From: Tubiluchus corallicola
Lineage: Eukaryota; Priapulida; Priapulimorpha; Priapulimorphida; Tubiluchidae
NCBI GenBank assembly: GCA_030141605.1
Contig: JAQGDQ010000049.1
Coordinates: 434,001-498,000 of the forward strand
DNA length: 64,000 nucleotides
Reading direction: 5' to 3'
Positions within the stretch are counted from its first letter, which is position 1. The number at the start of each line of letters is the position of its first letter. The position numbers and the translations under genes were made by a program. Positions 1 to 64,000 of the stretch are shown piece after piece. The notes below the pieces were generated by a model. It ran no database searches. It was not told the DNA's origin and saw only the letters and a list, made by a program, of their open reading frames with translations.

Positions 1-900
1 CAAACCATTCATATAGTTGCTACTGTAATCGTTCTCTATTTAAACGATGGGCTTAGGCTAATAGACATAATATTTAATAAATTACTATGCTGAAGAGAAT
101 GACTGCTGGTGTTACAAAAATGACCATGCATTTTATAATTTTCCTATAGAAAAGTCTGAAAAATTGAAGTTTGAAATAAATGTTTGTCACTTTGCCTGAT
201 GTAAGTATTTTCAAAAGCAACCAAAATCATGGCCCAGATCTTTGTCTTTCCAAAGAGCTATAAACTTTTTTGGCAAAATTTAAAAAAAAACTGGTGGGTG
301 GATTTGGAAAAATCCTGAATGAAGATGCCATGACATCCCATAAAACCTAAGTAAGCACACAACTTCTACCAACAAATGACTATCCAATCGTTACCACCTC
401 GATCTTAGGCTCTTTCCTGTTCTCTCAATAAGTGTTGAGAGAAATAAATAGGCAAACTGCCTAAAATGAGTTTTTCATTTCTTGTTCCTTTTGATAACTA
501 ATATATAAAAGTAAATCACACTGCAAATAGAAACCTTTTGTTTGACGTAGGAATTCTAATCACAGACATTAAATGTAGAATTGTAATATCTCCATTCTTA
601 ATGTACTAACAGATATACAGTTTTGAAAACTCTAGTTCAAAGAATACGCTGTTGTAATCTTTACTTTTATTTTATTTTAGTTTTTATTCTAACATTATTT
701 CTTGTTTTTTGTTTCTGTTTGTTAACCATTTACTAGCCTGTCTTTCTATAACATAGCTTGTTGTGCCTTTGCTTAATCGACACACTATGCATTGTGCTAA
801 GGTATCCAAAATAGGCACTACGCAATCACTTTATGAATTTGTTACAGGAATCCATGACAAATCTGTTAATTTTTGTGCTACCTAGCTTATTTTTTTATAG
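1..900 (+). other. dystrobrevin intron, 3' part
   Basis: AT-rich non-coding sequence ending in a pyrimidine-rich tract and TTATAG acceptor at 900. I see no exon, repeat or RNA gene in it. The preceding dystrobrevin exon lies outside the window. Confidence 0.7.
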
Positions 901-1028
901 AAATCACCGGCAAAGCAACTGAGTCATTCGCTGAGAAAGTCTTTCCGTTGTGTTCCATCAAAGGGCGATTCTGAAATACCGAGATTTCCTGAGACCCCAG
1001 AGCCAAAACTGGATCTATCTAACATTGT
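901..1028 (+). CDS. DTNA: dystrobrevin exon a (linker after the ZZ domain)
   Basis: Acceptor TTATAG at 895-900 and donor GTGAGT at 1029. Enters in phase 0 and leaves in phase 2 (42 codons plus 2 bases). Begins [14 protein letters not shown], matching the SPAKKLTNALSKS segment that follows the ZZ finger in vertebrate dystrobrevins. Ends [14 protein letters not shown], matching their FPDQPEKPLNLAHI. The segment is basic and Ser-rich at the front, Pro-rich at the back. The three preceding coding domains of the family are not in the window. Confidence 0.92.
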
Positions 1029-4000
1029 GTGAGTAGTGATGTTGCTGTCAAACTGCCAATGTCACACAGACGTGGACGTAACCCATGAGGTGTGAGCCTT
1101 GAGGAGAAAAAGCCACCTCATGAAAAATGAACGTATGCTAACAAATGGTCCTGTCACACTGATAATCCATTTGCCACCTTCCATCTACCACGGTTTGCCT
1201 ACCATAAGCCATCAGCCATAATCTTTGGTAGGCTCCTCGTAAAGTGCTTTGAGCAGTTCATAAGGTGCCTTACTGCGAAATGAATTCGGCCATTAACTTC
1301 ATTTGCCATAGAGCATTTGGGTCATTGCTAACACGCTAATTAGCATGTTTGTGGTTTTTACAGTGCATAATTCATTTATATCATAAGAATTCCTAACAGA
1401 ATGGTCTAATAAATATTAAAAAGCAATTTTTAAGCTTGACATTTCACTAATACTGCAGTTAGATACGTGCATTGCCAAAACGGATCATAGCAAAGCGCCT
1501 TACTGTTTACAGAGAATAAGGATGATACATGCCTTATGGAAGGTGCAAGACACCTTGTGCCTGGCTTACGGATTATGGATTATGGCTTGCTCCTTATACC
1601 TTTCTCTGTGTGACATGGGCCTAAATGCTTGCTTGGGTAAATAAAAATATTTCGCTTTGAAATCAGGACACATAAGCCTTTTATAGTTATATAAAATAGT
1701 TGTCATAATGGTAAATGGAATCTGTAGTTTAAAAAGCTACAAATTTTCAACATTATTTCATGAAATAACAAACGATGAAAAAATAATTAGAATATAAAAT
1801 GATATGATGCTATAATTTTCTAGGCCTGTCACTCCTACTGCTGTGCGAAATGGCTTTGCACATGACAAGTCATTGAACCAAACTTTTGACATGTCTTCTT
1901 TAGATGGCTCTAGGTCTGGATCTGCTTCTAGGAGGTATGTTTTTGATTTTATGTAGTTATTACATTATAGCAAGTTTCAAGTAGCAAAAATGTTTCGTCT
2001 AAATTTTTGCCACACATCCTATCCACACCATGCATGACTGTACCACACCCGGAGTAATCAGGACAAAAACCTGGTGACTCACGCTGATTCTAAGTCACTT
2101 ACTGAAAATGCGCCAATAGCAGAATTAGTGTTCAAGCAGAAATAAATATAGTTTGATTAGGTAAACAAAGAAAGATCTTTTGAGACAGATACTTTGATTT
2201 CTCCACCAACGATTCTTTATTCCCCATCAAGACTTGTAGTTTGTTTACAAAGCCTTAGGTGAGATTGAGATATTGCAGGCCTGTGATTGGTAAGTTCAAA
2301 GTTTTAACTAGGACATGCTTATACTTACTTATAATTAACTTACAAATTGATCTGGAAACTTCCACAATATACCTTTTAAAGACATGTATGCAGTTAGTTC
2401 AGTTTGCATTATGGAATAGACAAAAAGCTTTGTTCTGATTTATTTGTAGTAAGTAACAGCAAAAAGGTTAACTACAGAATATTATTTTATATAAAACAAT
2501 GCAAAATATTATTTTATATAAAACAATGTGTTTTGTTAATGTAAACATTTAGCTCTGCCCTGGTTTCAATTTGTAATTATGAACTTTGCATGGTTGAACT
2601 GGTATCTCACTACTATTTAGTGTATTTAAAGGTATGGACAAGTCACTTAATACGTTCTGTTTATTGTTCTCACTGAAACTCTGGAAAAACTGTCTATTAA
2701 TCATAAAGCTAATTTATACTACCACTGTAGTTTATACTAGAGATTTTCAGGCACTGTGGTAGCCATAATTCACTTGAAAATTGTTACATAACGGGTCTAC
2801 TTCGTGATTTTTCAGAAGCGCATTATGGCTTTCTGTAAACACGCACGCTTAAATTAATTCAGACTTACATGGGCTTTCAAAATGGGATCGCCTATGTGTG
2901 AAACGATTTTACTAATTACAAGAGGCGCTCATCACACTTTCATTATTAGACCTTTCTAACATTTTTCGCTAAGATTAAAATAAGCCTAACTTCCCAGAAG
3001 GCTTGGCCTTTCCTTTAAAACCAAGTGGAACCATATCTGGGTAATATAACAACTCATTTTTTTGCTTTGCTACGAAATCCTACTAAGCGACTTCAAACCA
3101 TGCATCGTATGTATGCAAAATAATATTGTTACAGGATTAGCTTAGGAAGTTCTTAGCGCACTCTTCATGTGTTGGATCATGTCTAAACGCAGTACAAAAA
3201 TTAATGGTGTGACTTCTGTTACAACTTTTATCCATGTTCTCTAAATGACACAGTTACATAAATATGAAGAAATAATTAGAAAAATAAATATTATAAGTTT
3301 AATTTCTTCACCAGTTCAAAATTAACTTCATTGTCACAAAAATTTGGTAATTCCACTTTTTCAAAAATTACTTTTCACAGATTTTGGTATGCCTGCTAGC
3401 AAAAATTATTAAATTTTCATTTAGTTTATGTATTCCGAAACACTTTCTTACTGCTTCACATTCTATTTTAATAAAGTTAAAGCCATTTTTGATGAGCTGC
3501 TTTACTTCCAATATACCCAGTTAAATGCACTTTTTATTCAACTGAATCTCATTGAAATGGCATTGTTCCAGTGATTATGATCGTTTTATCATTACATTAC
3601 GAAATTTTAACTAATTGTTTTAATAATAAATAACTAATTACTAATAATGATGGTAATTAGTTGTTTTAGTGTAAATGTAAGTTGCTCTTATATGTTGGAA
3701 AGGCTAAGGCACGCTAATATGAAAGAGTCAAATCTAAATTCCTGATAATTCTGGATGGTTGCCGTATCTCTGCTGAATGGTATTTGTGAGCACATTTTTA
3801 TTGTTTTAGCTACTGTTTATTACTACAGTAAGTATTACTACTAGTGAAGTATGTTACATAATATTTACCTTGTATGTGAGTATATTCCTGCAGTTCAGAC
3901 TATAATCCTGCACTTAAAAGCAGCAGTTACTACTGTTGTGGAATGGATGAGGTAGATCAATAATCTAGTAATTGTGAAGTATAATGGTTTAAGCCCAGGC

Positions 4001-5272
4001 AGTGAACTGGTAGCAGTGTAAAGAGATGTTTGTAGGCTTATGTCTTTTCTCAGTTGGTGGCAGTACAGTATAGTTGAAACTGCCCACAGGTCACCCATCC
4101 TACTTTCATATCCAAGCATGCATTGTGAGCACTGTTTGCTCCACTTGCTCCATTAGTTCAGGAGAAAACTTAAAGGAAAGGACATGTCTCTTAGCATGTT
4201 GGGTTTATTTTACTCAAGTATGAGCGTTCAAATATAAAATCATCGCGACTTTAAAGTGATTTTATTAATTACACGAGGTGCTTATCACAATTTTACTACT
4301 AAATCCTTCTAACATTTTTTAGTAACTTTGAAATAAGCCTAACTTCCCAGGGTTTAGCCTTCCCTTTAAGACGTGAACACATAATAGTGTTTTTGTATAT
4401 ATTTTGCAAAATCTGTTGTTGAAAATTGCGTTGTCTCTGTGGTTTAATCATTAATCATTAAAAATAAGTTTCAACATCATGTTTTGTGGCTGTTATAGTG
4501 TTTAGTATGGCAGGTTTCTACTGAATGCAATTTGTGAAACTGAGCATCGCAAATGAATCCGTTGTGATAAAGCAATAAAAACTGGCAAACTAAAAGCAGA
4601 AAAAATTAATCTGGGTGACGTATAGGCTAGGAAAATTGAAAACGCTCAAATGTGTTCACTAATTATTATTCACTCAATCACTCATTGGACAGCATCGCTG
4701 GCATTTCTACTGCACATATTTGATTAAGATTTTATCGATACCGTGATTAGATTTTTAATTTTCCTTGAATTTGCACCTCGAGTTGACATCTTGTCCGCGA
4801 AGCACTTGCACGGGATTAATAACAATGCGTAAAAGAGCAATTTCTCACCATAAAGAATCAACCTGCAAAGATTAATTGCATTTAAGCAAAATCTTTAGTC
4901 AGCTGGTGCATAATAAAGCGAGTAATTAAATTTTTGCCAGGTCACCTTCGACAAGTTTGCCGGTCTCCTCTTTTTACTCGGAAGTAAAATGTCGTGTTTG
5001 CACTTTCAAAGGCGTCACACTGAATTTTGCTAGAAAGACCTTCAAATGACAGTCAAGCTGTAATTTACTAATTGACCAAGCATTCTTAAATGACAGTTGT
5101 ACACACGAGTTGCTATGAGCGAGAAAACAATTACACCTGGTAATGAAAAACCTGCTCACCATAAAACAATTGGTCATGATCTAATTTCTAAAGTAATTAG
5201 TAATTTGCATTTGTATCACTCATTTGCACAATGAAGCTGTGTGTACTAAAAGACATCTCGCTGGTTTAAACC

Positions 5273-5309
<37 letters not shown>

Positions 5310-8300
5310 TGTAAAATGTAAGATTTAATATAAATATATATAAAAATTTAAATGTAAATTATATTAAATATAACTTGTAAATGTAAATATAAATTTAATA
5401 ATAATATATAAAAATAAATGTTAAATGTAAAATGACTTGGAAAGCTAAATATACATATTGATTTTCTAACACCTTTGCTTTCACAGAGATATAATGCTTT
5501 TTCAATTTTAGTCCATTTTATTAGTGTTTGATTCATTCAAGTTACATTATTGTGTGCATTTTAATGAGTCATTGCCCTAAATCATTAATTCCTTAACTAC
5601 AAAAAGTTCTGGCACAACAGTTATTGTACTGGAATAAGATTAAGTATAGATTATAGTTTCTCATTTTCTTTGAAATTATTAGTCAAAGATGTAACAAAAT
5701 GTCTCTGTAAAATATTCATAATAATGTCCTGTGAGACCAAATTTGCTATAAATGCCTTAGAGGCTTAGTGCATCTGATTTACATCATATCATGAAATTAT
5801 GTGAAAAAGAGTTAATTCAAATTGTATTTCCCAGCGAAATGAAAATAAAGAAGCTGTTGTTAATAGCAGTACGGAAGGTTTGAAGTTCTTTGGCAAGGCT
5901 ATCAAAAGAATTTAGAAATGACCTTTTAATTTGTTATGAACAAGAGTTATCGTCTTTTGGTTCAAAGAAACCTGTGTATTTAGGTTGCTGTTTTATGTCT
6001 GTTGTCAAAAAGCTAGTGTCTTGTCTCTAGGACGTAAGAGTTGCTAGGATGTTCTGCAGGATATTTTTGTTTAGCCTTGGTATAAGGCCTGTAAAGCGTA
6101 TCATTCACTTAATATTAATAGTGAATGAATTTGTAGGTATCTTATTCATGTTGCCAAACATTCTGTACGGTATGCAGTTCATCTTGCTCCATACGCGGTT
6201 GATGTGTTCTAATTATTTTGCAAAAATTCGTTCTAGCTGGTGGCTGTTTATAGAATGATCAAATATTGGCCTACTAAACACTGGACAAATACCAGTTCTT
6301 GTACTTTGGGCCATTATGAACAGAAAACTGTTTACCATGTACACATTATATGTTACTCTCATGCCTAGTTTGCTCAGAATAGGCAATGAAACATTAAGAC
6401 TGTGGTGCCTACTGCTACTGCAAAGATTGTTTGGCAGCTTGGCAGACTGGTTGGATGGTTTGGCTTCTCTTTCAGTTAATCAAAACAATGGCCAGGTATG
6501 TATTTCAGATTTTTGCTGCTTGATCCTAACAGTTATCCTAGTGATGCTGTTAAAAATGATTTTCTTTTTTGGACTAAAAGAACAAACGATTTTGCTGTGT
6601 TTTGCTTAAAGGGGAAGAAGCGGCAATTTTAAACTGTGTCCCAAAAACACAGCTAACAGTCATCAGGAGTGGAATAAGCCACAGTATGTAGGTGATATAA
6701 AATTTTCAACACCAGATTTTTACCTTTATGTAAGTAAAGGGTTTTTTATACTTTAACCATTAATCTTGCTACTTGTGATTTAGTTGGGTTATATCCATTA
6801 GGTAGCATTCGTCAAAGCTTGACTCTAATCATTTTGCAATTTTGCTACATCAAAGCTTGGTTAACCTTATCTAATCCAGTATATTTTAGAAACATCAAAG
6901 GTTCGGTATCATTTATATTTCAAAGGCACAGAATTCATGAATTGCTGTTATTTGGGGAATGCCTAAAATGTCTTTGATTAGCATCTGGATACCTGTACTT
7001 TGTTCAGTCGGTTTCTCTGTTTTTCTTTCTGTTTAGCTGTCTGTCACTCTGGTCATTCTTGACGCTATCTAGAAACATGCTAATATCATCAAACCTGCCC
7101 TGTTTTTCGTAATTTCTTCTTACTTGGATTGAATATGGAGACATTAGGTCAATGTCAGGGTCTTAAAAGGTAGTTAAAAAGACTTTGATACCTATATTTT
7201 ATGTGTTATTGGCAAGAGAAATGAGAGAGTGCAACACGTGACAGGTGTGTTCACGTAGAAAATCAGTCATGCTAAAGAAGCCTGTATACCTGACATGAAT
7301 AAGGGAGATAAAAGTCAAATTTGTGAACCTGGTTCTATGTTGAAGGCTGTTTTCTTGTTAAATTTGAGCATTAGTCCAGTTCCATTCTGATATAAAAATT
7401 TGGAACATCTTAGTAGTATTATAGCACTGTAATAGATTATGGTAGATTATAATTAACATTACGTCTTCGTTAATTAGTGCAGAATTATTTTTTTAAAGTT
7501 AAACATTGCCATTTTTTGTTAGCTTGGCGGAGTAACTTACCTAGGCATCTAATTATAATTGTAAGTAAAACATGACTCATTATTGTAAGTAAAACAGCCA
7601 GGCTTACATGAAGCAATAATCTGGGTTGATTTGATTGCAGGAGAATATTCCCGAGAGCCCGAGACACTGCTTCGTATTTTTTAGATTGAAAATTTTCACA
7701 TAAGTTACTTAGTCTAGACTAGAAATTTCTCAGGATGCCTTCAAATAGAATATGTTTCACAAATTGCTTAGATTAGAAGTTTTTGTCATTATGAAGTTCG
7801 GAATAGAAAGCTTCATTTATTGCTCAATGAAGATGGTTAGTACTAAAAATTGGATAAACAGTTTCAGATGTTGCTTATAATACATTAGTAGTTTTCCCAT
7901 ATTGCTAAGGAGTAAGGATATTAAGAGATTGTGCTGATTTTGGTTTTTCCTTAATATAGAATAGATTTCCTCTGTCATTTATAATTGACTAGAAGCTTTT
8001 GTGTGACGCGTAGAGTAGAATAGAAGGTGTCTTTCATTGCTTACAGTAGCCTTTGCTTATTGGTTACAGAAGAATAGAAGATTTCACTCATTGCTTAAAT
8101 AAGATTAGAAACAGTAACATTTCGTGTAGTACTTGCTCATACTCTAGAAACTTTTACTTGGAATGCATTAGAAACTTGCATTTATTGCTTTGAATATCAG
8201 AAAGGTTTTAGCTAATGCTCATGCTGGATTAGAATGTTTTATTACTTGGACCAACTTCTTACTTGTGGCTTCTTATCACTCCCAGCAGGCTCATCTGATA

Positions 8301-11300
8301 CCGGGTTTCGTCTGTGAGCGGTCGTTTAATTCATGTTAATTAGGGACAGTAGGGAAAACGCCTGTACGGCTGTAATGCTTATTGACCGGGATATTCTGAC
8401 ATCATAATAACAGCCATCCACGCAGTACCATGCGACCACTGATACTAGTTCCAGTCTTTGGACGCTAGTGCAACGGGACAGTTTACTTTACTTTGCATAT
8501 GTCATTGTGCTATTATTATGAACAGGCTTCGCGTTATTTGCAGGTAGTAAAAGTAGCAATTGTATTTTCAGTTGTACTGCGTAGTTGAATGATTGGCACT
8601 GGTATTAAATTTTCTTTTTTTTTTGTATTGATGTTTTCGGTGACTGAACAATTACGTGTACCATGAATATCTGCATGTGTTTTACGCTGAAAATTTATCT
8701 GATTCTTGTTCATCGTCATCATCAATATCGTCGTCATCAACATCATCACCTTTGCAAATTAGATTTTGGTCCTTTGTGATCCTGTCTTGTGTTGCATATC
8801 AGTCAACTTTAAAGCTTTGTGTGTCTGTCCCTCCAACAATATCTGAAACCAGCGCAACCTGACATTCCTATCTATTTATCCGGCAGCCTTAGAGTAATGA
8901 AACACGTCAATTTGTGCTTCTTTAGTGTAGAAATAAATTGTAAAAATTGACACGTACAAGGCCATATCAGATCACTGAAGGTAAAAAGCTGCGGTTAAGA
9001 GTCAAAACTTAACTGCAAATGCCATCATTAATTTTCATTACGTAGACAGCATCTAGTATAGCACTATACTAGACTGATTAAGGAAACTGATAAAGGATGA
9101 TGGAGATCGATAAAGGAAAAAACAGATATGCAGATGAGAAGAGCAAACGGAAACACACGCACTCCTTCAGCTGATTTCCGAGCCTGGCTCTTTTGAGTAT
9201 TTGGTAGAGAATTTTTAGAGCAGACACAAAAGCCTTGGAAAGGTGTGGTAGCAATCAAAATACTGGAGAGTGTCCTGGTATGGCATAAAATACGATTAGA
9301 CTGTCGTTGTTATCTTAAAACCTTAGAATGGTGAAAATTTCATTACAAATCTGACAAGTTTGCAGTTAATGTCCGTGTAGAGATATTCAGCGCTAATAAT
9401 AGCAAGAGAAGAGAAATTCTCCTAGCTTATTCCTGACTGTTGATGAGATATTGGCACTTTGGCGGGGTGATCAGGGTCGCTGTGAACTGTATTGACTGAG
9501 CGTATAACCACTAATCTCCCAGTACATTGTTCATTGACGAGATCTCGTTTCGCTTTCCATATGAGCATGGAGAGCGACAGAGATCGAACATCTCGCATCT
9601 CTTTCACAGCCGCTGCGCAGGAAGCTGCGGCAGCAAAGATGAACGAGATGCTGCCTATTTAGTAACCAGGGTGAGAAGCCCTGTTGTTGTAACGTGCGAA
9701 CGGGAAAGAGCGCCAATGCGCCTCACCTGTGCGAGGTGTGATGACGATAAAGCCGACCTATACGGGTAAGGGTTTCAACAGTGGTTTCCGTGTCACGTGA
9801 CTTCATCGTATGGACATAAATGCAATGTGGTCCATCGAATGGACAAGTTAAAGTTAGTGGTGCATTTGTGAGCTTAAGTACTGCGCGGATATTGGGTAAA
9901 AAGAGTATGGCAGCTGTCGTATGTGAAATGGCACAATGAAATTCATTAAACATTCTCTTATTTTTGCCAGTTAAGAAGTTGAGATTTGCACATTCAAATC
10001 ACAGGATGGCAGTTTAGAAAAGAGTATTTTGACCGCTTCGTGAAAAAAGTTTGTCTTTTATGTGTATTTTCTGTATATATTTTATCTAGGTTATCTTATG
10101 TACTTACATCTCGATACTGTTTGGACTTTGCTTTACCTTTCACAATATGTTAGTGAAAGAACACATACTATTTTTCAACTATGTGAATTTTTTTTTAATT
10201 TCTATATCTGTAAAATAGATTTTTTGTGTAAAAAAAGATTTTTTTGTAACTTGATGTTAACTTGTTCACGGTGTCTGTTCCGAAATCCTGTTAAAACAAG
10301 GCATTGAAGTAGCATTTTTGGTCATGTATAAGTAGTCCTGTGATCACTGTGACTCTCATGATAATGTGCACGTGATATATAAATTTTTCTAATTTACCTT
10401 GTTTAGTGTCTTCTGGCATATACATTAGTTCTTATGTTTAGTTCATAGTCTTCATTATCATTATGGTCGTTATCGTCATCGTGGCCTACGAGTGTCATCT
10501 TCTTGTTGGCAGATCATAGTACAGTGTAACTTGACATGAAAGCTTCTGTGATCCTTGTCACAGCTACAGTAGCACATACTGTAGTTTCTAGGTTATCGTG
10601 AACTTTGATCTCCATTCATCATTGTCATCGGTTATGATGACTACCATGATCTTGGGCTCTGTAGCTTTCTTGGGGATCGCTGCCCGCTATTGTGACTATG
10701 TAGCACTTGCTTTTAACACTCTCTGTTCGTGATCATTATGTGATAGTTTTTTATCCTGTGCAATTCTTCTTGAATGTACGTGCTTATTCCCACATCGACA
10801 TACACCTTTGTTTTTAAGTTATTCTGGTTGCTGCTATCTTTGCCTTTTTTATTTTAGGTCACGTGACATTTAGTTTCTCCTTGAAAAATGTCTCGTATCC
10901 AGATTGTTAACGTCATTGCTGCCGTCTTGATAATGGTCTGTGCTAGTTATTTGCTCAGCACAAATCCTTAATAGTGTGGAAATTGTGCTGAAATAATTCC
11001 TGCATCTCCAAACCTATTTAGGAAAGTGGCCATTAGGTGTGCGAGCGCTAGAGTGTTATTGACACAAGCTTATTGCTACTGTTGTTCTGCTTGCACCCGT
11101 GCCCGAGTTACTTTAGCAGAACAAAATCGAAAGGTGCTTCTAATATTAAACTTTTGAGCTTCATTTTCAATCAGCGAACATACTGTCAACATGTGTCAAA
11201 AATGACAACATGTGGTACTCGAATCCGGTTCTTGCGATATTTAAAACTTAATGTAAATCATTGTCAGTATTAACTTATTTCAGTACTGTATTAGTGACTG

Positions 11301-14300
11301 ATGCGACCATCAACTTCAAAGAATAACCCGGTACGATGCATTTATAAAACCCACAAAGATTGTCCCGGCTAATGAGAATAGACAGTGATCACGGTGGGTG
11401 CTTGATTGTAAAAGTTAAGCAGTGCCAAACCTGGTTTGTAAATGGATGCGTAACTGTCTGAAACTGCTTTGGACAGTTTGATTTTCAGTAATGCCTCCCC
11501 CCATTATTTTTCTCATTGAGCAAGGATGGTTTGGAATTCGGTTAGAGTTCGGTGTATCATCTGGGAACATTATTTTTGATAATTACTTAGATTCCAGTCT
11601 GTCACAACCACATGACAGACTCTGTGGCTGAATACTGGCTTGCAGCATGTTGATCTATATAAATGTAATTCAAAGGAATCTGCCACGAGTATTTACTTGA
11701 ACATCGTTTTTGTTACGGATTTCAACAAGTCACTCAGTGTCACTTTGTGCCAGTAGGCAACTAGACCTTCCTTTATTTGTATTTATGATTTTGTGCCAAC
11801 TGTCTGTTGCTTACATTGTACTCTACCTAGTTCAAGCAGTGATGTGTTGCATAACAGTTTTTGTCTCCCCTTTGCTTACATTTTATAGGTACCAACTCGC
11901 TTTTCTATCCCCGTTTTGAGCTTGTGTTGAAGCTGTCTTTCGATCGCTTGACCATTTTGATTGTCCTCTAGCTGTGTTTGTGCTTCTGCAGTCCAAGGGA
12001 GGTCTTGGATAGACCGTTATCGTATAACAGCAGCTGCTGTGAGAGATATATCAGTACGTCTGCTTAGAAACTGTGTAAACTGAAATCGATAAAACCTGTT
12101 GTAAGATAAGAACTAGGCTTATTGTGAAATAGCTTTAAACCCGAAATTGCTTTAGACAAAGCAGAGAAATTACGTTTTTTTGCTATGAAGGAAGCGCAAG
12201 GCGATATAATATCCGACCCGGGGAAAGGAAGAAAAGAGAAAGTTGTGATATCATTAATAAGGCCAATGTACTTACTACATTTTTAAATGCACAGTCATGT
12301 TCTACTGGATTTGCGAAATTTGTTGATTGTCTTTCTGGAAGTGTTTTTATTTGGAAAGGCTTTGTAAAATACGTTTTCTTTCTAGGTAAAAGAAAGGCCT
12401 CGTGGTTTACCAAAATTGCAGTTCTCTTAACTAGGTTTCTCTTTTCGAATATCATTCGTCTCATGACAAATCCAGTATCTACTCTCCAAGATACTAAGAT
12501 TAATCTAAAATTCACTACATTCTCTTGATGTTTAGACACTTTAAACGATTACTGAGGAGATTAAATACTTGTTGATCTCTTTGATCTCCATATTGTACTA
12601 TATTGTTTTTTTCCTTAAGTTTATCTGCAAATATGTACGCATACAGTTTTAATAAGCAGCTGAGCCGTGATTCCAGCATATTCATCAAGCATTAATCAAT
12701 GGCAGTTTTGTCCATGCTCAATTATTATATCTCAGCTGTATTTGCTTAGTACCTTGTTTATGTTGTGTGGATAATTAGTTCAGGTTTACTCTGTAATCCT
12801 CCGCCACATGATTAGCATATCCAATGGCTTCATATAGTGACGTCATCACTCTCACGAGTAAGCTTTTATGTTAATTGAAAATTGGCGCCACGCTCAAAAC
12901 AACGAAGATATATGGGTACAGTAATTAATGAAAAGTGATTTCTCTATTATATTTTGTTGTGTTTCTAGTAAGAAAATTATGAGCTGCAAAGTGACAGTGT
13001 TGCCAATATTGAAGTCGTTAAATTTTGCATAAATTTTCATTATTAACTCTACTAATTGCAATACAGAAAAAAACGTTTTGTGGAATTTTGTTTTCTGGCG
13101 GAATAGGCTATGTAATCATTGTTGTCGTGTGAACTTATGGCTTCACAATTCTTTTAGTTACCATCATGCACACTCATTCGTACATTGTTGAAAATTTCAA
13201 TTTTGCTTTCACGGTATGGCTGCGTTGAGGGACTGCATCCATGGTGTGTTAGTTTTTTCTTGCTGGATTTATGGCTGCAAGTATCAGGTAGCTACTGAGT
13301 CTGCTTGCCTTTTTTAGCTTCAACAATTGTGCGCTCGGCGCTTATATCGTTTGCGCAATACCTGAACATTGCAATGGCACTTCGGGGAATAAATAAAATA
13401 TCGAATGCTCCTAAAGACTGCAGTATTAATGAGTCCTGTGCGATTTTGCGCAGGAAGTACAGTAGCGTTTGATGAGCGGGCGGTGGATCTGAACAATTTG
13501 CGCAGCTTACAAACGCCACAGTCAACAGATACTGCTGTTGATTGTTGTTACCGCCAGCGTCGTCAGCAGACAGCATCTGCCAGCTTGCACTTGTTTTTAT
13601 TATTCAGTCTAGCTAAGAATTATAAACAACTGCATAAACTACCTATCAGAGAAACTGTATTTTAGTGTTACTGGTGGGCCTTATATTTTAATTTTTTAAT
13701 TAACATCATTTTTATTTCGAATATACTTTACATAAGTAATTCATAAAAAAGTGTTAGCAGTCAAGACGATTCACACGATTAGTAATAAAACAACATAACG
13801 ATAGTAAAACGATAGTTAACGATAATTAGCTGTATATCATTTTAAAGCATAGAAAGCATTAGAAAAAACTTAGAAGCAAATGCATAAAAAGGTTTTAAAA
13901 AGGATTTTTGTTGTAATATTATAATGACAGGTTTTCGGTGAAAATAATGTACGGTAATGGTTTTGGTTTTAATTTAGAATTTACTCTAAAAGCATTCTTA
14001 GGATTATTGTAATTGCCTTAGTTGATTTTGAATTAAGCAGGTTGTTTCTGCAAATATGGTGGTGTATTCTCTGGTATTCTCTGTACCATTCTCTGGTACA
14101 AATCCAGGCTTTGCTTAAATTTTTCGCATTTCCTGTCTTTTGAGTTTGGATCCTAATTTAATTAATTGTGAGTTTATTCGATCATTAATGATCATCTTAA
14201 GATTTATTAAGATTATATTTATTTATTATGTTATTTATTAAGTTTATAAATAACTGATTGCACTACATTACTTGGATATCACTACCATAAGAGCGTTAAT

Positions 14301-17300
14301 TATAGTGAAAAAACTATGTCCAAAGTTATAGTTATACCTACTGATAACTTTATGTGAATCAGCTGCAAGTTTAGATGCTGTTGTTGATACTATGGCTGAT
14401 GTTGACAACAATATGAATTTTAATATTTTCTACATCTCTTTACATAGGCATTTACTTGTGTTTACAATCCGTGAATGACGAGCTTTTTTCATCCATGTGC
14501 ATTTAATGCCGAGTGACCACTCTAGAGCATAATCCTGCTCTAGCTTTTGTTTCCTTCATTATGGTCTGCCTGTGTAATGCATTTATTATGTTAGATTAAA
14601 AGTGAAAGATTCATGCACTTCCTTCATAGCCATTAATGTTCATTCAGCTCACACAATGCCAATTTTTCTTGCACTAATGCTCTAATCAATCATCTCATTC
14701 TCAGTATTTGCAATTTGCTTGTTCTACTAGGTACTCCGTTTTGTCTTAACTTTAGTAAGTTGATTACTAGGCGATTGTGGAGGGTTAATCGTTGAGTGGT
14801 CTCGCGTGATTGACTAGGCTGGAATCGTTCTAGATGGTTTCATTTGTCATAAAAATAATACCGCTATAGGTTTAGTAGCTCATTCTAGGAGATCGTCATT
14901 GATAATGAGCTAGGTTCCAGTCGTGCCACAAAAATTTCATTGAGTAGGAGCGTAGACGCTGCCCTTGAATACTGTGCTATAACTTGTAGTGTACCAAAGT
15001 GTACAGAAAAAGAAAGTATGGAATATGTGAACCAGAGTGTACAGAAAAAGAAAGTATTGAATATGTCAAAAGAATCTCTGGAAACTTTTGGGAATATAGT
15101 TAGTGTTAGTGTTAACATGAGCGTATGAAATTAGTTTAAATTAGTGTTTAAGGTATTTAGTTTTATTAGATTTGCTTTGCCTTCTGAACTAGCAAAAGTT
15201 AGTTCAGTATAAGATAAAAACAGACTCGCCAATTACAAATTGTCCTAGCATCTGCTCATGATGTTTCTTGACCTGCGCTTTGGTCTTTTATCTATGAAAA
15301 CAATGTCTTCTGCCGAATTATAATTGTAGTAAACATTTGTTCCTTCTGATAGACTGTCACTGTTGTTACAGGTACGCGCAGATTTATATCCCTTTCAGCA
15401 GTTTTGTGTAATAACGTCATAGTTAATGGTACCGAATCTATCACTTACATCATCCCATAACTGAAATTATAATGTAGCGATGTTTCACATTTTAACTTGA
15501 AGTAGTGTTCCAGTGTTATTTCGTTCTGTGTTGTAAAGCAAAGCCTGCAAGCCTATAAAATTATCAACCGTCTCTCCAATTACATCTCTTTCTTCAAGCA
15601 GTTTGTCACACTTGCTGAACTAATTGTTGTAATTTCCTTCTTGCAGTCCAAGCAAACACAACACAAGCATAGACTCTCGACTTGACTCGAACAAATTGGA
15701 TGAAGAGCACAGGTTAATTGCTAGATATGCCGCCAGACTAGCAGCAGACATGAACAACGCTGTGAGTATCTTTTATTTCCCTTGAAAATTCTAGGTAAAA
15801 ATATGTATAAAATTTAGTTTTGTGGTGCTATTGTAAGAAATGTTGTAGCGCTTTTATACACGTTCTTTACATTTTATAATATTTATAAACCAAGCCTTAA
15901 AGAGGTTTTGCTATATCACTGGCTTCCCTGATTCATAGAGTCCCACAAGGCTTTGTTAACCCACTCAAGTTTATATTGTATATGTTGCAATGATGTTCTA
16001 GTACATTCAAATACAGGGATCGTTTGGGTAGAAATGAAAAATATAAGCATTACCAATAATGTATTAACCCATTCACTATAGTTGAAAGTGGTAAAAGTTA
16101 AATTTATAAATTGCACACAGAATGAATCTATTCAAATCTTTGTCCTGTTATTATTTTATTAAATTTGGCTTTCTTTAGTAGAAGGAAATAAATTACTATT
16201 TATGTACCTTGAAGTTAAAGGTATTTTAGATTAGATTAGGTTAGTTTTTATTTGAGCACAAAAAACATTAAATATTTAGTTCACACAATAAAAAATATGC
16301 TGTAGATTATACTGCAGAAATAAGGCAGTAGAATTTTAACGTTAATCTTCCCTTTTGTGTCCCATTGTCATTTTTACCTCACAAATGAACAGGAATAGCC
16401 ATTGTTAATGGTGTTTAATCATCATACAGTAGACTACCTACATGTTGACAGAGTTGCTCCAGATGCTCAAAGCCCTTATTATTTATTGACTGTGAACAGT
16501 AAGTGGAGTGTGCACAGGAGTATATGACACATTGGCAGTCTTGCTTCTTCAGAATCTTTTCAAGTCTGAAACTAGAAGCACTGCCATTAAACCCAGTGTC
16601 TGCTGCCACTACTGTACTCTCATATTGATTTTAGTTAACATTTTAACTTAGTATGTTGCTGGGCGAATTTTGCAAACTGTTGGATTTTAGAAATTGTACA
16701 GACAATATTTTATTGCTCTATGGTCTTTAGACAACCACAGTGCGAGATTTTCTTCTTGCTGCTGCTGTAGGCTGGCAGAACTATAATAACTGATCGTTGG
16801 TGGAGTTGACCGGGCTGATTTGATTAGGGCAACATATTCCACTTGATAGAAAAGTCAAACTTACTCCAACAACAGCCCAGGCGTGGAGAAGGTTGTGAAA
16901 CTAATTCTGTTAACTTAGTATGCTCTCTTGGGTGCAGTAAGTAATAGTAAATTAAACGCAGGATTATTATTAGGTTAAGTAGACTACAAGAATTTTCATG
17001 CCTTTCGTTAAGACTTAAGCCAATAGGGTATTATGTCAAAATGTGAGATTCAATGCTTTCCTGATCACAAGATATAAAATGAAGTTTGTAGCATTGGTGT
17101 TTGCTCAGAAAGCTTAACTGTTGATGGTGTGGCATGGATTGCAAGAAACAAAGAAGAATTAGATGAAATAATAAAACTCTATAGAAGAAAAAGTGAAAAG
17201 AATGGATCTCATAGTAAACAAAAAACTGAAGAGTTTCACCATGGTGATGAATCATGGAAAAAATGCAAGTATCTTGGTAGTTTGCTGGCAACAGAAGACG

Positions 17301-20300
17301 ACATATCAAGATGGAAGATAATGGCATTATCAACATATTCAAAATTCCCAAACGTTTTTGAGAATAGGAAGATTTCTTTGGAAAGAAAAGTTAGAATATT
17401 CTCAGCCTTAGTTGAAACTGTATTTCTGTATCTCTGAGCTCTAGACATTAAAAAACAAATCATAAGCTGAAATTGATATATTCCAAAGGATGAAATTACA
17501 AAAACATTTTGGGTATCAGATGGGCAAAGAAAATCTCAAATGAAGACTATATGAAAAATAGAAGAACTTTAGGCAAAAAAAATAATAAGGTGCCATCTAA
17601 GATGGATTGAACATATGCTTAGACTACCTGATGATACTCCAGTGAAGATAGCTCTTCAACAAGCAGTAGAACCAGCCAGAATACCTGCAGGAGGACAAAT
17701 GCTAACATATTTAGATATTACACGGAAAGATTTAAACACTTCAGCACTGATCCATCAGCATAAAAAGGTGAACAGATTCATGTCCCTGGACGTATGATTC
17801 ATTGCATGATGATGATGATGATGAGAAAGGTTAAAGAGGTTATTCTGTATCTCTTGTTTGTCACAGATGAAAATTCTGCATTTTATAAAGAAAAAAGGGT
17901 TTTTTGATTGAATTTTAAACAAGATTTAGTTAAAGTTTGTCATGTTTTTAGTGAGACCAATACAGGTTGTGATTATTTTCCTGCCAAGTAGAGATAAGTA
18001 AGTCTAATATACTAGATTTGTTATGGTGTGGTAAGACAGTTTTTGTTATGCAAATGTTAATGCTATTTAAATCGATTATTATGCATGAGCAGGTTAATTA
18101 ATTATGCTTCTTAAGGTGAGAAATCAAAATTTTAGCTTTTCGTTCCATGTATGCAGAATGTAGGTACAATTTATTCTCTGTTGATAAAATATAAAATAAA
18201 AACTGAGTTAAGTCAAGTAAAAATGTAGGTGACTCTAATGTACTCGTTGCTGTTCCCAATAATATACCATCAGAGAGATGTTGAAGAAACTCCTTGTTAG
18301 TCAATGCTTGCAAATATACATGTAATCAGTAATATTTTATGCTAAACTGCAGCTCTAGTTGTGGTCTGTAGTTATTAACAAGAATTATATTGAATTCCAG
18401 AAGGTATTGTGGCATGGATTACGCTGGAATTACCTCTGCTGTAGTCTCAGCACTGAAGTCATTTATATTCAGTGTTGGTATAACATAGTCGTGACCCTCT
18501 GGCAGTGACATTTCAAAATATTAAATCACAGAGGTCTTCTTAAAACATAAACTTACTAAAGCTGCGTGAGGAAAAATGCACGTGAGTGTGTGTCCTTTGC
18601 CTGTAGTTGGTTTTGGATTTTAAAGTATTAAACGAGTAAAGGATTAAAGGAATAAGCAAAGAGCTAATTTTCAATGTATTTTTGGAAAGCTTCCACTAAA
18701 CATCACTGATTAGTTCCACATTATGTTTGTCAAAATGGCATATTAGTTTGAAGCAGAATAAGAGTTTTTGGAATTAATATTTATTAGACTTTTATACCAT
18801 TCATTTCGAACATCTAGTTACATCTTGCAAATAATACAAAATTAAATAAAAAGAAATTACAGCATTAGTACTCAAAATGAAATAAATAAAGGTATTCAGA
18901 GAAAATATTCATAGACAAGACCAAATGGAACAAAAAATCACAAATAAAAGAGTAAGTTTGTTTGTTTTTCACCATTTTCTATAATAAGAAAGTAACTAAG
19001 TAATTTATAATTCTTGTACACCATTCAATAACGTTAGAAAACACAAAAGTGATTATTGATGTGAGTGGTGAAAGGGTGGCGAAAGAATTATGAGTTATCG
19101 AGGTCTGCCCCCTCAGAAATGTTACTAATAGATATTGCATCTCATAAATAAACACATAACCTATCACTCTGTTTTGTACATGTCATACAGTCATGAAAAG
19201 TTAACAGTTATGTTAGAATCTGCCCCTATTCGATATGTGTAAACAAACTTTGAAAGTTTGAATTACTGTTTAGATTTAAATGTAAACATTTTTTAGCCTT
19301 TCTTTACCATTTGCCGTATACCTTTATTTAACTAAATGTTACTCCCAAGTTGACATAAATGTAAATTCTTACCCCTCCCCCTATTTAATACTGGTTAAAT
19401 TTACTGCACTAATTATTCTTACTCTTTTTTTTGCTTCAAAAAATTGAGCGTTTTCTTAAAACTATCTTAGGCGTTTAAGAATAGCCATGAAGAGGTCGAT
19501 TAATATTAATGCGCACTTGGGTAGCTAATTCCTGCATTCGTGTAGTTGGCTTGTTCACGATTGAAGTAGCCTGATTAATAAAGTGTGCGTGCACGTCGTG
19601 TGCGTTTAAGTAAAACATGTGTTCATGATTGGAGTAGCTTGATTAATACAGTGTGGGTGCACGTTCGCGTGCGTGTAAGCAAAACATGTAGCGTTTAGGA
19701 TCAGAACAGACTGATTGGTTCCTATGCACACTAGGGATTTCTTCGCTGATATTTTTCAATTTCCTTTCACAAGATTCGGTGTAATAATCTCTGTAAATCA
19801 TGTCTTTGTGCCAGTGATAATGAAGCGGGTGGTATCAGTTTATTACAGTATAGTGTAAATCTGTCACGTGCTTTGCTTGCCATATTAAGTTAAGGAAGCC
19901 AGGAATGCTTTCAACCATTTTGCAGGCGACGTGATATTATTGTCATGGCTTCTTTTGCGATAATTAGGCAAACTGGTGGCAACCCAAGGAAAGATTCGAG
20001 TAATGTCGTTGCCCGAAAACGTTTTCAGAAAAATGAGGCCAAATTGTTTCGTTCTAATGTTTTCTTTATACAGTACTTTTATTTAATGTCCGTTTTCACA
20101 TAATAAAACATTAACCTACATAACTACTTACACTCGCGGGCTTGCACGCACCCAGTCCACTTTAATACACTCACTCATTTACTCTCCTTTTAATGTACGT
20201 AAAATGTACACATATTACAATTATATGAAGGTAGTTACCAGTTATCTCAATAAAATTGATTCACTGCATAGCCTCACTTAGTTCAGCAGCTCATGCCAAA

Positions 20301-23300
20301 GTTTGCCGTCCTGATGTTTCAATGAATTTAGTCTGTAACGTGTGGTTCTACAATGACTCATTTGAGTTATGGGAGGAAGTTCTCACTTTGAAAAAAATCC
20401 CACATAAAAGGCGCTATCTTATTAATCGCTTTCCTTCTTGCAGCTGGCAACCTAGACAAGTTTCTCTCTTAAGGCTATCATTTGCTGTTGGTTATAGTTG
20501 GTTGACCAGAAGTGATCATGTGCCAGCACCCTTACTAGTGAGAGAGCTGGCTTAAATAACTGAAAAACATTTTTAAACTGTTCTGTAAAGCCTGTTGACC
20601 TCGGGCATAAATATGTTTTGATCGTCTTGTGTGCTTCCGCTGTAATTAATAATTCATAATTAAATTCCCTCATGCAATCGTTAGAAGACGTATCGGATGC
20701 AGCAGCAGCAGCGCCGTAGACGACGGGTAATGTTACCTCATCAATAATACATTTCATTTGCACTTAGCACTGGCACATAGGTGTGTATAGACAGATAGAG
20801 CAATGATTACTATGATAGCATAGTAATGTTCTTGCACGCCCACTTTTTCCACTAATGCATTGTGCTTTAAGCAAGAAGGAATATTAGTGTGATTAGAGCT
20901 TTACCAAATGCAAAATTTTCAAGCAAAAGTACCTGTTGCCATTGTTACAGAGTCGCTAAAGTTAGAACTAAACACTGAAATTTAAATTGACATTATTAAA
21001 ACTTTGTAACTTTCTATGTATACCGCTTATGGCATCGAAAAAGGTTGTTACTAAGATCTAAAATTCTGCTGAAGACCAAGGCACAAATCTATGTAGGATA
21101 TTGCCGCATTATTACATAACTTTACAGTTCGCTACCTTAGACCATTTGACTACGAAATTAGATGTTACGTAAAAGTCCAATGCATCTAGCTCATCTACAT
21201 CTTTTGACACTGTAACGTGAGACACGTCGGCTAGAGATACCTGCACACTAGTGATCACAAATGCACGAGTATTACATGTAGTATCGCTTTTTGCCGTAAA
21301 GAAGTGGAAGTAAATAACCAAATGGTCATGCAGGATGGGCACATGTACTTACATTTTGAGAATGTTAGCAAAATTGGACCATGTAATAGCTTTGTTGCCT
21401 CCTCAGTCCCAGTTTTTAGGTAAAGTTATTCACCATATATTCTCGGGCATGTTCCTCTGATCATTGTTGCTTCTGTGTTTTCAGACATGCGCGTTGTGCA
21501 CTTCTATTAGCGCTAGCTATATTATTGTATTGGAATGTTTTTTGCATTTCTCTGTGTTCAGCACTCCATTGCAATTTCTCTGCTGTGCAAATTCTATTAA
21601 TTAATAAATAACGAGCAATGATCGTGCAAAGTAATTATTTTCCTGATGGCTTATTTCCGAAGCGAAATTTTGGTCCACACACATTGTGCACCAAATATGT
21701 TTATGCCATAATGATAGAAAATGTCACGTAGCTGATTAGTTAGAAAAGTCAGGAAAAATGTGCGAAATAAGAAAATAATTGTATACAGTTCAATTTGTGT
21801 AATTTATCTAAAGTAGCACAGTTTTGCGCATTTTGCTACATTGTGCTTGTTTACTAGTCTTGTATATGTGCTGCATCTGTACTGTACCATTTGTGCACGT
21901 ACTAAAGTAAAATTGTAAATGATGACATTTCATAGAATCTATCTGCTTTTTTAAATGAACAAAAAAATAATACTGAATATTTTGTTTAATTTAGTGATAC
22001 ATTTGTGAGGTCCTTAAAATTATTGTATTATCTTGTATATGCATATGTTAGTGACACGTGTGCAGTGAAATTTCTCTTTTGTTCAGGCAGTTATGCATGT
22101 CGAGTTGAGTTTACCTATTTGAAATGAACGGATGGACGGCATTAATTGTATTTTCACTGAAAGTTTCATTATTTTAGCGCGATTAACCAGCTGTTTTTCT
22201 AACCGCTGTGCATTAACTAAATTGCAATTACAATTTTATCATCATTGTAAATAATCACGTTATTGCTGATTAGTTTAAATAACCACGTTATTGCAGCTTC
22301 TATTCAGCAATGTTCTGCCAATGTCAGATTGTTTTACACCGGATTTTCAAACATTTAGCGAAATGCTTTTTCCATAGGTTTTATTAATTGTTGCAAAAAA
22401 ACTCGATGCTTGTTCATTGTTATTACTTTTCACTTGTGTGTGGTGCATGTTTTCTCAGTAAAAAGAAAACAGTTTGCAAGAATTGTGCTTAATACATTCT
22501 TATTTCAATACAATAGCAAGGCCGGACTATCCTATAGACTAGTATAGGCTGGAGCCTAATAAGGCTCCTCAAGCTTGGGAGCCCTCAAGCTTTGGTAACA
22601 TTTGGGAATCTGTTTTTTTACTTCGGTAATGTTGAAATATGTGCTAATTTGGTTTGCAGTAAATGGTGAAATAGTGGTATTTTTTAAAGAATATTTTTAT
22701 TGACAAACAAAAGATAGCTATTCTAGTTTATTAAAGAAGTTTACTTCAAGTTGTATAATTGCCGCTAAAATATGTCACGAGTAAAAAATATTCAAGACGC
22801 GTGCGGACGAGTTAGGTGGTTCCGTCTGACGGGTCCCGATATTTTCATTAGCCTAAGCGTCCAAAAAGGTCACAATCCTGCTCTGGCTATAAGGTAGTAC
22901 TTTAATTTGTTGGTAAACGTTGAGAACAATTTCTCTGATCATAACGTTTTGTAAAGTCAATCTGCTTTTTCAAATGAACTAAAAAATAATAAAATATTTT
23001 TAAGAACCTCAAATGTTTCACTAAATTAAACAAAGTAATAGTATTATTTTTAGTAGTAGTTATTTTTAGTTCATTTGAGAAAGTAGATAGGTTCTGTGAA
23101 ACATCATGATCAAAATGCCATAATCACTTGAAGCAACATGCCATGGTACGACGTTGGTACAACTGCAGCCTTTTCTACATACATGAGTGGGCTATGTATA
23201 CAAAACTTATTACAAGATGATGGTGCTATGCAGGTAACCAGAAAAATATGTGAGAAAATTCAAAAATTTGTAAATCAACTGCACATTGCATGATGTCGTA

Positions 23301-26300
23301 CACGAACACATTCAATAACGTGCTATTACATTAACTTGATTGTCGAGGTAATGAAAAGTTTGTTTGCAAGATTTAGATATGCCATCCCAATTTCCATAGC
23401 AACGGGAGACGCATCTGGAAGCTTCTATTTAGAAAATTTGCATTTGGCATTTGGCAGTAACATTATGGAAAATGCAAAGGCAAAAAAAGTTTGAACGGTT
23501 TAATCTGTTTGAATATTACTACTTCTTCATAATTTATGTTATCCTTTTAGAAATTGATGAATGAAAACTTGTATAAGTATGGTTGTTCACAAATATTATC
23601 GCGTTCTTTCATAGTCATCTTTTTAATAGTTGTCGTCTTTTTCATTGTTGTCATTGTTCAAAATCATGATAATGATCATTGTTGTCATTTAATCATCATT
23701 TGTATCGTCATTATTATGATTACATTATCTTCTTATTGCAACAACCAAGGTTAAGCAACACTGAGCCACCGTCAGCATCGTTTTTTGTACATATTGTTTT
23801 TATATTAGAACCCACAGGACAACCGTCATATTAAATTTGTACGTTTTGAATTTTAGGCTAAATATTTTGTTTTATCGTTCTTCAAGCATTGGAACAAAAC
23901 TGAATTTACTTGCCTGCCTAATAATAAGTAGGATGAAATAAAAATTGTTTTAACCTACTGGCTACCTAATAAATACCACGCAGTATTCATTACTTTCATT
24001 GTATTATATGGCTTCCTTTCGTTACCCGGATAATTACTAATAACATTCTAGCTTTTATATTAACCTATAATAACGTACGCGTAATGACTTCCGTGATATC
24101 ATCTTTGCATGACTCATATTGATATAACATTTTCGAATGCCTGTTTAACCGTAATTATTCCCCTGAACGAAATACTATCAAAACTGTTAGCAATATCTTA
24201 CATTAGATAATCATATAATAAGTGGCGGAATGCTTAGCCAGAGAACGCAGCATACAAAAGTTTTGAAATGCAAATGATAGTTCAAATCTGAGCTATAGTT
24301 AAATCACTTTCTTGTTGTTTTTCTGTCACTACAGTCTGGCACGCGAAGCTAAAAGAGTAGGAAAAATGCTGTGCATTTTGCTAGTCTTAAATTTACAAAT
24401 ATCTGTACAAAGGCGTATCCAAAGGATTGTTCAACTGTATTCTGTTTGTCGTTTCGGTGGTTCTTTTGTTTATTATATTAAGGAAAGTAATTGCCAACAG
24501 ATGTGCTCTGTACAGTAATGCAATGCAAACTACAAATCACGTTTCAATTTTCACAAGTGCTTCTTTTCATTGCGTATATTTGACTTGCTTTTTCTCTAAT
24601 CTTGAATTATGGAATTTACTGCCAGGCACTGTTGGCGAAAAGATGCACTCAGATTCAATTAACTTATTACTACGCATTAGACTAGTGTATTTTTTCATGA
24701 CAGCAGTCCGTAGTAGAATGTTCATTTGGATAACGTGTTCATGTCAACTTTTGGTTCCGAGTTTGGTCTGAGAACTAGGTCTCGGGGAAAATGAGTGCAT
24801 CAGTGGCAACCGAATCGAAACGAAGAACAAGCAGTAATGGGACACAAAAAATCGTCAAGCTAATCATCAGTATTATACGTGAATTGAAATTAGTAAGAAA
24901 GTGTAGTTCATTAAATGTACAATGGAAAAAGCGGTGGCGGTGCTAGAATGGACCTTGTAGCCCACCCTAATGTATATAAGAAAAAGCGACAATCCTAGGG
25001 TGGATCCTTGTGGTACACCACAGTTTATATTCTCAGTATATTCATAAATGTTATACTCAGCCTTGAACTAGTTATTTGTGCATTTTTTCAAGTTGAGTAG
25101 TTGCAGAAAGTCGAAACAAATGACGCAAGTTGCGTTCCTGCATCATTATCATTAGGCACTTGCATCTTTGTCATTAAAGCCTTGCTGGAAGTTGACACAG
25201 TGAAGTGATGTGCAGACTAACTAAATATACTACAGGTTTTCATAAAGTTAGCTTTCTCTTTCATTGCAACAAAACTTGAAGGCGGCGTTCTCTTTTGCCT
25301 CTAATCACTGCGCGCTGTAAGTTTTGACGTAATTAGCACAGGGATGCAAGTGTAATTACAAGCTCGTTATTTAGGTTTCTATTTATTGGCTATGGGAAGC
25401 CATGGAATTGTTGTGTTGTTTGTTTGTCAAGAAGTTGAAAAGCTCTTGTGAATCAGTTAATTACAACAGTCCGTCTCTCGAAGAGAATAATGAAGTGCGG
25501 GAAAGTAATTAGTGAACTGCAGCGTAGGCTTTGTGCAATACAGACAGATTTGGAGGCTACCAATAGGTTTCAACTTGAAATTACTAAAAATTTGTTTTCT
25601 TTTTTTTTTCAAATGTAAGTTGATGCATTTGTTTTTTATTGGCCCGTTTATGAGCTAGGGTTGATTACAATCCAACTTCTTTACTAAACATGGTCTTAGT
25701 GGCCTGCAATGAACTTGTAATCCAAACTCCAATTTCCTTCTTTTAGCAAATTTAATTTGAAGACTTTGTTAATTGTTTATTTATTTCGAGTGTTCTTTGG
25801 TTTAGAAATTAACTAGACAAAAGAATCATGTCTAGAAAATAAACATTCTAAAAAATTTTCACTCTCGCCATTCGCCGTTCATTTCTTTTAAAATGTTTTC
25901 ATCGCTAATTGTGGTGATGGGAAACGTGGTGGAGTTCAGAATATCAAACACTATATAATCATGTAGAGTCTGTAAACTGTAAAGTATAACGTCCACACAT
26001 CCTACATTGCCTGAGCATCTATACAGGTTAAGCAGCAATATGTGTAAAATTGCTCTCCTTTCTCAGTGTGATTAACACATGCCTGCTTCTTTTTACTCAC
26101 TTGAGTAGCACTGTCACGTGCCAATCGTTCTCTTCCTGAATATTTGATGTCATTTTGTGTCTCTGGGACAACATTTTGCAGTTTTCACTAAATCCTTGAC
26201 CATTTCCTCGAGTTTAACTGCCTCGTCCGCTGAAGCCTATATTTCACCGTATGATCAGTAATGTTTTGTTTGATGTGGCCATAGAAATTGATCGTTGCAG

Positions 26301-29300
26301 CTGTTTGTCAGGTTTAAATATGAAACTAGGCTGCATACATATGTTATAGGTGGTGGTGACGTCAGGTATGGGGTGTCGTGCTCTTTATATTCAGGCAGCT
26401 TATAAATGAGATTCCTCGTTCAAATAGATAACACACTGTTAATTATACGGTGGAATCAGGCAGCCGTTAGGTACTAAATAGGAAAACCAGGAAGAGGGTG
26501 CTTAGCTGTTTTTCTCGGAAGCAGACGAGGCAGTTGTCGGAAGCCATTATTAAATGTATTCCTCATTTAGAGGTCAGTCAGTATTACTAGTTTCCAAAAT
26601 CCACACTAAGAGTGAAACGACCTACTTTCTACGAATGGATTCTCTTTGTAAAATTGTGCACAGAGGGCCGAGTAAATAGGTATCTCTTGATCCCCTGTGT
26701 TGAAAGAGGTGAAAATGGATTGAAGGCACCGTACTGAAGCATTCTTAAAACTTCCCCATTCTGTGGTGTTTTGACCTGCTTGAGCGTTTTCATCACCCCA
26801 GGATTCGTAACAGTTAACTACAATAAATGAAGCTAAAATAAGAACATTCAGTGTCAAGACTTGACAACAATATGAATAAGTCGTGCGTTAGAGTCGTTTC
26901 TTTTAATCAGAATCAAATTGCAAGCGTTGCCTACTTTAGCGTTATTTTCGATCAATCTTACTCATACGAATGCAACTGGCTTCATTAATTTTAATGATCT
27001 GCTATGGACCTGCACGTAGAAAGGCAAACGAAACCCACTGTGAATTATCGCTACCATTAGAAAGCATTCTTACTATCCAAGTAATGAATTGCGTTGTCCA
27101 TTTTAATTTGAACATTCTTGAGTAAGTATACATTCGAGTTTATTCAACAAGTTGTGGTTGGTTGAAGTGAATTGTTGAGCCTCAAGTTGCATGCTTTTGA
27201 TTTTTCTTAATCATCTGCTCGAATGCTTCATAGAAAACACAGCTTTAGCTTTAGCAGTATTAGTTTATTGACTATAATTCTGCATAATTCGAGACTAATA
27301 CAATACAACAATGGGTAACCAGAAAAATAACTATAGTCCAAAAGGTCATTACCAAAATGTCACATCGAGAACAGATAAAGGTACAAATAATTGTAATGTG
27401 CTATATAGTTAAGCACACGAAACCTATGCCTATAGGTTACTGTGCCTATACTGTCATGAAAAGTACTACACTATACATAACATGCCAGAGAGTAAACTCT
27501 ATTGAACTGGTTGGAACTTATGAATTAGTAGGTTTTCCTTGACGAAAATCAGTGCCCTAGCCTCAATATAACATTAATTAATCCGTAAATATCTTCGATA
27601 CTTCATAACAAATTTTAAATTTATTTTCAAATACATCATTAACGTTAGAAAAATTAACATTCGTGGACTCGTTTCTAGCGTTTTCGGTTTTTTGGCAAGT
27701 GGTTAAAACATGCACTTCCGGTCTGGACAACACCACATTCACAGAGTCTGTTTTCCACTTGTTGGTAAAATACATACGGTTTACATACAGTTTTTTAGTA
27801 TATTTTTTCTCATACGTTTTGTCTGAATTATTTTTACAGTTTATTTGACTCAAAGAACCTGCCCCTCACGTGAGACTATAAATGTTACCTTTTTGTATCT
27901 GTTAAGATAGTACTATAGTTCCTCAGTGCATGTCGGGTTTGAAGTACACTAAGTTGGTCGGGGACTTGCAAGATGGATGTTAGAAACGCCGCGTTTTAGT
28001 GCAGTGTATTTTGGCTCCACGGACTAAGGCTTAATGTTGTCTTGAACCTGCTAACCGACCAGGTTTTCAGACCACTTGGCTGCACCAGCGCCACCTGTAA
28101 ATGACAGTTTACGTTCATAGTAGATAACATAGCAGGTAGCACCAGGATCCTAAAATGAAATTGATTTAGCTGTATTTGTCATCGTCATTAATAAAAATGA
28201 GGGATGGATTCTCTGAGTGAAATAAATTATAAAGATAATTCAGGCAAGACATGTGAAAAAAAGATACAGAAAAACTGTATGAATTTTTTTCCTTTTGAAA
28301 ACCTTTTCAATGCTTCAATGCAAAAATGTATCCATGTGTTCTTCTTCTTGGCACTTTGCCAGTAAGCACATTGTTCAATTTGCAGAATAAGCTGATTCCT
28401 ACGATCGAGATGCTATTGTATACAATTAACTACTAAATTTTTGATAAATCACCATCCTGCTAGCTTCCACTTTAGATAATTAGTATTTGAATTAATATGA
28501 ATGATAATTCGGTTCGCAAAATGATCCAGAAGTATTCTTTGGATATTGAAATGCATTGTGACAACTGTTCTTCATAGCAGTGCATTGTAGCATCATGCGC
28601 TTCTGTGTGAGTTCACCTAGCTGCGTTTCGTAACATTTAGCAAGCTAAATTCATTGAATTAACTTTTATTTCGTTGAATCTACGCGTTAACGATGTTGTC
28701 CAAAAAGAGTTGTGCTGACTTTTTCTTGTGCGTCTTCTTCATGTTCGTGATTTTAACCGCAGTGAAACGAAAACCTCATGTATCACTAAAATTCACCACG
28801 TTATTTCTGTTGTTCTTATACTTGTCACAAGATATCATCCTGCGCTACATTCCGAGCATATTACGATAAAGTTTGGTTAATTGGGTCTTCAGTACTCTAG
28901 CAAGAATGTGTAAGTAAAGACAGTTTTCTGTAGAGAACAGCTCTGGCTGTGTGATATCTTCCATGACGTAAAACGTGTATGCGGGTAGTAGATGCATTTT
29001 CATTTTTGTTTACATTTTAGTTCAATTTTTTGAAATTGTTTTTGATATGACAGTGGCTGTTTTTCAGGAGGTTTTGTATAAATTTTAAGTGAAAACGCAA
29101 TGGTTTCAGTGCTTAAAATACACTTTTTTCGTGATCTTATCGGGTAGTTTATACCCCCCCCACCCCCTACCGAAGTCTCTAGTTTTCTTGCCAATGATTC
29201 AAAATGCTTACTTTGTTTTCTCTTCTTAAGCGAACTGACAATCAGTTTAGATCTACGAAAAATAACTGTTTCAAATGCACTAAAATACGTACAATCTTTC

Positions 29301-32300
29301 TTACATGGAAAATAAATTGATTGCGCTTATACCTGGAAGCTGGCACTCACTGATACACTCCATCTAGATAGCAGTCTTAGCTGAGTAATCAGCGAGGTTT
29401 GTGGTTTATTATAGACAGTTATAACTCACATTGACAAATGAACAATATCTTGCGTGCCCAGTCATCTCGTAATACGAATAAAGATTTGTCAAGTAATCAC
29501 AATAGATTCAGCTTTTATTACCTGTGTGACTTGGGCAGTTATTAAACGCGCATAATGTACAATGTGGCGTAGAGAATTAGGCATTCTTAGTGTTCAGGCG
29601 CAACTTGCAACGGCAACGCAACGAACCGTCACGCTGATAACTCTTTGAGCCCACTAATCTTAGCTGTTGTATTGATTGGCCTCTAGTTCCTGTACTGTGT
29701 AAAATAAACTTCCGTTTGATTAAATAACTTCAATTTTAATTCAGCTAATGTGAACAATCAGTGATTTATTTTTTATGTAAGTGAGTCCTCGCTTGAGAGT
29801 TGCCATTTTATAAAATCTATAAAATTGCTCTGAGGTCTCACACGTTTATTTTCTATTGGGAGCTTTTAGTCTCGCGAACGATTCGACTAGGACAATAAGC
29901 CTGTGCGACAACCAACTCAGCAAACCAGAACTTATGGCGCGTTCAGACTAGAAAGTTCTCTCGGAGAGTAAACTCGCAAGTGTGACCGGCTTGGCAAGTT
30001 TCTCTCGCAAGCCCTTGCGGAATTTTTCTCAGCAACTCTCGCTGAGTTTGCAATAACCTGCGAGAGAACTTGCCAAGCCGTTCACACTGCGAGAGAAAAC
30101 TTTCTAGTCAGAATGCGTTGTTACTGAAACTTGGCTGCCACACATTGTGCTAACTGACGAAGTTCGTAAAACCGAATATGAAGCTACCAACAAAAGGAGC
30201 AACTTATGTGAAACTTTATGAACTTAATTGATTTTTTTTGAAACTGCTTCACATAAAGTAAAATCTAAAATATTCACGGGCAAAATTAAGACTACTACGT
30301 AATTATATACGCTAAAACATAATGACTATAATACATTTAAAAGTAAACCTACTAATAGTTGGAACATAGTGATTATCAACTACGTAACGTAGATTGTGGC
30401 ATTGCTGTCGTAATTGTAAATAATGGACTCATTTCTTGCTATAACAAAAGTTTTTACGGCAGCAGTTTACCCTTGTTCAACGACTAAAAAAGCGAAATGT
30501 GAAAATGCTTTAAACTTTTATCATTTGTCTTGCACACTTCGTTCAATCTAAAATTGTTTATACCGTAGCCATTTTGTAAGCAATCGCTTTTTTGCTGGGA
30601 CATTTTGCCGGGTTTGGGCTATTTGAGGATTTAGCCCGCTGTAATAGCTGCAGTTTAACTTGCTTTAAAACACTAAAAACTCTGTCTCATCACGTTTACC
30701 AGGAAGATTAGCGAGGAAGCGAAGAGCTTCAGGACTTCTTTAAGATTTGCGGGGGATGGGAGCGATGTGCGCTCTTCCCCATTTTTAGGTGTCCGGATAA
30801 CACCTTTTTCACGTTTACTACGCAATTATTAAAATTTAGGATTATTTTCATATGTCATTAGGATGCATTGAATTTGGCTCCCTCGATCCTCACTCACAAG
30901 TCTATTAATATAAGCAGTGTCACATTAAAACATTAGCTTTTTTCATTTCTGTAGGCATGTTCAGTTCGTGCATTTATTGCATGCTGAGGGATTTTGTTAT
31001 CCTGAGGTACGATATTCGGAAATGCGTTACTGCAACCAAACACTCAATCTATTTCCCCACGCCTCCCCCTCGATAGTAGTGCTTCTTTTCCCGTGATTGA
31101 AGCCCTTGCATTGAAGTTGGTAGACGCTAGAGCTCAGTGCTTGTTCGTGTATGGAACGTTGAATGCAGAGTTGTGCTTAGCAAAACTGCAGTCTTGTATT
31201 TCAAGTGTTTGATATTGTCTTAGTACATATAACTGAATAGCATTGTTTGTTTTGGATTACACTTAACAGCCCTCACTATGTAGTGTGCATAGTCTGCGTG
31301 GACAGTCATCTGTGTATCCTTGGCAACTCCTGAGGACAAAACAGGATGTAAATCTTAATGTCTCTTCCGTATATCCCATTATCCATTCTGCGCCTGAAGT
31401 GAGAGAAGACCTTTCATTACGACACTTAGAATTCCTTTTTGTCAATACAAGGCGTTACGTGAATGTAGATGGCTTATGTAAGGCAAAAGCAACTTTAAAT
31501 AAATGCATTTTCATTAACGAACCGAAATTTAATATTACTGTTCAGTATGATGAAAGAAAACGTAAAAGATTGGAAATTTATGCAAAAGATAGTAAATGGA
31601 AATATTCCTATAGTGAATTTCAGTTTTTTAAATTTACTCGAAGTTGCCTTCATCACGTATTTCTTAAAACTTTCTGGAGGTAGATGTTTTACACGTGGCA
31701 AAACCAAAAAATGTGCTAATGTACTCTTCAGAGTGTCTTCAGTTTCTTTCGTCGAAGAAAAATTAAACACGTACGTGCACAGTAAATTTTCGCCAATTCA
31801 CCGTTTGTGGAAACGTGTCATGCGACGGTAACGGTTGCGGCTGTTACGGTTGGCGTGAAGCAAATTAAAACTGCCTATAAAGTTGCTCGCATCAGATGGT
31901 TATCAACCGCCTCCTTTTAATCGCCTGTAAAGTGATTAATGTGCTAGCTAACCGTGATTTTACAACCTTTAATTACAAGGAACAATTAATAAAAAGCGTT
32001 CCATGTTAGAAATGAAGCTTTCTGTAAAGAAGATACTGAACTAACATCCAGTATGGTTATCTGGTGACCATATTGCATCTAGGACCCCATACCCTGCTTG
32101 TCAAATTTTTTCTTGAATTAAGAAACTATACAAACTTGTGAATTTTTTTGTGTCATCTCTATGAAATCTTGTAAGGTCTTCCATTAAGTATTTCCTAGAA
32201 TCACTATTGTTTGAATTTAGAAACTTTTCTAGAAACTGTTTCTCATTCGTGTAGGGCCTAAAAACAATAACTTGGACTTCGTCAAAGCTTTTATTTGATG

Positions 32301-35300
32301 ATCCAATGCTTTAATGCGCTGAAGCGGCTTGAATCGTCAACTGAAGATGTTGATGAGCTCTAGGTCATTTTTCTAAAAAGTTGCTGAAATTTGTGAGTTA
32401 TATAAGATGAGAGAAATATTCGAGTTTAATGTGCATTTTTCCTGCAAAAATAAATAAAATCGGAAAAAACTCATTGCCCTGACTTCATTCTTCGCGTCAG
32501 TTTGTAGGCTCAATTATGCAATTAAACTTTGAAGCGCTTCATCAAGAGAGCCTCAAAGACATTCTTTCAAGAAGTCAAATTGCTGCAATGCTACTACAGC
32601 TGGTGCTTGCCTCTATTAAATTAGCGGTTGATTGTACTGCCTTACCACTAACGACGTTTGTAGTAGATTCGTTTGAGCTGAACCGCTTGCATTTTACTAG
32701 CTTTGGAAAAGCTTTACAAAATTCTGTGTCCTGCCACGTTTCAGCTACATCTGCCAAGCGAATTTATTCTCACTTGAACCTGTTCACATGTCCGTGTAGT
32801 TTGCCTGCAAAGTAGTGGCACATTCTTGGAATATTATCAAATTCTGCCAAGTTTCAAACTACCTCGACATTGTTAATCAATGATTCTGAGGTCCATCGAC
32901 ATTTGTGCTGATGTGAATGGGTTTTACTGTTTCTTATTCCCTTTATTATAATTACCTTATAAGGCGTTTCTTTCTGTTGACAAGATACTCGATTATAGGG
33001 GTGTCGAGTTATTGCACCTGACATACTTAGCGACACTTTTCTTTCATTTTTCTTTTCTTTTATTTCATTTGACTTTTTATAGCTTATTTGAGTCACTTAT
33101 AGAGCTTGAAAACCATTGTTTGTAACAGGAAAAAATTCCTTTGGAACAAAGGACAAAGTCATTGAACTGAACGTTGAACACCAAGAATACATGACTAATT
33201 CAAACTCCCCAAGTTGCTCCTGTTTTCCAGCCCTACAAAGTAATTCATTTCTTATCTCCGCAGACACATTTGAACATCAGATCAAAGTCATGATGTCAGC
33301 TGTAATTTCTTTCAGGTTGGCACACACAATAACCGAGATTTTTGCCTCGTGGAAGTGCTTCTGTGTAAGACTGTGTTGATTATTTCTAAAAAGCTCTTTA
33401 CACACGACGCGCGAGTTACTGAAATGAAGGGACTATAGCTGCGTAATGTTCTCTTAGTTATTGATTTGGTGAAGTTGCTGTGCCATTTGGTGAAGTTGCT
33501 GTGCCTACAATTCTATTTCTTATAATATGAGGCGAAGTTTATTGTTGGCTTCACTAGTTATCTTGACTAATTGTAAATTAATTAGTCAATTAAGTTGTCA
33601 CTCAGTCTGCCATTAATTCAGTAGTTTAGTCAGTCTCCCACTCATACACTCGTTTTTGGGCAGTCAGTTTGTCCATCCATCCGCCAGTCAGTCAGTCAAG
33701 TATATGATAGCATAGAAAAATTTTAAAAGCAAAAAATTATATTTTTTATTTGTTTCTGTCTTTTTTTTATTTGTTTACAATGTATTTATTTTCATTTCTT
33801 GTTCTTGTCTTTTCTTTAGTTCAATTGCTTTTAGCTTTTCAGTTTGTATGCCTACCCGGTCATGAAAATGCTTCTATGCAAAGTGATTGATTTTGGCGCC
33901 ACCTATAAACAAGAAATACAAACTGTGAATGTAATGCCTTACCTTTTAGTAATGTCTTTTAATAACTTACTGAAATTATACGGTTTCCTTTTCGTTCATT
34001 TTATTAATCTTATAATAAAGATTATAACATTTTAAGAATGTTGGGTTTGATTAATCTGGTTAGTTGCTTGAATGTGCAACTAGTTGGCCGGCAATCCGAA
34101 CAACTACCTAGGTGACTGTCAGCCGCCTGAGGTCTCAGACCGTCAAATATCTAGCTGGTCAACCGGCAGTATATCGTCCATGTAACAACTGTGAACGATA
34201 GCTGTGATTCCACTACATCCACTTCATCAATAAATGAGCAAACTCCTTTTAGTTTTCGAAATCAAATTTCATTGTATTTTGACATCGTACTTTCATTTTT
34301 CGTACTGCATTGATGACTTTACTTTTAATTCAACTCTTCTCCAGTTTGTTTGCGCTTCATATTTCAACGTATTTCGTCACACTTTAAAGTTTATGTATAT
34401 CGTTGCTGCATATGTATCATCTACCAGCTGACTTTGTTCACCATTTCTGAATTCCAGCCAAGAAAGGCGCATTTTCAGTGACAGTAATGCGTTAGTGTAA
34501 TTCAATCTGAGACCTACTCTCTTTCATTTAGGAGAAAATAAACTCATTTACTTTGTGTAGGGAGAAACAGCAAAGAACTTTTCCCTGGAGGTCTCAAATG
34601 CGTACTGATGTTTGCCGCTGTCTCAATTGGTTATATGTCAACGTCAATATTGTCTACAACGTCTTTTTTGCAGCATTTTTATGAAAAAATTTAATATTCC
34701 GAAAAGATTTTTGAAACTGCAGAACGAAACAGTCAATTTCCAGCACTTCCAGGAAAAGTGTATAATGGCGACTTTCTTTGCCGGTTTAAATCCTCTCTCC
34801 TTCATATGTCCCGTTGTAAATATCCTGGTGATGTCCAGAAATAGGTAAATCTCATGTCTGAGTGGTCACGACGTGCCCATGACTACGAAGTTAAACGTTG
34901 TCAGGCCTGCATAGTAATTGAATAGAGGATAAATTTCGAGAAATATGACACCAAATTACGCCATTTTTGCTATGAATTACGTCAACTCATCGATGATCTA
35001 TCGGTGTTTGAATTTATTTTAGACGTCTTGGTGACACTTTAATTTAATTTTTGTTCTTAACTGTTAATCATGATGTCTTTCAAAAAGCGTTTTAGTTTAT
35101 TAATATCTCTTTGGCTGTAGCTGTGTTCTTTTAATATAGCGTTTGCCCTTTAATTAAGAAATAAATTATGCGTTACCACGTAATTAACATAGTGAATATA
35201 ATTCATGATAAATCACTAACCGCTATCGATGTTTCTCTGCCATTCTTGGTTTAGCTCTTGGCAGTTCTATTCTCTGTCGCGAGATATTTTTCACGCCCTT

Positions 35301-38300
35301 AATTTTATGCAGGGGCGAGTGTCGTCATATTACTCACACTATGACGACTTTTGACAACACTATTTGGAAATTATATACTCAAGAATTTAGGAAGCTAGTT
35401 CACATTAACAAGATTAGTACATTGTTTTTAACGTCTATACGTCTCACGAATTAGTGGAAATTACTAATAACTTCAAAGTTGCCGTATTAAAGTACCATTA
35501 TGAGCAGTTAGACTTTCTGGTGGTGTGGTGATTACGACGACGACGACGACGACGACGACGATTATGATGATGATGGTGGTGGTGCTGATGATAATGATGA
35601 AGACAAGTATTTAGTACAGCTTTCATTTGCAGGCTGCAGTGGAATGTACATAAGGTGACTATAATAGACTAAGCTAAATATCAATCAGAAACTTAACTGA
35701 TTATAGGCTCTGGACATCATGTGATGTGATGTGACGTCACATGTCATGTGATGAGGTGACGCGTGACGCGATGTATTTATTTTTTATTAGGACGTTCAAA
35801 AATTTTATCAATATTTTAATTTTAAAATTGCACCAGTAGTAACGATATTTTCGCAAAAATTCTTGTGTTTATAAAATAAATTGTTTATAAAACAATGTTT
35901 GTAAAACAGTCTTGCAGGTTATAACTTTGCTAAGCTATTTGTAAAATAACAACTAAATTATTCAACAGAATTACCCATTAAATGATTTTGCGAACTATAT
36001 TCGTTCGTTCGTTCGTTCGTTCGTTCATTCCTTGACTGATTCATTGATTCATTAAGAAGTCCGCTTTTTAGTGACGAATATCGCAATTGTCTAATTGATG
36101 TATAAGGCTAAGTCTGTAATAACAAATGCATTCTTTCATGTGTGCATTATAGCCAGGTCGCTTTTATTTATATTGTAGACTTCGTGGCTAATTCATAGAA
36201 TACTGCCTGCAGCTACTCTGAAACACTGTGTAGTTATGAGCAATGTAAGTTCTTGAATAGTGTAACGTGCAAATGAAGCCGCCCGCCATTAACATGACAA
36301 GAAAGCCGCTTTCTTTATACTGTCTCATTATTGTAACGTTAGCAGAAGATTTTCCCACGCAAGTTTTACAAATTTGAGTAAATGCATTGGTAAAGCGGCG
36401 TTGCAATGGTTCTCACATGTTTAATCAAATTTTAATACTCTGTCTTTGTTTGATTGAAAATCTAGATTCTAGATTAGTCGGGTGAGGCCTTTGTAAGTGC
36501 ATTCTGAAATAATTCTGCTTGCCTTTAATTTTCCGTTTAAGTTGGGATAATAAAAAGAACGTCAGTGACTATAAGACTGCTATAATAAGATTTAGTACAA
36601 GTATAGTGTACTAATACATTTTCAATAATTTTGTTTATTTCTTTGCTTTAGTCTGAAAAATTTCATTGCTTTGGTTTATCAGTACAGTGTGTCAGTGAAT
36701 TCAAAATTGCAGGAAGCTAGTAACTTACAATACCATAGTAGATGAGTGTGTATACTAACTAAACTTTAGTAAATAAATTACTAAAGTTTACAATTCCCCA
36801 CACACAAGAAATTAGTTAGTGAAACGGGTTAGGGTTAGCTTTGGAGTTAGGGTTAGGATTAGGGGTAGTGTATTTAAATTGTATTGGGAATTGTAAACTC
36901 CTTCCAATTGATGATACTAAGTGAGGACATATTTAATCGGGCGGAGTCATGTGACTGTGATCATACTTATTTGCATTAAATTGATTTTTGAAGTTAGTTC
37001 AAAAAGATAAATATAAATAATATAAATATAATGTTTATTCATCGAAGCTGCTCTTACCTTTTTATATAAGCGTGAAAGTTGCATGTTGCTACTGTGGATA
37101 AGTGTGCGTTTGTTTGAAGGAGTTCATGCATGATAATAAGCGCGCATACTACAAATTTCGAATTAATTGGTGAGGCAGAAACGTTTTATTTCGAATTCCA
37201 ATCCTTTTTTCTATCACTTGTGTAGAAAACACTTTACGGCCTTTCCCTTTTTACAATGTTTTCCCATTTTTGTAATTTTAAACGAACCCCATCAGTGCTT
37301 CTGCGTAAAAACTCTGTGTATACAGTTAATCGATCTCTTCAATATCAGAAACACTGCCATTCTATTATACACAGATCAGAAAAATGGATACTTTTATCTA
37401 AACGTTGGCGCTTTGGAAATTATAAATGGATTTTGCAATGTAAACAAAGCGAGAAAATTTCCCAATTTAGTCGTCTTGGTCTATTGAAGTTTACTGAAAA
37501 GCCTGGAGGCTGTCGAAAGCTCGCTGGAGAACTGTGCTGTTGTGTGTTGAAATCAATGAATCTGTCAAATTCGTTCTACTATAACCTTTTACTGGTGGTG
37601 TTTTCGCCGTGTGTTTTGTAATTTTTTAGAATTGTTGCTGGGTGGATATTTTCCATGCTTTTTGCGTTGCAGAAAAAATTTTGTTTTCCAACGCGTTTAT
37701 TACTTTCTTTGATTTACTTTTGATTTCCTTATTTGATTTTCTTTATTTTTTCCTCGCCACGATTCTGAATAACTCGAAAACCAGAGTTCCTAGAGCTACC
37801 AACGTTGCAGGGGAGATACCTGGCTCTGGGTAGGGGCTCAAACAATGGTATAGTGTTTGATCTCGGGTCGAAATTTGAAGGACACTGGACATCGGTCAGT
37901 CTTGCGTTTAATACTAAGCTCCCACTAGTTAGTTTATTTTCGTTTTAGAACGTTGTAATTTTACATCTATATTTCCGGATAGTAAGATTTTCAGGGAAAA
38001 GTTTAACTCTAAGTAAAGTGTTTTTGCAGAATAAATGTAATTATTGACTTTTTCGTGTATTTTAGTAACATGGCTATTACTGTAGCTAAAATATGGTCAT
38101 AAACAATCAACAAATGAAGCGTTTTTCATTTGTCTCTCAAGATGTAATCAGTAGAAATTTTTATAGAAGCTTACAGTTGCACAATTGCACTGCATTTTAG
38201 CACACCACAAACACTTGTGTATGTTACCTAGCAACTATTGTACATGTGTACGCTCATTTTTGAAAACCAATGGCAAGAGGAATTACGCAATTCATTTTGC

Positions 38301-41300
38301 AACCTTTGAATTTTGTAGCATCTAGCTACTCTATTTATGTTATTTTTGTTCTGAACGTGAGTGAATAATCTTGTAAATACCTTTATTTTTATGAAACAAA
38401 CAAATTGGCCAAATAAATGTATTTGATTCGTTGCAGTATTTCACTTTTTTCACTAATAAAATTTGGCGTGTGTGTAGTAAAATTAGAGGCAAAGAAGTCA
38501 CAGACTGCCAACTTTTTGTCAGTTTGTCTTCCGTTTGAACTGATTTGTGCTGCTTCTGCCATCTGTCGACAAGTTGACAAAATACTTACTAGCTCATGTT
38601 GCACTGTTGTCTTTTTTGTCATTCAAATGTAAAGTATATGTGATGTGCTTATAGTTGCGATAAATTAGATTATCAACATATAACTTAACATTTATTTCTA
38701 AAATTTGTGTAACACGAAATATAAATTAAATTAAAATAATCTACGTGTAAACAATATCTGTTGCAGACGGTGGTATTATGAAATAAATATGAATTAGAAA
38801 CATAACAGATTTTGTTTTAACTCTTTAGGCGAGAAGCCCATCTGAAATGGCTCTAAACACCCAGGAAGCCACAAGACAACAGCGTGAATTGATCATGCAG
38901 CTGGAAGCTAAGAATAGGTACGTAACTATCAATTAGTGATTGCTAAAATGCTTTTTGGCCAACCCCCGCTGCAGGGTGTTGTGGGCCTACCGCAAATTCT
39001 AAATATGCCTACTAAATCCACCGTTGAATGGGCTATTCAACCATTACCCGCACTGCCCCGGCACGTTCTGTTCTCCAGAAATAAAAGGCATAAGTTTTGT
39101 GGGCAAAAATATGGACAAAAATGCCCCTGTTCCTCCCATGTGGCTTGCTTCGAAAAGTAAATCATCAGTGCGACGACATTAGATCGAGACCTTTCGCAGA
39201 TCACCCGGAATGGTGCTATCCTTATAGCTGTAACCTCGAATTTTTATACATATGTCCAGATACAGCTGAAATTAATTGTAAGATGATTATTAAAACAGAC
39301 GAAACTAATTTTGTTGTAACTGTATTGTACATATCCCGACTGTAGTAAGCATTTGAACCTCTTGGGGTGGTTGTGAGTTCGATTCCACGACTGGTATTAC
39401 TAAAAATTTCGAACAGTAGTATCTATTTTTTCACTGAAATGCATAAAGCACTAGGAATATCAGGACAGAACCAGGGCAATAACAGTGGCTGTCCCCACAA
39501 TTACCAATATTTTTGCCCAAATAAGGCTAGGCTAACCATGTCTCCCATGAGTGATGGTAGTATTTTTGCAAAGTGTGGTTGTTATCCAATGCAAAGAACT
39601 AACCACACCGTAAAAGCACTTGCACGGGTCATTTTACATATTATATAACCAATTGCTGTTGGAAAAGTGTATGTATGGTTAGTATTTAGTATTTTACATG
39701 ACTGAATAGTAATCCCCCGAATTTTGAGTTAGATGAAATCGTCTGCGTGCTTTTATGGAAAATGGTACATTACAAAACAGTTATGCAACTAAAAGTTTGA
39801 GCCCAGATTGCAAGGTTTAATTGCACAATTTTTAGTTGCATATATCTGCAAGCTCTCATAGACTTTGCATTTCGTTCTCATAGTTACAATTATCAATTCT
39901 TCACTTTGATAATAACAACTGATTAATTGGTAAATTGTTATCAGTGTATGTGATCTATTCTCAATAAAATTTTAGACATATTTAAAGCTGAAAATTCTTC
40001 CTAGTAGTTTAAGTAATCATTTTTGTAATGGATGATGCACAAACATATTATCATTATCGTCGTGCTTCAATAGCAGGACTTTTTTGTGTCTGGGAGTCCA
40101 TTGTACAGTTATACTCGTGAGAGAAACCTTACAGAAGCGCAAGCTGGTGTTACAACTAATAGGCCTGCTTTTTAATAGAGAAACCTATTCAGCTTTATAA
40201 GTATGTAACTAAAGCTAATTGGAATCAAGAGTCTCTTTAAAATAAATGATATATTATGTAGAGGAATCTGAAGATGAAAAATATTCATATCATTCTAGGG
40301 AGATAATGCGCGAAATTCAGCGGTTAAAGAAGGAACAAGAACTAGCAGCGAATGAGCAGTCAGTCTCTGGTCATAACCCGACTTTAATGGCTGAATTGCG
40401 GTTGCTGCGGCAACGGAAGGATGAGCTCGAGATGCGAATGGGGGCACTGCAAGAGAGCCGTCGAGAGCTGATGGTGCAATTAGAGGGTCTGATGAAAATG
40501 TTAAAGGTTTGTTGATTACAAAAACATATTCAGTATGCAGTATTTAAGTACTGACGCTTAAACACGTATTATTGGTTATGTGCAGCTGACGATCATTTTT
40601 TTTTAATGTAGGAGCTTAACAGTGTGGCCTTCATTTTTCATTTGGCTTTGTAAAAAACTAATTGACGTTTTGACAGGATTAACTTCAGAAATTAGGAATT
40701 TCCGTAATACAATAATTCAGTGATACAGTATTGCAACTTTTCATTTATTTTCAGTTTTGCTGCTTGTTCCAGTAATAACAGAAAAGCTGTAGTTTTTATC
40801 TTTGACCACTGACAGACCACCTGTTTTTGTCATTCAACATGAATTTAATTGAGGCAAATTGAAAATGCGTTAGCTACATTTAGTCAGCCGACTTTCAAGA
40901 TTTTTGCAAAATTGTGGATGTTGAATTTATGCAGTAATACAAATGAGTAGTAAAATTAAAAAGTCGTTAGAAATTTTGTCAACAGTTTCGTTTGGCAGGC
41001 TACAAAATGCTGAGTGTGTGAGTGTCCTTTCAAAATGCTAAAAGCATCAATGTCCTTCAAAGTCACTTTGCTTTAGTGACTTAATGAACAACTACAATTT
41101 CTAGAAAATGACGGAGGTATAGATTAACTGGCAGTTATCAATTCTTTCCTGATTTGGGCTGCTCCTCTATCTAGCTGGCTTCATTCTAGTGAGGTCCCCT
41201 TCCTGTAGCTGGAGCCACTAGGATGTTCCCTGTGTATGTATAGGAATTTGCAAGAGTTAATGGTTAATCAATACATGTCTGAGCATTAGTCTTGGGAGGT

Positions 41301-44300
41301 GATTTGTTCTTGTGTCTTCATAGCATTGCTGAACGTCAGGATACGAGGTTTACAGTGAGACTGCAACTATTCATTATGCCTGGTATTCTTAAGGTTAGTG
41401 ATAATAGGTGCACTTTTAAGGCTAGACTAGCTAACAACAGATAATTCAGTTATTGCTTAAGGTTGGTTTTGATGTGAAATGATTCGATAAAGTATGAAAA
41501 AAAAAAGATATCATATTTCATTGCCTTTAAAATCTGTGATAATTAATAAATTGTGTTACATTCTTTTTTAAACCTGGTATAAGTAATTAAATTAAATTAA
41601 AAATGTGTGACATCGAATTTTATTTTATTCCTCAAAGTTAATGATAAGTACTAAACCTCTTAAATAGTTAATAAGATAGAGCTTTTAGTTAATAAATATT
41701 TTTAGGAATGTGTAGTGTATTGTAAAGCCAGTATTTTAGGTACTGATGTATTGAAAATTCATTTGGTTGCTTCTATAATTTATAAAAACAATTTGCAATG
41801 TTGTGTTATGTGCAAGGTAGAGTATAATTGTTTATATCTTTGGTCTGCTAATGTTGTGCTGTCTTTGACTACCTTTAAAGCTTTGAAGGCTATGAATTTT
41901 TGAGACAGTTAAATTTTGTTTACTCAGCCTGTGACTGGTGAGATCGGAGTATTTTTTTAGATTCGTTCATATTTCTTTCTTTTATGTGCATGGTCTTTAG
42001 GTCTATAAATAGATTTTTGGAAGTAATTTGCATGTTAAAGGATATTTAAAACAAGAAAAGCAAACAAAAACAATTTAGATTTTTGATCAAAAATCTCATT
42101 GTCTTTCATTTATTTATTTATTTGGCTAAAGTGCACAATTCCCCACAAGAAATTAGTTTATGAAGTGAATTAGGGTTAGAGTTAGGGTTAGTGTTAGGAT
42201 AGGATTAGAGTTTGGGTTTTGGTTAGGGCTGGGGCTAGGGTTAGGGTATTTAAATTGTGCGGGAAATTGTTAACTCCTTCCATTTATTTATTTGGTGATT
42301 TGGTCTTGCACATTTACGGTCTTCGATTTGTCGATTTGCAGTCTTCATATGCCTCTCCTGCCTTCTTAAATTTTATTCGTGTACCTTTTCATCCCGTCAC
42401 TGAGTACTAAAAGGTTTTCTCTCCCAGGTAAATATTTATTACATCGCTGCCTTAACACTTTTCAAGGAGCCAGGAAGTAATAAAAACACACAGATGCATT
42501 AAAATATCAAATGTCATTCATATACCCTAGAGCTAAAAGCATTGTACGTGGACGGCATGCAAATATTACAATTGTGTGACAGTCTGTCATTTTTGTTTTC
42601 TTTTTCTGTCGCCTCAGCCGCCTGTTTGTATGTATATTGCATAGCTTGAAATGTCCATTTGTCTAATACAGGACAGCTCTTTTCCCAAGGGGTATACCCG
42701 TGAATTACCTTAAATGCATAATTTATTGGTAGTAATGTAGTTAAGTTAGAGCTGTATGTTTTGGACTCTTTATACGTTCATACATTCTCCCACGTGTTCT
42801 GTGAAAGAAGCTGTAAATGTTTAATTTCTAATCACTTTGCGATAAGCTGTTTTGCTGAAGTATTGCATAGAAATTGGCATGTTATAGCTTTTGTCATTGA
42901 ACTCTGTTATAGGTCGCTGTTTTGTAAAATGTAGTGGCAAAATGTGTGGATAGATATATTTAGCATATCAGATTAGCTCCGTTATTTCGACAGCTAGGTC
43001 ATAAATTACATAAAATACATGCACAATTACGAGTATATTACAATGATAATTGATGTCTAATATAATGTCAATCATTTTCGTTGACTGCCCAATCAACGTG
43101 CAAGTTATTTCACACACCCCTGCAGCAGGTACGTTCGGGACATTTAGCTACAGCTCCGTCTATTACTGTTATGAAAAATGCTCAACTTTTCATTAGTTAG
43201 CGGGAGAAATATTGGCTTGGTTCTAGATCTTATTATTGTCAATGGAACTTGCAAGCGAATTAGTGGAAATATATAGTCTAGTTTCGTTTATAGGAAGAAA
43301 TGCACAACACTTACGTCTATGAGTTGCTGATCAAACCATTTTGCAATCAAGAAAATACGCAGTTTAATTTAGTTTATGGCTTTGCAAGTTAGATAAAAAC
43401 AACTATTTGATTAACTTTAAATAAGGACAAAACAAAATGTTTTCTTTTCTGGCCAGTTTTTACAAACCTCAATGAGATCTTCACTGTCAAAATTAATTCG
43501 AATGCGATCAAATCTTATATTATACATCAATGTAATATTGGCTAATTTTACGCTATTTTTATGGTTATAATCAACGTTAAAAGAAGCTATTTGGACTTGT
43601 GTAACTCGGGCATTCAATATAAGGTTCGTCTATGGAATAGAACAGTCAAATTTATTCCATTTCTGTAGCCTAACAAACAGAAAAATACAAAAACTGAATA
43701 AATCCTGCAGACGAGCATATGATCAATTAATATAGAAAAAAATACATTGCAGGCATGATGTTCGTATGTTTAAAGGCAAGAGAGGCTTGATATTTCTGTT
43801 GCTCATTTATTGTAGAGCAAGACTAACTAGCTTAATTTCTTTATTATACTTGTGTCTCTATATTTTGTAGTGCTTTAAAACTTCGTCTCTACTTTCTGTT
43901 TAAATTGAAAAGTCATTTTTTGGCTACTTGAAGTGATAGTTTCATGTAAAAATAACCGCTGCTCTGGAAATTTGTTTATGAAAAAGTGCAATCAGTTTAT
44001 CTGCTGATTAGACATTAGTTGTGACTGTCATGTTGTTTAGTTTAGTTTAGCTTAGCTTAGACAGTTGTTGTCCAGCGCGAGCTGTTGTCACGAAAGCTGC
44101 TGAGTGTGCATACATTGCAGTGGGGGCGGAGCGATAGACCAATATGTTTGACATCATTTACATTAATTAACTATGCAGTTACATCGTTAAAACACTAATA
44201 GACAATATGTACATGGTGGTTCATAACCTTTTGTTAGTGTGGTACAAAGACAACAAGTACTAGTACAAAACAGTTTATTACATTAAAGTATTACTGAAAC

Positions 44301-47300
44301 AATTGTGAATTTATCATGCATGTCAGAATTTAGTACGAAAGTCTCAGGTGTCTTGCATAACCTGGTATCTTGAAGGTACATTTGGAGGTGCGACTTGCAA
44401 ATTCTCTGATATTTGACTCGATTGAACTGAATGGCATAAAAATTCACCAGACCTCAACCCACCAAGCACACTGGAACTACCCCTAGGACAAAATGCTTGC
44501 TTAGATGATTCAAGAAAATACCTTGGATCAGTATTAAAAGAAACAAGTTCCCGAGACATCTGCAGTATAGTTGGATGATGAATCCTGCGAGTCACTGCTG
44601 TGATCATACCCCTCAAGATTACAGGCCACGTGAGACACCCAAGCCTTCCACACTAAATTTTGATGATACGATAGGTTCACAATTGTTTCATAAATATTTT
44701 GAGGTAATAAATTATTCTGTACTGTACTCATTACTTCTGTACCTGCCTAGCAAAAGGTTATATGTACCACTTTGTATAAACGATGTCAAAATTTCTGGAT
44801 GATCAAGCAATTTATTGTGAATGACAAACGCATGATATGAACACTCAGATGAGTTTTACAATCAAATATTACATAACCGAAATCAAACAACCAACATGAT
44901 AATTTTGCCTCACTACTTTTCTAGAAGTTCTGCCTATGTTGACGAATCTCAGTGAAAAATGCCTTTTTGAGAGGTACTCGTTGCAGCAATGATTACAAAG
45001 GTTTTCAGGTCAGGTCGTATTGACTGCACACTTTACTGAATCTGCTGACACTAATTAATGACCGGCCAATGCGTTGCAAGGATTAGTCACTCCATTACTT
45101 TCATTGATGAGAAATCGATGTTCTAATTGGCTTCACACCAGATAGTTTGAAGCCACCTGTTTAATCCCTGATTAACGAGCTTTGCAAATTGTGTATCATC
45201 ATCATCATCATGATCACAGTGTTACTTGCTAGATGGACTGTTGCCCTGTTTATGAACTGCTGCATATTCAGGTCAATCAAGTCTCTTCCCTTTAAGGGAT
45301 GAATTGTTTGATAGATGGAATCCACGCTGGAGATTTGTCAGACTATCGTTCTACCCTTTTCCGGCATTGTAACTTTCACATTATTATCACTTTGTGTTTG
45401 GATTGCCTAATTCTTCTTTTATGAAAACGTGATAATTTTTCCACAAACTCCATGGTTTCTTCTGAGCACTTGCAATAACTGCCTTTATAACTTATAAATG
45501 CTTCTATAATTTTGCAATTTTTAGTCAATAAATTAAGGCACATGTTTATATTTCTTAAGAATGTTTATTGCACTAATGTTACCATCTACAAAATATGCTT
45601 ATAGCAGGGCTGCCCTTAACCCAACTGGACCAATTTCTCCCAATCAGGCCCTGCGCTTCGGAGAGTAGAGTGTCAGTTTTTTTGCGCGCACAACACAATA
45701 CGTTGCAAAGATCGATCGCTGCTAGTTTTTTGCTATCAGTTATTTCAGTTATTATTCTCATGAGTTTTAAAATCTTCTGCAGGTATTATGTAAGCAATCT
45801 AAAAGATAATTTCTAAATTTACCTAGCGGAGGCAGTTCAACTATACATATCACTATTGTTACTGTTTTGCTTAATCCGAGGTATGTAGTTCTATTTCGCC
45901 TGTATTTACAAAGTGTCTGGATAGTTATTTTAATTAAGAGTACATATAATAGAGCACTTGATCTTTACATTAATTGCGCTTATTTGCGAATTTTTAACTG
46001 TATAGTATCTACAAGTCTAATATAGTTCAAAAGACAAAAGCAAAAATAAATGTCTGAAAGCTCTTAAATATCTATAAGTCTGTGAAATCTATAGAATGTT
46101 TAATAGTATAACGTAGTAACATTACTATACTGTATCGTAGTGCACATTCATGTCTTAATTGCAAACTGTGACATAGGCTATATTCAGACAGAATCAAACT
46201 CAAGTCTGAAGTCCAGGGTGTCTGCAAAGTCTTTACTATTTCAAAAATTCACTAAACATGTCGTAACGTAGATAAATCAATTAATCAACTACCTATTAAA
46301 GCTTCACTGCTTTGTTAAGATTACCTTGGCCGATTCGGTTGATTCAGAAAATTTCAGTAAATATGATTTAGACAATTTTTAGAAAACCGTTCACTTGTAT
46401 TTGCATTTTTAGAATAAAAAATGACATTTTTTAGCAAATTATTTCGCTGTCATTAATACAGATAATGTTGTAAAAAGTGCAATACCGTCTCAGTGATTAC
46501 CCCACAGGTTTTATTTGCTACTTATCGACGTACGTACATCACGTGCGGTTTTTGTAGCTGGTCCATCATCTACACTGCACTTTTTGCTCACACATTTTAA
46601 CTGCTTTCCATTTTGTCATAGAAATATAAAATCCAGAATAGTATATTTTTACGATTCTGCAGACACTAGCTGAGAACCTTGGGCGAATCAAAATTGTTTC
46701 CAGTCGAATCTGTAGAGTACCACACCTCCTAAGGCTAGCTGTGGCTCATAGACCTGCTAACAACAGAAATAGTAAACAGAAAAAAGAGTATTTTGTCTTA
46801 CTTTTCCTGTTCAGTTAACGACTTCTGTCACAAATGTCACTTGCAATAAAGTCATTTCTCTGCATTCTGTTTTTAATCCCACGCCACTGGGCATCGTGGG
46901 TAATATCAGCAACGAAAACGTCTATTATACTCTATCTTCCTCCTGCTGGGGATATTAACGAGTTCTGGCATGACATTTGCTAGCTGGATGAGTTTTTTAC
47001 TGCCACGCACGCACTTGATGCTGTTTTATTATTCGTTGCTTTTTCTTTTAATGTCTTTCAACTCTCCTCTGCACATTCAGGGTGATATTAAGGTTTAGAG
47101 TTCTGCAGAATAAGCTCCAAAAACTTGCTAACTTATTGATAAAAAACTTTCTCAATTTTGGTCTGGATATGCTGAGGTCCCAGTGACGTGATGTGTCAGC
47201 AATCTACACTCTTATGGGGAGCACAGAACAAGTAACTAGGAGCTTTTGATTCTTAGCGAACAAGAATTTTTCCCCGGCTGCAGTATTGTAATAGTTCTTC

Positions 47301-50300
47301 ATTGACAGAATTATTAATTTACTTAATGGTGTTTGTCATGCAACAATTGGTGCAATGTATTTTAAAAATGGCTAAACTAAGCCTGAGTTTAACTATTACA
47401 ACTAGATGTTATTTGGCTAAAGTTTACAATTCCCACACACAAGAAATTAGTTCGTGAAGCGGGTTAGGGTTGGGGCTAGGTTTAGGGTTAAGGCTGGGTT
47501 AGGCTTAGGGTATTTAAGTCGTGTGGGAAATTGTAAACTCCTTCCCATTATTTTTGAACAGTCATTTATGGGCTGCAGCTTTTAATATATATGAGCTTAG
47601 TCTTCAAATTTGAGGTGAATATTTAAATTTAACTGAAAGTGAAAATCTGATGGATTTCTAAGAAGAAAACAACTTTTACTAAAACTTTAATTTACAAAAT
47701 GTTAAAAAACATGTCTCCAAACGTTTCGACTGCAGCCTGCGTACAGAATGCTGTGAGTGCCCGTACAAATTGACTGATGGATTTACTTAGAATGTAAGTA
47801 TCTTTGGACCCTGTATGGCTGTGTTATTTCACTGTGATACTGTTTCGGTCACCCTTCCAAAAACAGCTGCAGGAAACATTGCTTAACTATTAATATGAGT
47901 TTAGTTTTGCTTTTCTGTTTACTGAGTTCACTGTGGTGAATCTTAACAGAGATTAATTGTGCACGTTGTTAAATCTGCCAAATCGACCGCTTAATGCGAC
48001 CGTTTGGGGTTAGAAAACAAATTAATCTTGAAAACTTACCATATAGCCACATTTTATAGGCACTGCTAAATGGATGATCGCAGTAATCTTTCCTCTTTCT
48101 GGCACCATCAATCATTCTTTATAGGGGATTATGAGTTTAGATTTATATGAAGGGAAAACTAGTTATGCAACATACGTGGTAGATAGTATACTTACTTATT
48201 TAAAAACCACGAGTTTCTTTAATAAAATGAACCCATTGTTGACAAATGTTAAATTAATTAGTGTGAAATCTTCTGGTTTCAATCTTGTTAATTAATTTCG
48301 TCTTTTATTGCAGAACTTTATTTTGGCGCATGATTAAAAAAGAGCAGTTAATTTAGCATTGCATCATGATTATTTTCATAATACATAAAATAAACATATA
48401 CAGAGTAAAACTATAAGCAAAATAACACTAGTGGGTGACATTAGCCATTTAAAAGTCAGCTTTCATTTTATTTTTTCCAGAACATCGTGTTACAAATGTT
48501 GGAACATAATAATTACAATAATGGTTCATTTTGTCATACAAATTAAGTGCAAAAAGAATATTTAATCGAAAAAACAAAGACAGTGTGTCATAAATGCCAC
48601 ATTGCATTTGATTTCAGTGTACTTAATAGTATAAGATAGCCTCTAGATGTGGGTTATTTAAGGGCGAGGAATTTTTTTCTGTTACATGAACTTGCTTAAA
48701 ATTATTGAATTAGAAATTTGGCTGTCTAGGTATAACGTATATGTAAAGTAAGATATAGAGAAGGTATTTAAGGTATTTATTTGGGCCAGGAAGAAAGCAA
48801 ACAAGGAGCTTATAGTAAAATTGAATTAAAATAACAGAATTTGTTTTATATTTTATTTTATATGGTCTTAATCTTGTTGCTTAAATTCATAAGAAGAGCA
48901 GAAGTGTAATAATACTGTTAACTGAACAGTATTACTACAGCTAGACTAGATGGCAATTTAGAACCTCTGATTGCTTAAGAATCATTCTGACATGCTTCAC
49001 AGCGCCTAATTAAATAACTTGGCTTCTTTTGCCTACCCTTACATACATGCACAAAAGCTTGAAGCCAGCCCTCAATGGATTCGTTGATCTTTGAGGATGC
49101 ATTGGAATGTAACCGTGTATGTTCGTGCATGTCACTAATTGATTTTCTACATTCCAGCGCAACTTGACATTGCCTCCCAGGAAGCTAGTTTAATCTCATC
49201 ACTCCATTTTTGTCTTCTTTTTTCTCATTTTGCTGGTGGTTTGTTTGGCTTCTTGGTACAGTATAGGCACGTCTGTGTGCCTGTGTGTGTGTGGGTTTGT
49301 AAGCAACCAAGTAATTTCAGTACAAAAATCAATAGGGTTACAAACCTTTTTGTTGTAAGTCTTTCCACGGTTGCGTTGATTACTTGTTTCAGTTGAAAAG
49401 GGCTGAAATCTCGTTCACCTGAGAAGAAATTTTGATTACTGTAAAAGAAATTAAACAAACAAAATTATTGATTTTAATATTTCCTCGGTAAATTTACTTA
49501 ACTGATAATTGTTTATTGAATATTTGACTTGCCAATGAATTTAGAAAAGATTGTAGGTCGTAGGGAAGTTTGTTGGTTTTCATCCATAGTGTAAGGTGCT
49601 ATGCCCACAGAATTGATGGTGATGTTGCAGCAACAAGCAACAACTATTATGGCATTGGAATTTGGAACGTTTTGAATTGTTTGTATTGGTTTGTATGTTT
49701 GTTGAGAGAGAGTCTGAAAAATTGAAAGGAAAACAATCCCCAAATAACTGAATTAAGTTCAATTAGCAGACACCAGGCAAACTTCACTATAAAAGAGAAA
49801 TGCAATTATGTGTGAGAAAACTGTACATATATGACTGCAAAGAATACTTTGTCATCATTGTCATCATCATCATCATCATCATCATTATCATCATGAAAGT
49901 ACAAGCAGTGGACGTGACCGTCACACTTGTGAAGTCGTTTATTTCTTGTCAAGTCAAGTAATAGCAACATAACATCACTGTTCGTTTCTTTATAAGTTGA
50001 TGCTAGCATGTTCACTAGTATATATTTGCATAATTATCACTTTTTCTATGCTTGTATACATTGATAGGACGTATTCAGAAGCACATTTGCCCATAAAGGA
50101 TTGCTGTGTTGCACTTGCTTTTCAGCGAATCATTATTAATTTGTTTGGCGAGAATGTCTGCCTCTCAAACAAGAAACCTTCAGTTCAAATCCTGGCTGAG
50201 GAACAATTTTCTTCCTTTTGCATCAATTGCCAGTTATGCCGCCTTCTCAAAATTCATGTCATTATTAATTACATGTTGAACAAGCCTAGATAACGTCAAA

Positions 50301-53300
50301 GTCTTCCAGCATAGAGTATGTATAACCATTGGTTTAATAACATTAGCTGTGTCGCTTATGGTTCATGCATCGAAAAGCAAATACAGCTCCCAGAACGTTG
50401 TAGCAATTTTCATTCTCTTTCAATAGAGCTAAAAAGCAAAACACGTAAAAAGCCCGAAATGTTTTTGTATGAGGTGTTGGAATACATCTCTGCTCAAAAA
50501 ATTCACTATTTTTTATATGTGCACTGCTGTTTTTCTAATATTTCAATCAATTGTGGACAATGTCCAATTTTTGGGGAGATTTGACTAATTTGATAATTAA
50601 TTTAAACAATTTATACATTCTTTTTTCAGAATCAGGGCTCTCCAAGATCGACGCCCAACAGCAGTCCAAAGAGTGGGATGAGTGGCAAGTCTCCACCACT
50701 CGGCATCCCACGTTCCACGCCTAGCACGCCCGGAGATCCTTTAGCTGGAGTAGGTGGTGATGTGAAGTTAGCATTTGATCAGTCGTCTCGGGTACGCAAC
50801 TTGCGAAATGACTTGCTAGTCGCTGCAGATTCCGTAACTAATGCCATGACTTCATTAGTGAGAGAATTAAACTCAGGTAAGAAATTGCAGTAACAAATGA
50901 ATGAATTACTGAGTGTTACCTCACTGAAGCTACCGGATCAACCTCAGTTGGTTGTTAGCTACCTACTTGTCTATTTGTACATTAAAACTGTTTAAGTACG
51001 TGATTATTATGTTGCCTTAAATATAATTACTACAAGATGAGTAGCTGCCATTCAATATTGTCGCCATTTCAAGATGGCCTGAAGCTGGAAGGCTGTTGCT
51101 AGTTTTTTAAAGCCGTATCTTAGCTGCCAGGGCACATAATTGTTTTTAGTGGTAGTTATGAGTTGTTTGACTGCTAAAACCTATATTTAAACACCAAAAA
51201 TATCACCTTATCTGTTCTAGTAGTTAAGATATAAACTTTATATGCTAGCGAGCCATCTCATTGATCATCTTGAAAATGGCACACAGATTTTTTTTATCCA
51301 AAATTAATCACCTTGACAGATTCTAGCATCGTACTAAACTTGATAACTTTTAAACGAAACGAGCAATTTTTCACGATTCTGCTGAACTATACGCCTGGGA
51401 CCTGGCAGCCATCTTCTTTTTTACTCGTTTCTTATTATTAGTTATTAGTCTAGCTGTATTGATCTAACAAAGTCGAATTAATAAAAATGACTTACTTTTT
51501 GTTTTTATAATGAATCTTTAGGTGAAACAAGTAGGAAAATAATATAATTAATCAGCACAATTTTTTGTGTGGCAGCCATCTTGAAAACTGTGACAATTTT
51601 TGTAACAAAAGTAACATTAATGGATTGCAAAGGCCCTGGAATAGATGTCGTCATCGCTTCGTAATGTATTAATTTACTGGGAACATGTTTTGATTTACAT
51701 TCTGTGAGCAAAAACTTTGCGGCCATTTTATTTTTTTTGGCGTTTTTGATCATTTTCCGTTACTTTTGCAAGCCGGCAACAGTTTTTTTCGGATTCAGCA
51801 TGGTCATAAAGATAAGACTGCTATGTTGCCCACTTTTAGAAAAAATGGCCCAAAACTTTATAACAGCACTTATGTAACCTTCACTCTAAGGCATATGTAC
51901 TGTTTTGTGGCATGAGTATGCGATCAATGCTGTCTGGATGGAGTTTGAGTAACAAACTAGTCTGAGTAACTGCACAGCCAGCAATATCAATGTATCTATT
52001 TTTACTTTCTTTAAATGATTAATTTCGTTTTGTTGAGATGCTGTTACGTTATTGGCGAAGTCTGTAAATAAATAATTTCTTACAAGACTGGAAACCCAGT
52101 TTCGGGTTCCTTGCTGCGCTGAATTATTTATTTCTTGTATCGGTTCGTGGGTTCATTGCATCGACTGTCGCTGTTCGAGTAATTGCTTAATTTGAATTAA
52201 TCATTTGTATTCAGCAAACGTGTTGGCCATATTTGTTCAGCTATAAGCAGCTAACGAAAAACATTCTCCAGTTGCAAGTCGTGTAGGATATGCAGTTTAA
52301 GCTGTGAGACACTTGAGGTTTTCTTACAATAAGTGTCTATTATGATCTCCAGTATCGGTATTCTTACCACTTTGTGTTAAATTTCTGACTTCCTTTGACG
52401 GCTCAATGAGATCAGGTTTGGCGGACGGGGATGTTGAACTGCTTATGATTGCCAGTATTGCTGCAGATAAGTTCAAGCGAAAAAGTTGTCTATTTTTTGT
52501 GCTAAATTTTCGTGCTACCCTGTAGTGTGTCTTATATTCAAGGGTTCACTTGCAACTTGGAAATACATTCATTGTTTTCATTAACCTACAAAATGTAGAC
52601 CATTTTACATTGTTACATTTATTTAATCTTTTAGAGCACTTTTTCATCTCTTTAAAAAATGCATATTCATAAAAGACCTTCGGGTTTTTATATTTTTGAA
52701 AGGTTTTACATAAATTTTCTTTTAATTGACGTAACATTCAGAGATCATTTGACTAAAAGTTCGGAATACGCTGTTCAGTGTGTGCAACTAGAGAATGTTT
52801 AATGTTATCATCCAAAATGTCACGTCTTTCTCAGTTGAAAAGGATTGAATGGGGAAAGAAACAATACTTTGCTAATTATAACTCCACACAAGAAGTAATT
52901 ACCTAAACGAGCTGTTGCCCCATTGCGCATTTATCCCCTTCCCGTTCATTGTAATGACAGGAAGATGAAGGCGCATTTCCTCTGGGTCGATTTTCTCCCT
53001 GCCATCGCTATTTGTCTGGAGATCTGCAGTTATTAAAGAAAATGTGCAAGTGTGTGTATAGTTTCTGTGTAATATTGCACTCAGTAATAATACGTTTGTG
53101 TAATAACACGAACTGGCAGGCTGCTACTGTTAGTGGACAAAGATTAATGTCAATAGAGACTGTGTGTGCAAAGAATGCTGCAAAGTCCATATTGAAGCAC
53201 AAAAGCACTGTTATGTATTATTATACAAAATTGTCTTATCCTATATTATTATTATGTGTTCATAACTATACAGAACTGATCTGGTCCTAAATGCTGTCAG

Positions 53301-56300
53301 AAATCATGTTTAAAATAAATTTGCTCCGAATTTCAGTACAGATTATTTTTCAATATTTGACTGGTTTTTTGAGGCAGCCAGCTTCGCCATAAATACTACT
53401 TTGAAGCAAGCTGAATTCTATTATAACATGCCTGCACCACAAAGTAGCCAATTCATCTTTATTGCACTGCAAATCCACTTCAGAATTTGCATCTGAATTG
53501 CAGTGGAATTGTGAATGCATTCTAACCTCTTCCTAAGATTGGCACAATGACTGCTAAGTGCATAAAACTGCACTCTAAATTTTGCTGGGCTTTTATGCAA
53601 TGAATGATTTCACTTTTATAAAATACAGTTACACCATTGCATGGAATTTATTCAGCATAGATATCAATGCTATGAGAAAAAACATATTAATGCTATGAGA
53701 AAATATGTAACGTATCTCATAATCTCCTGGATCCCAAGGTGATTTTTTGTCTGTTTATTTTATAAAGCACATTTTATTTTCAACCGAAAATAATCTCTGG
53801 CAGACAGCGATTAAGCTGATAATACGCCTCAGATATTTACATAATCATTGACACAAGACGCAGAATTACAATTATAAGTTAAACTAATTTAACAACAATG
53901 AAGTCGGGAGGAAGATGAAAGGAACACGTAGGAAATAAAAGCCAAGAGAAAGGAAGGAATGTTAATATGGTCGACCAGTGGAAAATCTTTTAGTAGTACC
54001 AATAAAATATAAATACAATAACATTTTGATCATAATTAAATAACACACTGAAAGAGTGGGGATTTTATGCCATTGATTTATGGAGTTAATGTTGACTGGA
54101 AAAACGTGGAAGTGTATAAATTACCAAAATTGCACTGCAATTGCTCTCTGCAAAGAATGGGATCACAATTTTGCCTGTTTCATGAATTTCTTTTTGTTGT
54201 GTTGCAGAAGCTTCAGGCAGTGACAGCGATGAAGAGTGTGAGAGACAAATTGAAAAAATAAAAGGTGAATTTTTCTTGCCTTTTATTTGCAAAATTTGCA
54301 GTAGCGTGTGACTCTAGAGTCGAAAGTAAGCAGTTGAATCGGGGTATTGTCTTACAGTTTACACGAGTTGTGTTAATATCAAAATGACTGGTACATTCTG
54401 AAATATACAGTTTTGTGTGTTTAAACTAGCTCATCAATTCATCAATACACAACATAAAATGTTTCAACATACAAAATTCATAATCTCGATGATACTTGAA
54501 GAGATCATCACTATCACAATCATTTGCTATAGCTTTTCAAGCCAGGCAGGTGAAAAATTTGGATATGAATATGAATATGAATAATATGCTTTCGTCATTG
54601 TTTTAGTCATGCCAAGAACTCTTAAGAGCTTTTTTTATTATGTATGTAAACTGACTTTAGATAAAGATTTTTCCATCTGTCCACTGTTACACAACTGACT
54701 TTAGATAAAGATTTTTCCATCTGTCCACTGTTACACTGCTATACTGCAAAACACAACATATAATTAACTTTTAATTGAACTATCCTGGTCTGATAGTGGC
54801 TGACTGAAATTTTAAGTTAAACTACAATATACAGTGACCTCATAATGTCTTCTAAATATAAGTATTGGCAAAATTGTATAATAAAGAAATGTTTTTATCT
54901 TTGCTGTTATTAGATATGCAGACATAATGCAGTATAAAAGCGATTTTAACAAAATATTACTGGCCCAAAACGTTTTGGACGTTTTTGAGAATCTACAATG
55001 ACCTTGCAGTAAAACTGTGAGGGTGGTGTCCATTTGTTATAAGTGCAATGTCTTTCTAATGTGTGTGTGTGTGTGTGTGTGTGCATGCATGCGTGCGTGT
55101 TGGTGTGTGTGTTTGTGCGTGCGTGTGTGTGAGTGTGTGTGCATGTGGCAAGTTTTTTCAAGATTAAATGTCAATATGAATAAATTTTTACTTTTTAATT
55201 GGTTTGCCTAAGTGACATTTTTGTCCATGTTCATGTCAATTGTCCTGCTGTTTTATTTTCACACAAACTTTTCAGAAATGCACTTTATTTCACTGCAATT
55301 AGCTCGAGTCTAAAACTGTGTTGTGTAATCTGACCAGGTTTTGAATTTACGGAGTCTGGTAATCAAAGCAGCAATTGGAACAACAGTCGAGGGCAGGAAA
55401 GCAATTTTCTAAACCAATTACGAACTCGTAGATTCAATCAACCAACTCGTAGTGGTAGCGACTCAGAAGCGTGAGTTTCCTATCGTACTTTTTATAGTAC
55501 TTTTGACAGATTTGTTTATTTATTTTGAAAACAGCCACAAATTATTGGAACATTTTGACTGACTTGCCACTATCATCTTTAGCCAATTTCAGCCAAAAAA
55601 TGAAGCAGATCAGTTGTGATAAGTTGTTAAGTATTACTATTATTACTGCTGCCACTGGTCACTTAAATCCATTCTATTTTAGGCTGAAATGGACTAAAAA
55701 TAGCTGGTAAGTTAGTCAAAACCTTCCAGATAATAATGTTCATAATAATGTTCCAGATAATAATGTTAGTGTTTTTGCTTCTGATAAGCTAGTACATAAT
55801 TTGAACCATTTATTTGTCTTTTAAGTGAAAGTACTGCCACCAAAAATCTCATTTATTTCACTTTCCAGTTACGCTAATACCGACGATGCTGATTCATATG
55901 TGCGAACAGATGATGATAGCTATGTAGCAACCAGCGACGGAGAGTATCGAAGGACGGACGATGAATATGCAAATGCAGAGCATGATGACATTGTAAGACG
56001 ATTCGAAAAGATACGACAAAATCATGTAGGTAGCTTCCTGAATGCTTTTGAATACTGTGCATAGAGAAAAAACCCGAGTTGTATAGCAAAAGAATGCGTT
56101 TTTTCATCACTCGCTCTTTTGCTGCAAATTATTATGCTTATATGTGTGAAGAAAATTACCTTCGATAATATGCCTGCGCACAAAACACGTCAAGATTAGT
56201 TAATATATAACATCAGCTCTTGTATTGTATTTGACTTTTCTGATCCTTTAAATTTGAACATTGTTCTACTTTCAGGACATCTATCGTCACCAAAACAGTG

Positions 56301-56413
56301 AAAGAAGTAATGCTAGAGACCACGATAGTGCTGCCTCCTACAGTAAAACAGATGAGCGTCAAGGTGACAGTGTCGAATGGGAAGACAGTACCAAGCGCTG
56401 GGTCAACCGATAG
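901..56413 (+). CDS. DTNA: dystrobrevin, C-terminal part: ten joined exons, 5' partial
   Basis: Join of exons 901-1028, 1824-1934, 15647-15761, 38829-38917, 40299-40506, 50630-50876, 54208-54264, 55338-55470, 55869-56025 and 56276-56413. Each has AG/GT borders and the phases agree throughout, giving 1383 nt, 460 residues and a stop. Dystrobrevin is a cytoplasmic scaffold of the dystrophin-glycoprotein complex: in the known family its coiled coil pairs with dystrophin and nearby segments bind syntrophins. Visible here are helix H1, the H2 coiled coil with very high identity to vertebrate dystrobrevins, and the [12 protein letters not shown] block. EF-hand-like and ZZ regions are absent and must be encoded before base 1. 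DTNA and DTNB are vertebrate paralogues, so this is probably their single pre-duplication counterpart and the symbol is only nominal. The family call is very secure. Start and isoforms are unknown. Confidence 0.97.
1059..1616. mobile_element. possible MITE with short inverted ends
   Basis: ATGTCACACAG at 1059-1069 is inverted as CTGTGTGACAT at 1606-1616. The inner flanks share CATAAGCC/CATAATC-type words in opposite orientation (1203-1222 against about 1571-1587). There is no coding capacity. It fills most of the short intron between dystrobrevin exons a and b. No clear target duplication was seen, so this is a candidate only. Confidence 0.4.
1824..1934 (+). CDS. DTNA: dystrobrevin exon b (PVT linker)
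   Basis: Acceptor TTTTCTAG ends at 1823 and donor GTATGT starts at 1935. Phase 2 in, phase 2 out. Encodes [20 protein letters not shown], then a Ser-rich run ([12 protein letters not shown]). The PVT match and the position align it with the PRPVTSMNDTLF linker of vertebrate dystrobrevins; otherwise the linker has diverged, as expected of unstructured sequence. The frame is confirmed by the phase match on both sides. Confidence 0.85.
2898..3021. repeat. dispersed repeat, copy 1
   Basis: About 125 bp sharing ordered blocks with 4245-4371, including TTTTACTAATTACA, TTCTAACATTTTT and AATAAGCCTAACTTCCCAG. No inverted ends seen. Probably a fragment of an older element. Confidence 0.6.
4245..4371. 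repeat. dispersed repeat, copy 2
   Basis: Second copy of the repeat at 2898-3021, same orientation, 1.35 kb away, diverged by many substitutions and small indels. AATAAGCCTAACTTCCCAG is identical in both. Confidence 0.6.
5277..5307. repeat. TA dinucleotide microsatellite
   Basis: About fifteen TA units, followed by AT-rich, imperfectly repeated TAAATGTAAAT words to about 5430. Confidence 0.9.
9561..9661 (+). CDS. hypothetical alternative first exon of a short dystrobrevin isoform
   Basis: Speculative. In a patch clearly richer in G+C and CpG than its surroundings, an ATG at 9561 opens 33 codons ([15 protein letters not shown], then an Ala-rich stretch ending MNEMLPI) before TAG. A GT at 9662 would cut inside that TAG and leave phase 2, exactly what dystrobrevin exon c (15647) accepts, joining it directly to helix H1. 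Against it: the donor (TTTA then GTAACC) is weak, and a stronger donor at 9671 leaves a stop in this frame. Internal promoters are known in vertebrate dystrobrevin genes; that supports only the plausibility. Confidence 0.2.
11402..11460 (+). repeat. 5S rRNA-like fragment (SINE head or pseudogene)
   Basis: AAGTTAAGCAGTGCC followed by ACCTGGTTTGTAAATGGATG keeps the order and spacing of the internal promoter half of animal 5S rRNA (GAAGTTAAGC...GGGCCTGGTTAGTACTTGGATGGGTGACC). Too diverged and too short to be functional. It may head a 5S-derived SINE; see the second copy at 34867-34925. Confidence 0.5.
14998..15073. repeat. 38-bp tandem duplication
   Basis: Two adjacent copies that begin AGTGTACAGAAAAAGAAAGT, at 14998 and 15036, with few differences. 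Confidence 0.75.
15647..15761 (+). CDS. DTNA: dystrobrevin exon c (helix H1)
   Basis: Acceptor CCTTCTTGCAG ends at 15646 and donor GTGAGT starts at 15762. Phase 2 in, phase 0 out. Encodes [17 protein letters not shown] and then [20 protein letters not shown], which is almost identical to the first amphipathic helix of the dystrobrevin coiled-coil region ([22 protein letters not shown] in vertebrates). In the family this helix contributes to pairing with dystrophin. The exon follows a 13.7 kb intron and precedes a 23.1 kb one. Confidence 0.97.
17113..17823 (+). mobile_element. degenerate non-LTR retrotransposon (LINE), 3' end
   Basis: Translated pieces follow the C-terminal part of LINE reverse transcriptases in order: [50 protein letters not shown], then after stops and frame changes [16 protein letters not shown] (about 17594-17641). 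The element ends in an ATG trinucleotide tail at 17804-17824, common for some LINE 3' ends. The catalytic part is missing and several stops and shifts break the frame, so it is a dead, 5'-truncated copy. The clade cannot be fixed from this much. Confidence 0.85.
19554..19689. repeat. 68-bp tandem duplication
   Basis: Two adjacent 68-bp copies starting TTCACGATTGAAGTAGCCTG (19554) and TTCATGATTGGAGTAGCTTG (19622), both ending near AAAACATGT. They differ at scattered positions and include alternating GTGCG words. Confidence 0.8.
21921..22032 (-). mobile_element. foldback MITE, older partial copy
   Basis: Shares ordered blocks (ATCTGCTTTTTTAAATGAAC, TTTGTTTAATTTAGTGA, ACATTTG, CCTTAAAAT) with the reverse complement of the element at 22937-23111. 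It lacks one arm. Non-coding. Confidence 0.65.
22937..23111 (+). mobile_element. foldback MITE with ~55-bp inverted arms
   Basis: Left arm GATCATAACGTTTTGTAAAG... pairs with the right arm ...TTCTGTGAAACATCATGATC. Both arms contain TCAAATGAACTAAAAA in inverted orientation. The unit is about 175 bp, AT-rich and non-coding. The family is not recognised. Confidence 0.75.
26606..26840 (-). CDS. unidentified antisense exon-like frame
   Basis: An open frame read on the minus strand from a good acceptor-like tract (TTCTTATTTTAG, ending about 26836) to a TAG at 26606. The translation has protein-like composition: [55 protein letters not shown]. Without the splice it would need a non-ATG start, though its N-terminus then looks signal-peptide-like ([16 protein letters not shown]). 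No partner exon and no similarity known to me. It may be a decayed gene fragment, a nested antisense terminal exon or chance. Confidence 0.2.
29936..30119. mobile_element. foldback DNA element, ~185 bp
   Basis: Two long inverted arms: GCGCGTTCAGACTAGAAAGT... from 29937 and ...ACTTTCTAGTCAGAATGCGT ending near 30118. Inner parts also pair (CGGCTTGGCAAGTTTCTCTC with the complement of GAGAGAACTTGCCAAGCCG). GC-rich against its AT-rich surroundings and non-coding. Arms are about 70 bp with few mismatches. Target duplication unclear. Confidence 0.85.
34867..34925 (+). repeat. 5S rRNA-like fragment (SINE head or pseudogene)
   Basis: CGTGCCCATGACTACGAAGT followed by TAAACGTTGTCAGGCCTGCA and TAGTAATTGAATAGAGG keeps the order of the 5S rRNA internal control region (CCGATCACCGAAGTTAAGCAACGTCGGGCCTGGTTAGTACTTGGATGGG). 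Diverged and incomplete. Same class as 11402-11460. Confidence 0.55.
35534..35602. repeat. GAC/GAT trinucleotide microsatellite
   Basis: Nine ACG units, then GAT, GGT and GAT variants. Intronic. Confidence 0.9.
35999..36027. repeat. TTCG tetranucleotide microsatellite
   Basis: Seven TTCG units followed by degenerate TTCATTCC and TGATTCAT words to 36052. Confidence 0.9.
36783..36905 (+). mobile_element. telomere-cored MITE, copy 1
   Basis: Left end AAAGTTTACAATTCCCCACA, right end TGGGAATTGTAAACTCCTT (inverted). Between them are AAGAAATTAGTT, a run of TTAGGG-like units, and GTATTTAAATTGT. The same order recurs at 42127-42281 and 47419-47545. Confidence 0.8.
38829..38917 (+). CDS. DTNA: dystrobrevin exon d (start of helix H2)
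   Basis: Acceptor TTTAG ends at 38828 and donor GTACGT starts at 38918. Phase 0 in, phase 2 out. Encodes [16 protein letters not shown] and [14 protein letters not shown], matching vertebrate ANKQQRQLIAELENKNR, the first turns of the second dystrobrevin coiled-coil helix. The N-terminal third is a diverged spacer between H1 and H2, shorter than the Gln/Ser-rich vertebrate spacer. Confidence 0.94.
38918..40298 (+). other. 1.4 kb dystrobrevin intron
   Basis: Contains a relatively GC-rich block (38950-39640) with a tRNA-like B-box (39377-39386) and the word TGGGCAAAAATAT in opposite orientation near 39100 and 39510, which hints at an old inverted element. The open frames of 74-93 codons there look like chance products of the base composition. 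The end of the intron has a weak pyrimidine tract before TTCTAG. Confidence 0.6.
39341..39392 (+). repeat. tRNA-derived SINE fragment
   Basis: GTTCGATTCC at 39377-39386 fits the pol III B-box/T-loop, preceded by AGCATTTGAACCTCTTGGGG, which resembles an anticodon arm and variable region. The acceptor stem and A-box are not recognisable, so it is not a functional tRNA gene. Confidence 0.35.
40299..40506 (+). CDS. DTNA: dystrobrevin exon e (H2 coiled coil core)
   Basis: Acceptor CATTCTAG ends at 40298 and donor GTTTGT starts at 40507. Phase 2 in, phase 0 out, 70 codons. Encodes [20 protein letters not shown], a short linker and [20 protein letters not shown] followed by [20 protein letters not shown]. 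This is the diagnostic dystrobrevin coiled coil, differing from vertebrate dystrobrevins at only a few positions over about 45 residues, with heptad leucines throughout. In the family it forms the heterodimer with the matching dystrophin helix. The upstream bases 40246-40298 are open but intronic. Confidence 0.99.
42127..42281 (+). mobile_element. telomere-cored MITE, copy 2
   Basis: Left end AAAGTGCACAATTCCCCACA, right end TGTGCGGGAAATTGTTAACT (inverted, with mismatches). The core has about ten TTAGGG-like units (TTAGGG, TTAGAG, TTAGTG and others) and GTATTTAAATTGT. This copy has the longest core. Both flanks carry ATTTATTTATTTGG, a possible target duplication or microsatellite. Confidence 0.8.
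45190..45300 (-). mobile_element. possible LINE 3' tail, antisense
   Basis: Read on the minus strand, a frame with [15 protein letters not shown] is followed directly by an ATGATGATG trinucleotide tail (45194-45212). This is the same arrangement as the end of the LINE at 17113-17823. Short and diverged, so tentative. Confidence 0.35.
47419..47545 (+). mobile_element. telomere-cored MITE, copy 3
   Basis: Left end AAAGTTTACAATTCCCACAC, right end GTGTGGGAAATTGTAAACTC. This is the best-matching inverted pair of the three copies (about 20 bp). The core has TTAGGG, TTGGGG, CTAGGT and related units, then GTATTTAAG. Preceded by ATTTGGCTA as in copy 2. Confidence 0.85.
49859..49893. repeat. ATC trinucleotide microsatellite
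   Basis: Run of CAT units with one ATT variant. Intronic. Confidence 0.85.
50147..50203 (+). repeat. tRNA-derived SINE fragment
   Basis: CTGCCTCTCAAACAAGAAAC followed by CTTCAGTTCAAATCCTGGC gives an anticodon-arm-like part with CAA in the loop (tRNA-Leu type), correctly spaced from a T-loop/B-box GTTCAAATCC at 50183-50192. The 5' half is degraded, so it is not a functional tRNA. Confidence 0.5.
50630..50876 (+). CDS. DTNA: dystrobrevin exon f (Ser/Pro linker and [12 protein letters not shown] block)
   Basis: Acceptor ATTCTTTTTTCAG ends at 50629 and donor GTAAGA starts at 50877. Phase 0 in, phase 1 out. Encodes [16 protein letters not shown], a linker, [20 protein letters not shown] and, after [28 protein letters not shown]. 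The vertebrate counterpart reads GSPRSSPSHT...[22 protein letters not shown]...[26 protein letters not shown]. The last block is among the most conserved parts of the family. Many Ser/Thr-Pro pairs in the linker suggest phosphorylation sites (inference). Confidence 0.98.
50877..54207 (+). other. 3.3 kb dystrobrevin intron
   Basis: AT-rich. Contains five scattered CCATTTTG/CCATCTT-type words between 51061 and 51732, several of them inverted pairs. No inserted element, RNA gene or exon could be supported elsewhere. Confidence 0.6.
54208..54264 (+). CDS. DTNA: dystrobrevin exon g (acidic mini-exon)
   Basis: Acceptor TGTTGTGTTGCAG ends at 54207 and donor GTGAAT starts at 54265. Phase 1 in, phase 1 out, 57 nt. 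Encodes [19 protein letters not shown]. The position directly after VRELNS matches vertebrate SEVGSETESNVDSEF, also acidic and Ser-rich. Being symmetric (phase 1-1) it could be skipped without a frameshift. Confidence 0.88.
54649..54736. repeat. perfect 44-bp tandem duplication
   Basis: Two adjacent, apparently identical 44-bp copies beginning AACTGACTTTAGATAAAGAT at 54649 and 54693. The lack of differences suggests a recent event or an assembly artefact. Confidence 0.9.
55060..55146. repeat. TG-rich microsatellite
   Basis: TG run followed by TGCATGCATGCG, GTGTGTTTGTGCG and GAGTGTGTG variants. Confidence 0.92.
55338..55470 (+). CDS. DTNA: dystrobrevin exon h (Asn/Arg/Ser-rich linker)
   Basis: Acceptor CTGACCAG ends at 55337 and donor GTGAGT starts at 55471. 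Phase 1 in, phase 2 out. Encodes [46 protein letters not shown] find no close counterpart in vertebrate dystrobrevins. Its assignment rests on clean splice sites, an open frame in the required phase and its position between two supported exons. Probably unstructured. The upstream TG repeat ends about 190 bp before the acceptor. Confidence 0.85.
55471..55868 (+). other. short dystrobrevin intron
   Basis: Contains a tandem near-duplication built on CAGATAATAATGTT (about 55729-55771). Ends in a CACTTTCCAG acceptor. Nothing else seen. Confidence 0.7.
55869..56025 (+). CDS. DTNA: dystrobrevin exon i (acidic tyrosine-rich tail)
   Basis: Acceptor TTCACTTTCCAG ends at 55868 and donor GTAGGT starts at 56026. 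Phase 2 in, phase 0 out, 53 codons. Encodes [58 protein letters not shown]...DDEY...DDIVRRFE aligns with DADPYVQPEDENYENDSVRQLE in the tail of the long vertebrate alpha-dystrobrevin isoform, a region known to be tyrosine-phosphorylated. Six tyrosines stand in acidic context, several in a partly repeated SYVxTDD/EYxRTDD pattern. Any phosphorylation here is inference. Confidence 0.95.
56276..56413 (+). CDS. DTNA: dystrobrevin terminal coding exon
   Basis: Acceptor TTCTACTTTCAG ends at 56275. Phase 0 in, with TAG at 56411-56413. Encodes [45 protein letters not shown]. Hydrophilic, Ser/Asp-rich and unlike the short coiled end of vertebrate alpha-dystrobrevin (EYLKQKLQDEAYQ), so the extreme C-terminus is lineage-specific. 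The first AATAAA I find downstream is at 57051-57056, giving a 3' untranslated region of roughly 0.65 kb. Confidence 0.88.
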   Translation, partial: DIYRHQNSERSNARDHDSAASYSKTDERQGDSVEWEDSTKRWVNR

Positions 56414-57050
56414 CAAATATTTTTATTAGTCACGATCTAAACATTTTGTATATTATCTTGTATTTCATTGCAGTGACTGAATTTCGAAGTCACGGTAAGA
56501 TCAATGTGCATTCAACTACAGTGCTGCTGCACTGCCTTCTAGTGGCAAAAAGCTACGTAAGTACTTATGTATGTACTTATCCTTTATTCTAAGACCCCTG
56601 AAGTGGCTATAAAGACTAATCGCAGACAGAATGTTTTTTCTGTTAGCAGAGGAGACATATTTTTAATATCAGTCCTTAACATTACTATGGTCACGAGTTA
56701 TACTTTCAATAAGTTAGGTAAATGTGTTCTATTTATAGTCACTAAGAGACCAGTCTGTGCAATATTCTGCTTTTGTTACGAACTATCTAGTGCAAGTTAT
56801 CATTGCTTGACAAGCTTTTAAGCAAGTTGCCAACACGTTTTTCATCTGTCTTGATCATTCAGAAAATATTGTTCCTTTCTTTGAGTATTTTCTGTAGATG
56901 CTTTGAATACAATTGCTTTTCACTGACAAACTGAAAATGTTCTAGAAACACGTGTGTTAATGCAAAGGCAAGAATACTAACTTTCTCTGCAGTGTGTTAA
57001 CATTTATTTGCATTTTGGAAATGCAGATATAACATTTACAAATAAAATGT

Positions 57051-57056
57051 CTGTTA
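57051..57056 (+). terminator. candidate dystrobrevin poly(A) signal
   Basis: First AATAAA downstream of the TAG at 56411, 638 nt from it. Further AATAAA words occur near 57670 and 57795. Confidence 0.45.
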
Positions 57057-58035
57057 ATTGTAATAGCTCTGGTGCAGAAACAGATGGACCAATCAACCTC
57101 TGCTATGCTGTCGTTTAATGAAATTTTATGACAAATTCATTGTTATGTATGTGAAGAACTCTAGAGAAAGAGGTGGTATTTTATTTAGACGTTGACATAC
57201 TATTGCAAAAATGAACTTATTTATTTTAAGTTCAACATGTGGTAATTGTTTTATCCATTTTACATCTTATAGTGAGAAATTAAGTTCCACATTCCTGTGT
57301 ATTTAGAAGTTTCCATAGTGCATTCCATACACAATTTTTACGTAATCCTACATTCCTTGTAATATTATACTATTCAATGCAACAGAATAGCTTTATTTTT
57401 TATAAAGTTTGAAATCACATTCAAGTCGATTGATTGTGATGAGTTTTACTTATTTCAATAGTCATCTTACCTGTAATAATATAATTGCATTTCTTTTAAT
57501 TTACTGCATGGTAGCAGTTGATCTAAATGGTGTTTTTTAATGTAGCAGTTTATTTTGCAAACTGTTTTAGTCTAAATAGTTAATATATGACTTACTTAAG
57601 TTATATAAGTATAATAGACTTATAAAGCTGTACATACAATGTAATTGTAATTATTTAAATTTTATCATAAATAAATAAGTAAGTGAGAGATTAAGTACTA
57701 AAAAGATATAAATTTCTGTTCATCTTTTGTTTTGTGTGCAGGTAAAGTTACAATAGTATAAACATTTATAAAACTTGTAAAACAGTATTCAGAAATAAAT
57801 AATAAGAAATATTGAGTTCAAGTAAACCATTCCTAACTGAAAACAGTAAAGAGATTACATTTGCTGTAATTAGTGACTAGCTATCAAAAATGCATAAACT
57901 AGCTTAATGTTTTGCAGCAAGTCAAGAACAATGGAACAACAACTGAAGGGAGTTACAGTAAGCAAAAGCCTAACAAGAAAATAATAAGTAGATATGTGGG
58001 CTATGGCTGTGCAAGGGTAAACATTCACTCGCTCG

Positions 58036-58041
58036 TTTATT
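58036..58041 (-). terminator. candidate poly(A) signal of the RSPH10B-like gene
   Basis: AATAAA on the minus strand, about 240 nt past the stop at 58283. Reads TTTATT on the plus strand. Confidence 0.5.
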
Positions 58042-58191
58042 TGCTCATTTGCCGTAACAGAACTGAAGTTTAAAGCCATCGACTACTTCATTTCTACATG
58101 TAGAATTCAGAATTTTTGATTTGCAATCAATAGCACAGCAATGAGTAATCTGACAGGTAAAAGACTTCATCAGGCTTCTCTTTTGGAGCTG

Positions 58192-58316
58192 TCAATTTTA
58201 ATCACAGGTGCAGAATTCTCGTCGACTACTACGTGTCAAATAAGTCGATTTTAATCACAGACTTAAGAATTCTTATCGACCACTATGCATCACATAAGTC
58301 AATTTTAATCACAGGT
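58192..58316. repeat. 53/54-bp minisatellite over the end of the minus-strand gene
   Basis: Copies start at 58192, 58245 and 58299 (partial), each opening TCRATTTTAATCACAG. The minus-strand stop codon (58283-58285) and the last ten codons lie in copies 2 and 3. The next copy would encode nearly the same end (VIKIDL followed by a stop). Confidence 0.85.
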
Positions 58317-58473
58317 GTAACATTTTTTTGTGATTTCGCCAATTCCTGCATTTTGCGTATGACGCTGCACCAGTGCAGTGCTCGCGGCATGAATAAATCA
58401 GTGAAGAATTCCTCCAGGATGATATCGGATTCATCTGTGACAGACATTGTTTCGTTGCTGAAATCCTTGTCCA
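58283..58473 (-). CDS. RSPH10B: RSPH10B-like gene, terminal exon
   Basis: Minus-strand acceptor TTATCTGCGTACAG (AG at 58474-58475). Phase 1 in, TAG at 58285-58283. Encodes (V)DKDFSNETMSVTDESDIILE, EFFTDLFMPRALHWCSVIRK and MQELAKSQKNVTPVIKIDLC-DA. The predicted amphipathic helix resembles the last helix before the end of RSPH10B. The 25 bases upstream of the acceptor separate it from the inverted repeat of a DNA transposon. The stop lies in a minisatellite. Confidence 0.8.
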
Positions 58474-60230
58474 CTGTACGCAGATAAAATTTTTCAATTA
58501 CCGTATATACTCGCATATAAGCCGAATTTAGAACTATAAAATACAATACTGAAATCAGGTGGTCGGCTTATATGCGCATGAAACAAAATGAACACAAGGA
58601 CAGGCACTAATGCCAATTTTCCAGCCACACATTTTCATAGCTATCTGACTCTTTATTTGGTTGTGTGTCACCAGTGGCGTATTGGAGGGGGATCGCCGTC
58701 CACCCACTTTTTTTTTAGAAAAAATTCACATTTCAATAAATGTCTGCTTTTTGTATTCATTAGATAAAAAATATTAAAAATGTATACGGGTTTAATATTA
58801 AATCTACTTGTTTTCATTTTTTCAAAAAACGGTTTTAAATAATGTCAATTTCTTTCAAATTTGTGAATGTAAAATGGTAAGTCTTGAGACTAGCCGTCCA
58901 CCTACTTTTTATTTAGCAATACACCACTGTGTGTCACCAGTTGCGAGCCGTAACCAAGCTACAGCTAGTGGTGAAGCCGACGTCATCAGCCAATTGGTAG
59001 GCAGCGCGTGGGGAGACGAGGGTCACGTGGCTTATAGAGGAACATATTGGTGTACACGTTTTCTGAACAGACACTCTATAAGTTTGAGACAGAGAACGAA
59101 AATTGCACAAAAATTGCCATCACAATATGAACATAAACTTTTGGGTTTTCAAAAGTATGTTATTGATCAAAGAAAGGTTGGTGGTGACTTCCCTCTCTGC
59201 AGAATTGGCAACATGGATGAGACAAGTTGATGGTCGGCTTATATACGGGTTTTTGCAAAAACTGGCCATTTTAAAGCAGTTTTAGGGGGTCGGCTTATAT
59301 GCGATGTAGGCTTATATGCGAGTATATACGGTATTCATAATTTTCACAGTTCAAAACTTTTTGAATGTACATAACAATAATTACGAAAAGTGCACGGTTA
59401 CAAAGAACTTTCATTATTAAACGGATTAAATTTGTATTGCATTCTACAGGCATCTTTCTTAGTTATCGCAGATTGTATTATCTAGCAGAGTGTCACACCT
59501 GATAGTGCATCCTTCATCAAAATATTGTCTTTACTGGTTATTGTAAAAAAAGTATGGAGTTGCTGGCAGTGCCCGTTTCATCTCTTTTGCATAAAATAAA
59601 AATCAACTATTCTGATTAAATAATTTGTAGATGCCATAGAGGAATTAAGGTGATTTAGTAAAATTCATTTAGTGTATCAATTAGAATTTGTTCAGATTAG
59701 ATCTTTTTTATTTACATTGTTTAACCTTCATTTTTTTCTATTTTTTGTTGCAGCTGAATGGGTCAATAAATGAGATGAAAATAAACTGTTAGACCTCATT
59801 CAATTTTTCCTGCAAAAAACGTAACACAGATAATCATGTATTAATTCTTCAAGACTTCAAAGAACTAGCTAACCAGTCTATGTTGAAAAATGAAAAATTT
59901 AAATGATAATCTTAACGTAATTTATCAAAATTTATCATGCCTACATAAGAAATAGGCATTGAGCTATAACGCATCATTGTCTATGTCTGAAGTTTTGTAG
60001 AATACGGTGACAAAAGTGTGTTTACTGCAGTGTTGTTGAATTAACTGAAGCCAGTGAAACCTTCATATGCAAACTGGAACAGACAAAATTTGAACTGGCA
60101 ACTTACCTGTTTCACATTTGCTTTGCACTGCTGCTAGGCGAAAGTCAGACTACACAAATCAAACAAAAGTTATATTAATAACAAAAGGGCATGATAAGAA
60201 TTCAATTCAACTAATACACACACACATGCA

Positions 60231-60262
<32 letters not shown>

Positions 60263-62763
60263 CACAGTCTTTCAGGCAGGTAAGCAAAATGCTAAGTAAT
60301 ATAACTTTGCATGGAAAGATTTTTGGACATAGCTTTACACTGCTTTTCTTCCCCTGATTTACATTATGCATAGTTGATGTCATGTAATGGCGCATTCCGA
60401 ACAGTATTGCTGGAGATTTAAAATGAAAACAAGCAAAAAATCCTTTTAACGAGTGTACAATATATGCATAAAGTAATATAATTTTTTAAAGCAATGTTTC
60501 TCAAACTTTCAGGTACCCCTTTTCTTATCCTTTAAAAGTGACTGCACTAAATGATGTGGCTCTGTGACACTCTGTAATTTCATATGAGCAGCTAGTTACT
60601 GAAAGGCTTATGTAAATAGGATAGCCAAGAAAAGTATCTTTGAATTTATGCTCATACTGGTGACATATGCTTACTTACTGGTTTATGCATTACTTCCCAT
60701 ACTTTCTCTGAGATTAACTGAATTCCAGCGCCAGCGTCGGATGGCTTGCGCAATGTAATCAAAGGTACATCAACTGCAACTGTAGTAGGTATCTCAAAAG
60801 TGTCGTCATTTGATGTCTAAAGAGCAGATAAAAGCTGATTTAAATTTTCTAGAATATGACTACTATGTAATAACAAGTAAGATGCAAATTGTTTGGAATT
60901 TTGATCCTCTAAATCAGAATTTTTGATGGTAGTTTGACAATTTCAGGCTGTACTTGAATAATTATATACCAAAAAATTATCTCCTGAGCCATAGCTTATC
61001 AATTTTATCCCCGGGTAATCGTGCCCAGTAATAAAGTCACAGGAGAAAAGTCACAATTTTGGCTAGTAAAATAGTAACAGGGAAAAAGTCACAATTAATT
61101 TTGGCTAGGATTAGAATTGGGGTTAGAGGCTAAAATAAATTTATTTATTTTTTTCACTTGCCTTTTTTCTTGTGACATTTTCTGTGACTTTTTTACGTGG
61201 ATTCTATAAAATAACTTCAAAAGGCAAGTTATGCCAAGCAAATACGTAAATACACTTTTGCACAGTAAGTAGCTAGAATGTTCCATTGTACAGCAGTATT
61301 ATATAAACTCTGAAATTTGTCATTACGACGCCATATGACGAAAAACAACCTTATTGTGTAAAATGTTTACTGTGCCAAAAAGGTAATAGTATTTTCATAG
61401 TAGGCACACATTTCTAACAAAATCTGCAATTTGCCAAAACAACGTTAAGTGGTCAGTCAAAATGATTTTCATAAAATGCCGAAATCAATGTTGAAGGTCA
61501 AATAAAGGTGTAATAATGGCCTGTTAATATTATAATTATTAACTGGAATTTCTGGTGTTAGAACAAATAATGCTGGATCTTTCGGACAACAGTGCATTAC
61601 AACCGCTGGGAATTGTCATGACAAACTAGGCATTATTTGTATGATGTGAACAAACAGCTTATACAGCATATTCTACCTCATCAGTCTTGTTTGCGTCATC
61701 ATTGTTCTCAGTCTGAAAATGCAAAATAGTTGAACAGTTATTGAACACTGTTTCTAAAATTTACACATAATAAAGTTCCGTTGCTAGCATGCTACAATCA
61801 GGGCTATGAAATTTATAAAAACATTATAATCTGCAAATAGTGTATCCTATCTTGTAGTCTGCAATGGCAAAATAGAGAATTAAATGTACTTATTTACATA
61901 CACAGGTTGTGAACCACTATACTGAAATCTGTCGTCCAAAACTAGATAATGTTGCTTAGCGTCAAATTTTTATTATTGTGGCATTTTAAAAAAATTTAAA
62001 GAGCTGATTAATACGAAAAGAATGCAGATTTTACAACTTTATCTCAACTTTGAAAATTTCATTTCTGGTCTCTTCAACAAATGCTGTTGAGGACAAACAT
62101 AGTAATGATGATGGTGATGATTTCGACGACGATTGTGATGATGACGACAACGACGATGATGACGATGATGATAGTGAGGATTGCGATAATGACAATGATG
62201 ATGACAGTGTGGTAATTACACGACTATGATAATGGTGACGGGATAACGATGATTAATGTGCATACTTCAGCATCTTCTTCCTTGATGACATCTCCTATGG
62301 GGACAGTAACAGATGGATTTGACTCAGTACACAGGAGTATCTGAGGAAGCCCATCGAAGGTTTTGTCTGCAGCCTCAGCATCACTTTGCTCACTTTCCTC
62401 TTGTTCCAATTGCTTTTCCTTTTGCAATTTATTATGATAATCATTGGCACAGTTCAGCAAAACTTCGGTGAAGTCGAGAAATGATATCTGTATGCAGTTT
62501 ACAAAACATTTAATAAAGAGTAATGTGACAGACGTAAGTCATTTGATAATTCCAATCAATACAGGTTCTGTTTTAAGCCTCTACTCAACAAAAATTAAAT
62601 AAGTTATGAAAAATGCGTAACTCAATGGCATATATAGCTAGCAACATGTTCATACCTCTTCACGTGTGTCATAAGAACCCTCTTCAATCATTCTTGGATT
62701 AATTTCACCAAGGAAACTGTACACTCTCTTGATTTCCAAGCAGTTCTCAAACAAGAGACAATC
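58283..62763 (-). CDS. RSPH10B: RSPH10B-like radial spoke protein, C-terminal part: six joined exons, 5' partial
   Basis: Join (minus strand) of 62656-62763, 62266-62487, 61677-61712, 60679-60816, 60107-60149 and 58283-58473. All have GT-AG borders and matching phases, giving 738 nt, 245 residues and a stop. Two stretches resemble human RSPH10B in the same order: INPRMIEEGSYDTREE-ISFLDFTEVLLNCA (human ...[24 protein letters not shown]) and, near the end, EEFFTDLFMPRALHWCSVIRKMQELAKSQ (human ...[23 protein letters not shown]). The part between is acidic and low-complexity, as in the family. RSPH10B is a MORN-repeat axonemal radial-spoke protein; its MORN repeats would lie beyond 64000. The gene is very probable and the family name moderately so. 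Confidence 0.75.
58672..58929. mobile_element. hAT-type MITE nested in the pogo-like element
   Basis: 258 bp with inverted ends CAGTGGCGTATTG at the left and the complement of CAGTGGTGTATTG at the right, flanked on both sides by TGTGTCAC (58664-58671 and 58930-58937). That is a perfect 8-bp target duplication, the hallmark of hAT insertions. The interior has no coding capacity of its own. CCGTCCACC[CT]ACTTTTT also recurs within it at both ends in direct order. Confidence 0.92.
58938..59230 (+). pseudogene. pogo/Tigger transposase fragment
   Basis: Open frame ending in TGA at 59228-59230. It includes GHVAYRGTYWCTRFLNRHSI, SLRQRTKIAQKLPSQYEHKL and IGNMDETS. This follows the order of pogo/jerky transposases: the end of the CENP-B-type DNA-binding domain (WxxRFLxRHxxSLRxxTxxAQ) and the start of the DDE domain (IGNxDET). 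The frame upstream is interrupted by the hAT insertion, and the remainder of the DDE domain is absent, so it is inactive. Confidence 0.88.
60107..60149 (-). CDS. RSPH10B: RSPH10B-like gene, 43-nt mini-exon
   Basis: Minus-strand acceptor TTGATTTGTGTAG ahead of 60149 and donor GTAAGT after 60107. Phase 0 in, phase 1 out. Encodes SDFRLAAVQSKCET plus one base. It is supported mainly because it supplies the phase 1 end the terminal exon needs; the preceding exon alone ends in phase 0 and would not join. Confidence 0.7.
60150..60678 (-). other. intron of the RSPH10B-like gene
   Basis: Holds a CA/CACG microsatellite (60216-60266). At 60492-60525 the words GTTTCTCAAACTTTCAGGTA and CCCC resemble hAT-element ends, without a partner. 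Confidence 0.65.
60216..60266. repeat. CA/CACG microsatellite
   Basis: CA units, five GCAC units, then CA units again. Confidence 0.92.
60679..60816 (-). CDS. RSPH10B: RSPH10B-like gene, exon with FEIPTTVAVDVP
   Basis: Minus-strand acceptor CTGCTCTTTAG ahead of 60816 and donor GTAAGT after 60679. Phase 0 in and out, 46 codons. Encodes TSNDDTFEIPTTVAVDVPLI, TLRKPSDAGAGIQLISEKVW and EVMHKP. No motif recognised. Order and composition suit the region between the acidic stretch and the final helix. Confidence 0.88.
60817..61676 (-). other. intron of the RSPH10B-like gene
   Basis: Contains the short element with GTCACA inverted ends at 61027-61196. Otherwise AT-rich with nothing supportable. Confidence 0.65.
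61027..61196. mobile_element. MITE with GTCACA-rich inverted ends and TTAGGG-like core
   Basis: Left end AGTAATAAAGTCACAGGAGA then AAAGTCACAA; right end TTGTGACATTTTCTGTGACT then TTTTTAC (inverted). The word AAAGTCACAATTTTGGCTAG recurs near 61088 with variation. The core GGATTAGAATTGGGGTTAGA resembles degenerate telomere-type units. About 170 bp. Confidence 0.7.
61677..61712 (-). CDS. RSPH10B: RSPH10B-like gene, 36-nt mini-exon
   Basis: Minus-strand acceptor GCATTTTCAG ahead of 61712 and donor GTAGAA after 61677. Phase 0 in and out. Encodes TENNDDANKTDE. Acidic and low-complexity; it continues the acidic region of the preceding exon. Could be skipped in frame. Confidence 0.7.
61713..62265 (-). 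other. intron of the RSPH10B-like gene
   Basis: The part nearest the upstream exon is a degenerate GAT/GAC repeat (62104-62216). The rest is AT-rich with no feature seen. Confidence 0.7.
62104..62216. repeat. degenerate GAT/GAC trinucleotide tract
   Basis: Mixed GAT, GAC, GGT and AAT triplets over about 110 bp. It reads as Asp-rich on the plus strand but lies in an intron of the minus-strand gene, and no splice sites support coding. Confidence 0.85.
62266..62487 (-). CDS. RSPH10B: RSPH10B-like gene, exon with ISFLDFTEVLLNCA
   Basis: Minus-strand acceptor CTGCATACAG ahead of 62487 and donor GTATGC after 62266. Phase 0 in and out, 74 codons. Encodes ISFLDFTEVLLNCANDYHNK, LQKEKQLEQEESEQSDAEAA and PQILLCTESNPSVTVPIGDV before ending KEEDAE. 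The F-L-D/E-F-x-E-x-L-L core matches the [10 protein letters not shown] helix of RSPH10B, followed as in that family by a charged, low-complexity stretch. Confidence 0.92.
62656..62763 (-). CDS. RSPH10B: RSPH10B-like gene, first exon in the window
   Basis: Minus-strand acceptor GATTTTATAG ahead of 62763 and donor GTATGA after 62656. Phase 0 in and out, 36 codons. Encodes DCLLFENCLEIKRVYSFLGE and INPRMIEEGSYDTREE. Aligns loosely with the [20 protein letters not shown] segment of human RSPH10B. Earlier exons, including any MORN repeats, lie beyond 64000. Confidence 0.88.
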
Positions 62764-62819
62764 CTATAAAATCAATAATTATTCATTGTACAGTATATAT
62801 AAATATACATACACACACA

Positions 62820-62855
<36 letters not shown>

Positions 62856-64000
62856 TGTATGTATGTATGTATGTATGTATATACAGTGGTTTTATACATA
62901 TCTATAACAAAACAAACTAGATGGAGATAAATTTTTAGCTATTATGCTATAGATGCACTTTCAATAACTTTAATGGAATAAAACTATGAAAAGAAGAAAG
63001 AACGGGCTTTGTCATTATCGTTTGAGTTGCAGCTGCAAGTGGCTCATAAAGAAACTAATATAAGATATCGAAAAACTCAAAGTACTGTTGTCCTTAGTCT
63101 TTAGAGAGATTTAACACATTAAAAGGAAAGGAAGATACTTAAAGCAGGTAAATAATAAAAAAAATCAAGAGAGCTTTCTTTCTACACATAGATGTAATAT
63201 AATAAACCACAGATGCATCAAAATGATGCTAACTGATATCACTCCTTCTGACTTCTAAATGACATCGAATGTTTTACACAAGGTGCTGTACCAAAACCAG
63301 GGCAGTTGCCTAGGGTTCCAAAATTTTGGGGTGGCCAAATTCTGAAATAATTCTTTAAATGAACTACTTACATTATTTTCCTTTCAAGTTATAAAATTAA
63401 AATTCATCAGTGCTAGCAAGTGTCTTCCCGCACCAAAACACTCTATTTTGCTTTATCTGGTTTCCCAAGAATACACACGGTTTCTATTTAACCCGCTTTT
63501 TATGCGCAGTTTCGATCGTATGCATAGAGCTGCAGAACCAAGGATTAGCTTATTGTAATAATATTTCCGATAATAACGTTTCTTACAATAGCATTTATCT
63601 AATAATGGCAGATAAATCTATAAGAATCGAAGTCTTCATGGAATGCGAGTGGAATACAGGAAATGAAGGGTAAAAAAGGCTAGCGAATGGCGACATTGAA
63701 CAGCAAAAAGAATCTCTAATGACATATTAATTTTCTAACCAGACCAGCGTTATGGCTGTGAAGGTGGTGAAACTAGTAAAGTGGATGAAATGGATGATGA
63801 AGGCTGATGGTAAAGCTTGCCAAGAATAGCAGAAATTTGATTGCTCCTGAAATCCCAGGACATGGAGTCATAAATTCAATTTCAAATTCACTCAACACAA
63901 GCTGTAGATAAGTAATTAACTACACTTAATTAGTACACCATAATACATGTATAAGCATCACACACAGGTACCATTATAATTTATTATAATGTTACACAAT
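62764..64000 (-). other. intron of the RSPH10B-like gene, partial
   Basis: Holds the ATGT microsatellite (62827-62880). Words near 63300-63345 (GGGCAGTTGCCTAGGGTTCC, TTTTGGGGTGGCC) recall ends of non-autonomous DNA transposons. No further exon of either gene could be supported. Confidence 0.6.
62827..62880. repeat. ATGT tetranucleotide microsatellite
   Basis: About thirteen uninterrupted GTAT units, flanked by TA and CA runs. Confidence 0.95.

Follow-up and report, generated by a model that had tools for sequence, protein, structure and literature searches.

A dispersed MITE family with a TTAGGG-like core in the priapulid Tubiluchus corallicola

An internal TTAGGG array is commonly taken to be the scar of a chromosome fusion or of break repair. 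A stretch of 64,000 nucleotides from the genome of Tubiluchus corallicola, referred to below as the window, contains three short elements within 11 kb in which a TTAGGG-like array lies between inverted ends, and this raises the question of whether such arrays can also be dispersed as part of a mobile element. The original prediction regarded the three as copies of a MITE. Our analysis leads to the same reading: very probably, they belong to one MITE family that has spread by transposition and carries its TTAGGG core as a passenger.

Structure of the three window copies

Every part described in the original prediction was found in place, although the true boundaries, fixed by the genome-wide 8-bp target duplications described below, are a few bases wider than those given. 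All three elements lie on the + strand. Copy 1 (36779..36905; 127 bp) has a mutated left terminus, TACTAAAG in place of GGCTAAAG, and a core of about 7 units (36826..36868); its flanks agree at 4/8 positions, so that no clear target duplication is seen. Copy 2 (42124..42281; 158 bp) runs from GGCTAAAG to CTCCTTCC, contains a core of about 13 units (42170..42247) and is flanked on both sides by ATTTATTT (42116..42123 and 42282..42289), an 8/8 duplication that sits in an ATTT repeat and is weak if taken alone. Copy 3 (47415..47545; 131 bp) has a core of about 9 units (47461..47511) and is flanked by TGTTATTT (47407..47414) and CATTATTT (47546..47553), which match at 6/8 positions.

The same layout is present in each copy: a variant of GGCTAAAGTTTACAATTCCCCACACACAAGAAATTAGTTCGTGAAGCGGATTAG, the TTAGGG-like array, and a variant of GGGTATTTAAATTGTGTGGGGAATTGTAAACTCCTTCC. 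The inverted pair of AGTTTACAATTCCC is found at 36785/36886 in copy 1 (both perfect), at 42130/42262 in copy 2 (two mismatches each) and at 47421/47526 in copy 3 (none and one mismatch, respectively). AAGAAATTAGTT has one mismatch-free occurrence in each element and none elsewhere in the window, and the word that follows the core reads GTATTTAAATTGT in copies 1 and 2 and GTATTTAAGTCGT in copy 3. Words resembling TTAGGGTTAGGG number 20 in the window versus 2.1 expected, nearly all of them within the three cores. Hence, the inverted ends, the shared internal word and the excess of TTAGGG all proved to exceed chance.

The near-equal spacing of the copies might have reflected a 5.3-kb tandem duplication. 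This was rejected, since the intervening 5.2-kb segments are without similarity to each other. The whole element does not fold into a hairpin better than shuffled sequence does (z -0.5), and searches of the window against Rfam, and of eight of its open reading frames against Pfam, returned no match. Two minor features of the window were seen as well. In the left flank of copy 1 (36760-36790), the first bases of the left end recur in inverted form (TAAACTTTAGTAA...TTACTAAAGTTTA), and a local palindrome of 31 bp spans the left boundary of this copy. An open reading frame at 58802-59230, which ends in GNMDETS, resembles by eye a fragment of a pogo/Tigger-type transposase; it gave no Pfam match at 0.01.

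Inverted ends, target duplications and the putative transposase

We searched the entire assembly (343.5 Mb; 2344 contigs) for further copies. The 19-base internal word CAAGAAATTAGTTNRTGAA has 255 exact matches, and the left end (37 bases; up to three mismatches) has 370, while the reversed control gave none in either case; the family is thus dispersed far above chance. The single orientation noted in the original prediction holds for the three window copies but is not a property of the family, as 129 of the 255 matches are forward and 126 reverse. Among the first 100 listed matches, neighbours less than 20 kb apart had the same orientation in 6/6 pairs (one pair being a tandem array), and pairs separated by 20-60 kb were mixed in this respect. 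The shared orientation of close neighbours may be due to chance; the flanks of two pairs that we compared are unrelated. One inverted duplication was noticed on contig C1977, where near-identical copies with a longer core (positions 37705 and 48693; L123, L124) lie 11 kb apart in opposite orientation and with matching flanks.

From the overlap of the left-word and exact right-end lists, taken over contigs present in both, we estimate a family total of roughly 1,000-1,300 copies, a rough figure that derives from three shared copies and is not a count. Most copies are 100-200 bp in length and hence too short to code. Of the 370 left ends, 20 are exact and 66 carry one mismatch, a ratio expected if the 37 bases contain about 3.3 mismatches on average, in agreement with the arm divergence of about 9% that we measured. 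We used the exact left 37-mer set to find young copies, but their right arms were still diverged and no recent burst was detected in this set. The family looks old and now apparently inactive, because the divergence of its arms is approximately 8-9% and fresh copies were not encountered.

In each copy, a TTAGGG-like core lies between subterminal arms that are constant, and its orientation relative to them is fixed. The inverted ends (left, GGCTAAAGTTTACAATTCCCCACACA; right, GGAAGGAGTTTACAATTCCCCACACA) are imperfect, about 26 bp long and of the form GG....AGTTTACAATTCCCCACACA, with mismatches at positions 3-6. To examine the flanks, we set the element boundaries at GGCTAAAG and CTCCTTCC and compared 51 non-identical loci. 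The identity of the 8-bp flanks amounted to 0.723, versus a shuffled mean of 0.362 (shuffled maximum 0.426), and perfect 8-bp duplications were present at 12 of the 51 loci where 0.27 were expected; duplication lengths of 4-7 and 9-12 bp gave no comparable signal at these loci. Examples are CAAAATTT (L016), GAAGATTC (L100), GCCAATTA (L072), ATAACACA (L078) and TCAAATTA (L110), and additional perfect or near duplications were found at newly fetched loci. The targets are A+T-rich (nAAWWTTn), with a preference for A at positions 2 and 3 and for T at positions 6 and 7; 35/64 targets have A and 14/64 have T at position 2, and 44/64 have T and 15/64 have A at position 7. Most copies were picked through an anchor in the left arm, which inflates the identity of that arm; statistics on the right arm and on the duplications are independent of this anchor, apart from the need for a recognizable right end.

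Duplications of 8 bp are the mark of a cut-and-paste transposase. Their presence at the flanks therefore identifies the family as a MITE-type non-autonomous DNA transposon and not as plain interstitial telomere repeats, a classification with which the inverted ends, the hundreds of dispersed copies and the lack of coding capacity agree. Genomic copies without inverted ends were looked for, and none was found for the TTAGGG-core family. Insertion accompanied by target duplication is thus directly visible, and from the ends and the duplications we infer the enzyme: a transposase acting in trans would recognize the inverted ends of about 26 bp, cut out the element, insert it at an A+T-rich 8-bp target and thereby duplicate that target.

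Which superfamily would provide this transposase is a sub-question of the explanation that we favor. Tc1/mariner elements do not make 8-bp duplications. The 8-bp duplications of hAT elements show an nTnnnnAn preference; the bias in our duplications is the opposite one, with A at position 2 and T at position 7, and speaks against this superfamily. A tentative case, only slightly short of an even one, can be made for a Merlin-superfamily (IS1016-like) transposase, which would make the family a Merlin MITE. Merlin elements have 5'-GG ends, terminal inverted repeats (TIRs) from 24 bp up that are sometimes quite imperfect, and duplications of 8-9 bp (PMC8101967), and the family described here shares the GG ends, the imperfect TIRs and the 8-bp duplications. 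Furthermore, the genome contains seven matches to the Merlin-type transposase domain PF12762, four of them in open frames of 146-363 codons. However, matching ends were found at 0/7 of these loci when about 1.1-1.5 kb was searched on each side, and the end alignment scores there (8-11) equal those of shuffled sequence, versus 21-24 for a true copy. A search for longer relatives with a TIR pattern followed by a different next base, intended to exclude the MITE interior, gave 28 matches; none of the 16 that we read was autonomous, and nearly all were ordinary copies of the TTAGGG-core MITE. Judged by sequence, the ends are Merlin-like and membership in Merlin is putative. The autonomous partner may have been lost, may be unassembled or may come from another superfamily.

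At two loci (L118, C393:16740-17210; L139) the left inverted end is directly adjoined by a 71-bp minisatellite of at least 5.7 units that are 97% alike, and no right end was recognized downstream. Its unit contains ATTCCCCACACAG of the inverted end, and the array looks like tandem growth from the inverted end itself.

Composition and variation of the core

Among 51 usable copies, TTAGGG aligned to the core with a better score than TTAGG, TTAGGC, TTGGGG, TTTAGGG or TTAGGGG, and core identity to TTAGGG was 0.837 in comparison with 0.641 for shuffled cores. Whichever junction the units are counted from, the consensus unit is TTAGGG, and TTAGGA is a frequent variant. The unit TTAGG was rejected: it scores below TTAGGG, its reversed control is high, and the TTAGG array that we read sits among other 5-mer repeats. 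That stretch (L059; C2:401617-404646) is a curiosity in its own right, in which successive arrays of TCTAG, TCCAG, CCAAT and CCTAA slide from unit to unit and which includes about 38 units of TTAGG.

A core is found in nearly every copy read, its G-rich strand always pointing the same way relative to the arms, and its junctions (GCGGATTAGG... and ...GGGTATTTAAATTG) are constant. Because orientation and junctions do not vary, we infer a single capture: a founder element would have acquired a TTAGGG array once, in one orientation, between fixed arms. Core length ranges from 7 to 1027 bp (median 70 bp; 51 usable copies), in keeping with the predicted variable core between kept ends.

Per-copy divergence of the core is 16-18% in comparison with 8-9% in the arms (right arm, 8.7% from its own consensus). 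Right-arm divergence is uncorrelated with the divergence of the core (0.18; rho about -0.03) and with core length (rho about -0.04), and much of the core divergence and length therefore probably predates insertion. Variant units follow an order that is nearly specific to the individual copy; sharing of this order between copies exceeds that of unit-shuffled cores only slightly (0.018; s.e. 0.003). These data suggest that source elements already differed in the length and purity of their arrays, and that slippage or unequal exchange went on altering them; faster mutation of the array, as opposed to inheritance, could in part explain why its divergence is twice that of the arms. The array would then have been carried along as a passenger, with most length shifts occurring in source elements before insertion, and would occasionally have grown to about 1 kb and become degenerate.

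Several copies with ordinary ends have cores of only a few units (L014, L010, L018, L105 and L108). In L014 the core measures about 7 bp, yet the target duplication is 7/8, and a long core is consequently not needed for movement. Since even copies with one or two units moved, the core looks like a passenger. The original prediction had also considered movement by copying of a telomere-like minisatellite, and this our data do not support: such short copies share the ends and can be flanked by a target duplication, and the evidence for movement lies entirely in the ends.

Could the core nevertheless have a function, for instance by binding telomere proteins or by forming G-quadruplexes that aid transposition or targeting, and be kept for that reason? 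Its presence in nearly every copy read and the constant direction of its G-rich strand would be accounted for, but we consider this unlikely, given that L014 moved with almost no core and that a divergence twice that of the arms is the reverse of constraint. We hold it improbable, too, that the core is repeatedly renewed, by telomere copying or core-specific repair, and that the family spreads through telomere-binding proteins or G-quadruplexes, the core not being a passenger. If it were so, the family would carry telomere sequence around the genome as a mobile vector and shape the sites of chromosome breakage and fusion. The family also makes available, in parallel, about a thousand copies of a single short telomere-type array that differ in length, which should be useful for measuring the growth and decay of such arrays away from telomerase.

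Internal TTAGGG arrays in the assembly

Perfect (TTAGGG)6 occurs at 14 separate places in the assembly, none of them a terminal array at a contig end, and 9/14 lie inside the MITE family. Seven have at least one recognizable MITE arm (on contigs C44, C92, C666, C804, C1043, C1220 and C1564), and the arrays on C2105 and C2125 are copies of the C44 element with an identical core and, in all three, the left end 578 bases before the array. Two cores, on C44 and C92, have grown to about 1 kb between recognizable arms; L039 and L041 are loci with long cores in such a setting. On C229, a 98-bp unit made up of the left arm and part of the core has grown into a short tandem array. Of the long internal TTAGGG arrays in the assembly, most (9/14) have thus been seeded by dispersal of the MITE, as has one small satellite, and the suggestion that such elements could seed interstitial telomere repeats is borne out. 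The remaining five places, without MITE arms, are on C850, C1672 (twice, within a unit shared with C850), C1553 and C2136.

Could the family as a whole be nothing but plain interstitial telomere repeats, inserted by telomerase or repair at breaks and merely lying beside common sequence? Some arrays of this kind do exist, namely the pure TTAGGG runs without arms on C850 and C1672 (twice). However, the arms and junctions of the family are fixed, the core has one orientation relative to the arms, and the 8-bp duplications lie outside the arms and not outside the array, a result of the target-duplication test that contradicts such an origin and renders it very improbable. Helitrons lack terminal inverted repeats and insert without duplicating their target. 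For a family with both TIRs and 8-bp duplications, a Helitron-type element of the DINE-1/HINE sort, with tandem repeats in its center, is scarcely credible, even though derivatives of Helitrons often hold central tandem arrays (PMC9659126).

MITEs with tandem repeats are known, such as Xstir and miDNA4 of Xenopus, the (GTCY)n elements of Lepidoptera and cases in bivalves (PMC9659126; PMC6947457). Like the family described here, Xstir on its MITE and miDNA4 feature an internal array of variable length that can become satellite-like; in contrast, their repeat unit is not the telomere hexamer as far as the description goes (PMC9659126), and miDNA4 is assigned to Tc1/mariner. The hitchhiking (GTCY)n of lepidopteran MITEs is likewise a short repeat that a mobile element carries along (cited in PMC9659126), but it is a tetranucleotide beside the 5' inverted repeat and not a TTAGGG core. 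With interstitial telomeric sequences the family shares TTAGGG arrays away from chromosome ends; it differs from them in that most of the long arrays are within a transposon that has fixed arms and is flanked by target duplications. No MITE whose core is a telomere hexamer turned up in the open-access literature, and within that literature this feature may be new. ATREP18 is a telomere-repeat element of Arabidopsis; no paper on it was found in the open-access literature.

In this genome most of the longest internal TTAGGG arrays ride inside a transposon, and in this lineage arrays should therefore be checked for MITE arms before they are used as marks of chromosome fusion.

The unit shared by C1672 and C850 was observed in two settings. 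On C1672 (49.4 kb; L130, L131), inverted copies of it are situated about 1.8 kb inside the two ends, both with a pure TTAGGG array that faces outward, and on C850 (L056) the unit is internal and adjoins a tandem satellite of about 118 bp. Subtelomeric DNA is one possible explanation, a palindromic artefact of the assembly another.
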